Of a stretch of 64,000 nt of DNA, positions 1 through 64,000 are shown in pieces. A program made the translations under genes and the position numbers. Within the stretch, counting starts at the first letter, position 1, and each line of letters starts with the position of its first letter. Where the stretch lies: positions 1,240,001-1,304,000 of the forward strand of contig NZ_CP098514.1 in the NCBI RefSeq assembly GCF_023703775.1, written 5' to 3'. The stretch is from Haloplanus sp. GDY1 (GTDB lineage: Archaea; Halobacteriota; Halobacteria; Halobacteriales; Haloferacaceae). Under the pieces are notes generated by a model, which was not told where the DNA came from, did not search any database, and saw only the letters and a program-made list of their open reading frames with translations.

Positions 1-173
1 GTGGATAAGAATTCCCGATCATTCTGCGTGCGATGCCGCCACGCGCCGGAGGCGCGTTGGTACCAGCGAATACAGCCGACACACACATAAATACTTCGGT
101 GGCAGAAGGGCTGCGAAACGGTACCAAGGCACGGTATATCGGGCGTGTGAACCGTTCACAACTGGTCCGGAGA

Positions 174-183
174 GATATATAAA
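174..183 (+). promoter_or_regulatory. TATA box of the small zinc-finger-like gene
   Basis: The sequence reads gatatataaa, close to the haloarchaeal TATA consensus. It is about 56 bases in front of the ATG at 239, which predicts a start of transcription near 203 and a short leader of about 35 bases. A second, weaker TATA-like stretch lies at 132-138. Confidence 0.5.
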
Positions 184-238
184 CGACGGGAGCCCCGACG
201 CTACAGTTTCAGTTTCACCGCGCGGACGGCACGGGTTC

Positions 239-421
239 ATGTCGGTCGCGCGACTACCCGGAGATATGCTCGAGAACCTCACGAGTACGTGCGAGGCGGC
301 CGGCTGTGATCGACCCCTCGACGAGGACGCCCTGATGGTGGCGATGCGGACCGACGCGGGCGAGCGCCGGGCCTACGAGTGTGCCTGCGGCGCGGTGACG
401 GTCACCGTCGTCAGGGAGTAG
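239..421 (+). CDS. Small putative zinc-binding protein, unknown function
   Basis: A 60-residue acidic protein with four cysteines arranged as two pairs (CEAAGC near residues 18-23 and CAC near 48-50), suggesting a small metal-binding fold. This resembles the many haloarchaeal micro zinc-finger proteins of unknown role; no family could be assigned. The ATG at 239 is favoured because a strong TATA box lies upstream, but the ATG at 266 would also leave all cysteines in place. The next gene starts about 50 bases downstream on the same strand, so co-transcription is possible. Function is not known. Confidence 0.6.
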   Translation: MSVARLPGDMLENLTSTCEAAGCDRPLDEDALMVAMRTDAGERRAYECACGAVTVTVVRE

Positions 422-471
422 GTCGGCGCCGAGTCGGTACCGCTAAACCCGCCCGCCGGCGATCACCCGCC

Positions 472-885
472 ATGGAGGAGGTCGTTCGCGCCCGCGGCCA
501 CGAACACGTCGCCGCGACCCACGGAAGCACGTTCGAGGTGACGACCGACGACTGGTTGACGCCGGCGGGCGACTGCATCGTCGGCATCGAGGCCGACCGC
601 GCGCCCGCCGACTTCGACGACGCCTTCGTCGACGCCTGCCGCGACCCCGGGGCGACGATCACCCTGACGCTCGACGTCGGCGGCCGGACGCGCGCGGTGC
701 GCGCCCGCGGTCACCCCGACCTCACCTTCGAGAGCGACCGGAGCGCCGTCGTCCGGACGAGCACCTACGTCGACGACCGCACCGTCGCCGTCGGCGCCGA
801 CGCCGCGGCGGCCGACCTCGACCGCTCCCTCGTGTCGGCCCTCGCCGACGGCGCTGCCCTCACCCTGACGCTCGCCGTCGACTGA
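472..885 (+). CDS. DUF371 family protein
   Basis: A 137-residue protein that matches the archaeal DUF371 family. The typical N-terminal block is visible: ARGHEHVAATH (residues 7-17) followed by TFEVT and then LTPAGDCIVGIEAD (29-42). The start at 472 (ATG, residue block MEEVVRARGH) is chosen because the family begins right at this block; the frame stays open upstream but is not conserved-looking. No biochemical function is established for DUF371. It precedes endonuclease III by 36 bases on the same strand, so the two may share a transcript. Confidence 0.8.
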   Translation: MEEVVRARGHEHVAATHGSTFEVTTDDWLTPAGDCIVGIEADRAPADFDDAFVDACRDPGATITLTLDVGGRTRAVRARGHPDLTFESDRSAVVRTSTYVDDRTVAVGADAAAADLDRSLVSALADGAALTLTLAVD

Positions 886-921
886 CGCCGCGCTTTTCTC
901 GCTCCGCTCCCAACGACGCCC

Positions 922-1725
922 ATGCCCGACGAACCCGCCGAGAACGTCAGCGGCGGCGCCGACGGCGGCGGCGCCGACGCCCGGTTCGCCGCCGGCGACC
1001 CCGAGACGCGTGCGGAGGCCGTCGTCGACGCCCTCGGCGACGTCTACTGGCGGAAGGCCTACGGCGGCCGGGACGCCTTCCCCTGTCTCGTCCGCACGAT
1101 CCTGAGCCAGAACACGAGCGACGTGGCGAGTCAACCGGCCTTCGACGCCCTGCTTGATCGCTACGGCCGCGACGGTGACCTCGCGGCGTCGCTCGCGGCC
1201 GCCGACCGCGGGACGCTCGCCTCGACCATCGAGTCCGCGGGGCTCTACAACCGGAAGTCCCGCGTCATCGTCGACTGTGCCGAGGAGGTCCTCGCCGACT
1301 TCGGCGGCGCCGACGCGTTCGACGACTTCGTCCGCGAGGGCGACCCCACCGAGGTACGGGAGCGACTGCTCGACGTGCGCGGCGTCGGCCCCAAGACCGC
1401 CGACTGCGTCCTCCTCTTTGCCGGCGGCCGCGGCGGCGTCTTCCCCGTCGACACCCACGTCCATCGCATCGCCCGGCGCATGGGGCTGGCGCCGCCGGAC
1501 GCGGATCACGATGCGGTCCGGGAGGCCCTGGAGGACGCGGTGCCGGCGGAGAAATGCGGGTTCGGCCACACCGCCATGATCCAGTTCGGCCGCGAGCACT
1601 GCTCGGCGCGCAAACCCGCGTGTCTCGACGGCCTGGAGGCGTGTCCGCTCGCCGACCTGTGTGATCGGATCGGGGTCGATCCCGACTCGGGAGCCGTCGT
1701 CGATCCGGCCGACGACTTCGATTGA
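922..1725 (+). CDS. nth: Endonuclease III-like DNA glycosylase/AP lyase
   Basis: A 267-residue HhH-GPD base-excision-repair enzyme that removes oxidised pyrimidines and nicks at the abasic site. The helix-hairpin-helix LLDVRGVGPKTADCV (149-163) carries the catalytic lysine K158; the catalytic aspartate is D177 in VDTHVHR. A [4Fe-4S] loop follows with C227, C234, C241 and C247. The spacing is C-x6-C-x6-C-x5-C, four residues longer in the middle than the classical C-x6-C-x2-C-x5-C. The first about 30 residues are a Gly/Ala/Asp-rich tail that is probably disordered. The family assignment is firm; exact substrate preference is not predictable. Confidence 0.9.
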   Translation: MPDEPAENVSGGADGGGADARFAAGDPETRAEAVVDALGDVYWRKAYGGRDAFPCLVRTILSQNTSDVASQPAFDALLDRYGRDGDLAASLAAADRGTLASTIESAGLYNRKSRVIVDCAEEVLADFGGADAFDDFVREGDPTEVRERLLDVRGVGPKTADCVLLFAGGRGGVFPVDTHVHRIARRMGLAPPDADHDAVREALEDAVPAEKCGFGHTAMIQFGREHCSARKPACLDGLEACPLADLCDRIGVDPDSGAVVDPADDFD

Positions 1726-1904
1726 GTGGCGCTGTTGGAGACGCGTCCGAACGAAGTCTCCGGTGTCTCCGCGTGCGGTCTCCCACGGAGGTCCTCTCCG
1801 CGCCTGAACACACGCCACGACACCCGTTCGCACGTGAAGGTGAATCTTCGCGAGACCGGCGCTGGGGTCGTTCCGGCGGAACACCAGGGGAGCAGTCGAA
1901 CGGC

Positions 1905-2576
1905 TCAGAGCAGCCGTGTTTCCGACAGGAACACGTGATACTCCAGGTCGTCACCCACCTCCACCATCTCCTCGTCCGAGAGTTCGAACCGGTACACACA
2001 GTCCGTGTCGTCCATCTCTTTCTCGTCACAGATCCGTTCCGCGAGCTTCTTCGTGGAGTTTGCGACACGCTGGTACGAACGAAGCACGACGCCGTCGTGT
2101 TTCGCCGGCGAGAGGGCGGCTTGGTAGTATCTCGCCTGACTCTCCAGATCGCTCCGGGGACCGACAAACGCCGACATGTATCGCCTCCCGTCGTGTTCTA
2201 ACACCTCGGGATCGGTCCGTTCATCCTCCTCGGGTTCCTCGTCGTCGTCCCGCGTCGCCAGCGCTTCGCCGATCCGGTCGCGCATCCAGCCGATCTGTGC
2301 CTCGATCAGGGTGGTCCACTGCCGGTCGTCGGCATGCGGTGGAATCGCTACCCGATACTGGTTCTCACCGTACCACTCCACCAGCCCAAGGCTCGCGACA
2401 CGGTACAGATCCTGATAGATCGACTTGGCACTCGGCACGTCTTCGGGATCACGCTTCCGCAAAAGCTCGGTTTCCAGTTCCTCACACGTGAACCGATCGT
2501 CGCCGAACTCCTCCCACGCGTCGAGATATCGTCCCGTTATCCGCTTGATATCCGGCCGCTTCGACTCTGGAGCCAT
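1905..2576 (-). CDS. Winged-helix-like hypothetical protein
   Basis: A 223-residue acidic protein. Residues 10-80 look like a winged helix (a predicted helical stretch, then SAKSIYQDLYRVASLGLVEW and a short beta hairpin YGENQYRVAI), suggesting DNA or RNA binding. The middle (about 105-125) is an Asp/Glu linker, and the C-terminal half is helical with no motif I recognise. The start at 2576 is supported by a TATA box at 2599-2608. Codon use is less C-rich than in its neighbours, which could mean recent acquisition. It stands alone between two unrelated genes; function unknown. Confidence 0.6.
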   Translation of the reverse strand: MAPESKRPDIKRITGRYLDAWEEFGDDRFTCEELETELLRKRDPEDVPSAKSIYQDLYRVASLGLVEWYGENQYRVAIPPHADDRQWTTLIEAQIGWMRDRIGEALATRDDDEEPEEDERTDPEVLEHDGRRYMSAFVGPRSDLESQARYYQAALSPAKHDGVVLRSYQRVANSTKKLAERICDEKEMDDTDCVYRFELSDEEMVEVGDDLEYHVFLSETRLL

Positions 2577-2598
2577 CGACCCCCATAGGTCGGCTCAG

Positions 2599-2608
2599 TA
2601 ATATATCG
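2599..2608 (-). promoter_or_regulatory. TATA box for the winged-helix hypothetical
   Basis: On the minus strand this reads cgatatatta, centred about 27 bases before the ATG at 2576. That spacing predicts a leaderless transcript and supports the chosen start. Confidence 0.5.
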
Positions 2609-2781
2609 TTGTCGGTCGATTCGACTTTTCGACAGGTGGACCGAAGCCCCCATTCATTGGCCCCGAAGCGTCGAGACGACCACCGTGACCGAAACAAACA
2701 ATTTCGTTGACAATACGTGGGAGTCGTGATCGCCAACGGACCGTTCCGTCGCCTCCGGTCGCACCGAGGGGAGGTCCGACG

Positions 2782-4701
2782 CTACTTGAACCGGAACGTC
2801 TCCAGGTTCTTCGGTGCGAACGTCCGCATGTTGTAGTCGTGATAGAGCGCGGAGGAGAGGTCCTGCACGGAGCGCTCGTCGCCGTGGACACAGAGCACCT
2901 TCTCCGGGCGGGGGTTCATCGTCTTGACGAAGTTCTCGAGGCCCTGCCGGTCGGCGTGGCCGGAGAAGCCGTCGACCGTCTCGACGTCCATCTTCAGGGA
3001 GAGCGTGTTGCCGCGGCCGCCACGCTCGCGGTCGTTCATCGGAATCTCGTCCCAGCCGTTCTGGATGCGCCGGCCGAGGGTCCCCTGTGCCTGGTAGCCG
3101 ACGAAGACGAGCGTCGAGTCCGGATCGGAGCCGAGGTGACGGAGCCAGGACATGATCGGGCCGCCGGTGACCATCCCGGACGTCGAGAGGATGATCGCCG
3201 GGTCGCCGTCGGTGACCTCCTGGCGTTCGTCCTCGCCGGCGTCGATGTGGTTGAACTCCTCGGCGAGGAAGGGGTTCTCGTCCTCGTGGAAGATCCGATC
3301 CCTGAGGTCGTCGCGGAGGTACTCCGGATACGTCGTGTGGATGGCCGTCGCCTCCCAGATCATGCCGTCGAGGTGGACGGGCATCTCGGGGATCTTCCCG
3401 CTCCGCATCGCCTCCTCCAGAACGAGCATGATTTCCTGGGACCGCCCCACCGCGAACGCCGGGATGACGACCTTTCCACCCTTCTCGTGGGTGTCGTTGA
3501 TGATCTGCAGGAGGTTGCGCTCGGAGTCCTCCTGGTCGGTCTGGTAGTCGCTGCGCCCGCCGTAGGTGGACTCCAGGACCAGCGTCTCGACCCGCGGGAA
3601 GTCGTTGACGGCGCCGTTGAACAGGCGCGTGTCCTCGTAGTGGATGTCGCCCGAGAACGCGACGTTGTAGAGGCCGTCGCCGATGTGGAAGTGGGAGACG
3701 GCGGAGCCGAGGATGTGGCCCGCGTTGTGGAAGGTGAGCTTCACGTCCGGCGCGATGTCGGTCACGTCGCCGTACTCGAGGGGGATGCAGTGTTTGATCG
3801 CCTCCCGGACCATCTCGCTCTCGTAGGGCGGGGTACGGCCTTCCTTGGCGGCCACGTCGAGGTAGTCGAGCGTGAGCAGGCCCATCAGGTCCCGCGTGGG
3901 TTCGGTACAGTAGATGGGGCCGTCGTAGCCGTACTTGAACAGGAGGGGAATGAGCGCGGAGTGGTCGAGGTGGGCGTGGGTGAGGACGACGGCGTCGATG
4001 GAGTTGAGGGGGGCCGCCTCGGGGACCTGGAGGTACGGCACCTCGCCCTCGGCGCCGGGCTTGTCGCCGCAGTCGACGAGAACGCGCGTCTCGGCCGTCG
4101 AGAGGATGAAACTCGCGCGGCCGACCTCGCGACAGCAGCCGAGGGTGGTGATGCGCACCCACTGCTCGTCGGCCATCTCCTCGCGGTGGATCTGCCGGCC
4201 CACGCGTTCGAGGATGTCGCGCCGCTCCTCGCGTTCCTGCTTGAGGAAGTTGCGGACGTTCGATACCGTCGATGATTCGATGGGCGGCGTGCGCACCACC
4301 TCGGGCGTCCACCCGATCTCCTTCGTGATCTCTCTGAGCGTCGATCCGTGGCGCCCGATGACCATTCCCGGTTTCTCGGCCTCGATGACGACCTCGCCGG
4401 TGTCGACGTGGAAGTCGAGGTCCGTCACGCCGGCGTCCTCCGGAATGACGCTCCGGATCCGCTCTCTGGCCTCGCGGGCGTCCATCAGCACGTCGGGGTC
4501 CGGCCGGACCGTGATGCGCTTGCGGAGCTTGCTCGCCAGCTTCCGGATCAGGTCGCCGTTGCTGGCGAACTCCTTGGGATCGCGCGTGTACACGACCAGT
4601 TCCGGACCCTCGTATTTCACGTCGGAGACGGAGATTCCGGGGGGTAGTTCGTCCTCGATCTCTGCTTTCAGTTCCTCGAGTTGCTTGTCTACGGAGCTCA
4701 T
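2782..4701 (-). CDS. fttA: FttA/aCPSF1 transcription termination ribonuclease
   Basis: A 639-residue archaeal CPSF73-like protein: two N-terminal KH domains (about 1-145), a metallo-beta-lactamase domain (about 180-390) and an inserted beta-CASP domain. The metal-binding signature is THAHLDH with H242, H244, D246 and H247; a later GHILGSA block and GDIHYE are also present. Family members cleave RNA 3' ends and terminate transcription genome-wide in archaea, acting with the elongating polymerase and Spt4/5. The ATG at 4701 (MSSVDKQLEEL) is the usual family start; the open frame upstream is rich in charged, unconserved residues. Spt5 is also encoded in this window. Confidence 0.93.
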   Translation of the reverse strand: MSSVDKQLEELKAEIEDELPPGISVSDVKYEGPELVVYTRDPKEFASNGDLIRKLASKLRKRITVRPDPDVLMDAREARERIRSVIPEDAGVTDLDFHVDTGEVVIEAEKPGMVIGRHGSTLREITKEIGWTPEVVRTPPIESSTVSNVRNFLKQEREERRDILERVGRQIHREEMADEQWVRITTLGCCREVGRASFILSTAETRVLVDCGDKPGAEGEVPYLQVPEAAPLNSIDAVVLTHAHLDHSALIPLLFKYGYDGPIYCTEPTRDLMGLLTLDYLDVAAKEGRTPPYESEMVREAIKHCIPLEYGDVTDIAPDVKLTFHNAGHILGSAVSHFHIGDGLYNVAFSGDIHYEDTRLFNGAVNDFPRVETLVLESTYGGRSDYQTDQEDSERNLLQIINDTHEKGGKVVIPAFAVGRSQEIMLVLEEAMRSGKIPEMPVHLDGMIWEATAIHTTYPEYLRDDLRDRIFHEDENPFLAEEFNHIDAGEDERQEVTDGDPAIILSTSGMVTGGPIMSWLRHLGSDPDSTLVFVGYQAQGTLGRRIQNGWDEIPMNDRERGGRGNTLSLKMDVETVDGFSGHADRQGLENFVKTMNPRPEKVLCVHGDERSVQDLSSALYHDYNMRTFAPKNLETFRFK

Positions 4702-4908
4702 ATGTGCCGGTTGAGAGCCCTCCGTACGGCCGTCCTCGTCCGATCCTCGGTCGCCGGGAACGCGTCCGCGTGGACGGTCGGTGCCGAACGGTGGCAAGTC
4801 CGATCCACGGTCGTGCCGTGAGGTCGCATAGGTACGGTGCTGTACGGGAGGTGCTCGACTGCGGGAAGAGGCAGCGAAAACCCGCTTGAGTCACCCTATC
4901 AGCCGGGC

Positions 4909-4918
4909 ATTATAAAAG
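4909..4918 (+). promoter_or_regulatory. TATA box upstream of gene at 4959
   Basis: The sequence attataaaag lies about 45 bases in front of the ATG at 4959 in the intergenic space shared with the divergent fttA gene. It predicts transcription starting near 4940. A small inverted repeat (cttcg...cgaag, 4920-4935) sits just downstream. Confidence 0.5.
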
Positions 4919-4958
4919 CCTTCGCAAAGTCGAAGGGGATCGGCACCCGACGGAGGGT

Positions 4959-5441
4959 ATGGAACTCACGCCGGCGGCCGTGGCCGACGAGTGCGAGTGG
5001 GTGCGCGACCGCGCCCCGACGGTCGTCCCCCTGATCAACGCGACGCGGGACCGCCTCGGCGACTGCTTCGGCGTCGAGGTGGGGCGCGTGAATCCGGACG
5101 CCTACCGCGAGGAGGTCGACGTCGTCTTCGCGGACGGCGACCGCGCCGTCAACGTCGCCGGCTACGTCGCCCTGCTCCGTGACCTGGACGTGACCGACGA
5201 CTACCCCGGGTTCGTCGTCGACGAGGTGCTCGGCCGCGAACTCGCCGCCACCGTCGCCGGCGGCCAGCCGTTCTCGCTGCTCGCGCAGGCTACCTTCCAC
5301 TTCGCCGACGTGGTCACCCACACCGAGGGCGGCGCGGGCGCCGACGACCTGGACGCCGCACTCGCCGCGGGCTTCCAGACCCGCCTGCCGGGCTGGGAGT
5401 GGACCGAGGGGGAGAGCCCGTTCGCGGTGGATCGGGAATGA
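4959..5441 (+). CDS. Conserved-looking haloarchaeal hypothetical
   Basis: A 160-residue soluble acidic protein with no signal peptide or membrane segment. It contains aromatic and charged blocks such as NPDAYREEVDVVF and LPGWEWTEGESPF near the C terminus but no motif that identifies a family. Two cysteines only, so a zinc site is unlikely. It is divergently transcribed from fttA and followed 30 bases later by an SDR gene on the same strand. The start is set by the ATG after a clear TATA box. Function unknown. Confidence 0.6.
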   Translation: MELTPAAVADECEWVRDRAPTVVPLINATRDRLGDCFGVEVGRVNPDAYREEVDVVFADGDRAVNVAGYVALLRDLDVTDDYPGFVVDEVLGRELAATVAGGQPFSLLAQATFHFADVVTHTEGGAGADDLDAALAAGFQTRLPGWEWTEGESPFAVDRE

Positions 5442-5471
5442 GTTAACTGCCGCCGGGTTCAGGATGCCTCC

Positions 5472-6296
5472 GTGCAACCGAAGACCGTCCTCATCACGGG
5501 CTGTTCGTCCGGTATCGGTCGTGCGACCGCCGAGGCCTTCCTCGACGAGGAGTGGGAGGTGTACGCCACCGCCCGCAACCCCGCGGACGTCGAGACGCTG
5601 GGTGACCGCGGCTGTACCGTCGCGAAACTCGACGTGACCGAGGACGACGACGTGGAGCGGGTCGTCGACCGGATCCTCGACGAGCAGGGACGGATCGACT
5701 GCCTCGTCAACAACGCCGGCTACGCGCAGTTCGGGCCCATCGAGGACGTCCCCGTCGACGCCGTCCACCGCCAGTTCGACGTGAACGTCTACGGCGCCCA
5801 CCGGCTGACCCGCGCGGTCCTGCCGCACATGCGCCGCCGGCGCGAGGGGACGGTCGTCAACGTCTCCAGCGTCGCCGGCCGCGTCTCCTTCCCCGGCGGC
5901 GGCGTCTACAGCGGGTCGAAGTTCGCGCTTGAAGCCATGACCGACGCCCTCCGGGCCGAGGTCGACGAGTACGGCATCGACGCCGTCCTGATCGAACCCG
6001 GTCCCGTCGACACCCGCTTCTCGGATCGCGCGGAGTCGGAGGTCGAGGGGCTGGATCGCTCGGGCGCCTACGAGTCCTTCTACGGCGTCTTCGAGGACAC
6101 CCAGGCCATCGGCGGCGGCGGTCCCGGCGCGGTGTCGCCCGACCGGGTCGCCGAGGACGTCCTGAACGCCGCGAGTTCGACGAAGCCGGCGAGTCGGGTG
6201 CCGGTCGGGACGCTCGCCCGGGTGAGCGTCCTCGGTCGGTTCGTCCCCGACCGCCTGCGCGACCGGGCGTTCTCGCTGCTGGACCGGCTACGCTAG
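5472..6296 (+). CDS. Short-chain dehydrogenase/reductase
   Basis: A 274-residue classical SDR. The NAD(P) binding motif TGCSSGIG is at residues 9-16, the NNAG motif at 80-83, and the catalytic pair Y146 and K150 in YSGSK, with a serine block VSSVAG before it. The start is GTG at 5472 because the nearby ATG at 5464 is in another frame and the Rossmann strand begins immediately. The substrate cannot be read from the sequence; similar enzymes act on retinol-, steroid- or sugar-like alcohols. Its 3' end overlaps the convergent Get3-like gene by 9 bases, both ending in TAG. Confidence 0.85.
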   Translation: MQPKTVLITGCSSGIGRATAEAFLDEEWEVYATARNPADVETLGDRGCTVAKLDVTEDDDVERVVDRILDEQGRIDCLVNNAGYAQFGPIEDVPVDAVHRQFDVNVYGAHRLTRAVLPHMRRRREGTVVNVSSVAGRVSFPGGGVYSGSKFALEAMTDALRAEVDEYGIDAVLIEPGPVDTRFSDRAESEVEGLDRSGAYESFYGVFEDTQAIGGGGPGAVSPDRVAEDVLNAASSTKPASRVPVGTLARVSVLGRFVPDRLRDRAFSLLDRLR

Positions 6297-7421
6297 GCAG
6301 GCCGCGACGACCCGCAGCGCCCGCTCGCCGCGCACCTCGTCGGCCAGCAGGGGCACGCGCTTCACGTCGTGGCCGCGGAACAGATCACTCGCTCTGCGAA
6401 GCGCGTTCTGCTGGACGTCCCAGCGACGCTGACAGAACTCGCAGTCCGCCAGGTTCGGCGACACCACCCACTCGGGGTCGACGTCGGCCACGTCCGCGAG
6501 GTCCTCCATCACGCGGTTGACGACGACGGTCCCCACGGGAATCGAGAACTCGTCGAGACGGCGGACCAGGCGCTCGGACTCGACGACGCTCATCTCCTCG
6601 GGCACCATCACGACCCGGAAGTCCGTCCGCGCGGGGTCCTGCAGGACGGCCCGGAGGCGCTCGATGCGGTCCCGGAGTTCGTCGAGGTCCGGCCCCTCCT
6701 CGCCCTCGCCGCCGACGCCGAACATGCCCTTGAACCCCTCCATCATCCCCGAGAACTTCTCGCGCATCGAGAGCAGGCGCCCGACCATCGAGTCGAGCAC
6801 CTCGGGGAGTTCCAAGAGGCGCAGGGTGTGGCCCGTCGGCGCCGTGTCGATCACCACGCGGTCGAACCGGGGGTCGTCGAGGTACTCCAGCAACTGCCGC
6901 ATCGCGGCCGCCTCGTCCGCGCCGGGCATCGAACCGCCCATCAGGGGGTCGACCGCCTCGTCGCCGAGCGCCTCGCCGAGGTCCCCGAGGCCGCCGAGCG
7001 GGGCGCCGCCCGCCCCCGGGTCGTCGCCCGCGACGCCGACCCCGCCCTCGCCGAACAGGCCCTCCTCCATCGCCGCCTCGGGATCGATCTCCGCGGCCCA
7101 CAGCGGGGCGTCCTCGCGGATGCGCGTCGGCCGCGCCGGAATCTCGGTGTCTAGCGTATCCGAGAGGGAGTGGGCGGGGTCGGTCGAGACGACGAGCGTC
7201 GCCGTCCCCGCGGCGGCCGAGGAGAGCGCCGTCGCCGCCGCCATCGTCGTCTTGCCGACGCCGCCTTTCCCACCGTAGAGGACGTACTCCGGCGCGTCCA
7301 CGCCCGCGGGCAGGTCCGTCGCCGCCTCGACGTCGACCGCCGCGGCCCCGCGGCCGTGGTCGTGATCGGCCGCGTCCGCGTCGTCCACCTCGTCGACCGG
7401 CTCCACGTCGATGTCGCTCAT
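6288..7421 (-). CDS. Get3/ArsA-like P-loop ATPase
   Basis: A 377-residue ATPase of the ArsA/Get3 family, with the deviant Walker A YGGKGGVGKTT (49-59), STDPAHSLSD switch region and IDTAPTGHTLRLLELP. A CEFC motif (327-330) is the pair of cysteines that holds the zinc-linked dimer in Get3, favouring a tail-anchored-protein targeting role over arsenite pumping; no arsenic genes are nearby. A Gly/Asp-rich insert lies around 135-180. Start at 7421 (MSDIDVEPVDEV) gives a short acidic tail before the P-loop. Family call is secure; membrane-insertion function is inferred from homology. Confidence 0.88.
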   Translation of the reverse strand: MSDIDVEPVDEVDDADAADHDHGRGAAAVDVEAATDLPAGVDAPEYVLYGGKGGVGKTTMAAATALSSAAAGTATLVVSTDPAHSLSDTLDTEIPARPTRIREDAPLWAAEIDPEAAMEEGLFGEGGVGVAGDDPGAGGAPLGGLGDLGEALGDEAVDPLMGGSMPGADEAAAMRQLLEYLDDPRFDRVVIDTAPTGHTLRLLELPEVLDSMVGRLLSMREKFSGMMEGFKGMFGVGGEGEEGPDLDELRDRIERLRAVLQDPARTDFRVVMVPEEMSVVESERLVRRLDEFSIPVGTVVVNRVMEDLADVADVDPEWVVSPNLADCEFCQRRWDVQQNALRRASDLFRGHDVKRVPLLADEVRGERALRVVAACLA

Positions 7422-7500
7422 ACGCGATGCGAGACGGCCCGGACACCTGTACCCGTCGATACGGGGAAGACACTTGCCGGTGGGCGCGGGAACCGTACCC

Positions 7501-7851
7501 ATGATCGGTCCCTCCCGGCGCCCCCTGCTCGTCGTCGCCGTGCTCGTGAGCGTGACGGCCGCGGGCTGTCTCGGCGCGGTCCCGACGTCCTCCACGACCG
7601 GGACGCCGACGCCGAGTCCGACCCGCTCGGTCGGCACGGACTGCCCGCCCGCCCTGACAGTCTACGAACTCGACGAGGAACCGGCCGACCGCGATTCGGC
7701 CGTTCCCTACGGGAACCTCACCGCCGAGCAGCGGGCGACCTTCGACCGCGCGCGAAACGAGAGCGTCGAGGCGTTCGACTACGCGTGGCACGACATCGAC
7801 GTCGTGGTGAGAGACGGGACGTACTACCGCACGGCTATCGTCGTCTGCTAG
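7501..7851 (+). CDS. Small secreted lipoprotein, unknown function
   Basis: A 116-residue protein with a hydrophobic signal and a lipobox VTAAGC ending at C23, followed by a Thr/Ser/Pro-rich spacer typical of haloarchaeal lipoproteins anchored outside the membrane. The mature part has two further cysteines (CPP near residue 45 and a C-terminal CC-less VVC) and no recognisable domain. There is no RR motif, so export is likely by Sec. It is divergent from the Get3-like gene and its TAG stop overlaps the convergent aminotransferase stop within one CTAG. Confidence 0.65.
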   Translation: MIGPSRRPLLVVAVLVSVTAAGCLGAVPTSSTTGTPTPSPTRSVGTDCPPALTVYELDEEPADRDSAVPYGNLTAEQRATFDRARNESVEAFDYAWHDIDVVVRDGTYYRTAIVVC

Positions 7852-8942
7852 AAGTAGTCGGCCAGCCGTCGTGCGGCCTCCTCGGCCCGCGGGGTGACGA
7901 GCGCGAACCGCACCCACTCGTCGTGCGTCCCGAAGGTGTCGCCGGGCATGCAGGCGACGCCCGCCTCGTCGACGAGGCGTTCGACGTTCTCCAGGGTCCC
8001 GGGGAAGCCCTCGAAGCGCGCGAAGACGTAGAAGGCGCCCTCGGGGGCGACGTACTCCGCGCCGGCGGCGTCCAGCGCCTCGGTGAAGGCGTCGATGCGC
8101 TCGCGCAGGAGGTCCCGGGAGGCCTCGTAGTACTCCGGCCCCGTCTCCCGGAGCGCCCGGAGGACCGCCGCCTGCGACGGCCGGGCGCCGGTCACGTTCA
8201 CGAGCATGTGCCGCGTGCGAGCCGCGTCCGCGAGGTGTGGGGGGAAGATCCCGTAGCCGACACGCAGTCCCGTCACCGCCATCGACTTCGAGAAGGAGTT
8301 CGTGACGACCGTGTGCTCGCCCTCGACGGCGAGTGCGCTCTCGAAGCGGCCGGAGAAGTCGTAGTGGTCGTACACCTCGTCGGAGATCAGGACGGCGTCG
8401 GTGTCGTCGGCGAGGTCGACCATCGCGGCGACGGCGTCGGCGTCGTACACCGCCCCCGTCGGGTTGTTGGGGGAGTTGATCAGGATGGCGGCGGTGTCGG
8501 CGCTCGCCGCCTCCCGCATCGCCGCGACGTCGAGGCCGCCGTCGTCGGCGACGGGAACGAACGTGACGTCGTAGCCGAGCATCTGCGCCTTGCCCGGATA
8601 GTAGGGGTAGACGGGGTCGGTGAGCAGGATCTCCGATCCCGCGTCGCGCTCGAGCGCCCCCGCCATCGCGAGGTAGTTGGCCTCGCCGGCGCCGTTCGTG
8701 ACGATCACCCGATCGGCGTCGACGCCGCGGCGGGCGGCGATCTCCTCGCGGAGTTCGCGCAGGCCGTCGCTCGGCGGGTACTGGAACGCCGCGGGGTCGA
8801 CGTCGGCGTACTCCCGCAACCCCTCGCGGAGGGCGGTCGGCGGTTCCCAGTCCGGCCCCCCGCTCACCAGATCGATCACGTCGCGGTCGGCCGCGTCCGC
8901 GTACTGCATGACGTGAAAGAAAAGCGGCGTGTCGTAGTCCAT
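7848..8942 (-). CDS. Class I/II PLP aminotransferase
   Basis: A 364-residue aspartate-aminotransferase-fold enzyme. The PLP lysine is K219 in SFSKSMAVTGLRVGY; supporting residues are N160 (NSPNNPTG), D188 and Y191 (ISDEVYDHY) and the C-terminal phosphate/carboxylate arginine region near WVRFAL. Start ATG at 8942 gives a normal family length. The amino-acid substrate cannot be assigned; the family includes aspartate, aromatic and alanine aminotransferases. It ends on a TAG shared with the convergent lipoprotein gene. Confidence 0.85.
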   Translation of the reverse strand: MDYDTPLFFHVMQYADAADRDVIDLVSGGPDWEPPTALREGLREYADVDPAAFQYPPSDGLRELREEIAARRGVDADRVIVTNGAGEANYLAMAGALERDAGSEILLTDPVYPYYPGKAQMLGYDVTFVPVADDGGLDVAAMREAASADTAAILINSPNNPTGAVYDADAVAAMVDLADDTDAVLISDEVYDHYDFSGRFESALAVEGEHTVVTNSFSKSMAVTGLRVGYGIFPPHLADAARTRHMLVNVTGARPSQAAVLRALRETGPEYYEASRDLLRERIDAFTEALDAAGAEYVAPEGAFYVFARFEGFPGTLENVERLVDEAGVACMPGDTFGTHDEWVRFALVTPRAEEAARRLADYF

Positions 8943-9027
8943 GGTCGCCCTGCGGACGGCCCCCAAATCCCTCTTTCGCTCCGCCCCGCGTCGACACGCT
9001 TGTGTGGGCGGGGGCGAACCATGGGCC

Positions 9028-9534
9028 GTGAACAAGAAAGGACACGTGCTCAACGCCGCGCTGTTGAGCGTCGGGCTGGGCGTCGTGCTCGCGGCGCCGA
9101 CGACGCTGACGGCCGAGACTGCACTCGTCACCGCCGAAACGATAGCCAAACTCTCGGTCCCCGTCGTCCTCGGGGCGCTCTTTCCGGACGTGGACACCGC
9201 CTTCGGCAAACACCGCAAGACCCTGCACAACGCCTTCGTGCTCGGCATCTTCGTCGGCTTCCCGCTCGTCTTCGACAACCTCTATTTCGTCTGGATCGGC
9301 ATCGCCACCCACTACCTCCTCGACGTGGTCGGGAGCCGTCGGGGCATCGCCTTCCTCTACCCGCTGACGAGCCAGGAGTGGGGGCTGCCGTCCGGCGTGA
9401 CGACCAGCAGCAAGTACGCCGACCTCGTGACGGTGGTCGTCACGGGCGTGGAACTCGCCGCGCTCGGGGCCTTTCACGTCTACGTGATGCCCCTGGGCAA
9501 CACCGCGGGCGCGCTGAACGCGGTCGGGATCTAG
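9028..9534 (+). CDS. YdjM-family membrane-bound metal-dependent hydrolase
   Basis: A 168-residue membrane protein of the YdjM (LexA-binding, metal-dependent hydrolase-like) family. It has about four membrane spans and conserved polar blocks FPDVDTAFGKHRKTLHN (about 51-67) and THYLLDVVGSRRG, where the His/Asp residues may bind metal. The start is GTG at 9028; the ATG at 9021 is out of frame. Biochemical function of the family in archaea is not established. It ends in the same CTAG as the convergent PHP gene. Confidence 0.75.
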   Translation: MNKKGHVLNAALLSVGLGVVLAAPTTLTAETALVTAETIAKLSVPVVLGALFPDVDTAFGKHRKTLHNAFVLGIFVGFPLVFDNLYFVWIGIATHYLLDVVGSRRGIAFLYPLTSQEWGLPSGVTTSSKYADLVTVVVTGVELAALGAFHVYVMPLGNTAGALNAVGI

Positions 9535-10295
9535 TAGACCGCCACGTCGTCGAACCGGCCGTCGTAGGCGATGTGGCTCGGGTGGGTGGGCTCGGTGCCC
9601 GAGAGAAAGAGCCTGTCGAGTTTCCCCCACGTGTTCTCGTAGCCGAGGTGGGCGAACTCGGCGAGGCCCTGCAGACGGTGGCCGGGGCCACCCCGGTGGA
9701 CGACCCGCCGGGGCGCGCCCGAGCGAAGCGCGGCAACGAGGGCATCCTCGGAGTCGACGTCCGTCTCGAAGACGGTCCACGCCTCCCCCACCGTCCGCCG
9801 GAGGTGGGCGTACGACGACCCGAAGCCGGGGTGGCCCGTCTCGCGGGCGACCGCCCGACACCGGCGGTTCTGGTGGGGGAGACACTTCGCGTTGTACGTC
9901 TCCACGGCGTGGACGGCCCCGGGGCGGTCGGCCACGTCCTCGCGGGAGCAACTGACGTTCAGCATCTCGGGGTGGGGGACGAGGACGGCCGCGTCCTGCC
10001 GATCGAACGCGTGGAGCGCACCCTCGAAGGTGACGAAGTCGGGGACGGGGTCGTCGAGGCCGACGGCGAGGAGGTGTCGGCGGGCGTGCCACGGGCCGGT
10101 GAACACCTCGCGCGCGGGCACGACGAGCAGTTCGTCGTCGGAGAACCGGTCGGCGCGTTCGCGGATGGTCGGCAACCGCGTGAAGTGTGGCGCGTAGACG
10201 AGCGCGTCGAGTCCGCGGGCCTTCGCCCGGTCGACGACGGAGTCGTCGAGTACCTTCACGTGCATGTCGATTCGGGTCGACCCTGCCGACGTCAC
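9531..10295 (-). CDS. PHP domain metal-dependent phosphoesterase-like protein
   Basis: A 254-residue PHP-fold protein. The first metal motif is DMHVK rather than the usual DxHxH, then APHFT, EVFTG, an HPEMLN block, and a late GSSYAH/histidine region, so most but not all metal ligands are present. This PHP-C type is common in haloarchaea; members cleave phosphate esters but the substrate is unknown here. Start could be 10295 or the internal ATG at 10265. It converges with and overlaps the YdjM-like gene by 4 bases. Confidence 0.75.
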   Translation of the reverse strand: MTSAGSTRIDMHVKVLDDSVVDRAKARGLDALVYAPHFTRLPTIRERADRFSDDELLVVPAREVFTGPWHARRHLLAVGLDDPVPDFVTFEGALHAFDRQDAAVLVPHPEMLNVSCSREDVADRPGAVHAVETYNAKCLPHQNRRCRAVARETGHPGFGSSYAHLRRTVGEAWTVFETDVDSEDALVAALRSGAPRRVVHRGGPGHRLQGLAEFAHLGYENTWGKLDRLFLSGTEPTHPSHIAYDGRFDDVAVY

Positions 10296-10376
10296 GGGAC
10301 CAACTGGACGGACGCCGCAGTTAGTGGTTGCTATTCGGGTGGCCGCGTGTCGGCACGGCGAGAAGTCTCGGGCGGG

Positions 10377-10814
10377 TTAGCGCTCGTCCGAGTCGAGGAC
10401 GCGAATCTGGTCGCCACGGACCGTGACGGGGATCGGGACCGTCGCCTCGTACAGTTCGACGGTCACCTGATCCTTGCCCTCGTCGATGCGCTGGACGCGG
10501 GCCTTCTCGCCCTTGAACGGCCCGGCGATGAGTTCGACGATGTCGCCCTCGGCGATGCCCTCCACGTCCGGGGTGGGCGAGAGGAAATGTTCCACCTCGG
10601 TGAGCGAGGAGGTGCCCGGAACGATGGACCGGGCGTGGGGGATCTCGTCCATCACGCGTTCGAGGACGGCGCTGTTGTCCGCCTCGACCATCACATAACT
10701 CGTCAGGGAGTCGGGGGCCAGCACCGCGTGTACCTCGTCCTCCTCGCGGCTGGCGATCATGTCCGCGACGGTGCGCTCCTGGCTGGCCGTGGTCTTGACC
10801 GCGAAGATGCCCAT
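10377..10814 (-). CDS. spt5: Transcription elongation factor Spt5
   Basis: A 145-residue archaeal Spt5/NusG: an NGN domain (about 1-88, beginning [20 protein letters not shown]) and a KOW domain (about 90-145) with the motif [18 protein letters not shown]. It clamps RNA polymerase with Spt4, raises processivity and couples to ribosomes and FttA. It directly follows secE with no spacer, the classical archaeal secE-spt5 operon, with ftsZ upstream on the same strand. Length and domain order are standard. Confidence 0.95.
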
Positions 10815-10988
10815 CTATGCCCCTCCGGGGAGAAACGTCATGATGGCGAAGATGATGAACCCGAGGAGGCCGACGAGAAAGACGCCGGCGCCGGCGACTT
10901 TCGCAACCTGCGAGAACTCGTTCCACGACGGCGTGCTCGCCATCTTGAGCACGCGGACGTAGCTTGAGAGGTCGTATTTGACGTCCAT
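10815..10988 (-). CDS. secE: Protein translocase subunit SecE (Sec61 gamma)
   Basis: A 57-residue protein, too short for many gene finders. It starts MDVKYDLSSYVRVLKMASTP, has the amphipathic SWNEF block at 21-25 and one membrane span at about 31-53 (VAGAGVFLVGLLGFIIFAIM), ending FLPGGA. This is the typical archaeal SecE/Sss1, which clamps the two halves of SecY in the membrane. Its TAG stop is followed at once by the Spt5 start codon, so translation is coupled. ftsZ lies 112 bases upstream. Confidence 0.93.
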   Translation of the reverse strand: MDVKYDLSSYVRVLKMASTPSWNEFSQVAKVAGAGVFLVGLLGFIIFAIMTFLPGGA

Positions 10989-11100
10989 GGGGTGGTCTAG
11001 ACGAGCCGGCTTTTTCTATCTATTGATAACAGGGTGGGTCGTCGACGGGCGGCGCCCCCGGCGACGGCTTCGGCGACGGCCTCGACGGCGCGAGCGCCGA

Positions 11101-12264
11101 CTACTCCACGTAGTCGATGTCGTCGCCGCCAGACGGTTCCGGCGCCGGTTCGTCGTCGCCGCGGCCGTAGATCTGGGGCGACTCGACGCCCGTGACGACG
11201 ATCATCGTCCGCATCGTCCCGTCGAGTTCCTCGTCGATGGAGGTGCCCCAGATGATGCGGGCGTCGGGGTCGATCCGGTCGTAGATCTCCTCGACGACGC
11301 CCTCGGCCTCCTCGATGGCCATGTCGGTGCCGCCGGTGACGTTCACGAGCGCCGAGTTGGCACCGGAGATGTCCACGTCCAGCAGGGGCGAGCGCAGCGC
11401 CGAGCGCACCGAGTCCTGTGCCTTCTGCTCGGAGTCGCTCTCGCCGAGGCCGATCATGGCGACGCCGCCCTTCTCCATGACCGTCTTCACGTCCGCGAAG
11501 TCGAGGTTGACGAGGCCGGGCTTGGTGATGAGCTCCGTGATGCCCTTCACCGAGCGCATCAGCACCTCGTCGGACACCTTGAACGCCTGCCGGACGGGGA
11601 GTTTCCCGACCGAGTCCAGCAGGCGGTCGTTGGGCACCACGATGACGGTGTCGGCAACGTCGCGCAGGCGTTCGAGGCCGGCCTCGGCGTTGGTCCGGCG
11701 GACCTCGCCCTCCGCGGTGAAGGGCGTGGTCACGATGGCGATGGTGAGCGCGCCGGACTCGCGGGCCGCCTCGGCGACGACGGGCGCCGACCCGGTGCCG
11801 GTGCCGCCGCCCAGACCCGCGGTGACGAACACCATGTCGGAGCCCTGGATGGCGCCGTAGATGTCCTCCTGGCTCTCGATGGCGGCCTCCTCCCCCACCT
11901 GCGGGAGCGAACCGGCGCCGCGGCCGCCGGTCTTCTCCTCCCCCATCAGGATCTTGGTGTCGGCCTCCACGTCGACGAGGTGTTGCACGTCGGTGTTGGC
12001 GGCGACGAGGTTGGCGCCCTTGATCCCCTCCTCGGCCATGCGGTTGACCGTGTTGCCGCCGGCGCCCCCACAGCCGACGACGGTGATATCGGTCTGGAGG
12101 TCCTCCAGGACGTCCTGGAGTTCCTCGTCGGTCATCTCTCCCGTTCGATTCCCGGTGTCGGCGGACGTGTCGGTCGCGGGCTCCCGGCTGGCGTCGACCC
12201 CTGCCGCGGCCCCATCCCCCGGCTCCTCGGCTTCTTCGATTGCATCCTCCACGATGGAGTCCAT
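11101..12264 (-). CDS. ftsZ: Cell division GTPase FtsZ
   Basis: A 387-residue tubulin-fold GTPase. The GTP loop [13 protein letters not shown] is at 63-75, the tubulin signature GGGTGTG at 152-158, and the T7 catalytic loop NLDFADV at 253-259. An acidic 50-residue N-terminal tail and a short acidic C-terminal tail flank the core. Location just upstream of secE-spt5 is typical of haloarchaeal FtsZ1. The start at 12264 ([14 protein letters not shown]) is preferred over the in-frame ATG at 12294. It forms the mid-cell division ring and interacts with SepF-type anchors not seen in this window. Confidence 0.94.
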
Positions 12265-12389
12265 GGTATGCCCACGCGTTTCGAAGGCAGCCACATTATC
12301 TTTCCGCCCGTTGTCACGCGCGCGTCTGACGCTCCGCGGAACCGCTTCGTGGAGCGCGTCTTGCGCCCGTCAGACATTAGTCAGAGAGC

Positions 12390-13754
12390 TTACGTTTCCG
12401 GAGCCTCGACGACGGGGAAGCGCTCGACCCGCTCGGTTCGCACCGCCGAGGGGTCGATCCGTTCGCCGTCGACTTCGACCGCCCGTCCGTCCGCGAGGCG
12501 GCCGAACGCCGGCCCCTCGGGCACGCCGAGGTCGCTCGCGGCCGCCGGGTCGAACGCCTCGGTGCGCGCGACCACTTCGCCGTCCCGTCGGCTCACCTCG
12601 TCGTAGTCGTCGGCGAGGACGCGCGACAGCGCGTCGGTCGTCGCCTCGGCCGCCGCCGCCGGATCGGCGGCCGACAGCGCGACCCGGCCGCGGGGTCGCG
12701 TACCCCCCTCGGTCGTCTCGAAGGCGACGGCGTGGTCCGCGACGGCGGCCCGCGCGGCCTCGGCGTCGACGCCGTGGGCCGCGTCGACGAGGGCGGTCGG
12801 CAGGTCCGTGACGACGACGGCGTCCCCGGCCGTCCCCTCGAACGCCGGCACCACCTCGCCGAACCGCAGGCCGTCGGTGACGTCGTCCAGACGCTCCTCC
12901 ACGGCCTCGACGACGGGGAGCGGGTGGGCGCTCGTCTCCCGCAGCCACGTCTCGGTCACGACCCGGTAGCCCAGGTCGGTGAGGACGTCCGTCAGCCCCG
13001 GCCGGCCACCCTCGACGAGGACGGTGTCGGTGCCGCTCGCCTCGACCGCTCGGCGGAGGACGTCCCGGTTCGTGGCGGGGTTGCCCATCGCCTCGAGGCC
13101 CCAGTCGGCGGCGACGTGGCCGACCGCCCACGCCGTCTCGCGGACGATCCGACCGAACCGGGGCGCGTAGTGGCCGCCGCCGAAGCCCGCGACCTGTTTG
13201 TCCCGGTCCGCCGTGACCCCGCACAGGTCGAGGACGGCACGGGCGACGGCGCGGGCGCCCGCCGGGTCCGACCACTGCGCCTCCCCGCTCCCGAGTTCGA
13301 CGAACATCGACGGGACGCCCACGTTCGTCGGGCCGTGGTGGGTGCACTCGGTGCCGACGTCGTAGCCCGCCGGCGCGTACTCGTCGAGCGCCGCGACGGC
13401 TTCGGCCGCGGCGTTGGGACAGGCGCGGGCGAACTCGCCCGCCTCGCCGCCGTACTCCGCGTCGCCGAAGTTGCCCGTGAAGTGGGCCGTCAGGAGCGCC
13501 CCCGTCTCCCCCGAGTGACGGGAGACGACGACCAGCAGGTCGGGGTCGTCGAAGGCGGCGTCCGGTTCGTCGAGGTGGATGTGGAGGTCGTCGAAGGTCC
13601 GCAGTTCGAAGCCGTCGGTGCGGTAGTAGGTGCCACCGCCCTCGCCGTCGGGGCGGCGCTCGTCGCGGCGTTCGGTCCAGTCGGCGAGGTCGAGCAACGC
13701 CTCGCCGATGCGTTCGGAGGCGCTGTCGGCGCGACTGACGACGATAGCGATCAC
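12390..13754 (-). CDS. dtdA: D-aminoacyl-tRNA deacylase DtdA (DTD2/GEK1 type)
   Basis: A 454-residue archaeal/plant-type D-aminoacyl-tRNA deacylase, which hydrolyses D-amino acids mis-charged on tRNA. The hallmark blocks are HHGPTNVGVPSMFVELGSG (about 142-160) and GFGGGHYAPRF (about 193-203); histidines there are candidate metal or catalytic residues. The C-terminal half (about 290-454) is a less conserved haloarchaeal extension. It lies upstream of ftsZ on the same strand, 125 bases away, matching common haloarchaeal gene order. Confidence 0.9.
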   Translation of the reverse strand: MIAIVVSRADSASERIGEALLDLADWTERRDERRPDGEGGGTYYRTDGFELRTFDDLHIHLDEPDAAFDDPDLLVVVSRHSGETGALLTAHFTGNFGDAEYGGEAGEFARACPNAAAEAVAALDEYAPAGYDVGTECTHHGPTNVGVPSMFVELGSGEAQWSDPAGARAVARAVLDLCGVTADRDKQVAGFGGGHYAPRFGRIVRETAWAVGHVAADWGLEAMGNPATNRDVLRRAVEASGTDTVLVEGGRPGLTDVLTDLGYRVVTETWLRETSAHPLPVVEAVEERLDDVTDGLRFGEVVPAFEGTAGDAVVVTDLPTALVDAAHGVDAEAARAAVADHAVAFETTEGGTRPRGRVALSAADPAAAAEATTDALSRVLADDYDEVSRRDGEVVARTEAFDPAAASDLGVPEGPAFGRLADGRAVEVDGERIDPSAVRTERVERFPVVEAPET

Positions 13755-13806
13755 GGCGAACCCTGGCGGTCGACCCTCAAAACGGACTCGATTCGCGGCC
13801 CGGCGG

Positions 13807-14640
13807 TCAGCCTTCCGTGACCACCAGCACCGGCCGGTCGACGGTCCGGAGGACCCGCCCCGCGACGGTACCCAGTTGCTGGCCGGCGAGGTTCGACTGC
13901 CCCTCCGAGGACATGACGACCACGTCGACGTCGTTCTCGTCGACGTACTCGCCGATGGCGTCGTGGGCGGCGCCGCGAATCACGGCGCGTCGCACGTCCA
14001 TCTCGGACGCGTCCACCGTCGCGAGCAGTTCGTCGACCGCCTGGTGGCCGCGCGTCTCCAGGCGCTCGATGTACTCCCTGTCGACGCCGCCGGCGTTGAA
14101 CACGCCCGCCTCGGCCTGGACGTCCACGACGTTGAGGACGTGCAGCGCGGCGTCGAAGCGACGGGCCAGGTCGGCGCCGTAGGGGCCGGCGGCGGCGGCG
14201 AGGTCGCTGCCGTCCGTGGTCACGAGGACGTCCCCGTACGCGGTGCCGGTGTCGCTGTCGACGTCGCCCTCCGGGACCGTCAGCACCGGCACGGGGCTCC
14301 GGCGCAGGACGCGTTCGGTGACGGTGCCGAGCAGTCGCGACCGGATCCCGGACCGGCCGCGCCGTCCCATCACGACCAGGTCGGCGCCGCGTTGCTCGGC
14401 CCGCGCCGCGATGGTCTTGGCCGGTTTCCCCGAGAGGAGTTCCGTCTCGACCGCGACGCCGGCGTCGTCGGCCATCCCGACGACGTCGTCGAGGACGGCC
14501 TGCCCCTCGTCGTCGTCGCCGCCGTAGACCGTGACGACGTCGACGGCGGCATCGTACTTGGCAGCCAGTTCCACACCGTGCTTGGCCGCCGAGCGGGCAC
14601 AGTCGCTGCCGTCGACGGCGATCAGGATGTCGTCGAACAT
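13807..14640 (-). CDS. Tandem UspA-domain universal stress protein
   Basis: A 277-residue protein with two Usp domains (about 1-138 and 145-277). Domain 1 begins MFDDILIAVDGSDCAR and has the ATP-binding pattern G-2x-G-9x-G-T (GRRGRSGIRSRLLGT). Domain 2 begins YGDVLVTTDGSDLA, and the pattern is SSEGQSNLAGQQLGT, with the first glycine replaced by serine, so it may bind nucleotide less well. It follows the exchanger gene with a 1-base gap, so the two are one operon and the Usp protein may regulate or report on the transporter. Confidence 0.88.
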   Translation of the reverse strand: MFDDILIAVDGSDCARSAAKHGVELAAKYDAAVDVVTVYGGDDDEGQAVLDDVVGMADDAGVAVETELLSGKPAKTIAARAEQRGADLVVMGRRGRSGIRSRLLGTVTERVLRRSPVPVLTVPEGDVDSDTGTAYGDVLVTTDGSDLAAAAGPYGADLARRFDAALHVLNVVDVQAEAGVFNAGGVDREYIERLETRGHQAVDELLATVDASEMDVRRAVIRGAAHDAIGEYVDENDVDVVVMSSEGQSNLAGQQLGTVAGRVLRTVDRPVLVVTEG

Positions 14641-14641
14641 C

Positions 14642-15970
14642 TCAGTCCGCCCCCCTCGGTTGATCGCTGCTACTCGAAAACGCGTCGCTCACCGTCCCGG
14701 CGGACTGCCGGACGATGCTGCCCAGCGCCTCCCGTCGGGCGACGAACAGCGCCAGTCCCAGGACGATGTAGACGCCCGTGAACACCAGCAGGAGCTGGTA
14801 GTCGGAGATGGGGAGTTCGAGGAGCCCCCGGATGAGCAGGAACTCCGAGAGCACCTGTGTGAGAAAGAGCACGAGCAGGACGATGGCTTCCCGCACCGAG
14901 ATTTCGAAGTTGACCAGCAGCGAGATGGCGAAGAAGGACTGCGCCGCGGTCAGCCAGATCTCGCCCGACTGCTTCTGGTCGAAGGGGAGCGCCCCGTACT
15001 GCCCGAGAGCGAGGGAGTAGACGACGACGAGCGTCCCGATCAGGAGCGTCCACTGGTTGAGCTTCGAGGAGATGAGCGCGTTGAACCCCGCCGTCGACCG
15101 CGCCTTGTTGACGAGGTAGACGACGACGATCAACTCGGGCGACTCCGAGGCCAGCGGCGCGATCCACTGGATCATGAAGAACGAGGGGATGCCGATGTTC
15201 TGTCCCAGCTGTTCGAGGCCGTGTGCGAACGGCTCGACCGCGGTGAAGATCATCAGGCCGGAGTAGACGAACAGGCCGATGACCGTCGCCGCGCGGTAGG
15301 GTTTCGGGAACCGCTGGAGGTAGGCCGGGACGCCGACGTGGGCATCGTCCGGGTCGACGTCGCCCCTCAGGACGACCGCGATGTACGCGACGTAGAGGCC
15401 GACGAGGAAGGCCATGTCGATGACGTCGATGCCGCCGTTGAGGGGGACGAGGAACGCCCACAGCGTGGCGAGAAAGAGGAAGACGATTTCGAGTCCGATG
15501 TCGCGGTCGAGGGAGACGGCGTCGGCGAGGAAGCCGTCGCGGGTCACCACCGCCGGATCGTCCGACGCCCCGCTCCGGAAGACGGTAAAGAGCGCGATGC
15601 CGGCCCAGCCGATGCCGATGAGGATGCGGTTCGCGCCGGTCATGTTGGCGACGGCGAGGTTCCCCGCTTCGATCCCCCGCTCCGTCCCCGCGTAGACGCC
15701 GGCGTTCCACGCGTAGAGCGCGTCGACGGCGTACTCCGGGGCGACCGCCAGCACCGCGAGGACGGCGATGGCGAAGGCCCGGGGGACGTCCTTCTCGGCC
15801 GTCTCGGCGCCCCACGCGAGCAGGAACGACGCGCCGAGCACCGACAGCCCGCTCACGGCAACCGTCGCGAGCGTCGAGAGCCCGTGTGCCGCCCCCGACA
15901 GGTAGGTGACGACCCACGGGAGCGTCAGCGCCCCCGCGCCGCCGAGCGCGGTGAGAGCCTGCCGTCTCAT
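14642..15970 (-). CDS. CaCA-type sodium/calcium exchanger-like membrane protein
   Basis: A 442-residue polytopic membrane protein with about 11 spans. Two inverted alpha repeats are visible: APEYAVDALYAWNAG with ANMTGANRILIG in the first half, and ASESPELIVVVYL with NALISSKLNQWTLLIG in the second, matching the sodium/calcium exchanger family. The conserved acidic residues (E in APEY and SPEL) are the presumed ion ligands. The ion is not certain. Start at 15970 (MRRQALTALGG) fits the first membrane span. It is the first gene of a two-gene operon with the UspA protein. Confidence 0.8.
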   Translation of the reverse strand: MRRQALTALGGAGALTLPWVVTYLSGAAHGLSTLATVAVSGLSVLGASFLLAWGAETAEKDVPRAFAIAVLAVLAVAPEYAVDALYAWNAGVYAGTERGIEAGNLAVANMTGANRILIGIGWAGIALFTVFRSGASDDPAVVTRDGFLADAVSLDRDIGLEIVFLFLATLWAFLVPLNGGIDVIDMAFLVGLYVAYIAVVLRGDVDPDDAHVGVPAYLQRFPKPYRAATVIGLFVYSGLMIFTAVEPFAHGLEQLGQNIGIPSFFMIQWIAPLASESPELIVVVYLVNKARSTAGFNALISSKLNQWTLLIGTLVVVYSLALGQYGALPFDQKQSGEIWLTAAQSFFAISLLVNFEISVREAIVLLVLFLTQVLSEFLLIRGLLELPISDYQLLLVFTGVYIVLGLALFVARREALGSIVRQSAGTVSDAFSSSSDQPRGAD

Positions 15971-16070
15971 GGTTCGTCCCCGATTCCCGGGGACGTGCCG
16001 GCGCGTCCCGCGGCGAGTGTGCGTGTCTGAATCATGGAACCAGTCGTGTCTTTCGGTAGCATTCGCCCGG

Positions 16071-16080
16071 CTAATAAAAC
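16071..16080 (-). promoter_or_regulatory. TATA box of exchanger-uspA operon
   Basis: Minus-strand sequence gttttattag, a good haloarchaeal TATA box about 100 bases upstream of the ATG at 15970. It predicts a leader of roughly 75 bases. An ACAA-g-TTGT palindrome (16081-16089) sits immediately upstream, in a position where a regulator could bind. Confidence 0.45.
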
Positions 16081-16136
16081 ACAAGTTGTCGGTCCTCCGT
16101 CCGATATCGGCGCTCCGAGTGGGTTCTTCCCGGAGA

Positions 16137-16157
16137 ATTCGCCGAGAAGCGGCGAAT
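16137..16157. repeat. Perfect inverted repeat (hairpin) in intergenic region
   Basis: Arms attcgccg (16137-16144) and cggcgaat (16150-16157) are perfectly complementary with a 5-base loop. It lies between the DUF1508 gene and the exchanger promoter, about 60 bases upstream of the exchanger TATA box. There is no poly-T tract, so it looks more like an operator or a processing hairpin than an archaeal terminator. Nothing else is seen in the 297-base gap 15971-16267 apart from the promoter. Confidence 0.4.
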
Positions 16158-16267
16158 GCGATTATCGTTCGGTACGGACGCTCACAGCGTCGAATTCGAG
16201 CGTATCGCGGGCAGAGAGCCGTGATCCCCGTCCGGACGGGCGGGATCGGCGCGTCGGCGTCGCTCGC

Positions 16268-16462
16268 TCACCCCCCGTCCTCGGTCACGACCGGCGCGTC
16301 GGGCGCGCTCTTCTTGACGCTCTCGATGCCCCGTTTCGCGCCCTGTTTCGACGTGTAGCCCTCGCCGCTGTCGGCGATGATGTTGCCGTTGGACACCACG
16401 AGTCGCCACCGCCACTCGTCGGCCCGGTCCTGGTACAGTTCGAACCTCGGTGCGCGTGGCAT
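16268..16462 (-). CDS. DUF1508 (YegP-like) protein
   Basis: A 64-residue protein matching DUF1508: FELYQDRADEWRWRLVVSNGNIIADSGEGY followed by SKQGAKRGIESVKK, described here as two blocks. The haloarchaeal homologue HVO_2922 has a known small alpha/beta fold and forms a domain-swapped dimer; its role is unknown. The start at 16462 (MPRAPRF) fits the family N terminus. It is divergent from aroE. Confidence 0.85.
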   Translation of the reverse strand: MPRAPRFELYQDRADEWRWRLVVSNGNIIADSGEGYTSKQGAKRGIESVKKSAPDAPVVTEDGG

Positions 16463-16553
16463 ACCGGCCGGGTGTACACGCGGGTGACTGATAAGCACCG
16501 GCGACGGCGGCGGACGCGTGGGCTTTTCCCCCCGCCCGCCCAACCCGCGGTCG

Positions 16554-17372
16554 ATGCACGTCTACGGACTGATCGGCAACCCGGTCGGGCACTCGCTCTC
16601 GCCGCCGATGCACGAGGCGGCCTACCGGGAACTCGGCATGGACGCCAGATACGTCACCTTCGAACCCGACGCCGACGACGTCGCCCGCGCCGTCGACGGG
16701 GCGGCGGCGCTCGGAATCGACGGGCTCAACGTCACCATCCCGTTCAAGCAGGACGTCCTCGAGTTGGTCGAGCCCGACGACCTCGCGGCCCGCATCGGCG
16801 CGGTCAACACCGTCGACTTCTCGACGTCGCCCCCGCGGGGCTACAACACCGACGCCGCGGGGGTGCGCCGCGCCTTCGACCACCACGACGTTCCCCTCTC
16901 GGGGGCGGAGGCCGTCGTCGTCGGCGCCGGGGGCGCCGGCCGCGCCGTCGCCGTCGCGCTCGCGGAGGCCTGCGCGTCGGTCCACGTCGCCAACCGGACC
17001 GTCGACCGGGCGGAGTCGCTCGCGGCCGACGTGCGCGCGGACCGCCCCGCGGCCACGGTGACCGCCGGCGGCCTCGACACGCTCGACGACCGGGTCCCCG
17101 CCGCCGACGTCCTCGTCAACGCGACGAGCGTCGGGATGGAGGAAGACGAGACGCCGGTGCCCGCGCCCCTGCTCCACGGGAATCTGGCGGTCCTCGACGC
17201 GGTGTACTCCCCGGTGGAGACGCGCCTGCTCCGGGAGGCCGCCGCGGCGGGCGCGACCACCATCGACGGCGCCTGGATGCTCCTGTTCCAGGGCGTCGTC
17301 GCCTTCGAGCACTGGACCGGCCGGGACGCCCCGGTCGACGCGATGAACGCCGCCCTCCGGTCGCACCTCTGA
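16554..17372 (+). CDS. aroE: Shikimate dehydrogenase
   Basis: A 272-residue enzyme of the shikimate pathway, reducing 3-dehydroshikimate with NADPH in the cytoplasm. The shikimate-binding serines S14 and S16 (GHSLSPPMH), catalytic K65 in NVTIPFK, D100 in GYNTD, and the nucleotide loop GAGGAG at 124-129 are all present, as are NATSVGM and [10 protein letters not shown] near the C terminus. The ATG at 16554 is the natural start ([10 protein letters not shown]). Other aro genes are not in the window. Confidence 0.95.
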
Positions 17373-17384
17373 GGGCCTCGAAGG

Positions 17385-17394
17385 TTTTTAAGTA
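17385..17394 (+). promoter_or_regulatory. TATA box for the HhH protein gene
   Basis: The sequence tttttaagta is centred about 28 bases before the ATG at 17418, predicting a leaderless or nearly leaderless transcript that probably also covers the gene at 17940. Confidence 0.5.
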
Positions 17395-17417
17395 TCGGGC
17401 GACCGTAACAAGGTCCA

Positions 17418-17933
17418 ATGGGTATCTTGGATACGCTCCTGTCGGTACTCGGACTGGGCGGCTCGTCGTCCGACGACGAGCGGCGGGAGACGACCGTCAG
17501 CGTCGAGCGCGAACGTGCGGAGACCGAGTCGGAGGCGGCCGTCAAGGGAACCGACTCCGTGGGCGACGGCGACGCGGCCGCCAGCGGGGCGGACGCGGCC
17601 GCGTCGACGGACTCGCTCGTCGACGCGGACGACGACGCCGCGGAACCCGCCGAGGCGGCGGGGCCGGGGGGCGACGACGCCGAAACCGAACTCGACACGG
17701 CGGACGCCGAGTCGGTCGGCGAGACGACCGGCGAACACGACGACGACGCGGCGTCGTCCGAATCGGTCGAGGTCATCAAGGGCATCGGTCCCGCGTACGC
17801 CGAACGGCTCGCGAGCGTCGGTATCGAGTCGGTGACGGACCTCGCGGCCGCCGACGCCGAGGAACTCGCGCCGAAGGTCGACCTCTCGGAAAAACGCGTC
17901 GGCCGGTGGATCGACCGCGCGAAGGACCGCTGA
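17418..17933 (+). CDS. Helix-hairpin-helix protein with acidic linker
   Basis: A 171-residue protein. The first 20 residues (MGILDTLLSVLGLGG) could form an amphipathic helix; residues 25-115 are a low-complexity Asp/Glu/Ala region that is surely disordered; the last 55 residues are a helix-hairpin-helix domain (EVIKGIGPAYAERLASVGI, then SVTDLAAADAEELA) of the type that binds DNA non-specifically. Similar haloarchaeal proteins have no defined function. The next gene begins 6 bases downstream, so the two are probably co-translated. Confidence 0.75.
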   Translation: MGILDTLLSVLGLGGSSSDDERRETTVSVERERAETESEAAVKGTDSVGDGDAAASGADAAASTDSLVDADDDAAEPAEAAGPGGDDAETELDTADAESVGETTGEHDDDAASSESVEVIKGIGPAYAERLASVGIESVTDLAAADAEELAPKVDLSEKRVGRWIDRAKDR

Positions 17934-17939
17934 CGCGCG

Positions 17940-18818
17940 ATGCAGCACCACGTCGGCGGTGACCTCGTCGACGCCGACGACGCGACCCTGCCCGTCGACG
18001 ACCGGGCGGTGGCGTTCGGCGACGGCGTGACCGACACCGTCCGCGTCTACGGGGGCGTCCCGTTCGCGTGGCCGGCCCACGCCGACCGCCTGTTCGACGC
18101 CTGTGCGGCCCTCGGGTTCGACCCGGACGTCGACGCCGCCGACCTGCGGTCCCGGATCGAGGCGACGGTGGCCGCCAACGACCTCGACGAGGCGCTGGTC
18201 CGCGTCTCGATCACCCGGGGCCGCGGCGGCGACGGATCGCCCGCGCTCCCCGGGGCCGCCCGGCTTCGCCCCCCGGTCGACCCCGATCCGACGGTCGTCG
18301 TCACCGCCACGCCCGTGCCGGCGTCGACGCCGCCGCTGACCGTCCAGACCGTCCGCACCCGCGCGAGTTCCGGGGACGTACCGACGGCGCTCACGCACGG
18401 CCGCCTCGACGCGGTGCGGGCCCAGGCCGAACTCCGGCGGGCCGCGCCGCCGGACGACGACCCGGCGGACGAGGCGCTGCTCCTCGACGCCGACGGACGG
18501 GTCGTGGGCGGGACGGTCACCGACGTCGCCTTCGTCGACGAGGAGGCCGTCCGGATGCCGGCGCTCGGCGACCGGACGCCGCGGACCGCCACCCGGTCGG
18601 TCGTCCGCGAACTCGCCCGGGACGAGGGACTGCCGGTCGTCGACGGCGCCTACACCCCCGCCGACGTGCGGGAGGCCGCCGAGGCGTTCGTCGCGGACCC
18701 GACCGCGGGGGTCCGCCCCCTGGCCCGCCTCGACGGCGTGCCGGTGGGCGGCGGCCCCGTCACCGACCTGCTCTCGGAACTGTTCGCGGCCCGCGTCGCC
18801 GCGACCCGCGGCCGATGA
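17940..18818 (+). CDS. Class IV aminotransferase fold protein lacking the PLP lysine
   Basis: A 292-residue protein with the class IV aminotransferase layout (DRAVAFGDGVTDTVRVYGG at 21-39, later EALLLDADGRVVGG at 178-191), the family of PabC aminodeoxychorismate lyase and branched-chain aminotransferases. The protein has no lysine anywhere, so the Schiff-base lysine of the family is absent; the corresponding stretch is LTHGRLDAV (151-159). The usual glutamate and asparagine that contact PLP are also changed (GRVVGGTVTDVAF at 186-198). It is therefore either a non-PLP enzyme or a structural relative. It follows the HhH gene by 6 bases. Confidence 0.75.
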   Translation: MQHHVGGDLVDADDATLPVDDRAVAFGDGVTDTVRVYGGVPFAWPAHADRLFDACAALGFDPDVDAADLRSRIEATVAANDLDEALVRVSITRGRGGDGSPALPGAARLRPPVDPDPTVVVTATPVPASTPPLTVQTVRTRASSGDVPTALTHGRLDAVRAQAELRRAAPPDDDPADEALLLDADGRVVGGTVTDVAFVDEEAVRMPALGDRTPRTATRSVVRELARDEGLPVVDGAYTPADVREAAEAFVADPTAGVRPLARLDGVPVGGGPVTDLLSELFAARVAATRGR

Positions 18819-18824
18819 CGTGAG

Positions 18825-18833
18825 CTATAAATC
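18825..18833 (+). promoter_or_regulatory. TATA box of the Rieske gene
   Basis: The sequence ctataaatc lies about 27 bases before the ATG at 18857, predicting a leaderless transcript. Confidence 0.55.
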
Positions 18834-18856
18834 CCGGCGGCGGGTACCTCGGCCCG

Positions 18857-19270
18857 ATGGACGCCGACCGACGGATCACGTCGCTGGACGCGGTTCCCGA
18901 CGACACGACCGTTCTCTTCACCCTCCGCCGGCGCGACACCGACGAGCCTCGGGAGGCGGTGCTCGTCCGGACGGCCGACGGCGTGCGCGGCTGGTTGAAC
19001 TACTGTCGACACCTGCTCGACGTGCGACTGGACAAGGGCTCGGGCGCCCCGATGCGCGACGGCGAACTCGTCTGTGCGAACCACGGCGCGTACTTCGAGG
19101 CCGACACCGGGTTCTGTACGTTCGGCCCCTGCGAGGGTGCCACCCTCGAAGCCGTCGACGTCACCGTCGTCGACGGTGACGTCTACCTGACCGACGAGGA
19201 GTACGCCTTCGTCGACACCGGGGCGCTCGACGACGGCGGTCCCGCCTCGTCCTCGGCCGTCGAGTTCTAG
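18857..19270 (+). CDS. Small Rieske [2Fe-2S] protein
   Basis: A 137-residue soluble protein with a Rieske centre: C50-x-H52 and C73-x2-H76 (YCRH and CANH), followed by GAYFEADTGFCTFGPCEG, with two extra cysteines. Such stand-alone Rieske ferredoxins pass electrons to oxygenases or nitrite-reductase-like partners. The partner is not in the window neighbourhood, although a cytochrome P450 lies 35 kb away. No membrane anchor. Its own TATA box makes it an independent unit. Confidence 0.85.
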   Translation: MDADRRITSLDAVPDDTTVLFTLRRRDTDEPREAVLVRTADGVRGWLNYCRHLLDVRLDKGSGAPMRDGELVCANHGAYFEADTGFCTFGPCEGATLEAVDVTVVDGDVYLTDEEYAFVDTGALDDGGPASSSAVEF

Positions 19271-19343
19271 ACGGGCCGCCCGAGCGACCGCCTCACTCCC
19301 GCGGTGACAAGGATTTTTGTCGCTGCCGGACGCACCGTCGACC

Positions 19344-19796
19344 ATGTCCGCCCGGTCCTCCCTCCCCTCCGCGGCCCCCTCCACCGTCGACCGCATCGGC
19401 CCGCTCGTCGACGCCCTCGCCGTCCTCGCCGGCGGGGTCGGCGCGCTGCTCCTCCTCGGCGACCGCGGCCCGCTGCCCGCCGCCGTCGAGCGCCTCCGCT
19501 CGCTGACCGCCGTCGCCGGCGCACCGACGTCGCCGGTCGCACCGCTGGCACAGCCCGTCGCGTGGGCGACGCTCCTGCTCTGTCTGTCCGCCGTCGCGGC
19601 GTACGCGCTCTGGACGCGCCGCCGGTGGCTGGTGTGGACGCTCGCGGGCGTCGCCGGCGTCGTCGCCATCCTCGGCGTCACCGCCGGCGGGCTGTCGTTC
19701 GCACCGCTCGCCGCCCTCCTGTCCCTCGCCGCGGGGCTTCGGAGCTTTCGTGCGGGCCGCGCGACGGTCGAACAGCAGGACGTGACGCTCCGGTGA
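19344..19796 (+). CDS. Four-span membrane protein, unknown function
   Basis: A 150-residue hydrophobic protein with about four membrane spans (roughly 20-40, 72-92, 97-118 and 120-138), Ala/Leu/Val-rich, with an RRR cluster between spans two and three. No catalytic motif is visible. The ATG at 19344 is preferred over an in-frame TTG at 19317. It sits between the Rieske gene and a Tat-exported propeller protein on the same strand, without clear functional links. Confidence 0.6.
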   Translation: MSARSSLPSAAPSTVDRIGPLVDALAVLAGGVGALLLLGDRGPLPAAVERLRSLTAVAGAPTSPVAPLAQPVAWATLLLCLSAVAAYALWTRRRWLVWTLAGVAGVVAILGVTAGGLSFAPLAALLSLAAGLRSFRAGRATVEQQDVTLR

Positions 19797-19866
19797 GGCC
19801 GGTCGCGGCGGTTCGCCGCGACGATCGGTCCCACGCTTTTGTACCGCGAGTGCGAACCGCCGACCG

Positions 19867-21096
19867 ATGCCCTCCATCACACGCCGCCACCTGCTCGGCG
19901 GCGCCGCCGCCGTCGGGGCCGGCGGCTACGGCACCTACCGCCTGTACCGCGGGACGGTCGACGCCGCGTTCGAAACCTGGACCCCCGAGCCCGGGACGTG
20001 GCCGCTCCGCCGTTACGACCCCGCGAACACCGCCCACAACCCGAACGCGTCGCCGCCGCGCGAGCGGCCCTCGGTCCGCGAACTCGCCTCGATACCGTCC
20101 GCCGCCAGGTACCCCTCGGTCCCGCCGCTCGTCGGCCCGGACCACGTCGTCGTCTACGGATCGGGGCTCGCGGCCTCCCCCCGCGACGGCGGGCCGGCGG
20201 CGGGGACCGTCGAGGCCGCGACGCCCCGCGCCGGGTTCGGCCCCGACGGCCGCCTCCACACGGTCAGCCTCGAATCGGGTACCGCCACCGACCCCGCGGC
20301 CGTCGTCGGCTACGCCACCGGCGGCCTGCGCGAAGCGTACCGCACGCCGGTCGGCGCCGACAACCCACGAGGACTGATCGTCGGGGCGCGGGAGGTGTAT
20401 CTCGGATCGACGGGCGGGACGCTCCGGAGCCTCGGCGTCGACGGCGGGCGACGCTGGCGGGCCGACGGCACGATGCCCGCCCTCGTCGACGGCCGACTGT
20501 ACGCCGCCGGCGCCCCCCTCGACGGCACCGTCGCCTACGGCCGGCGAACGGGGCGGGACCGCTACCTCTACGCCGACCCCGAACGGGCCTGGAGCGCCGG
20601 TCCCGTCGACGGCTTCGTCCACGCTCCCGCCGTCGCCGACGGCCGCCTCGTGCAGGGCACCTACGCCGAGGGCGGCGGCGTCGTCGCCGCCGTCGACGCC
20701 GGGACCGGCGCCCGCCTCTGGGAGCCCCGCCGCCTGGGCCAGGACGTCGTCACCCCCGCCGTCGTCGCGGACCGCGGCTACGCGGCGGTCGGCACCGACG
20801 ACGGGCGGGCCGGCCGCGTCGTCGCCCTCGACCTCGAAACCGGCGCCACCGTCTGGGACGACGGCGTCGAGTGGCACGCCGTCGCGCCCGCCGTCGCCGG
20901 GGACACCCTCGTCGTCGCCGGCGAACGGGTGGCGGGCGGCGAGCGGACCGCGGGAGTGGTGCGTGCCTACGACCGCCACGCGGGCGACCGGCTGTGGACC
21001 CACACCGTCCGGACGAGGCGGGGGGTCGGCGGGGTGGCGCTCGTCGGTGACCGCGTGGTGGTCGCCGCGGGCACGTCGGTGTACGAGTTGTCGTAG
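19867..21096 (+). CDS. Tat-exported PQQ-like beta-propeller protein
   Basis: A 409-residue exported protein. The N terminus has a twin-arginine motif RRHLLGG (residues 6-12) and a hydrophobic stretch. The mature part begins with the WPLRRYDPANTAHNPNA block typical of PQQ/BamB-like propellers and continues with blades ending in patterns such as VVALDLETGATVWDDG and VVRAYDRHAGDRLWTHT. No quinoprotein catalytic residues were identified, so it is more likely a binding or scaffold propeller outside the cell. Unlike the kinases at 57.6-62.4 kb it has no membrane span or kinase domain. Confidence 0.8.
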   Translation: MPSITRRHLLGGAAAVGAGGYGTYRLYRGTVDAAFETWTPEPGTWPLRRYDPANTAHNPNASPPRERPSVRELASIPSAARYPSVPPLVGPDHVVVYGSGLAASPRDGGPAAGTVEAATPRAGFGPDGRLHTVSLESGTATDPAAVVGYATGGLREAYRTPVGADNPRGLIVGAREVYLGSTGGTLRSLGVDGGRRWRADGTMPALVDGRLYAAGAPLDGTVAYGRRTGRDRYLYADPERAWSAGPVDGFVHAPAVADGRLVQGTYAEGGGVVAAVDAGTGARLWEPRRLGQDVVTPAVVADRGYAAVGTDDGRAGRVVALDLETGATVWDDGVEWHAVAPAVAGDTLVVAGERVAGGERTAGVVRAYDRHAGDRLWTHTVRTRRGVGGVALVGDRVVVAAGTSVYELS

Positions 21097-21220
21097 GTCA
21101 CCCCGCCGGTCGCGCGGGTGGTCGACTTGATTCCCCCCTGATTCGAATCGACCGGGCGAGTGGTCCGACGGCCGACTCCCTCGTCGCTACGCTCCTCCGT
21201 CGTGATGGCCGTCAGAATAT

Positions 21221-21294
21221 AGCGGGAGGTAGATTTGAACTACCGATCTCCGGGTTATGAGCCCGGCGGAATCTCCTGGCTATCCCATCCCGCT
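21221..21294 (-). tRNA. Initiator tRNA-Met (CAU)
   Basis: A 74-base tRNA on the minus strand, starting AGCGGGATGGG and ending CTCCCGCT. The acceptor stem AGCGGGA pairs perfectly with TCCCGCT. The anticodon arm is CCGGG-CTCATAA-CCCGG: anticodon CAU with three consecutive G:C pairs below the loop. That feature together with the A1:U72 pair identifies the archaeal initiator rather than the elongator tRNA. The TTCAAAT T-loop is present, there is no intron, and CCA is not encoded. Confidence 0.95.
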
Positions 21295-21316
21295 ACCGGA
21301 ATCGAATCCGGTCGCG

Positions 21317-21326
21317 GCATTAAGGG
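21317..21326 (-). promoter_or_regulatory. TATA box of initiator tRNA gene
   Basis: Minus-strand cccttaatgc is centred about 27 bases upstream of the tRNA 5' end at 21294, the expected spacing for a stable-RNA promoter. Confidence 0.4.
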
Positions 21327-21352
21327 TTGTGATTCGCGTGCCGGACGGGAGT

Positions 21353-21811
21353 TCAGTCGGCGCCGACGCGCCACGTGAACAGTCCCTCGGTCAGGTAGTT
21401 CAGCAACATGCCACAGCCGATGCCGATGGCGTTGGCCACCGTCGGCCAGAGGTCCGCGCCGGCGACGTAGAGCGTGACGTCCGTCCACGCGGTCAGCGCC
21501 GTCAGGACGGCGAAGCCGACGAGCAGGCCGCCCGCCCGGACCAGATGTGACTTCAGGTAGCGCCGACCGCGGGGAAGCCAGCCGTCGGCGCCGGCCTCGG
21601 AGAAGGTCCACCGGTCGTTGATCAGGAACATCAGGGTGATGGACACCTCGGCGCCGACGGCCTTGGCGACCTGCGGGAGGGTGCCGTACCCCGCCGTCAG
21701 AACCGCGACGACGATGGTCTCGGCGGTGGCGCCGACGGCGCCGACGGAGACGAACTGGCCGAAGCGAAGCCCCGAGTACAGTTCCTCGAGTTTGCCCAGC
21801 CCGCCGTTCAT
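21353..21811 (-). CDS. GtrA family membrane protein
   Basis: A 152-residue protein with four membrane spans typical of GtrA: LRFGQFVSVGAVGATAET at the first span, VAKAVGAEVSITLMFLINDRWTF in the second, and GIGCGMLLNYLTEGLFTWR at the end. GtrA proteins are thought to flip lipid-linked sugars (polyprenyl-phosphate glucose) across the membrane. It overlaps the upstream glycosyltransferase gene by ATGA, so the two form a functional pair: one makes the lipid-linked sugar, the other moves it. Confidence 0.88.
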   Translation of the reverse strand: MNGGLGKLEELYSGLRFGQFVSVGAVGATAETIVVAVLTAGYGTLPQVAKAVGAEVSITLMFLINDRWTFSEAGADGWLPRGRRYLKSHLVRAGGLLVGFAVLTALTAWTDVTLYVAGADLWPTVANAIGIGCGMLLNYLTEGLFTWRVGAD

Positions 21812-22578
21812 CGGTGGTCTCGGTCGACGAGCGCGGGCGTCGAGTCCCGTGGCCGGTCCAGCAGTGCGTGCAGGCGGTCGTTCCGCAGCAGGCGCGCCCG
21901 GTGGCGGGAGACGACGAGGCCGCGGGCCAGACGGAGCGTCGTCCGCACGGGCGAGACGGTGGATTCGGGGCGGTCCTCCCAGACGACGGGCACCTCGACG
22001 ATCCGACAGCCGACGGCGTCCGCGACGGCGATCAGTTCGATGTCCCACGCGAACCCCGGTTCGTGGAGGTGCGGGCGGATCCGCGTCCAGGCGTCGTTGG
22101 TGAGCGCCTTCGCCCCGCACTGGTAGTCGTGGAGGGGGACGTCGAGGAGGCGACGGGCCAGCCACGCGAAGCCGTCGCCGAGGTACCGGCGCGCGACGGT
22201 CTGGTGGGACTCGACGGTCGCGTCGGGGTGGCGGCGCGACCCCGCGGCGAGGTCGGCATCCCCCGATTCGACCGGCCGGATCACGTCCGCGATTGACGAC
22301 GCCGGGGTGCTGCCGTCGGCGTCCGCGAAGGCCACCACGTCCGTCGAGAGCGCCTCGAACCCCGCGGTGATCGCCGCGCCCTTCCCCCGCCGTGTCGACG
22401 CCTCGTGGAGGGTGACCGGGAGCGCCTCGATCCGGTCGCGGACCCCGGGGTCCGCGGCGTCGAGTTCGACGCGGATCGTCTCGGGGGCGACCGCCTCGTG
22501 GAGGGCCTCGACGTAGGCTTCGAGGCGGTCGACGTCCGGGTGGTAGGCGGGGATCACCACCCCGACGGAGCGGGTCAT
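21808..22578 (-). CDS. Family 2 glycosyltransferase (polyprenyl-phosphate type)
   Basis: A 256-residue GT2 enzyme, GT-A fold. VGVVIPAYHPDVDRLEAYV opens the nucleotide-sugar domain, the DXD-like motif is FADADGST (about 83-90), and DLAAGSRRHPDATV and DYQCGAKALTNDAW match dolichyl-phosphate glucose/mannose synthases. The C terminus has no clear membrane spans, so membrane transfer probably relies on the neighbouring GtrA protein. Start ATG at 22578 is close to the catalytic domain. The sugar is not predictable. Confidence 0.86.
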   Translation of the reverse strand: MTRSVGVVIPAYHPDVDRLEAYVEALHEAVAPETIRVELDAADPGVRDRIEALPVTLHEASTRRGKGAAITAGFEALSTDVVAFADADGSTPASSIADVIRPVESGDADLAAGSRRHPDATVESHQTVARRYLGDGFAWLARRLLDVPLHDYQCGAKALTNDAWTRIRPHLHEPGFAWDIELIAVADAVGCRIVEVPVVWEDRPESTVSPVRTTLRLARGLVVSRHRARLLRNDRLHALLDRPRDSTPALVDRDHR

Positions 22579-22676
22579 GGGATCCTCTTTCGCGACGGTG
22601 GTAAAAAACCGAACGACTTCGCCTCCCCGACCCACACCACAAACGGTTTAGTGTCGGTGGATCGACCGTCCGACAG

Positions 22677-24998
22677 ATGGAGTACGGGCTCGTCCTCCGC
22701 TGGCTGGTTCTCTACGGGATCCTCGGGGCGCTCGGCCGTCCGGTCGCGGCCCGCCTGTTCGCGACGCTCCCCGGTCGCGGCGCCGGCTTCGGCCTCCCGA
22801 CGGCGCTCGTCGTCCTCGGCACCGTCGTCTACTGGGTCGGCCACCTCACCTTCGGCCCCCTCGCGCTCGCGGCGGGGGCCGTCGCCCTCGCCGGCCTCGC
22901 CCTCCTCACCGCGCTCGACCGCGAGGCGCTCCTCGACCGCCGGATCGGACTCGCCGACGGCGTCCGTCCCGACCGCCGGACCGCCGAGGCGGCCGTCGTC
23001 TTCGTCACCGCCTTCGCCCTCCTCGTCGCCGTCCGCGCCGTCGACCCGGCGGTCTACCCCATCGGCGGCGAGAAGTTCCTCGACTTCGGCCTCCTGCAGT
23101 CCCTCGACCGCGCCACCCGGCTCCCGCCCGAAGACATGTGGTTCGCGAACGAGCCGGTCGCCTACTACTACGGCGGCCACCTCCTGACGGCGACGCTCGC
23201 CGACCTCACGAGCACGGCGCCACGGTACGCCTACAACCTCTCGCTCGCCGGCTTCTACGCGACGCTGGTGACCGCCGCGTACGGCCTCGCCGGCGCCATC
23301 GCCCGCGACCGCGCCGGGTCGTGGCGCCTCGCCGGCCTCGCCGCGGCCTTCTTCGTCGGCCTCGCGAGCAACCTCGTCACCGTCTCGCGACTCGTCGTCG
23401 CCGTCCTCCCGGGGCCGCTCCGGACGGCCGCCGCGGACGTCGTCGCCGCCCGGACCCGCTACTCGACCGAGGCCGTGCTCTCCGGGTTCGAATCGTTCTC
23501 CTACTGGACCGCCAGCCGCGTCATCCCCGGGACGATCAACGAGTTCCCCCTGTTCGCGTGGCTGAACGGCGACCTCCACGCACACATGATGGGCACGCCC
23601 TTCCTCCTCCTGGGCGCCGGCCTCGCCTTCGCCCTCTACCGGACGCCGGCGGCCGACGTCCGCCGCCGGCGCGCCCTCGCGTTCGTCGCGGTACCCGTCC
23701 TCGCCGGCTTCCAGGCCGTCGTCGACACCTGGAGTTTCCCCTCCCTGTTCGGGCTGCTCTTTCTCGCACTCGCACTCGACGACGCGGAGCCGTGGACCGT
23801 CCTCTCGGCGCGCGTGGCGCGGTGGCGGGGGGCGCGCGACCCCGGCCCCGGACCGCTGACGGCCGAACTCGAACGTCTCGCCGGCTCGCTCGCCGTCGCC
23901 GTCGTCGCGGGCGCCCTCGGTGCCCTCCTCGCCGCGCCCTTCCTGCTCGGGGCCGCCGGCGGCCGCGAGGTGGCGATCCTGGCGGCCGCCGAGCGGTCCA
24001 GCCTCCCGGCGCTCCTTTTGGTTCACGGCGGGTTCGTCGCCGTCTTCGTCGCCTACCTGCTTGATCGGCTGTCCGTCGACCGGGTGCTCGCGCCGCTGCT
24101 CGGCCTCGGCGCCCTCGGCGTCCTCGCCCTGACGGCCGACCTCGCCGTCGCGCTCGTCGTCGGCCCGCTCCTGATCGTCGGGTGGGCCGCCAGCCGCACC
24201 GACCGTCCGGTCGGCTTCGAGACGGTGCTGATCGTCGCCGGCGCGGGGCTGGTCGGCATCGTCGAACTCGTCTACGTCCGCGAACTCGCCGGGCCGCTCC
24301 GCATGAACACGGTGTTCAAGACCTACTCGCAGGTGTGGGTGCTGTGGGGCGTGGCCGCCGGCGTCGCCCTGCCGGCGTTCGTCCGCTGGCCGGGCGGCGC
24401 CTCGGTGCCCGGCACCCGCGCCCGCTGGCTCAGAGCCGGCCTCGCCGTCGCCGTCGTCCTCGCGACGGTGCCCTACGCGGGGCTGGCGCTCCCGGCGCAC
24501 TTCGGCGGCCCCGCCGATCCGACGCTCGACGCCACCCGGTTCGTCGAGCGCGAACACCCCGCGGAGGCGCCCGCCATCGCCTACGTCGACGACCTGTCGG
24601 GACAGCCGACGCTCCTCTCGGCGCCGGCGACGAGTCGGTATCCCGGCCCCGAGCGCGACGCCCCCGCGCCGCCCGGCATGTACAGTTGGGATTCGAGTCC
24701 GGCCGCCAGCCTCACCGGCGTGCCGACCGTCGCGGGCTGGCACCACGAGGTGGGGTATCGCGGCCGGGAGCCCTACCTCACGCGCGTCCGCGACGTCGAC
24801 GACGCGTACACCGGCCCGCCCGAGCGCACCGTCGACGTACTCGAACGCTACGGCGTCGACTACGTGTGGGTCGGACCGGCCGAGCGAGCGCGCTACGGCG
24901 ACGTCACGTTCGCCGGCGTCTCGGGGCTGACGCCGGTGTTCGAGAACGAGGCGGTGACGGTCTATCGGGTCGACGAGGGGGAACTGGGCGTTGCGTGA
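22677..24998 (+). CDS. DUF2298 multi-span membrane protein (GT-C-like)
   Basis: A 773-residue protein with more than a dozen membrane spans and matching DUF2298 (Chlor_Arch_YYY). Conserved blocks are GGEKFLDFGLLQSL with PPEDMWFANEPVAYYYGGH in the first extracellular loop and FPLFAWLNGDLHAHMMGTPF further on; the acidic/His pattern resembles GT-C glycosyltransferases that use lipid-linked donors. The C-terminal 200 residues form a soluble domain with YGVDYVWVGPAERARYGD. Divergent from the glycosyltransferase-GtrA pair, it probably acts in the same surface glycosylation pathway. Function remains inferred. Confidence 0.85.
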   Translation: MEYGLVLRWLVLYGILGALGRPVAARLFATLPGRGAGFGLPTALVVLGTVVYWVGHLTFGPLALAAGAVALAGLALLTALDREALLDRRIGLADGVRPDRRTAEAAVVFVTAFALLVAVRAVDPAVYPIGGEKFLDFGLLQSLDRATRLPPEDMWFANEPVAYYYGGHLLTATLADLTSTAPRYAYNLSLAGFYATLVTAAYGLAGAIARDRAGSWRLAGLAAAFFVGLASNLVTVSRLVVAVLPGPLRTAAADVVAARTRYSTEAVLSGFESFSYWTASRVIPGTINEFPLFAWLNGDLHAHMMGTPFLLLGAGLAFALYRTPAADVRRRRALAFVAVPVLAGFQAVVDTWSFPSLFGLLFLALALDDAEPWTVLSARVARWRGARDPGPGPLTAELERLAGSLAVAVVAGALGALLAAPFLLGAAGGREVAILAAAERSSLPALLLVHGGFVAVFVAYLLDRLSVDRVLAPLLGLGALGVLALTADLAVALVVGPLLIVGWAASRTDRPVGFETVLIVAGAGLVGIVELVYVRELAGPLRMNTVFKTYSQVWVLWGVAAGVALPAFVRWPGGASVPGTRARWLRAGLAVAVVLATVPYAGLALPAHFGGPADPTLDATRFVEREHPAEAPAIAYVDDLSGQPTLLSAPATSRYPGPERDAPAPPGMYSWDSSPAASLTGVPTVAGWHHEVGYRGREPYLTRVRDVDDAYTGPPERTVDVLERYGVDYVWVGPAERARYGDVTFAGVSGLTPVFENEAVTVYRVDEGELGVA

Positions 24999-25011
24999 GC
25001 GACCGTCGCCC

Positions 25012-25269
25012 TCACTCGCCGCGCGCGCTGATCACGTCGAGCGAGTCGGCGTCGACGGCGTCCACGTCGAGCCAGTGGGGGACGTACTGTCGCTTCTCGA
25101 AGGCCTCGCGCTCGTCTGGGGTTCCGATGGTACACCAGAGCTGTACCTCCTCGGGGCCGTGGTAGTCGCCCTGTCGCTGGATGGCGAAACAGACCTGCTC
25201 CTCGCCGTCGTAGTCGATGACGGCGTCCTTTCGGATGCCGGGGTCGCCCCTGACGATGAGCTGTTGCAT
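25012..25269 (-). CDS. Small haloarchaeal protein (HAH_0734-like)
   Basis: An 85-residue soluble protein starting MQQLIVRGDPGIRKDAVIDY and containing WCTIGTPDEREAFEKRQYVP. I recall this pattern from an uncharacterised haloarchaeal family named after HAH_0734; the assignment is from memory of the motif. No catalytic residues are evident. It is convergent with the DUF2298 gene (13-base gap) and divergent from the proline dehydrogenase gene, with about 100 bases between. Confidence 0.7.
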   Translation of the reverse strand: MQQLIVRGDPGIRKDAVIDYDGEEQVCFAIQRQGDYHGPEEVQLWCTIGTPDEREAFEKRQYVPHWLDVDAVDADSLDVISARGE

Positions 25270-25369
25270 GGGCGTCGCTTCGGCCAGTCCGGGCTTAATC
25301 GCTTCGATGGCGGGCGACGGGGACGGGAACGGAGACGGGTTCATGCCCACGGGACGCCTACGACTCCCC

Positions 25370-26221
25370 ATGCTCCCACCGATCGCCGACCGCTTCGTCG
25401 CGGGCGAGACGGCCGACGGCGCCGTCGAACACGTCCGGTCGCTCGCGGCCGACGGCATCGGCGGCATCGTGAACCACCTCGGCGAACACCACGAGACCCC
25501 CGAGGCGGCCGCCGCGGACGCCGACGCCTACCTCACCCTCGTCGAGCGACTGGCCGACGCCGACGTGACGCCCCACCCCGCCATCTCGATCAAGCCCTCG
25601 CAGGTCGGCCTCGGCGTCGACGAGGACTGCTTCCGCCGGAATCTGGACCGCGTCGTCGACGCCGCGGCCGACGCCGGCGTCTTCGTCTGGCTGGACATGG
25701 AGGACCACGGGACCACCGACGCCACGATCGACGCCTACGAGGCGCTCTCCCGGACCCACCCGGGCGGGGTCGGCGTCTGCCTGCAGGCCAACCTCCGGCG
25801 GACGCCCGACGACGTGGCGCGACTGGCGGACACGGACGGCGCGATCCGGCTGGTGAAGGGGGCGTACGACGAACCGGCCGACCTCGCCCACCGCGACCGG
25901 GCGGCCGTCGACGCCGCCTACCGCGACCTGCTCCGGCGACTGTTCGCCGACTGCACCGTCGGCGTCGCGGTGGCGACCCACGACGAGGCGCTGATCGAAC
26001 TCGCGGCCGACCTCGGGGCGCGACACGACCGCGCGTTCGAGTTCCAGATGCTGATGGGCGTCCGCGAGGGGCGCCAGCGCGAACTCGCGGCGACGCACCG
26101 CGTGGCCCAGTACGTCCCGTACGGGTCGGCGTGGGCCGCCTACTTCTACCGCCGGGTTCGGGAGCGCCGCGAGAACCTCGCCTTCGCGGTGCGGGCGGTG
26201 CTGAGTTCGCTCCGCTCCTGA
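25370..26221 (+). CDS. Proline dehydrogenase (FAD-dependent)
   Basis: A 283-residue mono-functional proline dehydrogenase with the TIM-barrel blocks LDMEDH, CLQANLRRTPDD, RLVKGAYDEP, ATHDEAL and EFQMLMG, and the substrate-binding pair in YFYRRVRERREN near the C terminus. It oxidises proline to pyrroline-5-carboxylate and passes electrons to the respiratory chain. The next gene encodes the P5C dehydrogenase, so the two complete proline degradation to glutamate. The start could instead be the ATG at 25343; 25370 (MLPPIADRF) matches the usual N terminus. Confidence 0.9.
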   Translation: MLPPIADRFVAGETADGAVEHVRSLAADGIGGIVNHLGEHHETPEAAAADADAYLTLVERLADADVTPHPAISIKPSQVGLGVDEDCFRRNLDRVVDAAADAGVFVWLDMEDHGTTDATIDAYEALSRTHPGGVGVCLQANLRRTPDDVARLADTDGAIRLVKGAYDEPADLAHRDRAAVDAAYRDLLRRLFADCTVGVAVATHDEALIELAADLGARHDRAFEFQMLMGVREGRQRELAATHRVAQYVPYGSAWAAYFYRRVRERRENLAFAVRAVLSSLRS

Positions 26222-26226
26222 CAGCG

Positions 26227-26234
26227 AATTTAAC
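26227..26234 (+). promoter_or_regulatory. TATA box of the P5C dehydrogenase gene
   Basis: The sequence aatttaac lies about 28 bases before the ATG at 26259, inside the 37-base gap after proline dehydrogenase. It suggests that the aldehyde dehydrogenase can be transcribed from its own leaderless promoter as well as by read-through. Confidence 0.45.
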
Positions 26235-26258
26235 TTCCCGCGTCACCAAGCGCCGTGG

Positions 26259-27830
26259 ATGACGGACGAACCGATACGCGGCGGGTACGTCGACGGCGAC
26301 TGGATCGGGGCCGAGAACCGGGAGACGTTCGCGAGCGCGAACCCGGCGACGGGCGAGACGATCGCGACCGTCGCGACGGCGACGGCGACGGACGTGGCCG
26401 CGGCGGTGAGCGCAGCCGAGACCGCCCAACCGGCGTGGCGCGATCGGTCGTACGTCGACCGCGCGCGCTACCTGTGGGCGGTCCACGACCGCCTCCGCGA
26501 GCGCAAGGCCGAACTCGGCGAACTCGTCACCCGGGAGTGTGGCAAGGAGATCGACGAGGGACTGGCCGACGTCGAGGAGGCCATCCACATGGTCGAGTGG
26601 GCGGCCGGCAACGCCCGCCACCCCCACGGCGACGTGGTGCCGAGCGAACTCCCGGGCCGGGACGCGTACATGCGGCGCCGACCCCGCGGCGTCGTCGGCT
26701 CCATCACCCCCTGGAACTTCCCGATTGCCATCCCCTTCTGGCACGTCGCGGTGACGCTCGTCGAGGGGAACACGGTGGTCTGGAAGCCCGCGGAGCAGAC
26801 GCCCCGGTGTGGCGAGGTCGTCGCGGAACTGTTCGCGGCGGCCGGGATCCCGGACGGCGTCTTCAACCTCGTGCAGGGCGCCGCCGAGACGGGGCGGGCC
26901 GTCGTCGAGGACGACCGGGTCGACACCGTCCTCTTCACCGGGTCGGCGGCGGTCGGCCACGACATCGACGCGACGCTCGGGGGCGTCGCCGGCCGGGACT
27001 GCAGTCTGGAGATGGGCGGGAAAAACGCCGTCGTCGTGACCGACCGCGCGGACCTCGACGTCGCGCTCAACGCGGCGGTGCTGTCGGCGTTCAAGACCAC
27101 GGGCCAGCGCTGCGTCTCCGCGGAGCGCCTGATCGTCCACGAGGACGTCTACGACGAGTTCCGCGACCGCTTCGTCGACGCCGCCTCGCGGGTCGCGGTC
27201 GGCGACCCCCTCGACGAGGGGACGTTCATGGGGCCGCTGATCGACGAGTCGGCCGTCGAGAAGTTCCACGAGTACAACGCCCTCGCCCGCGAGGAGGGAG
27301 CGACGGTCCTCGTCGACCGCGCGACCCTCGACGGCGCGGAGGCGGGGTCGGGAGGGAGCCGTGGGGCGTCCGGCGACGCCGACGCGGTGCCGGCGGGCCA
27401 CGAGGCCGGCCACTGGGTCGGCCCGTTCGTCTACGAACTCCCCTTCGACCCCGAGAGTCGCGTCCTGAGCGAGGAGGTGTTCGGCCCACACGTCGCCCTG
27501 ATCCCCTACAGCGGCGGCATCGAGCGCGCGGTCGAGATTCACGACGCCGTCGACTACGGCCTCGCGGGCGCCGTCGTCAGCGAGGACTACCGACAGCTCA
27601 ACTACTACCGGGATCACGCGACGGCGGGGCTGGCCTACGCGAACCTGCCCTGCATCGGCGCCGAGGTGCAACTCCCCTTCGGCGGCCTCGGCAAGTCGGG
27701 GAAGGGGTCGCCGTCCGCCCGCGAGGTGATCGAGGCGGTCACCGAGCGCACGGCGTGGACGGTGAACAACGACCCGGAGGTGTCGCTGGCACAGGGGCTG
27801 TCGGCCGACCTCCGGTTCGAGGAGGAGTGA
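26259..27830 (+). CDS. Delta-1-pyrroline-5-carboxylate dehydrogenase
   Basis: A 523-residue NAD(P)-dependent aldehyde dehydrogenase. GSITPWNFP (about 147-155) binds the cofactor, the general base is the glutamate in LEMGGKN (about 250) and the nucleophile is the cysteine in TTGQRCVS (about 286). FGPHVALIPY and LPFGGLGKSGKG complete the family pattern. Assigned to P5C oxidation because proline dehydrogenase is immediately upstream; by sequence alone another semialdehyde is possible. A low-complexity Gly/Ser/Ala insert of about 25 residues (around 360-385) interrupts a normally compact region. Confidence 0.88.
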   Translation: MTDEPIRGGYVDGDWIGAENRETFASANPATGETIATVATATATDVAAAVSAAETAQPAWRDRSYVDRARYLWAVHDRLRERKAELGELVTRECGKEIDEGLADVEEAIHMVEWAAGNARHPHGDVVPSELPGRDAYMRRRPRGVVGSITPWNFPIAIPFWHVAVTLVEGNTVVWKPAEQTPRCGEVVAELFAAAGIPDGVFNLVQGAAETGRAVVEDDRVDTVLFTGSAAVGHDIDATLGGVAGRDCSLEMGGKNAVVVTDRADLDVALNAAVLSAFKTTGQRCVSAERLIVHEDVYDEFRDRFVDAASRVAVGDPLDEGTFMGPLIDESAVEKFHEYNALAREEGATVLVDRATLDGAEAGSGGSRGASGDADAVPAGHEAGHWVGPFVYELPFDPESRVLSEEVFGPHVALIPYSGGIERAVEIHDAVDYGLAGAVVSEDYRQLNYYRDHATAGLAYANLPCIGAEVQLPFGGLGKSGKGSPSAREVIEAVTERTAWTVNNDPEVSLAQGLSADLRFEEE

Positions 27831-27910
27831 TACGGGTTATTGGAAGCCAGTACCGGTGGGTCGCCGGATCGTCTCGGCGGCCCACCGGTAGACAGTTACA
27901 ATAAGCCGTA
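27831..27910. repeat. Nested 80-base imperfect palindrome
   Basis: Begins at the base after the aldehyde dehydrogenase stop codon. Outer arms: tacgggttattg (27831-27842) and caataagccgta (27899-27910), 11 of 12 complementary. Inner arms: taccggtgggtcgcc (27851-27865) and ggcggcccaccggta (27876-27890), 14 of 15 complementary with the one mismatch a G-U wobble; the loop is 10 bases. Both inner spacers are exactly 8 bases, so the whole unit is symmetrical. TGA flanks both sides. It may be a bidirectional terminator hairpin or a miniature mobile-element remnant. The MBF1 TATA box follows 13 bases later. Confidence 0.6.
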
Positions 27911-27922
27911 TGAGGGCAGGGA

Positions 27923-27931
27923 GTTAAAATA
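27923..27931 (+). promoter_or_regulatory. TATA box of MBF1 gene
   Basis: The sequence gttaaaata is centred about 27 bases before the ATG at 27954, predicting a leaderless transcript. Confidence 0.55.
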
Positions 27932-27953
27932 GGACGACCCGGTACACCGGGGT

Positions 27954-28487
27954 ATGGCGAAGTATTCCACGGGCTCCGGCGGGGGCGGTGACGACGGCGA
28001 CGCCTGCGAACTCTGCGGTCGCGAGACGTCGTCGCTCGAACGCGCGAACGTCGCGGGCGCGAGCCTGCTGGTCTGCTCGGAGTGTGCGCCACACGGCGAA
28101 TCGAGCGGGGGGCGCGGGTCGGAGTCGGGATCCGGATCGGGATCCGGATCACGGACCGACGCCGACGAACCCAGCCGCCGGAAGCGCGCGGCCCGGAACA
28201 CCGCCCGCATCTACGACGCCTCCCGGGGCGACACGAAACGCTGGGAGGAGGAGGGCACCGACTACGAGGCCGACCGCCTGCCCTACCTCGTCTCGGGCTA
28301 CGGCGAGCGCGTCGAGACGGCCCGACAGGACGCCGGCCTCACCGTCGAGGAGCTCGCCGCCGAACTCGACGCCGACGAGGACGACGTCCTCGCCCTCGAA
28401 CAGGGGCGAGCGACGCGTGCCGGCGTCGGCGGGTCGCTCGTCCGCGCCGTCGAGGAACGCCTCGGGATCGAACTGGTCGACGAGTAG
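27954..28487 (+). CDS. mbf1: Multiprotein bridging factor 1-like regulator
   Basis: A 177-residue archaeal MBF1: an N-terminal zinc ribbon (CELCG at about 18-22 and CSEC at about 41-44), a Ser/Gly linker, and a C-terminal Cro/C1-type helix-turn-helix (YGERVETARQDAGLTVEELAAEL and onward, about 115-170). MBF1 links gene-specific factors to TBP and binds the ribosome in archaea. The linker is coded by two perfect copies of a 12-base unit (28127-28150), giving a Gly-Ser repeat that may vary in length between strains. Confidence 0.88.
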   Translation: MAKYSTGSGGGGDDGDACELCGRETSSLERANVAGASLLVCSECAPHGESSGGRGSESGSGSGSGSRTDADEPSRRKRAARNTARIYDASRGDTKRWEEEGTDYEADRLPYLVSGYGERVETARQDAGLTVEELAAELDADEDDVLALEQGRATRAGVGGSLVRAVEERLGIELVDE

Positions 28488-28528
28488 GAGCCGAACGGAT
28501 TTATGCGCCGGGCGCCCGACCCACGTCC

Positions 28529-29716
28529 ATGCAGACGCGCGCTCCTGCCGACCCCGACGTACGGGAGTTCGAGGCGACGGTTCGCGGCGTCGACGGCCGC
28601 GACGTGACCCTCGACCGGACGTACTTCTACGCCGAGAGCGGCGGTCAGCCCGCCGACCGCGGCACGCTCGCCGGCGTCCCCGTCGCCGACGTGCAGGCCG
28701 ACGGGGACGCCGTGGTCCACACCCTCGCGGCGGACGCCGACCTCGCCCCCGGCGACGAGGTGGTCGGCGTGATCGACGACGACTTCCGCACCTACTGCAC
28801 CCGCGCCCACACGGCCAGTCACCTGCTGTACGGCGCCGGCCGACGGCTCCTCGACGACCTGGGGTACGGCGGGTTCGGCATCGACGCCGAGAAGGTCCGC
28901 GTCGACTTCGCCACCTCGACCGACGTCGACGACGCGGTGCTGGTGGAACTCGAACGGCTCACCAATCGGGCGGTGTGGGACTCCCGTCCCGTCTCGTGGG
29001 AACGGGTCCCCGTCGACGAGGCCCGCGCCCGCGAGGACGTGGCGTTCAACACGAAGACCGAGGAGGGCGTGATGGCCGGAGCGGACACGGTTCGCCTCGT
29101 CGAAATCGAGGACTGGGACGTCGCGGCCTGTGGCGGCACGCACGTCGGGAACACCCGCGAGATCGGGCCGGTCGAGGTCCTGGAGCGCTCGAATCCCGGC
29201 GAGGGGCTCACCCGCGTCGAGTTCGCCGTCGGACCCGCGGCCATCGACCGCCGGGCGACGGTTCGGGGCGCCGCCCTGGACGCCGCCCGCGAACTCGGGA
29301 CGGGGGTCGCCGACCTGGACGACGCGGTGCGTGCCCTGGTGGCCGAACGCGACGACGCCGAGGCGGCGGCCAGCGAGTACAAGGCCGAGGTACTCGGCGC
29401 ACGCCTGTCGGCGCTCCCGACGGTCGAGCGAAACGGCGCGGTCTGGCGGGTGGGCACCGTCGCCGGCTTCGGCCCCAACGAGGTGGGCGAGGCGGCGAAA
29501 GAGCGGGTCGGCGACGGCGCCGACGTCGTCGCGGTCGTCGGCGACTCCGAGTCGCCGTACGTGGTCGTCGCGACGACGGGCGAGGTGGACGCCGGCGACG
29601 CCGTCGGCGAAGTGACCGACCGGTTCGGCGGCGGCGGTGGCGGCGGGCCGACCTTCGCACAGGGCGGCGGCCTCGACGCCGACCCCGAGGACGTCGTCGA
29701 GTCGCTGCGAGGCTAG
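28529..29716 (+). CDS. AlaX-L type alanyl-tRNA editing protein
   Basis: A 395-residue stand-alone editing protein that hydrolyses mischarged Ser- or Gly-tRNA(Ala). The editing site has the zinc ligands H94 and H98 (HTASH) and C201 and H205 (CGGTH). TYFYAESGGQPADRG at 31-45 is the standard N-terminal block. The C terminus has the glycine-rich DHHA1/C-Ala signature FGGGGGGGPTFAQGGG, so this is the long AlaX form. ATG at 28529 follows an AT-rich element (ggatttatg). Its TAG stop shares a CTAG with the convergent surface-protein gene. Confidence 0.9.
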   Translation: MQTRAPADPDVREFEATVRGVDGRDVTLDRTYFYAESGGQPADRGTLAGVPVADVQADGDAVVHTLAADADLAPGDEVVGVIDDDFRTYCTRAHTASHLLYGAGRRLLDDLGYGGFGIDAEKVRVDFATSTDVDDAVLVELERLTNRAVWDSRPVSWERVPVDEARAREDVAFNTKTEEGVMAGADTVRLVEIEDWDVAACGGTHVGNTREIGPVEVLERSNPGEGLTRVEFAVGPAAIDRRATVRGAALDAARELGTGVADLDDAVRALVAERDDAEAAASEYKAEVLGARLSALPTVERNGAVWRVGTVAGFGPNEVGEAAKERVGDGADVVAVVGDSESPYVVVATTGEVDAGDAVGEVTDRFGGGGGGGPTFAQGGGLDADPEDVVESLRG

Positions 29717-30942
29717 CGACGGCCGAGCAGGAATCCGGCAGCGATCACCGCCAGGGCCGCGAGCGCGGCCGTGAACCCGGGACCGCCGGCGCCCGTTCCG
29801 GTGGGCGTCTCGGTGGCCGCGTCGGTCGCCGTCGGCGTCGGGTCGGCGGTCGGCGTCACCCCGTCGCCGGCCGCGATGGCCTCGACCGTCACCGCGTTCG
29901 ACGTGACGCTCCCGCGCGACGCCCGGAGGGTGTGTTCGCCGGGGTCGTCGATCCGCACCGCGAGCTCCCCCTCCGCGTCCGTGGTGCCGACGCGCTCCCC
30001 GTCGAGCGTGACGGTCACGCCCGACGCGGGTTCGCCGTAGGCGTTCGTCACCGTCACGACGGCTCGCGTGCCGGCCACGATGCGGTCGTTGGTCAGACTC
30101 GCCGTGAGGTCGGGGGTTCGCGAGACGTCGGCCGTGAAGGTGGCGTTCTCCTCGCCGACCGTCAGGTCGCGCGTGACGGTCCGGTAGCCGTCCTTCGTGA
30201 CCCGGAGGGTGGTCGGCGTGTTGACGGGCACCTCCAGGGTGACGTTCCCGTCGGCGTCGGTGCGCCCGTCACCGACCCCCTCCATCGTGACCAGCGCGTC
30301 GCCGACGGGCCGTCCCGGATCGAAGTGGGGGTCCTCGACGCTCACCGTCACCGACACCGACCCGGGCCGCAGCGCCACCCGGTTCGTGATGTCGCCATCG
30401 ATGCGGATCGGCTTCCGCCGCACGTAGTATCCCGGTTTGGTGACGGTGATCGTGTAGTCGCCCGCACGCAACACGCCGGTCTCGAAGACGCCGTTCTCGC
30501 CGGTCGTCCCGGTCGAGACGTCCAGTCCGCCACGCTCGATCAGGACCGAGGCGTCGGCGATGGGGCCGTCGGGCCCGGCGACGTCGAGGCGGAGCGTGCT
30601 CTTCCGGAACACCGTCACCGACACCTCGCGCTCGGACGCCGACTCGACGACGTACGGCGAGTCGCGGAGGTACCGCGGATGGGTCACCGTGATCTCGACC
30701 CGGGCACCGTCGGGGACGTCCACGAACGCCTTGCCGTTGCCCGCGGTGGTGGCCGTCGTCGATCCGCCGGACCACGCCACGTCGAGGTCGGCGTCGCCGA
30801 TCGGGTCGCCGGCCTCGTTGCTGACCGCGACGGTGAGCGTGACCGTCCCGCCGTCGGACTGGGCGCCGACGGGGGCGACGGCCGCTGGAGCGACGAGCGA
30901 GAGGATCAGAGCGACACACAGCACTACGGGGGGACGTGTCAT
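29713..30942 (-). CDS. PGF-CTERM surface protein with Ig-like/CNA-B repeats
   Basis: A 409-residue exported protein. Residues 1-28 are a Sec signal (MTRPPVVLCVALILSLVAP, then AQS). The mature chain has about four beta-sandwich repeats of the carboxypeptidase-regulatory/CNA-B kind (for example DGPIADASVLIERGG and GEPASGVTVTLDGERVG), then a Thr/Pro-rich stalk and a C-terminal PGF signal at 388-390, a hydrophobic helix and GRR. Proteins with PGF-CTERM are cut by archaeosortase A and attached to membrane lipid. It probably serves as a cell-wall spacer or adhesion protein. A TATA-like ctatttac lies about 25 bases upstream. Confidence 0.85.
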   Translation of the reverse strand: MTRPPVVLCVALILSLVAPAAVAPVGAQSDGGTVTLTVAVSNEAGDPIGDADLDVAWSGGSTTATTAGNGKAFVDVPDGARVEITVTHPRYLRDSPYVVESASEREVSVTVFRKSTLRLDVAGPDGPIADASVLIERGGLDVSTGTTGENGVFETGVLRAGDYTITVTKPGYYVRRKPIRIDGDITNRVALRPGSVSVTVSVEDPHFDPGRPVGDALVTMEGVGDGRTDADGNVTLEVPVNTPTTLRVTKDGYRTVTRDLTVGEENATFTADVSRTPDLTASLTNDRIVAGTRAVVTVTNAYGEPASGVTVTLDGERVGTTDAEGELAVRIDDPGEHTLRASRGSVTSNAVTVEAIAAGDGVTPTADPTPTATDAATETPTGTGAGGPGFTAALAALAVIAAGFLLGRR

Positions 30943-31056
30943 GGGAGGGCGTACGGCGTCGTCCAGTAAATAGCTCGTGGCGCTCGTCGGGAGTCTCGGC
31001 AGTCGGCGGCGGCGCTCGCGTCACTGCGGGACGCCGCCGGCAGTTGCGAACGCCGC

Positions 31057-31710
31057 TCAGTCGTCGGCGTGGTCGCCGGGACGACCGCTCCCGTCACAGA
31101 CGATCCGGTCGATGTCCCCGGCTCCGTCCCCGGCCCCGACCCCCTGTCCCGTGCTCTCGTCGACCGGATGGGTCGTGCCGACGGGACGGGCGGGGTTCCC
31201 GACGACCGTGGTGCCGGGATCGACGGGGTCGACGACGGCGGCGGCGCCGCCCACGGTCGCGCCGTCGCCGACCTCGATCGGCCCGAGGACGGTGGCGTTG
31301 GCGCCGAGCATCACGTCGTCGCCGACGGTCGGGTGGCGCTTGCCGTCGGTCGGGCGGCGGTTGCCGAGGGTGACGCCGTGGTAGATGAGTACGTCGTCGC
31401 CGACCTCGGCGGTGGATCCGACGACCACGCCGATGCCGTGATCGATCACGACCCGCCGGCCGACGTCCGCGGCGGGGTGGATCTCCACGCCGGTCGTCAG
31501 CCGGGCGACCTGCGAGAGCAGGCGGGCGATGACGGTGTGACCGCCCGCCCAGCACAGGTGGGCGATCCGGTAGATCCACAGCGCGTGCAGGCCGGGATAG
31601 CAGGTCAACAGGACGAGCAGGCTGCCGGCCGCGGGGTCGCGTTCGCGGAACGCCCCCAGGTCCTCGCGGACCCGCCGGCGCGCCGCGGCGAGGAGGTCCA
31701 GGCTACGCAT
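31057..31710 (-). CDS. cysE: Serine O-acetyltransferase
   Basis: A 217-residue left-handed beta-helix acetyltransferase making O-acetylserine for cysteine synthesis. The N-terminal helical part has RDPAAGSLLVLLTCYPGLHA (about 24-43), and the hexapeptide repeats include TGVEIHPAADVGRRVVIDHG, GDDVLIYHGVTLGNRR and KRHPTVGDDVMLGANATVLG with the catalytic histidines in IDHG and YHGV. The C-terminal 45 residues are an acidic Gly-rich tail not usual in bacterial CysE. No cysteine synthase gene is adjacent. Confidence 0.9.
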   Translation of the reverse strand: MRSLDLLAAARRRVREDLGAFRERDPAAGSLLVLLTCYPGLHALWIYRIAHLCWAGGHTVIARLLSQVARLTTGVEIHPAADVGRRVVIDHGIGVVVGSTAEVGDDVLIYHGVTLGNRRPTDGKRHPTVGDDVMLGANATVLGPIEVGDGATVGGAAAVVDPVDPGTTVVGNPARPVGTTHPVDESTGQGVGAGDGAGDIDRIVCDGSGRPGDHADD

Positions 31711-31995
31711 GGCTGCCGGACCATCCCCGGTCGCCCGTGGCGACAGGCGGACGCGTTTGGGCCGGGGTGCGGGCGGACGGGTCCGTCGGCCGGGAGGAGC
31801 GGCAGGGACGGCACCTCGCGAGCGACGGCGGGCGCTCGAAGGCGATCCGGTGTCCGGAGTGACCGACGGTCGTCGGCATGGCTCCGCGTATTCGGCACGG
31901 TCGGAAAAGGGTTCTGACGAACCTCATCGGCGCCGGCCCCCGGTCCGACGCTCGCGACCGAAGGCCCCATTATCCGCGCCCGCCTACGCCGCGGC

Positions 31996-32526
31996 GTGAA
32001 CACCCGCATCGACGACCACGACGCCGTCGTGTACGACCTCGACGGGACGCTGGTCACGCTGGCGGTGGACTGGCGAGCCGCCGCCGAGGAGGCGACGGCG
32101 GCCTTCGCCGACGCGGGCGTCGACGCCGACGCCGACCTCTGGTCGCTGCTGGAGCGGGCGCCCGAGTACGGCCTCGCCGACGAACTGGAGTCGATCCTCG
32201 CCGCCCACGAGCGTCGGGGCGCCGAGCGATCGATCCGCCTCCCGCGTGCCGACGCCCTCCCTCACGACCGGCCGGTCGGCGTCTGCTCGCTCAACGCCGA
32301 GTCGGCCTGTCGGCTGGCGCTGGAGCGACACGGCCTGCGCTCCCACGTCGGCGCCGTGGTCGGCCGGGACTCGGTGGCGACGCACAAACCCGACCCCGAG
32401 CCGTTGCTGACGACCATCGAGCGCATCGGTGCCGACCCCGGATCGACGGTGTTCGTCGGCGACTCGGAGCGCGACGCCGTGACCGCCGAGCGGGCGGGCG
32501 TGGCGTTCGAGTGGGTCGACGGGTGA
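31996..32526 (+). CDS. HAD-superfamily phosphatase (phosphoglycolate phosphatase-like)
   Basis: A 176-residue HAD hydrolase: nucleophile D14 and acid D16 in DLDGTLV, motif II CSLNAES, lysine in THKPDPEPL and motif IV VGDSERD. The cap is short. The start is GTG at 31996, about 25 bases after an attat TATA-like element, i.e. leaderless. Such small HAD enzymes often remove phosphate from phosphoglycolate or sugar phosphates; substrate unknown. It ends 13 bases before a convergent secreted-protein gene. Confidence 0.85.
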   Translation: MNTRIDDHDAVVYDLDGTLVTLAVDWRAAAEEATAAFADAGVDADADLWSLLERAPEYGLADELESILAAHERRGAERSIRLPRADALPHDRPVGVCSLNAESACRLALERHGLRSHVGAVVGRDSVATHKPDPEPLLTTIERIGADPGSTVFVGDSERDAVTAERAGVAFEWVDG

Positions 32527-32539
32527 CACCCGTCCCGCG

Positions 32540-32959
32540 TCAACACTCGCGTTGCAGGAACTCGACGGACGGGTCGCGGGTGACGAGGACGATCAACCGC
32601 TGGTGGTGACAGCCGGCCGGCGTCCACGTCGTCGAGGCGGGACCCACGGGCGCTGATCGGCCCGGGATAGTCACCGCGACCTCCACCCCGTAGGTGCCGG
32701 TCCGGACGGCGTTCGTCTCCACGGCGCGGTAGTGGTCCGTCGGGAACAGCCGGGTGTCGTTCTCGTAGACGACGGTCCGCCCGGCGAGGGGGCCACCGTC
32801 CGAGCGGACGACCGTCCGGACCCGAACCTCCTCGTCGAGTTCGTTCGCCCACTCGATCGAGCCGTACCCGGACTCGGTCGCCGCGTCGCCGGCGTACGTC
32901 ACGCCGCCGCCGACGAGCGCGCCGCCGACCGCCGCGAGAAGCGTCCGTCGTGTCGGCAT
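32540..32959 (-). CDS. Tat-exported hypothetical protein
   Basis: A 139-residue protein with a twin-arginine signal (TRRTLLAAVGGALVGGG, residues 3-19) and a mature domain rich in beta strands (SGYGSIEWANELDEEVRVRT, then YGVEVAVTIPG) ending in a His-His and a C-terminal cysteine (CHHQRLIV and QREC), possibly a disulfide. This resembles small Tat-exported haloarchaeal proteins of unknown role. No domain assignment. Confidence 0.65.
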   Translation of the reverse strand: MPTRRTLLAAVGGALVGGGVTYAGDAATESGYGSIEWANELDEEVRVRTVVRSDGGPLAGRTVVYENDTRLFPTDHYRAVETNAVRTGTYGVEVAVTIPGRSAPVGPASTTWTPAGCHHQRLIVLVTRDPSVEFLQREC

Positions 32960-33061
32960 GCGTCACGACGGGAGGCGCCCCGACCGATAAGCGTGTCCGT
33001 GTCACGTCGTGTCCCCGGCGCCGCGGACCCACGCACTTTTTATCACCCCGGCGTGTAGAGG

Positions 33062-33209
33062 CCGTTACCAGCGACCCGCGGGCAAGTGTGGCAGCGGCCA
33101 CACGGCGGGGACCAGCGACCGACGTGCTGCAAGACGCCGGGGCCGGTGGCCCCCGAGGACGGGATTTGCATGAGCAACTTGCCACGACTGTGGCGTTTCA
33201 ATGCTAACA
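33062..33209 (+). promoter_or_regulatory. Structured 5' leader of RNase J mRNA
   Basis: A TATA box ctttttatc (about 33035-33043) predicts transcription from about 33062, leaving a leader of about 148 bases, unusually long for this organism. It can fold into several helices: ggcaa (33081-33085) with ttgcc (33179-33183) as a closing stem; hairpin gtgtggc/gccacac (33086-33092/33097-33103, 4-base loop); hairpin ggggcc/ggcccc (33139-33144/33148-33153, 3-base loop). The 10-mer accagcgacc occurs twice (33068 and 33111). Short open frames cross it on both strands but none looks like a protein. A regulatory leader or an RNA gene is possible; no known RNA family was recognised. Confidence 0.45.
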
Positions 33210-34562
33210 ATGGAAATCGAAATCGCAACGATCGGCGGCTACGAGGAAGTCGGGCGGCAGATGACTGCCGTCCGCGCCGGTGACGACGTCGTCGTCTTCG
33301 ACATGGGTCTGAACCTGTCGCAGGTGCTGATCCACGACAACGTCGAAACCGAACAGATGCACAGTCTCGACCTGATCGACATGGGCGCCATCCCCGACGA
33401 CCGGGTGATGAGCGACCTCGAAGGGGACGTCCAGGCGATCGTCCCCACGCACGGTCACCTGGACCACATCGGTGCCATCTCGAAACTCGCCCACCGCTAC
33501 GACGCGCCAGTCGTCGCGACGCCGTTCACCATCGAACTGGTGAAACAGCAGGTCCAGGGCGAGGACAAGTTCAACGTCGGCAACGACCTGGTGAAGATGG
33601 ACGCGGGCGAGACGATGTCCATCGGCGACTCCGGGAAGGTCGACCTCGAGTTCGTCAACGTCACCCACTCCATCATCGACGCGATCAACCCGGTCCTCCA
33701 CACGCCGGAGGGGGCCGTCGTCTACGGCCTCGACAAGCGGATGGACCACACGCCGGTCATCGGCGACCCCATCGACATGGACCGCTTCCGCGAGATCGGC
33801 CGCGAGGGCGAGGGCGTCCTCTGTTACATCGAGGACTGCACCAACGCGGGTCGGAAGGGCCGCACGCCCAGCGAGTCCGTCGCGCGCAAGCACCTCCGTG
33901 ACGTGATGTACTCCATCGAGGACTACGACGGGGGCATCGTCGCCACCACGTTCAGTTCCCACATCGCCCGCGTCACCAGCCTCGTCGAGTTCGCGAAGGA
34001 CATCGGCCGCCAGCCCGTCCTGCTGGGTCGGTCGATGGAGAAGTACTCCGGGACTGCCGAGCGTCTGAACTTCGTCGACTTCCCCGACGACCTGGGGATG
34101 TACGGCCACCGCAAGTCCGTCGACCGGACGTTCAAGCGGATCATGAAGGAGGGCAAGGAGAACTACCTGCCCATCGTCACGGGCCATCAGGGCGAACCGC
34201 GCGCGATGCTGACGCGGATGGGTCGCGGCGAGACGCCGTACGAACTGGAGAACGGCGACAAGGTGCTGTTCTCGGCGCGCGTCATCCCGGAGCCGACCAA
34301 CGAGGGCCAGCGCTACCAGTCCGAGCGCCTGCTCCGCATGCAGGGCGCGCGCATCTACGACGAGATTCACGTCTCCGGCCACCTCCGCGAGGAGGGCCAC
34401 TACGAGATGCTGGACGCCCTGCAGCCCCAGCACGTCATCCCCGCCCACCAGGACCTCGAAGGGTTCGCGCCCTACGTCGACCTGTGTGAGAGCCAGGGCT
34501 ACGCGCTGGGCCGCGACCTGCACGTCACGCGCAACGGGAACATGATCCAGCTGGTGGAATGA
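33210..34562 (+). CDS. rnj: Archaeal ribonuclease J
   Basis: A 450-residue 5'-to-3' exoribonuclease of the beta-CASP metallo-beta-lactamase family. The metal motif is HGHLDH at 81-86 (H81, H83, D85, H86), followed by [11 protein letters not shown], a TTFSSH beta-CASP block, and HVSGHL and HVIPAHQD near the C terminus. It degrades RNAs with 5' monophosphate ends and thus shapes mRNA turnover. The ATG at 33210 is preferred over that at 33201 because the family starts [10 protein letters not shown]. It overlaps idsA by ATGA, a conserved haloarchaeal order. Confidence 0.92.
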
Positions 34563-35605
34563 CGACCGATTCGGCGGAGGAGCGGGTGCTCGCGGCGGTT
34601 CGCGAGCGCCGCGAGCGGGTCAACGCGGCCCTCGACGAGGACCTCCCACTCGAGGAGCCGGAACGGCTCTGGGAGGCCTCGCGATACCTGCTGAAGGCGG
34701 GGGGCAAGCGCCTCCGGCCGACGGTGTCGCTGCTCGCGGCCGAGGCCATCGCGGACGTCCCCCCACTCTCCGTCGACTACCGACAGTTCCCCGCCCTCGA
34801 CGGCGGGGACGTGGACGTGATGGCGGGCGCACTGAGCCTCGAGATCATCCAGTCGTTCACCCTCATCCACGACGACATCATGGACGACGACGCGCTCAGG
34901 CGCGGCGTTCCCGCCGTCCACAAGGCCTACGACGTTGACACCGCCATCCTGGCGGGGGACACCCTCTACTCGACGGCCTTCGAGATCATGGCGGAGACCG
35001 GTGCGGCGCCGGAGAACGGGCTGGAGGCGATGCGGATGCTCGCGAACACGTGTACGCGCATCTGCGAGGGCCAGGCCCTCGACGTCGAGTTCGAGCGCCG
35101 AACCGAGGTGCTCCCCGAGGAGTACCTCGAGATGGTCGAGTCCAAGACGGCGGTGCTGTACGGCGACGCGGCGGCGACGCCCGCGGTCCTCCTCGACGCC
35201 GACGACGAGGTGGTCGACGCCCTCTACGACTACGGGATCCACTCCGGGTCGGCGTTCCAGATCCAGGACGACGTACTCGATCTGACGGTGCCCTCGGAGC
35301 AGTTGGGCAAGCAGCGCGGCTCCGACCTCGTCGAGAACAAGGAGACGCTCATCACCCTCCACGCCCGCCAGCAAGGCGTCGACGTGGACGGCCTGGTCGA
35401 CGCGGAGGACGCCGAGTCGCTCACCGACGAGGCCGTCGAGGACGCGGTCGCGACGCTCTCGGAGGCCGGAAGCATTCAGTACGCCCGCGAGAAGGCCCGG
35501 TCGCTCGTCGACCGGAGCAAGGCGGACCTCGACGTCCTCCCCGACAACGAGGCGCGGGGGCTGCTGGCCGACCTCTCCGAGTACCTGATCTCGCGGGGGT
35601 ACTGA
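34559..35605 (+). CDS. idsA: Geranyl/farnesyl/geranylgeranyl diphosphate synthase
   Basis: A 348-residue trans-isoprenyl diphosphate synthase supplying C20 (or C25) chains for archaeal ether lipids. [12 protein letters not shown] is at 48-59, the first aspartate-rich motif DDIMDDD starts at D105, and the second, QDDVLD, at D237. The helix before the first motif ([12 protein letters not shown]) determines chain length and has a phenylalanine at position 100, consistent with a short product, but length cannot be stated with certainty. Translation is coupled to rnj by a 4-base overlap. Confidence 0.92.
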
Positions 35606-35621
35606 GCCCCCGTTTCGCGTT

Positions 35622-36569
35622 CTAGCCGACGATCACGTAGGCGACGGCGTAGGCCAGCCAGGCGACCGTAATCGCCGAGAGGCCGGTCAGACAGGCCGCC
35701 AGCCAGTCCGGCGGTTCGACGGTCGGGCCGTCGGGAGTGCCGACCACCCGGACCCGCGGGAGCGCGCCGACGAGGCCGACGCCGAGGACGGAGAACACGA
35801 ACGGGTAGGAGAGGTCGAGCGTCGGCGCGGGAACGAGGAGGACGCTCGCGGCGTAGCCGGCGCCGAGGGTCGCCCTCGGAGCGACGGCGGTTCGGGCGCG
35901 GAGCCCCGTGGCGGCGCCGACGACGAGGACGGCGGCCCATATCGTCGCGAGTTCGGCGCCGAACGCCGCGAGCAGGTGGAGCGTCGGGTCGGCCGCGAGG
36001 GCGACCCGCTCGGCCACGAGCGTCGCGTCGAGCGGATAGCCCATCGCCGGCGGGTCGCCGGTGAAGAGGTCGCCGAAGGGGTGAGAGACGAGGCCGACCA
36101 GCCCGACAGCGAACACCTTCGGCGCCGGGAGGCCGACGGCGTCGGCGACGCCCCCGAGGAGGGCCGCACCGACGACGAAGGGGACCGTGACGACGACGCC
36201 GAGCGGGCCGCTCGCCGTCCAGGCGACGGCGACGAGGAGGGCTCCGAGGGCGGCCGCGGCGAACCGGCCGCCGCGGGTGGTACCCACGAGCGCCGCGAGC
36301 AGTGCCACTGCCGGAGCGAGGACGAGCGAGTGGGTCACCGCGCGGTGGACGAGGTTGCCCGTCGACCAGAACGCCGTCGCGAGGGTCAGGGCGTCGCCGC
36401 CGGCGGCGGCCGCGACGCCCACGAGGGCGTACGCGATGTCGACGTCGGGGAGCGCGGCGAAGCCTCCGGCCAAGAGGCCGACGGTGAGGGCTCGCTCCGC
36501 GGTCCAGCCGCGCCACACGGCGACGCCGCCGACGACGGCGAACGCGAAAGCGGCGTGACCCACGAACAT
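35622..36569 (-). CDS. YdjM-like membrane-bound metal-dependent hydrolase
   Basis: A 315-residue membrane protein with about eight spans. Conserved polar blocks near the membrane face are FVGHAAFAFAVVGG (2-15), LPDVDIAYA (about 40-48), HRAVTHSLVLAP (about 75-86) and VSHPFGDLFTGDPPA (about 165-179), the His/Asp signature of the YdjM/LexA-binding-like family. It is longer than the relative at 9028. The ATG start has a perfectly placed TATA box. Function unknown; haloarchaea carry several such paralogues. Confidence 0.78.
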   Translation of the reverse strand: MFVGHAAFAFAVVGGVAVWRGWTAERALTVGLLAGGFAALPDVDIAYALVGVAAAAGGDALTLATAFWSTGNLVHRAVTHSLVLAPAVALLAALVGTTRGGRFAAAALGALLVAVAWTASGPLGVVVTVPFVVGAALLGGVADAVGLPAPKVFAVGLVGLVSHPFGDLFTGDPPAMGYPLDATLVAERVALAADPTLHLLAAFGAELATIWAAVLVVGAATGLRARTAVAPRATLGAGYAASVLLVPAPTLDLSYPFVFSVLGVGLVGALPRVRVVGTPDGPTVEPPDWLAACLTGLSAITVAWLAYAVAYVIVG

Positions 36570-36590
36570 GCACCGAATTCTCGGGCAACG

Positions 36591-36600
36591 AGTATAAACT
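36591..36600 (-). promoter_or_regulatory. TATA box of the YdjM-like gene
   Basis: Minus-strand agtttatact is centred about 26 bases before the ATG at 36569, predicting a leaderless mRNA. Confidence 0.55.
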
Positions 36601-36634
36601 GCGCGGGCGTCGTGCGAACAGGTGACAGGGGGCG

Positions 36635-37186
36635 TCAGGCGGCTTCGTCCCCGACCTTGGCCCACCGCGCCTCGATGTCGGCGTTTCCGCGGACGACGAT
36701 GTCGTCGTCGACCGCGAAGCGGGTCTTCCGGAGTTCGATGGATCGGACCTCCCCCTCCATGTCGCCCACGCGGACGGTGTCGCCGGTCTCGAAGTCGGGG
36801 TCGCGGAGGAGGTACACGCCGGCGACGGCGTCGGCGATCATGTCGCTCGTGGCGTAGGAGACGCCCAGAGCGAGGAAGCCGGCGGCCGTGCCGAGCGACG
36901 CCGCGATGTCGTCGAGTCCGACGACCGAGAGCGTCGAGAGGCCGACCCCGAACCAGAGGAAGACGGCGACGATGGTGGTGAGAAACTGGCGGTAGACGGG
37001 CGACTGCCCGCGCATCGTCCGCGCGAGGACGGCCTTCAGGACCGCGAGGACGAGTTTGACGAGGATCGCCGCCAGCACCAGGAAGACGATACCCGTGACG
37101 ACCGTCGGGAGCGCCTCGACGAGGCGGTGGAGGAACTCGACGAGCGCGCCCCGGAGGAGGTTCGACTGGAGTGCGACGCCGGCCAT
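36635..37186 (-). CDS. Small MscS-type mechanosensitive channel
   Basis: A 183-residue MscS-family protein: three membrane spans (about 25-50, 68-88 and 92-120), the pore-lining last span rich in Gly/Ala (SLGTAAGFLALGVSYATSDM), and the beta domain with GDTVRVGDMEGEVRSIELRKT, then VDDDIVVRGNA. It stops right after the beta domain, so the usual C-terminal alpha/beta vestibule is missing. MscS channels release solutes on hypo-osmotic shock, relevant for a halophile. Whether this short form opens alone is unknown. Confidence 0.85.
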   Translation of the reverse strand: MAGVALQSNLLRGALVEFLHRLVEALPTVVTGIVFLVLAAILVKLVLAVLKAVLARTMRGQSPVYRQFLTTIVAVFLWFGVGLSTLSVVGLDDIAASLGTAAGFLALGVSYATSDMIADAVAGVYLLRDPDFETGDTVRVGDMEGEVRSIELRKTRFAVDDDIVVRGNADIEARWAKVGDEAA

Positions 37187-37234
37187 ACCCGATGGCCGGT
37201 CGCCGGGAACGTAAAACTGCGGCGCCGGGGCGCC

Positions 37235-37579
37235 CTACGCCGCCGTCCCGACGGGGTCGACGACCTCGTAGTCGTCGCTCCCGTCGTCGACGCCGATGAT
37301 GGCCCACTCGTAGTCCGGATCGAGCGACGCGAGTCGATCACGGAGGTCCCCTGTGGCCTCCATCCACGTGACGAAACACCGGAGTCGATACTCCGTCCGT
37401 CCCCCGTCCGCGCGCAGTCGCCGCGGGGAGGACGCGTCGTCGGCGTCGAGTGCGGTCACGTGGACGGTGCGCCACTTCCGTTCGGCCCGGAGGTCGACCC
37501 CGTCGCCGTCGACGGAGTAGCCGAGGCGACGGAAGATCCTCCGCGCCTCTTCGACAGGTGGCATGGTAACAGGGGCCAT
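37235..37579 (-). CDS. Small haloarchaeal hypothetical protein
   Basis: A 114-residue soluble protein with PPVEEARRIFRRLGYSVDGDG near the N terminus and RCFVTWMEATGDLRDRL and DYEWAIIGVDD later, a compact alpha/beta pattern with no catalytic signature. Two starts are possible: the ATG at 37579 fits leaderless initiation about 25 bases after a cttatc TATA-like element at 37603-37611, while 37564 (MPPVEE) would remove five residues. It resembles a haloarchaea-only DUF; function unknown. Confidence 0.65.
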   Translation of the reverse strand: MAPVTMPPVEEARRIFRRLGYSVDGDGVDLRAERKWRTVHVTALDADDASSPRRLRADGGRTEYRLRCFVTWMEATGDLRDRLASLDPDYEWAIIGVDDGSDDYEVVDPVGTAA

Positions 37580-37629
37580 GTACGCCCCCCTACGACCGGT
37601 CGGATGATAAGTGTTACCACGGCAAGGAG

Positions 37630-37869
37630 TCACTCGTGGGCGGCGTCCCAGCGGTCCGGTTTCCGGTAGTTGCCGCAGGCGTTGCACTCGATGCGTCCCA
37701 TCGCGTCCATGGCGTTGTCGAAGCTGTCGCAGTTGCCACAGAGGTAGCCCCACCGGCGGTCGCGGTCCGGGGAGCAGTAGGCGACGAAGAAGGGGCCGTC
37801 GGCGCCGCGCTCGGCGTCCTCCCGGTCGACGTAGACGGTCCGGTCGTCGGGGGTCGAACGGGCGTTCAC
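37630..37869 (-). CDS. DUF5816-like zinc ribbon protein
   Basis: A 79-residue protein with two CxxC knuckles, CGNC (44-47) and CNAC (62-65), spaced like a zinc ribbon, and conserved blocks VDREDAERG, FFVAYCSPD and GNYRKPDRWDAAHE. This matches a haloarchaeal family I know as DUF5816. The start is GTG at 37869, one base after the stop of the Fe-S assembly gene, so the two are co-transcribed and probably coupled. A role in metal or Fe-S handling is only suggested by this neighbour. Confidence 0.8.
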   Translation of the reverse strand: MNARSTPDDRTVYVDREDAERGADGPFFVAYCSPDRDRRWGYLCGNCDSFDNAMDAMGRIECNACGNYRKPDRWDAAHE

Positions 37870-37870
37870 G

Positions 37871-38236
37871 TCAGGTCCGGAAGGACTCGCCACAGCCACA
37901 CTCGGAGACGACGTTCGGGTTCTCGACGTGGAACCCCTCCGCCTGCAGGCCGGACTCGTAGTCCAGCACGGAGCCGCCGATGTAGTCGGCGCTCGCCGGG
38001 TCGACGAACACGCGGAGGTCGTGTTTCTCGACCACCAGGTCGTCCTCCTCCGGTTCGTCGTCGAATCGCATGCCGTAGGAGAGCCCCGCACAGCCCCCCT
38101 GCTGGACGAACAGGCGCAGGCCACCCACGTCGCGGTCCATCCCCTCACGGTCCATCAGGTCGAGGGCCTCCGAGGCGGCGTCGGCCGTGACCTCCACCAC
38201 CGCGTCGCTCGTCCCGTCGATGCTCTCGGTACTCAT
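37871..38236 (-). CDS. erpA: A-type iron-sulfur cluster assembly protein
   Basis: A 121-residue IscA/ErpA/SufA-type carrier. The three cluster-binding cysteines are C49 (QQGGCAGL) and C113 and C115 (SECGCGESF). The N-terminal 12 residues are an acidic haloarchaeal tail. Such proteins receive [2Fe-2S] or [4Fe-4S] clusters from the Suf system and pass them to target enzymes. It precedes the zinc-ribbon gene by one base. No suf genes are in the window. Confidence 0.9.
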   Translation of the reverse strand: MSTESIDGTSDAVVEVTADAASEALDLMDREGMDRDVGGLRLFVQQGGCAGLSYGMRFDDEPEEDDLVVEKHDLRVFVDPASADYIGGSVLDYESGLQAEGFHVENPNVVSECGCGESFRT

Positions 38237-38284
38237 GGGCGTGGATACACCGCGAAGCCTGTTAACCCTGACGGGGTGACGTAA

Positions 38285-38983
38285 TCAGTCCTCGTTACGC
38301 CGGGCGAGGGCGGGGAGCGCGGCGTCCGCCCGGACTACCCGGACCGCGCGGCGACAGCCCGCGCCGAGGACGTAGCCGGCGACGCCGAGGGTGCCGGCAC
38401 CGACGGCCGCGACGGCGAACGCGAAGGCGAGGGCCTCGGGCAGGGAGACGACGTGCTGGCCGTAGCGCGTCGAGACGACGGTGCCGTAGCGGGTCAGGCC
38501 GAGACCGAACAGGGGGCCGGCGACCAGCAGCGTCGTCGGGAGGAAGCCGGCGTTCAGCGCCGCGCTGGCCGCGGCGAGGGCGAGGAGGAGGGCGCCACCG
38601 ACGAAGACGACGGCCTGCGGGTCGGTGCCGTCCCACGTCCCGGCGAGCCACCCCTCGAGGGGCGGGTAGCCCGTCGTCGCGGCGACGCCCCACGCGGTCA
38701 CGGCCCCGAGCAGGGCGCCGAGGCCGACGAGCGCTACGGAGACGGCGGCCCGGCGGCCGAGCAGGAAGGTCAGGAGCGGCCCGCGGACGACCCGGGACAC
38801 CGGGCCACGGAGGACGCTCTCGGCCCGACGCCGGAGCCGACGGCCCCCGCCGACGAGACGCGAGAGCAGCCACGACGTCCCGGCGGCCAGTCGGCCGAGC
38901 AGCCACGCCGCTCCCGAGAGCAGGAGCGCGAGTGACGATTTCGTTCGGTTCAGGGCGGTCGGAACGGAAGTGGAGGGACGCAT
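38285..38983 (-). CDS. Polytopic membrane protein, unknown function
   Basis: A 232-residue protein with five or six membrane spans and an unusual Arg-rich stretch (GGGRRLRRRAESVLRGPVSR, about 45-64) between the first and second. A soluble loop with YPPLEGWLAGTWDGTDPQ follows span two or three. No family motif is recognised. The ATG at 38983 is chosen; an in-frame TTG at 39016 would start 10 bases after hisD. It may be co-transcribed with hisD, but no functional link is evident. Confidence 0.6.
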   Translation of the reverse strand: MRPSTSVPTALNRTKSSLALLLSGAAWLLGRLAAGTSWLLSRLVGGGRRLRRRAESVLRGPVSRVVRGPLLTFLLGRRAAVSVALVGLGALLGAVTAWGVAATTGYPPLEGWLAGTWDGTDPQAVVFVGGALLLALAAASAALNAGFLPTTLLVAGPLFGLGLTRYGTVVSTRYGQHVVSLPEALAFAFAVAAVGAGTLGVAGYVLGAGCRRAVRVVRADAALPALARRNED

Positions 38984-39025
38984 CGCGTTCCGAACGTCAC
39001 GGGCCTCGACTGTCAAATTTGCGGA

Positions 39026-40294
39026 CTATTCGAACCGGCGGCGGACGCTCTCGGCGTGGCCGTCCAGGCCCTCCGCCTCGGCGAGGGTCGTGATGGTCCC
39101 CGAGAGGCCCTCGAGCGCGTCCCGGTCGAGGCGCTGGACGGTCGTCGAGCGGAGGAACGTCTCGACCGAGAGCCCGCCGAAGCGCCGGGCGCCACCCCCC
39201 GTCGGCAGGACGTGGTTGGTGCCGGAGGCGTAGTCGCCGGCGGCGACCGGAGTGTAGGGACCGAGGAAGACGCTGCCGGCGCTGTCGATCCGATCCAGCA
39301 GCGCCTCGTCGTCGTCGGCCTGGATCGACAGGTGTTCGGCGGCGTACTCCTCGGCGAAGAGGACGGCCTCGGACATCGAGCGCGCGAGGAAGACGCCGCT
39401 GGCGTCGTTGTCGAGTGCCGCCTCGACCGTCTCGCGGCGAGCGACGTCCGGAAGCCGACGCTCCACCTCGTCGACCACCGCCTCGGCGAGGTCCGGATCG
39501 GCAGTCACCGCGACGACCGAGGCGTGGTCGTCGTGTTCGGCCTGTGCCAGCAGGTCCGCGGCCACGAAGGTCGGATCGGCGGTCCCGTCGGCGAGGACGA
39601 GCACCTCGCTCGGCCCCGCGAGGAAGTCGATGTCGACGTCGCCCCGGACCTCGGCTTTCGCCGCCGTGACCCAGCGGTTTCCGGGGCCGACCACCTTCCC
39701 GACCGGCGTGACCGTCTCGGTGCCGTAGGCCATGGCGGCGACGGCCTGGGCGCCGCCGACGCTGTAGACGGCGTCGGCGCCCGCCTCGTGGACGGCCGCG
39801 AGGGTGGCCGGGTTCAGTTCCTCGGCCGGCGGCGTCGTCACGACGACGTGGTCGACGCCGGCGACCGTCGCGGGGACGATGCCCATGAGCGCGCTCGACG
39901 GGTAGGCGGCCGTGCCGCCGGGGACGTAGACGCCGACCCGGTCGAGCGGCCGGAACCGGCGGCCGAGTTCGCGCCCGTCGAAGTCCTCGCGCCAGTCGGC
40001 CGGCAGCTGCCGCTCGTGGAACTCGCGAACGTTCTCGGCGGCGGCGCGGATGGCCGACAGCAGGTCGTCGTCGACGCTCTCGTGGGCGCGCTCGGCGGCG
40101 TCGGTCACGTCGAGGTTGCCGACCTCGACGCCGTCGAACTCCCGGCAGAACTCCCGGATCGCCACGTCGCCCTCGTCGCGGACGCGGTCCACGATGTCGC
40201 GGACGTCCTCGCGAACGGCTTCGATCCCCGCGTCGCGCTCGAACAGCGCCGCCCGTTCGGCGGGGCCGAGCCCCTCGATTTCGCGTACCTCCAT
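39026..40294 (-). CDS. hisD: Histidinol dehydrogenase
   Basis: A 422-residue zinc enzyme that performs the last two oxidations of histidine synthesis (histidinol to histidine) with NAD. GVYVPGGTAAYPSSALMG (about 107-124), VGPGNRWVTAAKAEV, DFLAGPSEVLVLAD, LLAQAEHDDHA (zinc ligand region) and EHLSIQ are present, plus SGTNHVLPTGG near the C terminus. Length is typical. Other his genes are not in the window, so as in many haloarchaea the pathway genes are scattered. Confidence 0.95.
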   Translation of the reverse strand: MEVREIEGLGPAERAALFERDAGIEAVREDVRDIVDRVRDEGDVAIREFCREFDGVEVGNLDVTDAAERAHESVDDDLLSAIRAAAENVREFHERQLPADWREDFDGRELGRRFRPLDRVGVYVPGGTAAYPSSALMGIVPATVAGVDHVVVTTPPAEELNPATLAAVHEAGADAVYSVGGAQAVAAMAYGTETVTPVGKVVGPGNRWVTAAKAEVRGDVDIDFLAGPSEVLVLADGTADPTFVAADLLAQAEHDDHASVVAVTADPDLAEAVVDEVERRLPDVARRETVEAALDNDASGVFLARSMSEAVLFAEEYAAEHLSIQADDDEALLDRIDSAGSVFLGPYTPVAAGDYASGTNHVLPTGGGARRFGGLSVETFLRSTTVQRLDRDALEGLSGTITTLAEAEGLDGHAESVRRRFE

Positions 40295-40365
40295 GGACGC
40301 ACGTTGCGCGGGCGAGCGAAAAGGGATTCCGATATGGGCGGGTGGAACCAGTCCGAAGCGCGTCG

Positions 40366-40629
40366 TCACTCCGGCCGGTTGTGGGAGTGACCGACGACGA
40401 AGGCGACGGCGTTCAGGCCGAGTAGCCCGGCGAACGAGAGACGATTGCCGGCCACCATCCCCGTCGCCAGCAGCGGGAGGTACGTCAGCGGGAGCAGGGT
40501 CGCCAGCCAGAAGGCGACGAACTGGACCGGGAGCGCGGCGTACGCGACGGCCGTGCGGAGGGCGTTCCCGAGGGTGGGCAGCGGTTCGGTGCCGGTGGCG
40601 TCGAGGGGGGTGCGTTCGGACAGGGACAT
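40366..40629 (-). CDS. Small two-span membrane protein
   Basis: An 87-residue protein with an acidic/polar N terminus (MSLSERTPLDATG) and two membrane spans (about 24-50 and 55-75), ending with GHSHNRPE. No family recognised. The ATG at 40629 follows a TATA box at 40667-40673 (minus-strand ctatatg) with a leader of about 17 bases. A short His-containing tail is the only potential metal site. Confidence 0.55.
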   Translation of the reverse strand: MSLSERTPLDATGTEPLPTLGNALRTAVAYAALPVQFVAFWLATLLPLTYLPLLATGMVAGNRLSFAGLLGLNAVAFVVGHSHNRPE

Positions 40630-40942
40630 GGTGACTGGCTCCACCCGATGCATGGATCCCCACCCCCATATAGGGGGCAAATCGTTGGGCTGTCTTCGTC
40701 TCGTTTCGCTCGGTTAACGCCGGCCGCCGAGCGATTCGTGTCGTTTTATCGCGTCGTCAGGGATTTTTAGAGAGTTTATCGAGTCCGTAGATCCCGTGAC
40801 ACCGGAACTCGGGTCCGTGACCGCTTCACGGCCGCCGAGACGCCGGCCCGTAACCGAAACCGACCACATCCGCCCGCGATCGTGACATATATCAGTTTCT
40901 CGATAACTGTTTAGGTGTCGAGAGGGAAGCCGGAGGCGAGAG
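40630..40942. other. 313-base intergenic region with two divergent promoters
   Basis: Holds the TATA box of the small membrane protein (40667-40673, flanked by runs of five C and five G that could form a tiny hairpin around the box) and that of the MOT1-type transporter (acatatatca, 40885-40894). Just downstream of the latter, cagtt (40893-40897) and aactg (40905-40909) form an inverted repeat, a candidate operator. The centre (40741-40790) is AT-rich but shows no open reading frame or RNA gene. Confidence 0.45.
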
Positions 40943-42028
40943 ATGTCGCTGGCCAGTTGGCACGAGTCGCGGTTCGACGTCGCCTGGAGGGAGGTGACGG
41001 GCGCCGTCGGCGACACCGTCACCGTCCTTCCCATCGTGGTGGCCGTGGCGGCGCTCACCGACCTCGGCCTCGGTCGGCTGCTGCTCGGGTTCGGGCTCTT
41101 TCAGGTGGTCTGGGGGCTGTACTACGGCCACCCGATGTCCGTCGAGCCGATGAAGGCGCTGGCGGCGCTGGTCATCGCCGGCGGCCTCTCGGGCGGCGAG
41201 TACGTCGCCGCGGGCCTGCTCGCCGGCGGCGTCCTGCTCCTGATCGGCACGACCGGGACGCTGGGTCGGCTGGCCCCCTACGTCGGCGAACCCGTGGTTC
41301 GGGGGATTCAGGTCGGCGTCGCGTTGATCCTGCTCCGGACCGGCGTGACGACGGGACTCGGCGACCCCCGACTCGCCGCGCTCTCCGTCGTCGTCGCGCT
41401 CGGTGCCGTCGTCCTCGGCTACCGCGACGCCGCCGCGCTGGTCGTCCTCGGCGTGGGCGCGGCCGTCGCCGTGACCGCCGGCGGATCGATCACCCCGCGA
41501 CTCCCCTCGCTCGCACTCCTCGATATCGGGGCGCTCGCGTTCTCGCGGGACGCCGTCGGTGCGACGCTCGGCCAACTCGCCATGACCGTCGGCAACGCCG
41601 CCGTCGCCACCTCGCTGCTGGTCGAGGAGTACTTCGACGCCGAGGCGTCGCCCGACGAGCTCTCGACGAGCATGGGTCTCATGAACCTGCTCGCGCTCCC
41701 CTTCGGCGCGATGCCCATGTGTCACGGGAGCGGCGGGGTCGCCGGGAAGTACGCCTTCGGCGCCCGCACCGCCACCTCGAACCTCGTTCTCGGCGGCGTC
41801 TACCTCCTGCTCGCCGTCGTCGCCGTCGACGCCGTGGCCGCCTTCCCCATGGCCGTCCTCGGGGTGGTGCTCGTCCTTGTCGCGCTGGAACTCGGCCGTG
41901 CCGGAATCGACACGGAGGACCCACTCCTGGCGGGTGGCATCGGCGTCGTCGCGCTGCTGACGAACGTCGGCGTCGCCTTCGGCGTCGGCCTCGTCGGCTA
42001 CCACGCGCTCGCGCGCTGGCGCGCCTAG
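40943..42028 (+). CDS. MOT1-type molybdate/sulfate transporter
   Basis: A 361-residue membrane protein with about ten spans. Two signatures of the MOT1 family are clear: HPMSVEPMKAL (63-73) and PMCHGSGGVAGKYAFGARTAT (about 256 on; quoted in part as PMCHGSGG). The family takes up molybdate in algae, plants and prokaryotes; some members may carry sulfate. Its own promoter has an inverted repeat that might bind a molybdate regulator. It ends in a CTAG shared with the convergent gamma-glutamyltransferase. Confidence 0.85.
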   Translation: MSLASWHESRFDVAWREVTGAVGDTVTVLPIVVAVAALTDLGLGRLLLGFGLFQVVWGLYYGHPMSVEPMKALAALVIAGGLSGGEYVAAGLLAGGVLLLIGTTGTLGRLAPYVGEPVVRGIQVGVALILLRTGVTTGLGDPRLAALSVVVALGAVVLGYRDAAALVVLGVGAAVAVTAGGSITPRLPSLALLDIGALAFSRDAVGATLGQLAMTVGNAAVATSLLVEEYFDAEASPDELSTSMGLMNLLALPFGAMPMCHGSGGVAGKYAFGARTATSNLVLGGVYLLLAVVAVDAVAAFPMAVLGVVLVLVALELGRAGIDTEDPLLAGGIGVVALLTNVGVAFGVGLVGYHALARWRA

Positions 42029-43644
42029 AAGCCCGCCGCCGCCCCGTCCTTCCGGGGTTCGGTCGCCCCCGAAATGACGCCGTCGGCCAGCCGGGTGATC
42101 TGTCCGCCGCCGAACTCCGAGGCCGACTTCACGACCACGTCGTGACCCCGGCGTGAGAGCTTCGGCAGCAGGCCCTCGGGGAACCGGTCCTCGACGGCGA
42201 GGGAGCCGTCGGCCAGGTAGCGCCAGCGCGGCGCGTCCAGCGCCGCCTGCAGGGGCATGCCGTAATCGAGGACGTTCGCGAGCACCTGCAGGTGCCCCTG
42301 GGGTTGCATGTAGCCGCCCATGACGCCGAAGGCCGCCCAGTCGTCGCGGTCGAAGCGGACGAGCCCCGGAATCAGGGTGTGGAACGGCCGCTTTCCGGGT
42401 TCGATCCGGTTCGGGTGGGCGGGGTCGAGCGAGAACGAACTCCCGCGGTTCTGGAGCGTGATCCCCGTCCCCGGCACGACGACGCCGCTCCCGAAGTGAC
42501 CGAAGACGGAGTTGATGAAGGAGACGACGTTGCCCGCCCCGTCGGCGACGGTCAGGAGGACGGTGTCGCCGTCGCCGGGGGCGGCCGGCCCGCCGACGGA
42601 GACCGAGCGGGCGCGTTCGCCGACCGTCGCCGCGCGCTCGGCGGCGTGGGCCTTCGACCCCAAGTCGGGGACGTCCTCGTACTCGGGGTCGGTGATGTAG
42701 TGGTGGCCGTCGTGGAAGGCCCGCTTCAGCGCCTCGACGAAGTAGTGGACGCGCTCGGCGGCGTCGTAGTCGTAGGCGCCGGCGTCGAGTTCCTCCGCGA
42801 CGTTCAGCGCCTCCAGGGCGACCAGCCCCTGGTTGTTCGGCGGGAGTTCGTACACCTCGGCGCCGCGGTACGTCGTCGAGACGGGGTCGACGTACTCGGG
42901 GTCGAACTCCGCGAGGTCGGCGGCCGTCAGCAGGCCGCCGCGTTCCCGCACCGCCGCCCCGATGCGGTCGGCGATGGCGCCCTCGTAGAAGGCGTCGGCG
43001 CCCTCCGTCGCCACCGTCGAGAGCGTCGAACCCAGGTCCGGGAGGGTCATCACCTCGCCGGTTTCCGGCGACCGGCCGTCGATCAGGTACTCCTCGCGGG
43101 CGTCCGCCTCGGTGAACAGCGCCTCGGCCGCCGTCCACATGTCGGCGATCACCTCGCTGACCGGGAATCCCTCGGTCGCGTAGTCGATGGCCGGCTGCAG
43201 GGCGGCCGCGAGCGAGCGGGTCCCGTGGTCCGCGAGCAGCGTCTCCCACCCGCGCACGGTCCCGGGGACCGTGACGGCGAGTGGGCCGGCGTTCGGCATC
43301 GACGCCTCGTCGGGGTCGCCGCCCGAGCGCTCCGCGACCCGTTCGCGGACGGCGTCGACCGTCGCGTCGGCAGGGGCGCCGCCACACGCCCGGAACGCAC
43401 CCACGTCGCCGTCGGCGGTGCGGTAGAGCGCGAACGCATCGCCGCCGATGCCCGTGCTCATCGGCTCGACGACGTTCAGCGCCGCCGCCGTCGTCACCGC
43501 GGCGTCGAAGGCGTTGCCGCCGTCGCGGAGGGCCGCCACGCCGGCCTGCGCGGCGAGCGGCTGGCTCGTCGCCACCATCCCCCCCTGTGCGTAGGCTGTC
43601 GACCGGCGCGAGTCGAACCGGTCGAGGTCCGGCCTCGAATCCAT
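42025..43644 (-). CDS. ggt: Gamma-glutamyltransferase
   Basis: A 539-residue Ntn-hydrolase proenzyme. The self-cleaving nucleophile is T361 in GDGDTVLLTVAD, giving subunits of about 360 and 179 residues. STGIGGDAFALYR, ELPPNNQGLVALEAL and MGGYMQPQGHLQV are conserved blocks. No signal peptide is seen, so it may be cytoplasmic, unlike bacterial periplasmic forms. Haloarchaea use gamma-glutamylcysteine as main thiol, so a role in its turnover is a reasonable inference. ATG at 43644 follows an unremarkable upstream region. Confidence 0.9.
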   Translation of the reverse strand: MDSRPDLDRFDSRRSTAYAQGGMVATSQPLAAQAGVAALRDGGNAFDAAVTTAAALNVVEPMSTGIGGDAFALYRTADGDVGAFRACGGAPADATVDAVRERVAERSGGDPDEASMPNAGPLAVTVPGTVRGWETLLADHGTRSLAAALQPAIDYATEGFPVSEVIADMWTAAEALFTEADAREEYLIDGRSPETGEVMTLPDLGSTLSTVATEGADAFYEGAIADRIGAAVRERGGLLTAADLAEFDPEYVDPVSTTYRGAEVYELPPNNQGLVALEALNVAEELDAGAYDYDAAERVHYFVEALKRAFHDGHHYITDPEYEDVPDLGSKAHAAERAATVGERARSVSVGGPAAPGDGDTVLLTVADGAGNVVSFINSVFGHFGSGVVVPGTGITLQNRGSSFSLDPAHPNRIEPGKRPFHTLIPGLVRFDRDDWAAFGVMGGYMQPQGHLQVLANVLDYGMPLQAALDAPRWRYLADGSLAVEDRFPEGLLPKLSRRGHDVVVKSASEFGGGQITRLADGVISGATEPRKDGAAAGF

Positions 43645-43735
43645 GCGCCGACCGACACCCCGTGCGCACAAAGTCGTTTGGTGTCCACGGGCCGCTGGTC
43701 GTGAACGGGTCATCCACGCCGAGACGCCACGGGGG

Positions 43736-43808
43736 CGTTGGCAACGGCTACATACCCGTTGCGAGCGGTGGGTACGCCCCACGAACGCTACGGACGCCTA
43801 TTATAAAC
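43736..43808 (+). promoter_or_regulatory. Promoter and operator-like repeat of the ABC operon
   Basis: TATA box attataaac (43800-43808) lies about 40 bases before the ATG at 43844. Upstream, arms gcaacgg (43741-43747) and ccgttgc (43756-43762) form a perfect 7-base inverted repeat with an 8-base spacer, and cgttg at 43736-43740 adds a third half-site in direct orientation to the right arm. Three phased copies of CGTTG/CAACG next to a promoter look like a binding site for an activator or repressor. Confidence 0.4.
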
Positions 43809-43843
43809 CCCCTTGAGAGGATGCCGGCAAGAATCGGGCGACG

Positions 43844-44914
43844 ATGTACGGATCATCGCGTTCGCGCGGCGTGTCGCGGCGGGCCGCGCTCGGACTCGCG
43901 GGGAGTTGTGTCGTTGGGATGGCCGGCTGTCTCGGCAGCGCTGGAAGTGGCGGCGACGGTCCGGCCGACACCGTCGTCCAGTACAACGCGGTCAATGGCT
44001 GGGCGAACTATCAGACGATTCGGAACACGTTCACCGAGCAGACGGGGATCGACTTCCCCGAGGACACGAAAAACAGCGGGCAGACGCTCAACGCCCTCAC
44101 AAACGAGCAGGACAACCCACAGGCCGACGCCGCCTACATGGGGATCACGGACGCCATCAAGGCGGACAGCCGGGGACTGTGTGCTCCCTACGAGGTCACG
44201 GGCTTCGACGAGATTCCGGATCAGCTGAAACACCCGGACGGTAACTGGTTCTCGAACCACTACGCCACGGTCGGCTGGGCGGTCAACACCGGCGCCGTCG
44301 ACGAGCCACCGGAGACGTGGGAGGACCTCCTCGACGAGCGATTCGAGAACGGCATCGGCCTGTACAATCCGGACTCGGCGTTCAACGGCTTCATCAACTT
44401 CGTCAACGCGAACCTCGCCATGGGCGGGTCGCTCGACGACTTCGATCCCGGCATCCAGTTCTTCAGCGATCTCCAGAGCCGTGGCAACATCGCGACGATG
44501 CCGAAACAGGGCGTCGTGACGAGTTTCTTCAAGGGTGAAATTCCGGTCCTGCTGGCCTACGACTTCAACGCCTACATGGCGAAATACCAAAGCGACCTCT
44601 CCCCCGACGAGGTGAAGGTCGTCGTGCCGTCGGACCTCTCGGTACAGGTCCCCTACACGCTGAATCTGGTGGCCGACGCCCCGCGCCCCGAGGCCGGCAA
44701 GCGGTGTCTCGACTTCCAGTTGAGCGACCAAGGGCAGAAGATATTCGCGCGGGCGTTCGTCAATCCCATCCGGCCGAGCGTCGAACTGCCGAGCGAGGTG
44801 CAAGAGCGGAAGCTCCCCCAGAGCGCCTACGAGGCGTCCGAGCCCATCGACTACACGAAACTGGAGTCGAACCAGCAGCGGGCGCGGTCCCGGTTCGTCG
44901 GCGAGATACTGTAA
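43844..44914 (+). CDS. ABC transporter substrate-binding lipoprotein
   Basis: A 356-residue extracellular binding protein. SRRAALGLAGSCVVGMAGC has a twin-arginine and a lipobox ending at about C29, so the mature protein is Tat-exported and lipid-anchored. The rest (TVVQYNAVNGWANYQTIRNT, PPETWEDLLDERF, GVVTSFFKGEIPVLLAYDFN) matches the periplasmic-binding fold type that binds iron, thiamine, spermidine or phosphonates. The stop overlaps the permease start (TAATG). The phosphoesterase at the end of the operon suggests a phosphorylated or phosphonate substrate. Confidence 0.82.
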   Translation: MYGSSRSRGVSRRAALGLAGSCVVGMAGCLGSAGSGGDGPADTVVQYNAVNGWANYQTIRNTFTEQTGIDFPEDTKNSGQTLNALTNEQDNPQADAAYMGITDAIKADSRGLCAPYEVTGFDEIPDQLKHPDGNWFSNHYATVGWAVNTGAVDEPPETWEDLLDERFENGIGLYNPDSAFNGFINFVNANLAMGGSLDDFDPGIQFFSDLQSRGNIATMPKQGVVTSFFKGEIPVLLAYDFNAYMAKYQSDLSPDEVKVVVPSDLSVQVPYTLNLVADAPRPEAGKRCLDFQLSDQGQKIFARAFVNPIRPSVELPSEVQERKLPQSAYEASEPIDYTKLESNQQRARSRFVGEIL

Positions 44915-45804
44915 TGTCGGATCACGCCGACGACCACCCGGCGTTCGCGTGGCGACGCCCCGACGTGTCGTGGCGCCGGCGGCTCGACGATCTGCTCCCC
45001 TGGCTGCTCAGCGGCCCGCTCGTGGCGCTGTACGCCCTCTTTCTCGGCCTGCCGCTGCTCAGATTGGTCCGGCTGAGCCTCGACGACGAGGCGTGGATCG
45101 GCGCGAACTACGCCGCCGTGTTCCTCGACCCCACCTACCGGACGGCGCTCGTCACCAGCCTCGCCATCGCGGCTCTCGTCACCGCCGTCGCCGTCGTCCT
45201 CGGTCTGTTCATGGCGTATTTCATCGCCCGGCGGGACCTGCCGGGCGAGCGGGTCATCGTGGCCGTCATCTCGTTTCCCATCAGCCTCCCCGGCATCCTC
45301 GTCGCGTGGGCGGTCATCGTTCTCGTTGGCCGGACGGGCGTGCTGACGCGGGCGGCCGCGGCCGTGACAGGCGGCGACCCGTCGGGGTACAGCGTCGCGT
45401 TCGGCCTCGTCGGACTTCTCATCGGCTACGTCTACTTCACGCTCCCCCGGACGACGATGTCGCTCGTCGGCGCTATCGAGAAGGTGGACCCGACCGTCGA
45501 GGAGGCGGCGCGGTCACTCGGCGCGTCGCCCCGACAGACGTTCCGCCACGTCACCCTTCCGGCCATCCTTCCGGGCATCGCCTCCGCCGTCGTCCTGGCG
45601 TTCAGCGTCTCGATGGCCGCCTTCGGGACGGCGCTCCTCCTCGCCAGCGGCACCGTCGACATCCTCCCGCTGAAGATATACAGCGTCATCCTCGGGACGT
45701 ACGACTACGGCGCCGGATCCGCGATGGCCATCGTCCTCACGGCCATCACGGTGGGGGTCATCTACGGCTACGCGCGGCTGTTCGGAGGGGCGGTGTATGA
45801 GTGA
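44914..45804 (+). CDS. ABC transporter permease
   Basis: A 296-residue inner-membrane permease with six spans; the coupling-loop EAA motif is EEAARSLGASPRQTFRHVTLP (about 191-211; key EAA...G residues present). Its order after the binding protein and before a second permease is typical of spermidine/iron/phosphonate importers with two unlike permeases. It overlaps the previous stop by one base and the next gene by 8 bases. Confidence 0.88.
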   Translation: MSDHADDHPAFAWRRPDVSWRRRLDDLLPWLLSGPLVALYALFLGLPLLRLVRLSLDDEAWIGANYAAVFLDPTYRTALVTSLAIAALVTAVAVVLGLFMAYFIARRDLPGERVIVAVISFPISLPGILVAWAVIVLVGRTGVLTRAAAAVTGGDPSGYSVAFGLVGLLIGYVYFTLPRTTMSLVGAIEKVDPTVEEAARSLGASPRQTFRHVTLPAILPGIASAVVLAFSVSMAAFGTALLLASGTVDILPLKIYSVILGTYDYGAGSAMAIVLTAITVGVIYGYARLFGGAVYE

Positions 45805-46630
45805 GCGATCCCGTCGCGGGCAGTCGGTCGACGTGGGGTTGGCGGCGTTTTACGTCGTCTGTATCGCCGTCCTCGCGTTCATCCTGTTGCCCCTCCTGAC
45901 CATCCTGTTTCACTCGGTCGGCGGGTCGCTCTCCGGGCGATCACTCGGGTCGCTGACGCTCGCTCACTACGCCGGCGCCCTGGCCACCAACCTCGACCCG
46001 CTGCTGTTGAGCCTGCAGGTCGCACTCCTCACCACCGTCGTCGCGACCCTCGTCGGCGTACCAGCGGGGTACACGCTGGTCCGCTACGACTTCGCGTTCG
46101 TCGACCTGCTGCGGGAACTAACCGTCCTCCCGATGGCGATTCCGGGGATCGTCGTCGGCATCGGCATCGTCCGGGTGTGGGGAGTGCCCCGGTTCGGGGT
46201 CGACCTCGCCGGATCGACGGCGCTGATCGCGTGTGCGCACGTCCTGTTTACCGTCCCCTTCATCGTCCAAACGACCATGTCGACGCTCGAATCCATCGAC
46301 TACCGACGGCTAGAAGAGAGCGCCCGCGCCCTCGGAGCGGGCTGGGTCGAGACGTTCCTGTACGTCGTCGTTCCGAACATCTATCGCGGCGTCGTGGCAG
46401 GCGCGATAATGGTGTTCGCGCTGTCGATGGGCGAGTTCAACATCACGTTCTTCATCTACGCGACGGGGAACGCGACGCTCCCCATCGCCCTGTTCGGCGG
46501 GTTCAGAACCGCGAGCGTGGGACAGGCGAGCGCGCTCGCCTCGCTGTTCGTGGGCATCGTCGTCCTGTCGCTCGTCGTGTTCCAGATGGTGTCCGACCAG
46601 CGGATCCACGAGACGGGAGGGAACGCGTGA
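45797..46630 (+). CDS. ABC transporter permease
   Basis: A 277-residue second permease with six spans and the EAA loop EESARALGAGWVETFLYVVVP (about 174-194). The N terminus is short and positively charged (MSERSRRGQS), consistent with the positive-inside rule. GTGA overlap with the ATPase gene means translation is coupled. It forms a heterodimeric channel with the preceding permease. Confidence 0.88.
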   Translation: MSERSRRGQSVDVGLAAFYVVCIAVLAFILLPLLTILFHSVGGSLSGRSLGSLTLAHYAGALATNLDPLLLSLQVALLTTVVATLVGVPAGYTLVRYDFAFVDLLRELTVLPMAIPGIVVGIGIVRVWGVPRFGVDLAGSTALIACAHVLFTVPFIVQTTMSTLESIDYRRLEESARALGAGWVETFLYVVVPNIYRGVVAGAIMVFALSMGEFNITFFIYATGNATLPIALFGGFRTASVGQASALASLFVGIVVLSLVVFQMVSDQRIHETGGNA

Positions 46631-47640
46631 CCCGCGTCACCGTCGAGAGCGTCACGAAGGCGTTCGGGTCGGACGTCGCCGTCGACGACGTGTCGCTGAC
46701 GGTTCGCGACGGGGAGATACTCGGGCTCGTCGGCCCGTCGGGCTGTGGGAAGACGACGACGCTTCGGACCATCGCGGGGTTCGAGGCGCCGACGCAGGGA
46801 CGGGTATGCTTCGGCGACACGGACGTCACGGCCGTCCCGCCGGACGAGCGCAACGTCGGTCTGCTGTTCCAGTCGAACGCGCTGTTCGACAACATGAGCG
46901 TCGTCGAGAACGTCGCGTTCGGCCTCCGGATGCAGGGCGTCCCGGAACCCGACAGGCACGAGCGCGCCCGGACGCTGCTCGACATGCTCGACATCGCCGA
47001 CCTAGCCGACAGGGATCCCCGCCGGCTCTCGGGCGGCCAGCAACAGCGGGTGGAACTCGCTCGGGCGCTCGCTCCCGAGCCCCGAGTCCTCCTGCTTGAC
47101 GAGCCAATGACTGGTCTGGACGCGAAGCTCAAGCGCCAGCTCCGACCCGAACTCGGCGCGCTCCTCGATGATCTCGGCGTCACGACGCTGTACGTCACTC
47201 ATGACCAGCGGGAGGCGATGGCTACGTGTGACCGCATCGCCGTGATGAACGACGGCCGGATCGAGCAGGTGGGTGCACCCGAGACGATCTACGAGCGGCC
47301 GGCCAACGAGTTCGTCGCCAGTTTCATCGGGACGACGAACCTGCTCGACGCCGCGGCCGAGGGTGAGGCCCTCGACCTCGGCTTCGCCACGCTGGACCGC
47401 CTGCCCGAGGGGACGACCGACCCGACCGTGGTGGCGCGGCCCGAGGCGTTCACGGTCGGCACGGGCGACATCGAGGCGACGGTGTCGGACGTGTTCTACT
47501 TCGGCGAGCGCCGGGAGGCCATCGTCGAAACAGACGACGGGACGACCCTGACGGTCCGCCCGGACGACACGAGCCTGGCCGCCGACGAGCGCGTCCACCT
47601 CGCCGTCGATACCGACCGCCTCCACGTCATCGACTCGTGA
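46627..47640 (+). CDS. ABC transporter ATP-binding protein
   Basis: A 337-residue ATPase. Walker A GPSGCGKTT is at 36-44, the Q-loop is in LLFQSNALF, the signature LSGGQQQRVELARAL is at about 135-149, Walker B VLLLDEP at about 156-162 and the H-loop in YVTHDQ. A C-terminal TOBE-like regulatory domain (about 240-337, containing VVARPEAFTVG) follows. The start is GTG at 46627, overlapping the previous stop. The protein resembles the PotA/FbpC group; substrate not predictable from it. Confidence 0.9.
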   Translation: MTRVTVESVTKAFGSDVAVDDVSLTVRDGEILGLVGPSGCGKTTTLRTIAGFEAPTQGRVCFGDTDVTAVPPDERNVGLLFQSNALFDNMSVVENVAFGLRMQGVPEPDRHERARTLLDMLDIADLADRDPRRLSGGQQQRVELARALAPEPRVLLLDEPMTGLDAKLKRQLRPELGALLDDLGVTTLYVTHDQREAMATCDRIAVMNDGRIEQVGAPETIYERPANEFVASFIGTTNLLDAAAEGEALDLGFATLDRLPEGTTDPTVVARPEAFTVGTGDIEATVSDVFYFGERREAIVETDDGTTLTVRPDDTSLAADERVHLAVDTDRLHVIDS

Positions 47641-48587
47641 CGGGCGCACGACGCCGGCTGACGGTCCGGGCGGGTGGGACCCCGCGGACGCTCGCCACGC
47701 TCCGGCGGCCGCGGGCGTCGCCCCCAGTCACGATCGGCGTCATTGCCGACCCGCACGTGGCGACGCGGGCGACCGGCACCTGGAAGGCGTACCACCGCAC
47801 CACGGCGTTCCTTCGGCGGGCCGTGCGGACGCTGAACGAGGCTGACGTCGACGCCGTCCTCGTCGCCGGCGACCTCACGAAGGACGGCGAGCGGCGGAAC
47901 TTCGAGGCGTTCGACGCCGCCGTCGCCGGCCTCGACGCCCCGACAGTGGTCATCCCCGGCAACCACGACGTCCCGAAGGCAGACGACGGCGGCGACAGCC
48001 TGCCGATTCGAGCGTTCGAGCGACGGTACGCGCCCGGCGGCTACCCGCTCGTCGCCCGCATCGGCCCGGTCACGCTCGTCTGCCTGAACAGCGCGGCGCT
48101 CCCGGACGGATCGCTCCGGGAGACGACCGGCGGCGCGGTGTCGCGGGCACAGCGCGCCCGTCTCCCGGCCGTCCTCGACTCGGCGGAGACGCCCGTCGTC
48201 GCCCTCCATCACACCCTCGGGCCGCTGGACGCCCACGACGGCCACGATCGGTGGTCGACGTTCCCGGTCCGCGGATGGGCGTCGCTCCGCCGGACGCTCG
48301 CGATCCACGACGTCCCGCTGGCGCTGACTGCCCACCACCACGTCCCCGCGGCGACGACACGGACGGGCGTCAGGGAGGTCGTCGCGCCGCCCGCGTGTTC
48401 GGTGCCACACGCCGTCACAACGGTCGCCATCGGACCGCGGGGGACGTGGATCCGCACCCACCCGCTGGCGACGGGCGCGGAGGTGGCCGAGAGCTATCGG
48501 ACGGCGATGATCGACGGCGGCCTCGGGGCACGAATCGTGCGCCTCGCCACCGACGCCGTGCGTCGATTCCCGCTCGTCGAGGACTGA
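47637..48587 (+). CDS. Calcineurin-like metallophosphoesterase
   Basis: A 316-residue phosphoesterase with the full metal set: D38 and H40 (IADPHV), D79 (AGDLTKDG), N109 and H110 (IPGNHD), a histidine in ALHHTLGP and the double His in TAHHHVP. The CpdA/GpdQ group hydrolyses cyclic nucleotides or glycerophosphodiesters. The start GTG at 47637 overlaps the ATPase stop by GTGA, so it is the last gene of the importer operon. No signal peptide, so it would act on an imported phosphodiester inside the cell. The first 30 Arg-rich residues are not part of the usual fold. Confidence 0.85.
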   Translation: MTGARRRLTVRAGGTPRTLATLRRPRASPPVTIGVIADPHVATRATGTWKAYHRTTAFLRRAVRTLNEADVDAVLVAGDLTKDGERRNFEAFDAAVAGLDAPTVVIPGNHDVPKADDGGDSLPIRAFERRYAPGGYPLVARIGPVTLVCLNSAALPDGSLRETTGGAVSRAQRARLPAVLDSAETPVVALHHTLGPLDAHDGHDRWSTFPVRGWASLRRTLAIHDVPLALTAHHHVPAATTRTGVREVVAPPACSVPHAVTTVAIGPRGTWIRTHPLATGAEVAESYRTAMIDGGLGARIVRLATDAVRRFPLVED

Positions 48588-48649
48588 CGGGACGGGACGG
48601 GACTACAGAAGGGTCGTCGCGGTGCCCCGCCGCTCGGGATGGATCGTCT

Positions 48650-48934
48650 TCAGTCGATGTGGCCCTCGCGGCGCAGCTGCTCGGCGTCCTGCCCCGAGTA
48701 GCGCCACTCGATGTTCGCCTTCTCGTCCTGCCAGTCCCACGGTTCGACGAGGACCACGTCGCCCTCGTTGATCCAGGTGCGGTACTTCATGCGGCCGGGG
48801 ATGCGGCCCATGCGGTTCTCGCCGTCCTCACAGCGGACGCGGACGTGATTCCCGCCGTTGTGTTCCGTTACCACCGCGAACAGCTCGTCGTCGTCGGGCA
48901 TTCGGAGGTTCCGACGCCCCGTCTCTTCACTCAT
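48650..48934 (-). CDS. eif1A: Translation initiation factor eIF1A
   Basis: A 94-residue archaeal aIF1A: an acidic N-terminal tail, then the S1-like OB fold with [36 protein letters not shown] and [10 protein letters not shown]. It binds the ribosomal A site and helps place initiator tRNA, which is itself encoded at 21221 in this window. Length and motifs are standard. Confidence 0.95.
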
Positions 48935-49050
48935 ACCCGTACTTCGCGTCGCGCACGGTTAAGTCATCGGAGACGCCCGCTAACGTGTCCCACGCGAGGT
49001 CGTGACTCGACACCCGCAACCTTACGTCCCCGGCGCCGAAGGTTCGGCCG

Positions 49051-50073
49051 ATGCGTGCCGCTGCCTTCACCGAACTGACCGGACCGGACGGCGTGAGCGT
49101 CGTCAACCAGCCGACCCCCGAGCCCGGACGCGGCGAGGCGGTCGTCGACGTCGAGGCCTGCTCGATCAACCACCACGACCTCTGGATTCTGAACGGCGAG
49201 TCGTCGATGGTCGACCCGACCGACCTCCCCTTCGTCAGCGGCCTCGACGTCGCGGGCACCGTCAGCGACGTCGGCGAGGGCGTCACCGGCGTGGAACCGG
49301 GTGACCGGGTGGTTCTCTGCCCGAACGAGACGTGTGGCACCTGCCGGTTCTGCCGGGAGGGCCCCGAGAACCTCTGTGCGGACTACTCGCTGTACCACGG
49401 TGGCCTCGCGGAGTCGGCCCGCGTCGAGGCGTCGCGGCTGCTCCGCCTGCCCGACGGCGTCGACGCGACGACCGCCGCCGCACTCCCGACGGCGTATCTG
49501 ACCGCCTACCACATGCTCCGCCGGGCCGAGGTCGAACCCGGCGACCTGCTCTTCGTCCCCGGAGCGACGGGGGGCGTCGGCGTCGCCGCCGTCCAGCTCG
49601 CGACGCTCCAAGGCGTCCGGACCGTCGGCACCTCGTCCTCGGCGTCGAAACTGGAGACGCTCGCGGACCTCGGTGCCGATCACACGATCAAGGGGACCGA
49701 CCCCGAGACGCTCCGGTCGGCCGTCGCCGACGTCGGACGGCCGGACGCCGTACTCAACCACCTCGGCGGCGCCTACACCGGCCTCGGACTGGACGTGATG
49801 CGCCGCGGGGGGCGGATGGTCGTCTGCGGTCGGACCGCCGGGGCCACCTCCGAGATCGACGTGCCGGACCTGTTCCTCGGCCACAAGCGCGTCATCGGGA
49901 GCACGATGGGGACGCAGGCCGACCTGGAACGGCTGGTCGACCTGGTGGCGAGCGGCGACCTGTCGCCGCGGATCGACCGGACCTTCCCCCTCGAAGAGAC
50001 CGGTGCCGCCTTCGCGACGATGCAGGAGCGCGACACGCTCGGCAAACTCGTCGTCACGACATCGTCTCGGTGA
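49051..50073 (+). CDS. Zinc-dependent alcohol dehydrogenase (MDR)
   Basis: A 340-residue medium-chain dehydrogenase. The catalytic zinc cysteine is in ACSINHHD (about C37), the structural zinc loop contains ETCGTCRFCREGPENLC with four cysteines, and the NAD(P) site has GATGGVGVAAVQLA. Substrate alcohol or quinone unknown. The ATG at 49051 is well supported. The 3' end overlaps the convergent K+ channel gene by 20 bases, so antisense transcription could link the two. Confidence 0.9.
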   Translation: MRAAAFTELTGPDGVSVVNQPTPEPGRGEAVVDVEACSINHHDLWILNGESSMVDPTDLPFVSGLDVAGTVSDVGEGVTGVEPGDRVVLCPNETCGTCRFCREGPENLCADYSLYHGGLAESARVEASRLLRLPDGVDATTAAALPTAYLTAYHMLRRAEVEPGDLLFVPGATGGVGVAAVQLATLQGVRTVGTSSSASKLETLADLGADHTIKGTDPETLRSAVADVGRPDAVLNHLGGAYTGLGLDVMRRGGRMVVCGRTAGATSEIDVPDLFLGHKRVIGSTMGTQADLERLVDLVASGDLSPRIDRTFPLEETGAAFATMQERDTLGKLVVTTSSR

Positions 50074-51688
50074 ACCGGTTGGTCCCCTCGTCGGTGCCGG
50101 CGATGACGAGTTCGTCCCCCTCGCGGACCCGGAAATCCGGACCCAGGTCCGTCACCACCTCCCCGTCGCGCTCGACGCCGACGACGGTACACCCCGTCCT
50201 GGCGCGGACGTCCGCCTCGCCGAGCGTCCGACCGACGAGGTTGGGGGCGTGGGTCCGGACCACCTCGACCTGTTTGTCGAGCGAGATCACCTCCTCGTCC
50301 TCCAGGATCGTGGAGGCGAGCATCCGGCCGCTGACCGTCGCCAGGGAGAGGACGTAGTCCGCCCCGGCGCGGTACATCTTCTGGACGTTCTCGGTCTGCT
50401 CCGCGCGGGCGATCAGCTCTATCGACGGGTTCAGGTCCCGGACGACGAGGATGGCGAACTCGGTGAGGGTGTCGTCGGGGAGCGCGAGGATGACGGTGCG
50501 GGCGTCCTCGACGCCGGCCCGCGAGAGCGCCTCGGGGTCGGTGGCGTCGCCGACCACGTCGACGCCCGGCTCGTCGCGGAGGTCCATCACCTCGCTCGGG
50601 ACGCCCGCCGACGAGAGCGCCGTCGAGACGGTGGTGCCGACCTCGCCGCAGCCGACGACGAGCGTCTGTCCCCGGCCGAACCGGCGCACGTCCGACATCG
50701 TCAGATCCTTCAGCCGTTCGAGCTGATCCTCGTGGCCGCTGACCAGCAACACGGTGCCGTTGTCGAGGGTGGCGTCGGGGTCGGGCGGGCTCTCGAACTC
50801 CCCCCGGAACCACGCCCCGATGACGTTCGCGCCCGCACGCTCGCGAATGCCGCTCTCGGCGATGGTGCGTCCCACGAGGTCGCTCCCGCGCTGGATCGGG
50901 AGTTCCGCCACCTCGAAGTCCTCGCCGATCTCGATGGCCTCGCCGAGTTCCGTCGAGATGCCCGTGGTCACCTTCGAGGCGAGCCCCTCGCCAAGCAGCG
51001 CCCGGGGCGACAGCACGTCGTCGGCCCCGGCGAGGCGGTGGTACCGCTCGCGGTCCGGGTCGTCGACGACGCTCACCGTCCGGACGTCCTCCGCGACCTC
51101 CTTCGCGGTCAGGACGGTGCTCGTGTTCACGGGGTCGGAGTCGTCGGCGACGAGGCTCCGGGCCGCGGGGAGGCGCGCGGCCTCCAGGCCGTCGACCGAC
51201 TGGGGATCGGCGTGGATCACGTCGTAGCCCTCCTCGTAGAGGTCCCGCGCCCGGTCGCGGTCGGGTTCGAGGATCAGGTGGTCGACGCCCCACGAGTCGA
51301 GTTCCTCGACCAGCGTCTCGCCCCGCGGCGTGAGCGTGCAGATGACGACGTGGTCCGAGAGGCGCTCGTCGGCCGCCGCCGGCACCGTCGTCGAGATGGC
51401 CTGCTCGAACAGCGGGAAGACCAGCACCGGGAGGGCGAGGAAGATGAGTACCACGCCCGTCAGGTCCATGACGATGACGAGGACGTTCATCTCGGGGCTC
51501 GTCCACGGCGCGTCGGAGCCGAAGCCGGTGGTCGTGAACGTCTCGACGACGACCTGGAGCGCGTGCAGAAAGCTGATCGGCGACCCCTCGTAGACGCTCA
51601 TCCCGGCGTCGTACGCCGCCGCGTAGGCGACCATCACGGCCGCGAGGCCGACGACGTACTGCAGCGTCCGGCGCTGCCAGGTGTCCAT
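50054..51688 (-). CDS. Potassium channel with two RCK (TrkA) modules
   Basis: A 544-residue two-span K+ channel: spans at about 10-28 and 68-92 around a pore helix with filter TTTGFGS (52-58). It is followed by RCK-N/TrkA-C modules twice: the first (VVICTLTPRGETLVEEL) lacks the GxGxxG motif, the second has VVGCGEVGTTVSTAL with it intact. TrkA-C segments (SDLVGRTIAESGI and PNLVGRTLGEADV) close each module. Resembles MthK/Kch-type ligand-gated channels; ligand (Ca2+, nucleotide) unknown. Confidence 0.88.
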   Translation of the reverse strand: MDTWQRRTLQYVVGLAAVMVAYAAAYDAGMSVYEGSPISFLHALQVVVETFTTTGFGSDAPWTSPEMNVLVIVMDLTGVVLIFLALPVLVFPLFEQAISTTVPAAADERLSDHVVICTLTPRGETLVEELDSWGVDHLILEPDRDRARDLYEEGYDVIHADPQSVDGLEAARLPAARSLVADDSDPVNTSTVLTAKEVAEDVRTVSVVDDPDRERYHRLAGADDVLSPRALLGEGLASKVTTGISTELGEAIEIGEDFEVAELPIQRGSDLVGRTIAESGIRERAGANVIGAWFRGEFESPPDPDATLDNGTVLLVSGHEDQLERLKDLTMSDVRRFGRGQTLVVGCGEVGTTVSTALSSAGVPSEVMDLRDEPGVDVVGDATDPEALSRAGVEDARTVILALPDDTLTEFAILVVRDLNPSIELIARAEQTENVQKMYRAGADYVLSLATVSGRMLASTILEDEEVISLDKQVEVVRTHAPNLVGRTLGEADVRARTGCTVVGVERDGEVVTDLGPDFRVREGDELVIAGTDEGTNRFTETMS

Positions 51689-51691
51689 ACC

Positions 51692-53005
51692 TCATTCTGT
51701 GCGGTCGGTCGAATAAACCGTCCGCTCCGCGTTCGTGGCCGACCGACGGGCCACGCGACGGCGGAGAAAGAGGACCACCGTCGCACCCACGAGGACGGCG
51801 CCGCCGGCGACGCCGAACGTCCGCACGTACCCGCTCGCGGCCACCCACCCGCCGACGACGCTCCCCACGCCGCTGGAAAGCGTCGAGACGGCGCTGTACA
51901 CCCCGAGCGCCTCGCCGCGGACGATGGGCGGCGACAGGCGGGTGACGAGGGTGCCCGCCGAGACGGCGACCAGCGCCCACGACACCCCGATCACGACGAA
52001 GAGGAGGACGACGGGAGCCAGCAGGCCGCCGGACAGCGCGACGACGGGGAAGGCGACACCCCGGATGGCGAGGCCGCCGGCGTGGACCAGCGTCGCCTCG
52101 TAGCGCGCCGTGAGCGTCGCCGCCGCGCCGAAGCAGGCGGCCGCGGCGACGTTCAGGGCGAGATAGAGGCCGAAGACGCCGCCGTCGCCGACGCCGACGC
52201 TCGCGAGGTAGACCGGAAGCGGGGCGAAGAAGGCGCCGAACCCCGCGAACACGAGGGTGACGGCGGTGAAGAAGACGGCGAGTTCGGGTGTGAACCGGCG
52301 GACGAACCGCCGGGGATGGAGGCCGCGGGTGTCCATCCGCCGGGGCGTGAACGGGAAGCCCGCGCCGCGGACGCCGAAGCGTGACGCGTCCCGGATCGCC
52401 CGCCGCAGTCGCCGGGGCGCCGGATCGCGGCCCGGTCGGCCGTCGGCCGGCAGCGACCGGGCCGCGAGGAGACCGCCGGCACCGGCACTCGCCGCACACG
52501 CCAGACAGACGGCGCGCTGGGCGTCGGCCGCGGACAGCCCGAGTCGGTCGCCGGCGACGAGGACGAGGAAGCCGACGAGCAGGCCCAGCGCCCAGCCGAT
52601 CCCCTGTCCCTCGTTGAGGCGGGCGATCCGGTCGCTCCAGGCCGCCTCCGGTTCGTCGACGACGACCAGGAGCGTGAGGACGGGCACCGCGGCGGCGAAG
52701 GCGAGCCAGACGGCCGCGTTCGCGACGACGACGGCGGCGATGGACGAAAGCAGCGGCACGGCCGCGAGCGAGACGGTCACGACGCCAACGGCCGCGAGGA
52801 CGTAGCTCCGGCGGCGGCCAGTCCGGTCGCTCAGCCACCCCATCCCGAGGGCGCCGGGGGCGCCGGCGACCGCGGCCGCGGCCGCGAGGACGCCCAGCGT
52901 CGCCGGCCCGCCGCCCAGTTCCACCACGTACAGCGGCACGATCAGCGACGCGCCGCCGAGACCCAGCGAGACCAGCCCCCAAGCGTAGAGCCAGCGGTCG
53001 GACAC
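51692..53005 (-). CDS. Major facilitator superfamily transporter
   Basis: A 437-residue MFS protein with twelve spans and the motif A loop GMGWLSDRTGRRR after span two. A long Arg-rich central loop (about 195-245) links the halves. The GTG at 53005 (VSDRWLYAWG) is preferred to the upstream ATG at 53071 because a TATA box at 53030-53036 fits leaderless initiation there and the residues before it are not membrane-like. Substrate unknown; drug or metabolite efflux is common in the family. Confidence 0.82.
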   Translation of the reverse strand: MSDRWLYAWGLVSLGLGGASLIVPLYVVELGGGPATLGVLAAAAAVAGAPGALGMGWLSDRTGRRRSYVLAAVGVVTVSLAAVPLLSSIAAVVVANAAVWLAFAAAVPVLTLLVVVDEPEAAWSDRIARLNEGQGIGWALGLLVGFLVLVAGDRLGLSAADAQRAVCLACAASAGAGGLLAARSLPADGRPGRDPAPRRLRRAIRDASRFGVRGAGFPFTPRRMDTRGLHPRRFVRRFTPELAVFFTAVTLVFAGFGAFFAPLPVYLASVGVGDGGVFGLYLALNVAAAACFGAAATLTARYEATLVHAGGLAIRGVAFPVVALSGGLLAPVVLLFVVIGVSWALVAVSAGTLVTRLSPPIVRGEALGVYSAVSTLSSGVGSVVGGWVAASGYVRTFGVAGGAVLVGATVVLFLRRRVARRSATNAERTVYSTDRTE

Positions 53006-53029
53006 ACCGAAACGGTCCCCCGCCCGACA

Positions 53030-53036
53030 CTTATAC
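53030..53036 (-). promoter_or_regulatory. TATA box of MFS gene
   Basis: Minus-strand gtataag, about 28 bases before the GTG at 53005. It decides the start codon of the transporter. Confidence 0.5.
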
Positions 53037-53099
53037 CGCGCGGTCCTCGCTTCCGACGAGGGGACAACCATATGCCCCTGCCAGTCGACGTTCCCGGCT

Positions 53100-54107
53100 G
53101 TGCTCGGTCCGCTCCTCGCTGTCGGTCTGGCGATCGTCTCGACGGCCGTCATCTGGGTCGGGAGCGAACGACTCGAATCGGCGGCCAGCCACCTCAGCAG
53201 GTACTACGGGCTCCCGGTGGCCGTCCACGGCGCCGTCGTCGTCGCCGTGGGCTCCAGTTTCCCGGAGCTCAGCTCCGTCGTCATCAGCACGCTCGTCCAC
53301 GGCGAGTTCTCGCTGGGCGTCGGCGCCATCGTCGGCAGCGCCATCTTCAACCTCCTCGTGATCCCCGCCGCGTCGGCACTCACGAGCGAGGAACTGGAGG
53401 CCACCCGCGACATCGTCCACAAGGACGCCCAGTTCTACATCATCAGCGTCCTCGTCCTCTTTCTCACGTTCGCCCTCGGCGCGACGTACGTCCCCGGCGG
53501 GACGAACGAGGCGGCGATCCTCACGCCGACGCTGGCCGTCTTCCCCCTGCTCACCTACGGGGTGTACGTCTTCCTGCAGTACCAGGACACCCGCGACCAC
53601 ACCCCCGCCGACCCGCCCGACATCTCCGTCCGACGGGAGTGGGCGTGGCTCGTCGTCGCCCTCGCGCTCATCGCCGTCGGCGTCGAGGGCATCGTCCGCG
53701 CCGCCCTCGCGCTCGGCGCCTTCTTCGGTACCCCCTCGTTCCTGTGGGGGTTGACCGTCATCGCCGCCGCGACCAGCCTCCCCGACACGTTCGTCAGCGT
53801 CCGCGCGGCCCGTGACGACGACGACGTCACCAGCCTCACCAACGTCCTCGGGAGCAACACGTTCAACCTCCTGGTCGCCATCCCCGTGGGCGTCCTGCTG
53901 GCCGGGTCGGTCACCGTCGACTTCCTCGTCGCCATCCCGATGCTCGGCTTCCTGGCCTTCGCGACCATCGTGTTCGTCGTCCTCACGCGAACCCACCTCG
54001 AACTGACGAACCCCGAGGCGTACGCGCTGCTCGTCCTGTACGTCGTCTTCCTGGCCTGGATGACGCTCGAATCGGGAGGCGTCATCGACACCGTCCAGGG
54101 GATCTGA
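53100..54107 (+). CDS. Sodium/calcium antiporter (CaCA family)
   Basis: A 335-residue exchanger with ten spans. The alpha-1 repeat is GSSFPELSSVV with GAIVGSAIFNLLV, the alpha-2 repeat is ATSLPDTFVSV with NVLGSNTFNLLVA; the second repeat carries D instead of the usual E (PDT). The start is GTG at 53100, about 30 bases after ccatatg. It probably exports Ca2+ against Na+, useful in hypersaline cells. A second exchanger of the same superfamily is at 14642. Confidence 0.87.
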   Translation: MLGPLLAVGLAIVSTAVIWVGSERLESAASHLSRYYGLPVAVHGAVVVAVGSSFPELSSVVISTLVHGEFSLGVGAIVGSAIFNLLVIPAASALTSEELEATRDIVHKDAQFYIISVLVLFLTFALGATYVPGGTNEAAILTPTLAVFPLLTYGVYVFLQYQDTRDHTPADPPDISVRREWAWLVVALALIAVGVEGIVRAALALGAFFGTPSFLWGLTVIAAATSLPDTFVSVRAARDDDDVTSLTNVLGSNTFNLLVAIPVGVLLAGSVTVDFLVAIPMLGFLAFATIVFVVLTRTHLELTNPEAYALLVLYVVFLAWMTLESGGVIDTVQGI

Positions 54108-54154
54108 CCGACGCGTCCCCGAAGGACTAACCGCCCGAGGCCGTACGGCGACGT

Positions 54155-55555
54155 ATGGCACGGGAGGGACGCGCCGCGGACGGCCAGGACGGGGACGAGG
54201 GATCCGACGGAGCGACCGCCGATCCGCCGTTACCACCCTACCCGTCGACGCTCGGCCACCCGCTGACCCACACCGTGGGCGCGATGCGCGACGTCTTCGG
54301 CTTCCGGAACCGGGCCATGGCCGAGCGTGACTTCGTCCGGGTCAAACTCCTCGGGCCGGGCGACGTCTACCACCTCGGTCACCCCGACCACTTCGAGCGC
54401 GTCCTCCTGAGCGACCGCGGGAAGTTCCGGAAGTCCGAGGACTTCCGCATCGCCTTCGACGGCGGCCTCGTCGCCGTCGAGGGGGACGACTGGCGCCGCC
54501 AGCGCGAGGTACTCCAGCCCCTGTTCGCCCGTGATCGGCTCCTCGACTACGTCGACGAGATGGTCGAACAGATCCGCCGCCGCCGGCGGCGCTGGGACGC
54601 CGGCACGCGGATCGACCTCGCCGCGGAGACGAGTCAGTTGAGCCTCGACGTGCTCTTCGCCACGCTGTTCGGCCGGGAACTCGCCATCGACGGCGACGAG
54701 GCGATCCGAACGGCCGCCGACCGCCTGCAACACTGGTTCGCGCCGACCTCCTACCCGCTCCCGACCTGGGTGCCGACGCCCGCCCGCCGGCGGTTCAAGC
54801 GCGGGAAGCGACGGCTCCGGAGCGTCGCCGACCGCCTGCTCGACTCGGCGGCCGCGGATCCGCCGTCCGATCCCGGGGCGGCCGACGACCTGCTCTCCCT
54901 GCTGGTCGCGCTCCGGGAGTCGGGCGTCGCGGCCGACGGCGCCCTGAGCGACGACCGACTCCGGGATCAGGTGGTGACGATGATCTTCGCGGGCCACGAC
55001 ACCACCTCGACGGCCATCGCCTTCGCGTTCTACGCGCTGGCGACGAACCCCGACGTTCGGGAGCGCTTCCACGCCGAGGTCGACGCCCTCGACGGCCCGC
55101 CGACGGTCGGGGACCTCGACGCCCTCGACGTGACCGGCCGCGTCGTGACCGAGGCGCTGCGCCTCTACCCGCCGGTGTACACCATCCCGCGCGAGGCCGC
55201 GACCGACGTGACCCTCGACGGCTACCGGATCCCCGAGGGGTCGCCGACGTGGCTCACCGTCGATCAGGTCCACCGCGATCCCCGATTCTACGACGACCCC
55301 GACGCCTTCCGCCCGGAGCGCTGGGCCGCGGACCTCCGGGAGCGACTGCCCGACTTCGCGTACGCCCCCTTCGGCGGCGGACCACGGCGCTGTATCGGCC
55401 GTCAGTTCGCGCTGATCGAGGCGCAACTGGCGCTCGCGACGATCGGCCGGGAGTACCGCCTCGACTATCCGGTCCCCGATCCCGACCCGCCGCTGATCGG
55501 CGCGATGACGGCCCGGATGGAGCCCGGGACCGAGTTCGTCGTCGAGGAGCGGTGA
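54155..55555 (+). CDS. Cytochrome P450
   Basis: A 466-residue P450 mono-oxygenase. The oxygen-activating I helix is AGHDTTS (279-285), the E333-x-x-R336 pair is in EALRLYPP, the PERW block follows, and the haem ligand is C413 in FGGGPRRCIGRQFA. No N-terminal anchor, so soluble like bacterial class I enzymes. Such archaeal P450s are rare; substrate may be a fatty acid, carotenoid or terpenoid. No ferredoxin reductase is nearby, but a stand-alone Rieske protein is at 18857. Confidence 0.93.
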   Translation: MAREGRAADGQDGDEGSDGATADPPLPPYPSTLGHPLTHTVGAMRDVFGFRNRAMAERDFVRVKLLGPGDVYHLGHPDHFERVLLSDRGKFRKSEDFRIAFDGGLVAVEGDDWRRQREVLQPLFARDRLLDYVDEMVEQIRRRRRRWDAGTRIDLAAETSQLSLDVLFATLFGRELAIDGDEAIRTAADRLQHWFAPTSYPLPTWVPTPARRRFKRGKRRLRSVADRLLDSAAADPPSDPGAADDLLSLLVALRESGVAADGALSDDRLRDQVVTMIFAGHDTTSTAIAFAFYALATNPDVRERFHAEVDALDGPPTVGDLDALDVTGRVVTEALRLYPPVYTIPREAATDVTLDGYRIPEGSPTWLTVDQVHRDPRFYDDPDAFRPERWAADLRERLPDFAYAPFGGGPRRCIGRQFALIEAQLALATIGREYRLDYPVPDPDPPLIGAMTARMEPGTEFVVEER

Positions 55556-55806
55556 AGGTTCGGCGGCGAACGACCGAGCCACGGGGCCGGTCGCCGATCG
55601 CTGGCTGATCGCCACGCTCGTCGTCGCCGGGCTCTACGTGTCCTCCGGCATCCGTCCGTCCCGGTGACCCGACTCGTCGACCGGCTCCCCCGACGCCTGC
55701 TCGCCGCCCTCCCGACGATCAGGGTCGAGGGGACGGAGGACGGGGCGACGAGGGAGTCGATCCGCTATAGTCCCCGGGGCCACCAGCCGGGGCCGCCCGG
55801 TCGACG
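55556..55806. other. 251-base gap with possible gene remnant
   Basis: A frame without any start codon (about 55509-55664) would encode a membrane-like segment with WLIATLVVAGLYVSSG; it ends in TGA overlapping GTG at 55664, which opens a 66-residue frame (VTRLVDRLPRRLLAAL...). The arrangement resembles the worn 3' end of a membrane-protein gene followed by a second fragment. No RNA gene or promoter was recognised apart from a weak ctatag. Confidence 0.3.
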
Positions 55807-56163
55807 TCACCGCGCCCCAGTCGCACCGGATCGGCCGCGACTGCCGTCGACGCGGCTCGCGTGATCCAGCAGGTCTGCGGCGGCCTCGAACGCCGGCCCC
55901 CGGTCGATGACTCGCCCGTCGAGGTCGAACTCGACGATCCCCACCGCCTCCAGTTTCGGCAGGTGGACGTGGTACAGGCCGACGGCGACCCGCCTCCGGT
56001 CGTCGGCGCCGCCCGACAGGTCGTCGGCGCCGCCCGACAGGTCGTCGACGGCTTCGCTCAGGGCGACCGGGCCACGTCTCGTCCGAAGGTTCCGCAGGAG
56101 GAGTCGCCGCTGCTCGTTCGCCAGCGCCCCGAACACCGCGGACCAGTCGATTTCCCCTTCCAT
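55807..56163 (-). CDS. ArsR-like winged-helix regulator (DUF7344 type)
   Basis: A 118-residue haloarchaeal HTH protein: WSAVFGALANEQRRLLLRNL (about 7-26) and VGLYHVHLPKLEAVGIVEFD (about 61-80) are the helix-turn-helix and wing blocks of the DUF7344/ArsR group. Between them a seven-residue unit DDLSGGA is repeated twice because of a perfect 21-base tandem duplication at 56001-56042. It is divergent from the next regulator gene; both may control each other or the kinase region. Confidence 0.78.
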   Translation of the reverse strand: MEGEIDWSAVFGALANEQRRLLLRNLRTRRGPVALSEAVDDLSGGADDLSGGADDRRRVAVGLYHVHLPKLEAVGIVEFDLDGRVIDRGPAFEAAADLLDHASRVDGSRGRSGATGAR

Positions 56164-56237
56164 GTTCCCCCCTCGGATCACTCGATGCGAGGGGGAGGGC
56201 ATATCGTTACCGGGAGCGAAGCTGCTCACCCCGTGGG

Positions 56238-56246
56238 CAAATAAAC
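56238..56246 (+). promoter_or_regulatory. TATA box of the TrmB-like regulator
   Basis: The sequence caaataaac is centred about 32 bases before the ATG at 56274, predicting a very short leader or none. Confidence 0.45.
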
Positions 56247-56273
56247 TATGGGGAACGGTCACGAGCATCACGC

Positions 56274-57071
56274 ATGAGCTCGGACACGGCCGTCGAGGAC
56301 GTCCTCGATCTCGTCGCCGCGCGCATCGACGTCCTCACCCGTCTCGACGGGGATCGACTCCGGAAGCGGGACCTCGTCGACGAACTCGACTGCTCGCGCT
56401 CGACGGTCAACCGGGCGACCGCCCGCCTCGCCGACGCCGGCCTGATCGACGACACGCCGCGTGGCTGTCGGACCACGTTCCTCGGCTCGCTCCTGGCCGA
56501 CCGGTATCGTGACTACGTCGGGACGGTCGGGGACGTCGTGCGGGCCCGCGAAGTGCTCGCACCGCTACCGGCCGACGCCGACCTGCCGGCGTTCGTCCTC
56601 GCGGACGCGGTGGTCGCCACGCCGGGGAGTCCGAGCCCGTACGAACCGTACCACGCCGTCGAAGCGGTGCTGGAGCGGCCGGGACCCGAGGGCCGCGTCC
56701 GCGTGTACGTGCCCGCGTTCTCGAACCCGCACGGTCTCGACCTGGCGCGAGGGCTCGCGTCGGAGGTGCCGGTGGAGATCGTCTTCGGCGAGGAACTGCT
56801 GGCGGCGTTGCAGTCCGACTTCCCCGGGGAGATGGCCGCACTCCGGAAGCTGGAGCTGTTCTCGGGGTATCGCACCGACGAGGGGCCAACCTACACGCTC
56901 GTCGTCGCCGACTCCGGGTCGCGAACGGAGGGTATCGTCGTGACCCACACCGAGGACCGGAATCTCGGCGGGACCATCGTGACCCGCGATCCGGACGCCG
57001 TCCGGTGGATCGAACGGCGCTATCTGGACGTCCGCTCCGCGAGCGAGCCGCTTGAAACCGCCGACGCGTGA
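56274..57071 (+). CDS. HTH transcriptional regulator with C-terminal sensor domain
   Basis: A 265-residue regulator. Residues 8-80 form a winged helix (RKRDLVDELDCSRSTVNRATARL as recognition region; described by its DCSRSTVNRA core). The rest has a sensor-like domain containing PVEIVFGEELLAAL and LFSGYRTDEGPTYTLVVAD, resembling the haloarchaeal TrmB-like/DUF1724 group. Ligand unknown. Divergently placed to the DUF7344 regulator, and 550 bases upstream of the first receptor kinase. Confidence 0.75.
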   Translation: MSSDTAVEDVLDLVAARIDVLTRLDGDRLRKRDLVDELDCSRSTVNRATARLADAGLIDDTPRGCRTTFLGSLLADRYRDYVGTVGDVVRAREVLAPLPADADLPAFVLADAVVATPGSPSPYEPYHAVEAVLERPGPEGRVRVYVPAFSNPHGLDLARGLASEVPVEIVFGEELLAALQSDFPGEMAALRKLELFSGYRTDEGPTYTLVVADSGSRTEGIVVTHTEDRNLGGTIVTRDPDAVRWIERRYLDVRSASEPLETADA

Positions 57072-57107
57072 GTCACGTCGCTCCGTCGCCTCGGGGACCC
57101 GCCTCGC

Positions 57108-57257
57108 TCACTCCAGCTTCGAGATCGCCTCGTCGACGTCGAAGTCCTGCGTGGTTTCGGACCCCTCCTCGCCCCGGTCGACCGACTCCCCCTCCTCGTC
57201 GATCTCGACTTCCGGCCCCTCGTCGTCGGTGAACTCCGTGTTGACGCCCCACGGCAT
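57108..57257 (-). CDS. 49-residue acidic microprotein
   Basis: A short frame from ATG at 57257 to TGA at 57108: MPWGVNTEFTDDEGPEVEID followed by more Glu/Asp and ending DEAISKLE. The composition (about half Asp/Glu/Gly/Ser) and third-base use match real haloarchaeal genes, and the frame fits exactly between TrmB-like and kinase genes. A 7-base perfect hairpin (tccgccc/gggcgga) lies just upstream. No family known; it may be a small disordered regulator. Confidence 0.5.
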   Translation of the reverse strand: MPWGVNTEFTDDEGPEVEIDEEGESVDRGEEGSETTQDFDVDEAISKLE

Positions 57258-57622
57258 GCTATCCGCCCCCGGCCCGGGCGGACTCGATCCCTCGGCTCAT
57301 CGCGTCGGTCCGGCGCCGTTCCGATTTCGCGATCAGGTGGTTCACTGGTATCCACCGTATCGGACGGAAGGACATAGGGGTTGGGTTCGGTGCGACACCG
57401 CTCCCGTACGTGTACCGAGCGGCGGTTCTCGTCGCTCGAGCCCCCACGCACCGGCTCCCGGTCCGATACGTGTTCCCCGCGACCGCCTCCCGGAGAAACA
57501 GCGGCGGTGGCGGAAGGCTCCGGCGGCGACGGCCCGACGGAGTCGAGAACTCGACCCGTTCCCGGAGCGATCCTTCGCATCACGGAAATCTTTTTGCCAG
57601 TAACCCCACTCGATGGGCGGTA
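57258..57622. other. 365-base gap upstream of the first kinase
   Basis: No convincing gene is seen; open frames here are Arg/Pro-rich shadows. It contains the hairpin at about 57260-57280 upstream of the microprotein and the promoter element cggaaatcttttt (57583-57595), about 30 bases before the kinase GTG. The same element occurs before the second kinase. Confidence 0.4.
57583..57595 (+). promoter_or_regulatory. Promoter element of first receptor kinase
   Basis: The 13 bases cggaaatcttttt precede the GTG at 57623 by about 30 bases and correspond to cggaatctttttt before the second kinase. The T-rich part is the likely TATA element; the conserved CGGAA just upstream may be a BRE or activator site. 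Confidence 0.4.
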
Positions 57623-59965
57623 GTGTCACCGAACGGAGTGACTCGGCGGCGGGTGATTCGCGCAGCGGGCAGCAGTGTCGTCGGGAGTGCAGTCCTGTCG
57701 GGGACGGGTCGACCGGTCCACGGGCAACCGGGGGAATCCTGGCCACAGTTCGGCCACGACGACGCCAACACCGGGCACGCGCCCGACAACACCGGCCCCA
57801 TCGACGATATTCGGGAGCGCTGGACCTATACCGCCGACCATCCCGACCTCGACGAGCAGAGCGGACTGTCCTCGTCGCCGGCGGCCGTCGACGGCACCGT
57901 CTACGTCGGAAGTTGGGACGGCACGCTGCACGCGCTGGACGCGGGCGACGGCGCCAAAGAGTGGGAGTACGAGACGGGCGGCACGGTTCGTTCGTCGCCG
58001 GCAGTGGTAGACGATACCGTCTACGTCGGGGGCGGAGACGCCGTCTTTGCGGTGGACGCGAGCGACGGGTCCGACGAGTGGGGCGTCGATACTGGCGGGT
58101 ACGTTTCGTCGCCCGCGGTCGTCGACGGCACCGTCTACGTCGGAAGCAACGATCGAAACGTCTACGCGCTGGACGCGAGCGACGGCACCGAACGGTGGCG
58201 CTTCGGGACGGGCGGGGAAGTGGAGTCGTCGCCCGCGGTCGTCGACGGCACCGTCTACGTCGGAAGCAACGACCGAAACGTCTACGCGCTGGACGTGGGC
58301 GACGGCACCGAACGGTGGCGCTTCGAGACGGGCGGGGAAGTGGAGTCGTCGCCCGCGGTCGTCGACGGCACCGTCTACGTCGGCTGTTCGGTCGTCAACG
58401 AGGCGAACGTGTACGCGCTGTCGGCGGCGGACGGAGGGGAGGAGTGGCGGTTCGAGACGGGTGGTGGCGTGACGTCGTCGCCGGCAGTGGTGGACGACAC
58501 CGTCTACGTCGGGAGTACTGACCGGCAGCTGTACGCGCTGTCGGCGGCGGACGGGACCGAACGGTGGAGCTTCGAAGCCGATGGAACACCCTCGCCCCCA
58601 GCGGTGGTGGACGGGACCGTCTACTTCGGAACCACGGGCGAAGGCACGGCGTACGCGCTGGACGCGAGTGATGGGACCGAGCGATGGAGCCTCGGGGTGA
58701 GCGGGTTCGTGCGGGCGTCCCCGGCGGTGGCGAACGGCACCGTCTACGTCACGAGCGGTGCCTTCAACGTGTCCGCGCTGACCGGCCGCTCCCCGACGCC
58801 GTCGCCGACTCCGGAGCCGACGCCGTCGCCGACCCCGGAGCCGGCGGGGCCCACCGGCGGGGGCGGGGATCCGGCGGAAGGGAGCGGGAGCCGGGACGAC
58901 CGAGAAATGCTCCCACTGCTGTTCGGCATGGTCGGACTCGGCGGTGCCGGTGCCGGCGCGTGGTGGTACACGCGACGCAGGGGAGACAGCGATGTCGACG
59001 GCCCGGACGGCGGGGAGTCGACAACACGGTCGGATGCGACACCCCGGACGAGGACGTCCCCGTCCGGGAGAGGGGCCGCCGACCCGACCGGCGGCGCCGA
59101 GCGCATCGACGCCGCGATGGTCCCCGACGAGATTCCGGATGCACCGACCCTCTCCGTCGACTTCGAGGCGCTGCGGGAGATGGAGCCCATCGGTGTCGGT
59201 GGCAACGCGGACGTCAAGAGGGCCGTACTCGCGACCCCGGACGGTGACGTCCGACTGGCGATCAAGGAACCGCGAATGAGCGGCACCTTACACACCGACC
59301 AGGTCGAGCGGATGCTCGACGAGGCCGAGACGTGGGCGCGACTGGACGACCACGACCACGTCGTCGGCGTCGTCGATTACGGAAGCGCCCCGACGCCGTG
59401 GATCGCCATGGAGTACATGGACGGCGGCCACCTCGGCGAGCGATGCGGGGAGATGCGCCTGCCCCAGGCCCTGTGGACGGGAGTCGTCCTGGCCAGAGCA
59501 GTCAGGCACGCCCATCGGCGTGGCGTCGCCCATCTCGATCTCAAGCCCGAGAACGTGCTCTTTCGGACCGTGGAGGACGCGTGGGACGTGCCGAAGATCG
59601 CGGACTGGGGGCTCTCGAAGCACCTGCTCGATCACTCCACGAGCGTCGAGGGGCTCTCGCCACAGTACGCCGCCCCCGAACAGTTCACCGAGGAGTACGG
59701 GCCGACCGACGACGTGACCGACATCTACCAGCTTGGGGCCGTACTCTACGAGCTGTTCACCGGCCGACCGCCGTTCGAGGGCGAGGCCGCTACGGTGATG
59801 CAGCGAGCGTTGAACGAGTCACCGACGCCGCCGAGCGAGGTCGCTTCCGTCCCGGAGGCGCTCGACGGGATACTGCTGACCGCGCTGGCAAAGGAGCGGG
59901 ACGACCGGTACGACGACGTGATCTACCTCCGCGACGACCTGCGAGAGCTGTTCGGCGACCGCTAA
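57623..59965 (+). CDS. Receptor-like Ser/Thr kinase with PQQ beta-propeller
   Basis: A 780-residue predicted transmembrane kinase. Order: Tat-type signal (VTRRRVIRAAG near the start), start block WPQFGHDDANTGHAP, eight PQQ-like propeller repeats of about 40 residues (consensus SSPAVVDGTVYVGSND, then YALDASDGTERW), a Pro/Thr/Ser stalk, one membrane span at about 430-451, and a cytoplasmic protein kinase. Kinase residues: glycine loop GVGGNADV, K548 in LAIKEP, D639 and K641 in HLDLKPEN, D661 in ADWGLS (DFG replaced by DWG), APEQ, DIYQLGAVLYELFTGRPPF. All catalytic residues are present. The start GTG at 57623 fits the promoter; GTG at 57638 is an alternative. Confidence 0.85.
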   Translation: MSPNGVTRRRVIRAAGSSVVGSAVLSGTGRPVHGQPGESWPQFGHDDANTGHAPDNTGPIDDIRERWTYTADHPDLDEQSGLSSSPAAVDGTVYVGSWDGTLHALDAGDGAKEWEYETGGTVRSSPAVVDDTVYVGGGDAVFAVDASDGSDEWGVDTGGYVSSPAVVDGTVYVGSNDRNVYALDASDGTERWRFGTGGEVESSPAVVDGTVYVGSNDRNVYALDVGDGTERWRFETGGEVESSPAVVDGTVYVGCSVVNEANVYALSAADGGEEWRFETGGGVTSSPAVVDDTVYVGSTDRQLYALSAADGTERWSFEADGTPSPPAVVDGTVYFGTTGEGTAYALDASDGTERWSLGVSGFVRASPAVANGTVYVTSGAFNVSALTGRSPTPSPTPEPTPSPTPEPAGPTGGGGDPAEGSGSRDDREMLPLLFGMVGLGGAGAGAWWYTRRRGDSDVDGPDGGESTTRSDATPRTRTSPSGRGAADPTGGAERIDAAMVPDEIPDAPTLSVDFEALREMEPIGVGGNADVKRAVLATPDGDVRLAIKEPRMSGTLHTDQVERMLDEAETWARLDDHDHVVGVVDYGSAPTPWIAMEYMDGGHLGERCGEMRLPQALWTGVVLARAVRHAHRRGVAHLDLKPENVLFRTVEDAWDVPKIADWGLSKHLLDHSTSVEGLSPQYAAPEQFTEEYGPTDDVTDIYQLGAVLYELFTGRPPFEGEAATVMQRALNESPTPPSEVASVPEALDGILLTALAKERDDRYDDVIYLRDDLRELFGDR
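58106..58382 (+). repeat. 120-base tandem repeats coding for propeller blades
   Basis: Two nearly identical 120-base units (58106-58225 and 58226-58345) and the first 37 bases of a third. Each unit codes one 40-residue propeller blade. Such high DNA identity is more than protein constraint needs and suggests recent unequal recombination within the gene; blade number could vary between strains. Confidence 0.7.
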
Positions 59966-60011
59966 TCCCGGCGTGTCGCCCTGGTCCGTGTGCCGGCGCA
60001 GTGTCGAGCGA

Positions 60012-60024
60012 CGGAATCTTTTTT
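60012..60024 (+). promoter_or_regulatory. Promoter element of second receptor kinase
   Basis: cggaatctttttt lies about 40 bases before the ATG at 60059 and about 50 bases after the first kinase stop. It matches the element in front of the first kinase, so the two genes are probably transcribed separately but under similar control. Confidence 0.4.
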
Positions 60025-60058
60025 CGAGAACGCCGTGTTCTGCGAGGTTGTGACAGGG

Positions 60059-62362
60059 ATGCGAGCGACGCGGCGGGGAGTGCTCCGAACGGTGGGCGTG
60101 ATGGGCGTCGGGGGGACCCTTCTCTCGGAGACGGGACGGCCCGCGCGTGCCCAGTCGGGAGAGGCGTGGCGACAGTTCGGCTACGACGACGCCAACACCG
60201 GGCACGCGCCCGACAACACCGGACCGACCGACGGCGTCGGCCCGCGGTGGACCTTCGAGACGGGGGGGCAAGTGTCTTCGTCACCAGCGGTGGTGGATGG
60301 GACCGTCTACGTCGGAAGCAACGACCGAAACGTCTACGCGCTGTCGGCAGCGGACGGGACCGAACGGTGGCGCTTCGAGACGGACGGTTGGGTGCGCGGC
60401 GGACCGACGGTGGTGGACGACACCGTGTACGTCGGGAACCTCTCCGGGTCCGTGTACGCGCTGTCGGCGTCGGACGGAACTGAGCGGTGGGTCGCCGAGC
60501 AGACGGGAACGAGTCATCCATCACCGACCGTCGCGAACGGAACCGTCTACCTCGGGAGTGGCGACGGGACCGTCTACGCACTCGATGCGAGTGACGGGAG
60601 CCGCCAGTGGAGCGCTGCTCCCTCCGACGGCGATTCGGTTGCTCTGATTCAGGGTGCGCCGGCGGTGGCCGATGGAACCGTCTACGTCGGAAGTGCCGAC
60701 GACAACGTCTACGCGCTGTCGGCAGCGGACGGGACCGAACGGTGGCGCTTCGAGACGGGTGCCGACGTGTACACCGCGCCGACGGTGGCGGATGGAACCG
60801 TCTACGTCGGGAGCAACGACGAGTACGTCTACGCGCTGTCGGCGGCGGACGGGGCCGAACGGTGGCGCTTCGAGACGAACGGGTACGCACTCGGCTCGGT
60901 GGCGGTGGCGGACGGAACCGTCTACGCCGGAGATAGCTTCGGCAACGTCCACGCGCTGAACGCGAGCGACGGGAGCCAGCAGTGGTCGTTCAGGGACGGC
61001 GATCACATCATGCTCGGACCGGTGGTGGTAGACGGGAGCGTCTACGTCGGGAACAAGGACAGCAACGTGTACGCGCTGTCGGCGGCGGACGGGACCGAAC
61101 GGTGGAGATACGAGACGGGTGACGCGATTCGCTCGTCGCCGGCGGTGGTGAACGGAACCGTCTACATCGGAAGCTGGGACGACAGCGTCTATGCGATCAC
61201 CGAAACGCCGTCGGCGAAGACCGCAACGCCGTCGGCGAAGACCGCAACGCCGTCGTCGACGCCAGCCCCGACCGAGACGGAGACTGCGACACCGACCGAA
61301 CCGCTCACGCCGTCACCGACGGCAACCACCGCGGTTGGGGGGAGGACGACCGGTGGCGGCGGACGCGGGGACGACTCGGGAGTGCTTCCGGTACTGGCCG
61401 GCATGATCGGCCTCGGGGGTGCCGGTGCCGGCGCGTGGTGGTACACACGAGGAGACGGTGACGGCAGTCGTCCGGGCAGTACCACCGCCGTCGAAGGAGT
61501 CGAGACGACGCGAATTCCGGACGAGGTTCCGGGTGCGCCGACGCTGTCGGTTCGGTACGGGGCGCTGACGGAGCAGGCACCCATCGGTGCTGGTGGGAAC
61601 GCCGACGTGCGGAAAGCGATACTGCCCACCTCGGATGGGGACGTCACGCTGGCGATCAAGGAGTCACGCGCCTCCGGAACGCTCCACACCGACCAGGTCG
61701 AGCGGATGCTCGACGAGGCCGAGACGTGGGCACGACTGGACGACCACGATCACGTCGTCGACGTCGTCGATTACGGCGCCGAACCGCTGCCCTGGATCGC
61801 CATGGAGTACATGGACGGCGGCCACCTCGGCGAGCGATGCGGGGAGATGCGCCTGCCCCAGGCCCTGTGGACGGCTCTCGCCGTGACGAAGGGGGTCCGG
61901 TACGCTCACCGGAGAGGCGTCGCCCATCTCGATCTCAAGCCCGAGAACATCCTCTTTCGAACCGTCGAGGACGCCTGGGACGCGCCGAAGGTCGCGGACT
62001 GGGGAGTGTCCAAACACCTGCTCGACCGTTCCACGGGCGACGAGATGCTCTCACCGCAGTATGCCGCCCCCGAACAGTTCTCCGAGGAGTACGGGCCGAC
62101 CGACGACGCGACCGACATCTACCAGCTGGGGGCCGTGTTCTACGAGCTGTTCACCGGACGACCGCCGTTCGAAGGCGCCCCGGTGAGGGCGATGCATCAG
62201 GTGTTGAACGAGTCACCCACGCCGCCGAGCGAGGTCGATTCCGTCCCCGAGGCGCTCGACGGAATACTGCTGACCGCGCTGGCAAAGGAGAAAGACGACC
62301 GGTACGACGACGTGATCTACCTCCGCGACGCTCTCCGAGAGCTATTCGAGGGCCGAGAATAG
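60059..62362 (+). CDS. Receptor-like Ser/Thr kinase with PQQ beta-propeller (paralogue)
   Basis: A 767-residue paralogue of the preceding protein with the same plan: twin-arginine signal (TRRGVLRTVGV), WRQFGYDDANTGHAP, eight propeller repeats, a Thr/Pro stalk containing a short repeat (TPSAKTA twice), one span at about 442-463, and a kinase domain with K534 (LAIKES), D625 (HLDLKPEN), D647 (ADWGVS), APEQ and TGRPPF. The kinase half is almost identical to the first gene, even at DNA level, whereas the propellers differ in most blades. This suggests two inputs feeding similar outputs. Confidence 0.85.
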   Translation: MRATRRGVLRTVGVMGVGGTLLSETGRPARAQSGEAWRQFGYDDANTGHAPDNTGPTDGVGPRWTFETGGQVSSSPAVVDGTVYVGSNDRNVYALSAADGTERWRFETDGWVRGGPTVVDDTVYVGNLSGSVYALSASDGTERWVAEQTGTSHPSPTVANGTVYLGSGDGTVYALDASDGSRQWSAAPSDGDSVALIQGAPAVADGTVYVGSADDNVYALSAADGTERWRFETGADVYTAPTVADGTVYVGSNDEYVYALSAADGAERWRFETNGYALGSVAVADGTVYAGDSFGNVHALNASDGSQQWSFRDGDHIMLGPVVVDGSVYVGNKDSNVYALSAADGTERWRYETGDAIRSSPAVVNGTVYIGSWDDSVYAITETPSAKTATPSAKTATPSSTPAPTETETATPTEPLTPSPTATTAVGGRTTGGGGRGDDSGVLPVLAGMIGLGGAGAGAWWYTRGDGDGSRPGSTTAVEGVETTRIPDEVPGAPTLSVRYGALTEQAPIGAGGNADVRKAILPTSDGDVTLAIKESRASGTLHTDQVERMLDEAETWARLDDHDHVVDVVDYGAEPLPWIAMEYMDGGHLGERCGEMRLPQALWTALAVTKGVRYAHRRGVAHLDLKPENILFRTVEDAWDAPKVADWGVSKHLLDRSTGDEMLSPQYAAPEQFSEEYGPTDDATDIYQLGAVFYELFTGRPPFEGAPVRAMHQVLNESPTPPSEVDSVPEALDGILLTALAKEKDDRYDDVIYLRDALRELFEGRE

Positions 62363-62522
62363 CCCGTCGTCGTAGCGGCCGTCGTATTCGACGACCGAAG
62401 GTTCCCGCCCCACCAGCCGACGACGAACTGGGGCCGGGATGGGCGATAGCCCCCGGCCACGGGATAAACGGATTATACGATTAAGCTACAGAACAATGCG
62501 GTTACGGGCCCCCTATTCGGGT

Positions 62523-62660
62523 ATGGCACGGCGAAACCGTACCGACGACCGCAGCAATGCTACCGAATCGAAATTCTACCTCCCAGCCGGCGTCGCCCCG
62601 CCGTTCGAGGCCAGTCGGGTCGCGGCCATCTGGGCGACGCTGTTCGACCGTCGCGTCTGA
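62523..62660 (+). CDS. Possible 45-residue protein
   Basis: A short frame MARRNRTDDRSNATESKFYL, then PAGVAPPFEASRVAAIWATLF and DRRV (quoted in parts). The basic/polar start and hydrophobic C-terminal part look protein-like, and an AT-rich gattatac element lies at about 62472. An in-frame ATG at 62496 is an alternative start. An overlapping minus-strand frame is less convincing. The flanking stretches 62363-62522 and 62661-62837 show nothing else. Confidence 0.35.
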   Translation: MARRNRTDDRSNATESKFYLPAGVAPPFEASRVAAIWATLFDRRV

Positions 62661-62837
62661 ACCGTGCAAGATCGAACCGGAGTCCCGGAGTCGACCCACA
62701 CGACTCACCGACTCAGTTAAGCCACCACACCGCCATTGCTACGATCCCGGTAGCAGACGTCGCAAGATGGTCACTGCGCGTCGCGTGGCCGTCCGATCGC
62801 AGGGCTCGACACGCCGAAATCACCACCCGACAGAACA

Positions 62838-63497
62838 ATGGCGGATATCAAAGCGGTCGTCCGAGTCGAACACCCCGACATAGTCCTCACGAAGACGGTC
62901 GCGCACGACCGGAGTTCGACCGTCGAGTCGGTGTCGGAGGCAGGAACCGACCCGACGTCGGGGAAGTTCTTCTATCACATCGCGTCGGCCGATCTCGACC
63001 GGTTCGAGGACGGGTTGCGCAACGACGACACCGTCGGCGAATTCGAGCGCGTCACCGAAACCGGAGACGAGACGGCGATCTACACCTTCGAGTATACGGA
63101 CGAAGCGAAGGTCGTCTCACCGGTGATTTCGGCCGCGAACGGCGTCACCCTCGACATGGAGAACGACGGGAGCGCCTGGATGTTGACAGTGTGGATGCCC
63201 GACCGAACGGACCTGGTCCACCTCTGGGACTATGCACAACGGAACGACATCGGGATCGAACTGCTGCGGGTGAACGAATACGCGAGTCTGGGGAAGACGG
63301 AGGCTGGGTTGACCGATAGCCAGCGAGAGGCACTCCTCGTCGCATTCGACGCGGGGTATTTCGAGGAACCGCGAAGCGCAACCCTGAGCGACGTCGCCGC
63401 CGAACTGGACATCTCTCAACCTGCGGCCAGTGGTCTCCTTCGACGTGGAATCAGGCGACTCGTCGCATCGTCCCTCCTGGATCCCGAGCGGGAGTGA
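62838..63497 (+). CDS. Bat-type HTH_10 transcriptional regulator
   Basis: A 219-residue regulator of the bacterio-opsin-activator family. Residues 1-150 form the sensor-like domain (IKAVVRVEHPDIVLTKTV at the start, MLTVWMPDRTDLVHLWDYA in the middle); residues about 157-212 are the HTH_10 domain LTDSQREALLVAFDAGYF followed by SDVAAELDISQPAASGLL and RRGIRRLV. Haloarchaea have many such proteins controlling single pathways. Codon use is less C-rich than the core genes. Target unknown; it follows the kinase pair. Confidence 0.85.
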   Translation: MADIKAVVRVEHPDIVLTKTVAHDRSSTVESVSEAGTDPTSGKFFYHIASADLDRFEDGLRNDDTVGEFERVTETGDETAIYTFEYTDEAKVVSPVISAANGVTLDMENDGSAWMLTVWMPDRTDLVHLWDYAQRNDIGIELLRVNEYASLGKTEAGLTDSQREALLVAFDAGYFEEPRSATLSDVAAELDISQPAASGLLRRGIRRLVASSLLDPERE

Positions 63498-63626
63498 TCG
63501 ACGGTCGTGGCCGCGATAGACGTCCCGGAGTGTGCGCCCGGAACACTACCGGGCGAGAACCTCCCGATAGACTCGGGTGGGCTGAAAGCCGAACGTCCGT
63601 GGGCCGGACCTCGACGGACGAGGGAG

Positions 63627-64000
63627 TTACTCGGTTTCGAGAGCGTCGTAGATCTCGCGGTGTTCGTCCCTGTCAGCCCGGGCGACCCGCGAGACGAGTT
63701 CCCCACGAACGTCCGCCATCACGTCGTCGGGAGGGGTGTCGGCCGGTCGATCCAGTCCGTCCGCAACCAGGTCGTCCCGCCACCGTTCGACGACGGCCGC
63801 CAAATCGACCGCCGTCGTCCGTGTCCGGAGATAGTGGCCCTCGTCGACCGTCGTCTCGTCCGTTCCGAACCGCTTCAGTATCCCTCTGATCTCGTCGTCG
63901 TAGTCGAACCGATACCCGTTGAGCAGGTAGAACACGGCCGTCGCGTTGAGTGCGGTGCGCTTGTTGCCGTCCACGAACGGATGATTGGCGACGAGGAGTC
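63627..64000 (-). CDS. Fic/Doc death-on-curing toxin, truncated by window end
   Basis: Only the C-terminal part is in the window; the 5' end lies beyond 64000. The last bases encode the Fic core motif HPFVDGNKRTALNA (nucleotides about 63945-63986), followed by VFYLLNGYRFDYDDE. Doc-type Fic proteins phosphorylate EF-Tu/EF-1A, and other Fic proteins AMPylate targets. The stop is TAA at 63627. An antitoxin gene, if any, should lie upstream, outside this window. Confident family call because HxFxDGNKR is complete. Confidence 0.85.
   Translation of the reverse strand, partial: LLVANHPFVDGNKRTALNATAVFYLLNGYRFDYDDEIRGILKRFGTDETTVDEGHYLRTRTTAVDLAAVVERWRDDLVADGLDRPADTPPDDVMADVRGELVSRVARADRDEHREIYDALETE

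Follow-up and report, generated by a model that had tools for sequence, protein, structure and literature searches.

Among described systems, the closest to the protein considered here is PabC, represented by the Pseudomonas enzyme PaPabC (2y4r). Passages of PMC3174152 set out the roles of its PLP-site residues, including the phosphate-loop residue Gly199, and hold that any substitution of this glycine would clash with the phosphate of PLP. In haloarchaea, HVO_0708, HVO_0709 and HVO_0710 are the candidates for pabC, pabA and pabB, respectively, in a pathway proposal without experimental confirmation, and the assignment of haloarchaeal PabC as an aminodeoxychorismate lyase is a prediction (PMC8305020, in part). 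A noncatalytic relative of a PLP enzyme is found in the tryptophan branch of eudicots, where TSB-like, a pseudoenzyme of the tryptophan synthase beta subunit, has two essential residues changed and a non-catalytic role (part of PMC12727527). Within class IV itself, an aminotransferase-like protein of Variovorax paradoxus (7z79) naturally carries Asn at the Schiff-base position, and an entry titled as the N174K mutant of this protein (9j32) has Lys there. The literature searched yielded no paper describing the 7z79 protein and, among the matches listed, no description of a lysine-less PabC.

The window analyzed here, a stretch of 64,000 nucleotides from Haloplanus sp. GDY1 (contig NZ_CP098514.1, positions 1,240,001 to 1,304,000), holds a gene for a 292-residue protein that invites comparison with these systems (Table 1). 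It resembles PabC in its fold, in its place in the tree and in occupying the ancestral pabC locus, and it keeps His47, Arg50 and Arg219. It differs from PabC in that the Lys, Glu, Asn, Tyr and phosphate-loop Gly of the cofactor site are all replaced; moreover, its locus is without pabB and pabA, and the genome has a second, true PabC. Identity to the aligned haloarchaeal homologues outside its own clade, IlvE aside, is 40–49%. The Variovorax protein 7z79, compared at the Schiff-base position only, is among its best sequence and fold matches, but is bacterial and 29–30% identical. Archaeal branched-chain aminotransferases (BCATs) 5mqz and 5e25 are the top structural matches (Z 30.8–30.9, 275 residues), yet these share 27% identity with it and are, by title, active PLP enzymes; the window genome also has its own IlvE-like gene. 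TSB-like belongs to a different PLP fold family, is a plant protein and has a known partner, whereas the lysine-less proteins of one haloarchaeal group described below (g14) are without a catalytic paralogue. EnfR was considered as a possible regulator made from a lyase fragment and was rejected; it resembles only part of PabC.

Table 1. Features of the locus and codons of cofactor-site positions, in window coordinates
Feature	Position	Strand	Remarks
Lysine-less class IV protein, very likely a PabC-derived pseudoenzyme	17940..18818	+	292 aa; ATG start, stop 18816-18818
Leu151 codon (CTC), position of the PLP Schiff-base Lys	18390..18392	+	K in the 67 canonical rows, which were selected so
Arg155 codon, position of the active-site Tyr (KTHNY)	18402..18404	+	Y in 97% of canonical rows
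Gly190 codon, position of the Glu contacting PLP N1	18507..18509	+	G in 8 and S in 2 of 10 Haloplanus proteins
Asp195 codon, position of the cofactor-site Asn	18522..18524	+	N in 99% of canonical rows; D in 10/10 Haloplanus
Thr216 codon, position of the phosphate-loop Gly (PaPabC Gly199)	18585..18587	+	G in 100% of canonical rows; T in 10/10 Haloplanus
AroE, shikimate dehydrogenase, upstream	16554..17372	+	NF001319 274.4 bits, cut-off 252; synteny
HhH-domain protein, 171 aa, upstream	17418..17933	+	HHH_5 51 bits; stop 6 bases before the start of the lysine-less gene
Junction, site of pabB and pabA in the ancestral order	17934..17939	+	L048 (G042) vs L034
Small Rieske-type protein, 137 aa, downstream	18857..19270	+	20.6 bits, cut-off 20.3; synteny

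Fold and cofactor site of the lysine-free protein

An earlier note on this DNA had read the protein as a class IV aminotransferase fold lacking every lysine, the Schiff-base residue included, and with the nearby Glu and Asn altered as well. Each of these readings holds. The Pfam family Aminotran_4 matches residues 29–263 at 112.5 bits (cut-off 28.5), the predicted structure has a pLDDT of 87.9 and a pTM of 0.82, and the whole-length fold matches of this model in the PDB are class IV enzymes, the best being the archaeal BCAT 5mqz (rmsd 2.2), with Pseudomonas PabC at Z 28.2. Profile and structure both place the protein in fold type IV, and the predicted model and its class IV matches reject the possibility of another fold. 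A model of the lysine-less protein of genome G136 (pLDDT 84.3, pTM 0.84) shows a similar order of elements. NCBIfam returned 17 matches, all under their respective cut-offs, and the PabC equivalogs scored well below theirs (NF004761, 81.7 bits versus 260; TIGR03461, 78.2 versus 176.85), a comparison made without scores for canonical haloarchaeal PabC as a control.

None of the 292 residues is lysine. This absence, which the earlier note had presented as the oddity, is real, but it does not in itself set the protein apart: among 49 gene-like ORFs in the window, 5 are lysine-free, the present one counted (mean Lys content, 1.21%). Two further lysine-free gene-like ORFs longer than 250 aa lie at 19867-21096 and 45797-46627. 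Since such proteins are not rare in the window, what is anomalous is that the Schiff-base position has been lost along with other PLP-site residues. A substitute lysine nearby is rejected, because the protein has no Lys anywhere. Sequencing error, which had been named as something that could undo the observation, is ruled out as well: all ten Haloplanus orthologues are lysine-free, and their matches contain no internal stops.

We aligned 94 haloarchaeal homologues, taking as canonical the 67 rows without an observed loss of Lys or Glu. Leu151 falls in the Lys column, and Gly190 and Asp195 occupy the Glu and Asn positions. Among the ten Haloplanus proteins, position 151 is variable (L in four, V in two, A in three, T in one). 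The Tyr position, 155, is Arg in all ten and in all seven g14 lysine-less proteins, and Arg is found there also in G279 and G349, making four lineages. This recurrent change may mean that the cleft has acquired a new use common to these lineages, or it may be the product of relaxed constraint and mutation toward GC; it raises GC, as does the recurrent change of Glu to Gly, and mutation bias could be the cause of both. Residue 195 is D, T or S depending on the lysine-less lineage, and residue 216 is T, R (as in the g14 set) or the retained G. Arg50 and Arg219 are present in all ten Haloplanus proteins. Residue 33, at the position of the catalytic Thr29 of PaPabC, is Thr in the window protein and Pro in 6 of 10 orthologues, and 106 of the 292 columns are invariant among the ten. 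Judged against PabC, the window protein is without the Schiff-base Lys, the acidic residue at PLP N1 and the phosphate-loop Gly; the Schiff-base Lys of the BCAT and D-amino acid (DAAT) transaminases is likewise absent.

Genomic context and descent of the gene

Of 23 genera fetched, 15 show the order aroE-HhH-pabB-pabA-pabC; in 12 of the 15, the Rieske gene comes next in the same orientation. One genome with the ancestral order (G042) has the same further neighbors as the window. In all ten Haloplanus carriers, the order is aroE-HhH-X-Rieske, where X is the lysine-less gene. It follows from the order in those 15 genera that the window gene is a pabC stranded at the ancestral aroE-hhH-(pabB-pabA)-pabC-Rieske locus after pabBA departed. 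Retention in an operon with the HhH protein, as the earlier note proposed, fits this conserved gene order. An HhH gene beside aroE is also present in 9 of 11 loci (L236-L246) that lack a locus PabC, being absent in G011 and G056, and therefore HhH does not require the gene. At the aroE end, the listed ORF begins at 16518, and the in-frame ATG at 16554 looks the likelier start; a 91-aa ORF on the opposite strand (16268-16543) opposes aroE and overlaps its listed start.

Three Aminotran_4 genes are found in the window genome: the lysine-less one, an IlvE-like one, and a Lys-bearing PabC in a pabB-pabA-pabC run. PabB and a Lys-bearing PabC are encoded elsewhere in all 12 Haloplanus genomes. In the three that were fetched (G000, G096, G101), pabA lies between pabB and pabC, and in the other nine the pabB-pabC gap of 566–578 bases would accommodate a pabA of equal size. 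The lysine-less protein of Haloplanus is an extra copy beside true PabC. A profile built from the ten Haloplanus proteins (A1) scores 494–529 bits with these same proteins, values that are high partly by construction; the next best score in the genus is 243 bits, and the rest of the 391 class genomes reach 290 bits at most. The gene itself is present in 10 of 12 Haloplanus genomes. In the remaining two, G096 and G101, HhH directly adjoins Rieske. Because the gene is absent from these two, and from 12 of 36 genomes of the class that lack PabB (see below), it is dispensable rather than essential. One genome, G020, has two PabC proteins, both with Lys (G020:C1:1477150 and G020:C1:1068988), a state that is possibly a picture of Haloplanus before the locus copy lost its cofactor site.

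In trees, the window protein groups with haloarchaeal PabC, apart from IlvE, indicating common descent with the former. The ten Haloplanus proteins form one clade (support 100/100). The g14 lysine-less proteins are nested within g14 PabC (100/100), beside G316, which retains both Lys and pabBA. On the tree of 94 proteins, loss of Lys requires five events, or five to six across bootstrap trees; for Glu, the state changes eight times. A single origin for all lysine-less proteins is rejected, since the tree needs five events, although an AU test on a smaller tree does not reject a single clade of Haloplanus and g14 (P = 0.37). G349 and Haloplanus are long branches that were flagged by the program as possibly falsely joined. 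Taking the AU result and this flag together, we put the number of events at five or six. By inspection, a C-terminal sequence is common to the g14 lysine-less proteins and G316 and not shared by Haloplanus, which speaks for separate origins of the Haloplanus and g14 losses.

Losses across the class and selection on the protein

The earlier note had called for a survey of whether the lysine is lost in all haloarchaeal orthologues. It is not: many orthologues keep it, and the losses amount to about five events. Our survey covered 391 genomes of class Halobacteria. Best PabB E-values fall into two groups, 6.2e-82 or stronger and 4.7e-64 or weaker, and genomes in the latter group, at the level of TrpE, were taken as lacking PabB. 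There are 36 of these, a number that was read off result tables, as was that of the 40 genomes without the KTHNYL pattern. A PabC homologue is retained in 24 of the 36. In the other 12, the family profile found nothing better than 2e-14. Some of the absences scored in the survey may be false, namely those in G370, where the contig ends after HhH, in G354 (88% complete) and in G378 (90%).

Among the 24 retained homologues, 11 have lost the Lys: seven in g14 (T or A), G068 (Q), G032 (R), G279 (L) and G349 (S). Six have lost the Glu and kept the Lys (G in G191, G207, G296, G274 and G019; Q in G227). Both residues are kept in the remaining seven (G033, G053, G087, G027, G354, G378, G379), of which G053 is without the Tyr and Asn and four (G354, G379, G087, G027) still have pabA beside pabC. 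In G027, the pabC gene (L195/L200, G027:C1:913157-914007) gives two overlapping matches, one with an internal TGA, suggestive of a frameshift; the PabC is otherwise canonical. Of the 24, 19 have the gene next to HhH at a locus where pabBA was not detected, and 17 of these 19 have lost Lys or Glu. All 25 PabB-less genomes tested have a Pterin_bind gene, assigned by name to the dihydropteroate synthase family, at about 250–274 bits.

Genomes with PabB show a different pattern. A Lys-bearing PabC is present in 355 of 355 (344 by KTHNYL codon pattern and 11 by translation), a count of presence that leaves room for a further, lysine-less paralogue in such genomes. Loss of Lys in 11 of 24 PabB-less genomes, versus 0 of 355 PabB-containing genomes without a Lys-bearing PabC, gives P = 5e-15 (Fisher), with related genomes counted as independent. 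Outside Haloplanus, among the genomes examined, Lys loss is confined to those without PabB. In the six g14 lysine-less genomes tested, the only other family member is IlvE, with no other PabC. G005, G022 and G175 have PabB elsewhere and a single PabC, and the Lys is kept. For Glu, the state in genomes with PabB was read in the 11 that were translated. Three genomes of family f11 with a distant PabB (G285, G336 and G412, excluded from the tree) carry Ser in PabC where the Glu would stand, which counts against a strict link between loss of Glu and loss of PabB.

To assess selection, we compared amino-acid differences with a simple neutral (F81-like) simulation calibrated on four-fold sites (200 runs). 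Divergence relative to neutral is 0.23–0.42 in five Haloplanus pairs and 0.22–0.34 in five g14 pairs, and all ten pairs lie under the lowest of the 200 simulations. The corresponding ratios for PabC are 0.16–0.29 in Haloplanus (5 pairs) and 0.11–0.18 in g14 (4 pairs); other controls gave 0.13–0.29 (AroE, 10 pairs), 0.17–0.27 (glycosyltransferase, 5 pairs) and 0.05–0.30 (Rieske protein, 5 pairs). Given divergence at 0.22–0.42 of neutral in ten pairs, the lysine-less proteins are under purifying selection, which is clearly present yet generally weaker than that acting on PabC (in four of five Haloplanus pairs). The weaker constraint implies that part of the change is relaxed constraint.

Changes at the cofactor site were then set against those elsewhere in the protein. 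Of 73 columns conserved in at least 97% of canonical rows, 15 belong to the PLP site, mapped from PaPabC numbering with four anchors, and 58 do not. In Haloplanus, 8 of the 15 PLP-site columns are changed versus 12 of the 58 others (P = 0.016); the corresponding numbers for g14 are 8 of 15 and 3 of 58 (P = 6e-5), and P values for G279, G349, G068 and G032 range from 7e-5 to 0.024. This test is biased, because the lineages were chosen for their loss of Lys. Once the columns for Lys and Glu are excluded, P becomes 0.064 for Haloplanus, 0.0008 for g14, 0.0007 for G279, 0.084 for G349, 0.070 for G068 and 0.009 for G032. The lean of changes toward the PLP site is firm in g14, G279 and G032 and no more than suggestive in Haloplanus, G349 and G068.

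Roles considered for the retained protein

Fold, gene order and selection have been kept, but the cofactor site has been lost, and hence a second, PLP-independent role is the simplest reading. The three possibilities raised in the earlier note, a non-PLP enzyme, a binding protein or a pseudo-enzyme, find support in the fold kept in the model, the missing PLP-site residues and the purifying selection. We consider it very likely that the protein is a pseudoenzyme under selection, and probable that it derives from PabC and has been retained for such a second role. Events would have begun with the PabC of the ancestral locus losing its pabB and pabA neighbors. The window protein would be unable to bind PLP as an internal aldimine, presumably has neither lyase nor transaminase activity, and would have been kept at the locus for its PLP-independent function. 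The likeliest form of that function would be a dimeric protein of the aroE/HhH operon that serves in binding or as a scaffold. In such a protein, the vacated cleft, where Arg50, Arg155 and Arg219 are kept or newly fixed, might bind an anionic metabolite, for example a chorismate-type compound or pABA. Ligand binding or scaffolding as the specific role is a tentative suggestion.

Other explanations must be weighed against this one. One is that the protein is an enzyme that has newly acquired a PLP-independent reaction in the old cleft. The fixation of R155, D195 and T216 and the retention of Arg50 and Arg219 in all ten Haloplanus proteins would fit, as would the selection on the gene, but the lineage-specific residues at 195 (D, T, S) and 216 (T, R, G) are unlike one new catalytic site, and position 151 varies; we regard a new enzyme as unlikely. 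The protein might instead act on the true PabC of the same cell, as a non-catalytic heterodimer partner or regulator, in the manner of plant TSB-like on TSA. PabC is a dimer with its active site near the interface (passages of PMC3174152), a pseudoenzyme partner has precedent in another PLP family (part of PMC12727527), and all 12 Haloplanus genomes have a true PabC. However, two of these genomes manage without the gene, and such a role is not a general explanation, because the g14 genomes hold no other PabC. A partner role is possible in Haloplanus and, taken overall, improbable.

Retention of PLP or PMP without a Schiff base, used in an altered way, draws on the existence of fold IV proteins without the Lys (Asn in 7z79, with Lys in 9j32) and on the retained Arg50, His47 and Arg219. 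Against it, four further cofactor-site residues are missing (the Glu at PLP N1, the Asn, the Tyr and the phosphate-loop Gly), and the residue in place of this Gly, Thr here and Arg in g14, would be expected to clash with the PLP phosphate (as stated in part of PMC3174152); we find this reading very hard to credit. Finally, the gene could be a decaying relic whose frame is still open by chance in GC-rich DNA. At the given composition, simulations yield merely 0.4–1.5 in-frame stops per pair, such that the open frame alone is weak evidence of function. The absence of the gene from some Haloplanus and PabB-less genomes, and selection mostly weaker than on PabC, are also in keeping with decay. Nevertheless, every pair tested falls below all simulations, and more than a hundred columns are invariant in ten genomes. 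These data reject pseudogene decay as far as F81-like simulations hold, and leave a relic quite improbable.

With a retained PabC-derived pseudoenzyme as the preferred reading, the class-wide pattern can be considered. PabC of the aroE-HhH locus might have, throughout the class, a second role that needs a folded protein and not PLP, an idea we find plausible while stopping short of calling it probable. Loss or relocation of pabBA would then free the copy from pABA chemistry, and the cofactor site would be repeatedly stripped while the protein was kept. If this is true, PabC would be a bifunctional housekeeping protein with an overlooked non-catalytic half.

Pseudoenzymes and the class IV fold were already known; what is new is that PabC has repeatedly undergone such a conversion, tied to this locus, once pabBA had been lost. 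One enzyme family has become a pseudoenzyme about five times in one archaeal class, each time at pabC beside the HhH gene. Labels of aminotransferase or PabC given to such genes by automatic annotation may be mistaken, and haloarchaea that lack PabB and have a Pterin_bind gene raise the question of where their pABA comes from. The recurrent losses amount to a natural experiment separating the catalytic from the non-catalytic function of a folate enzyme, and genetically tractable haloarchaea are suited to testing it.
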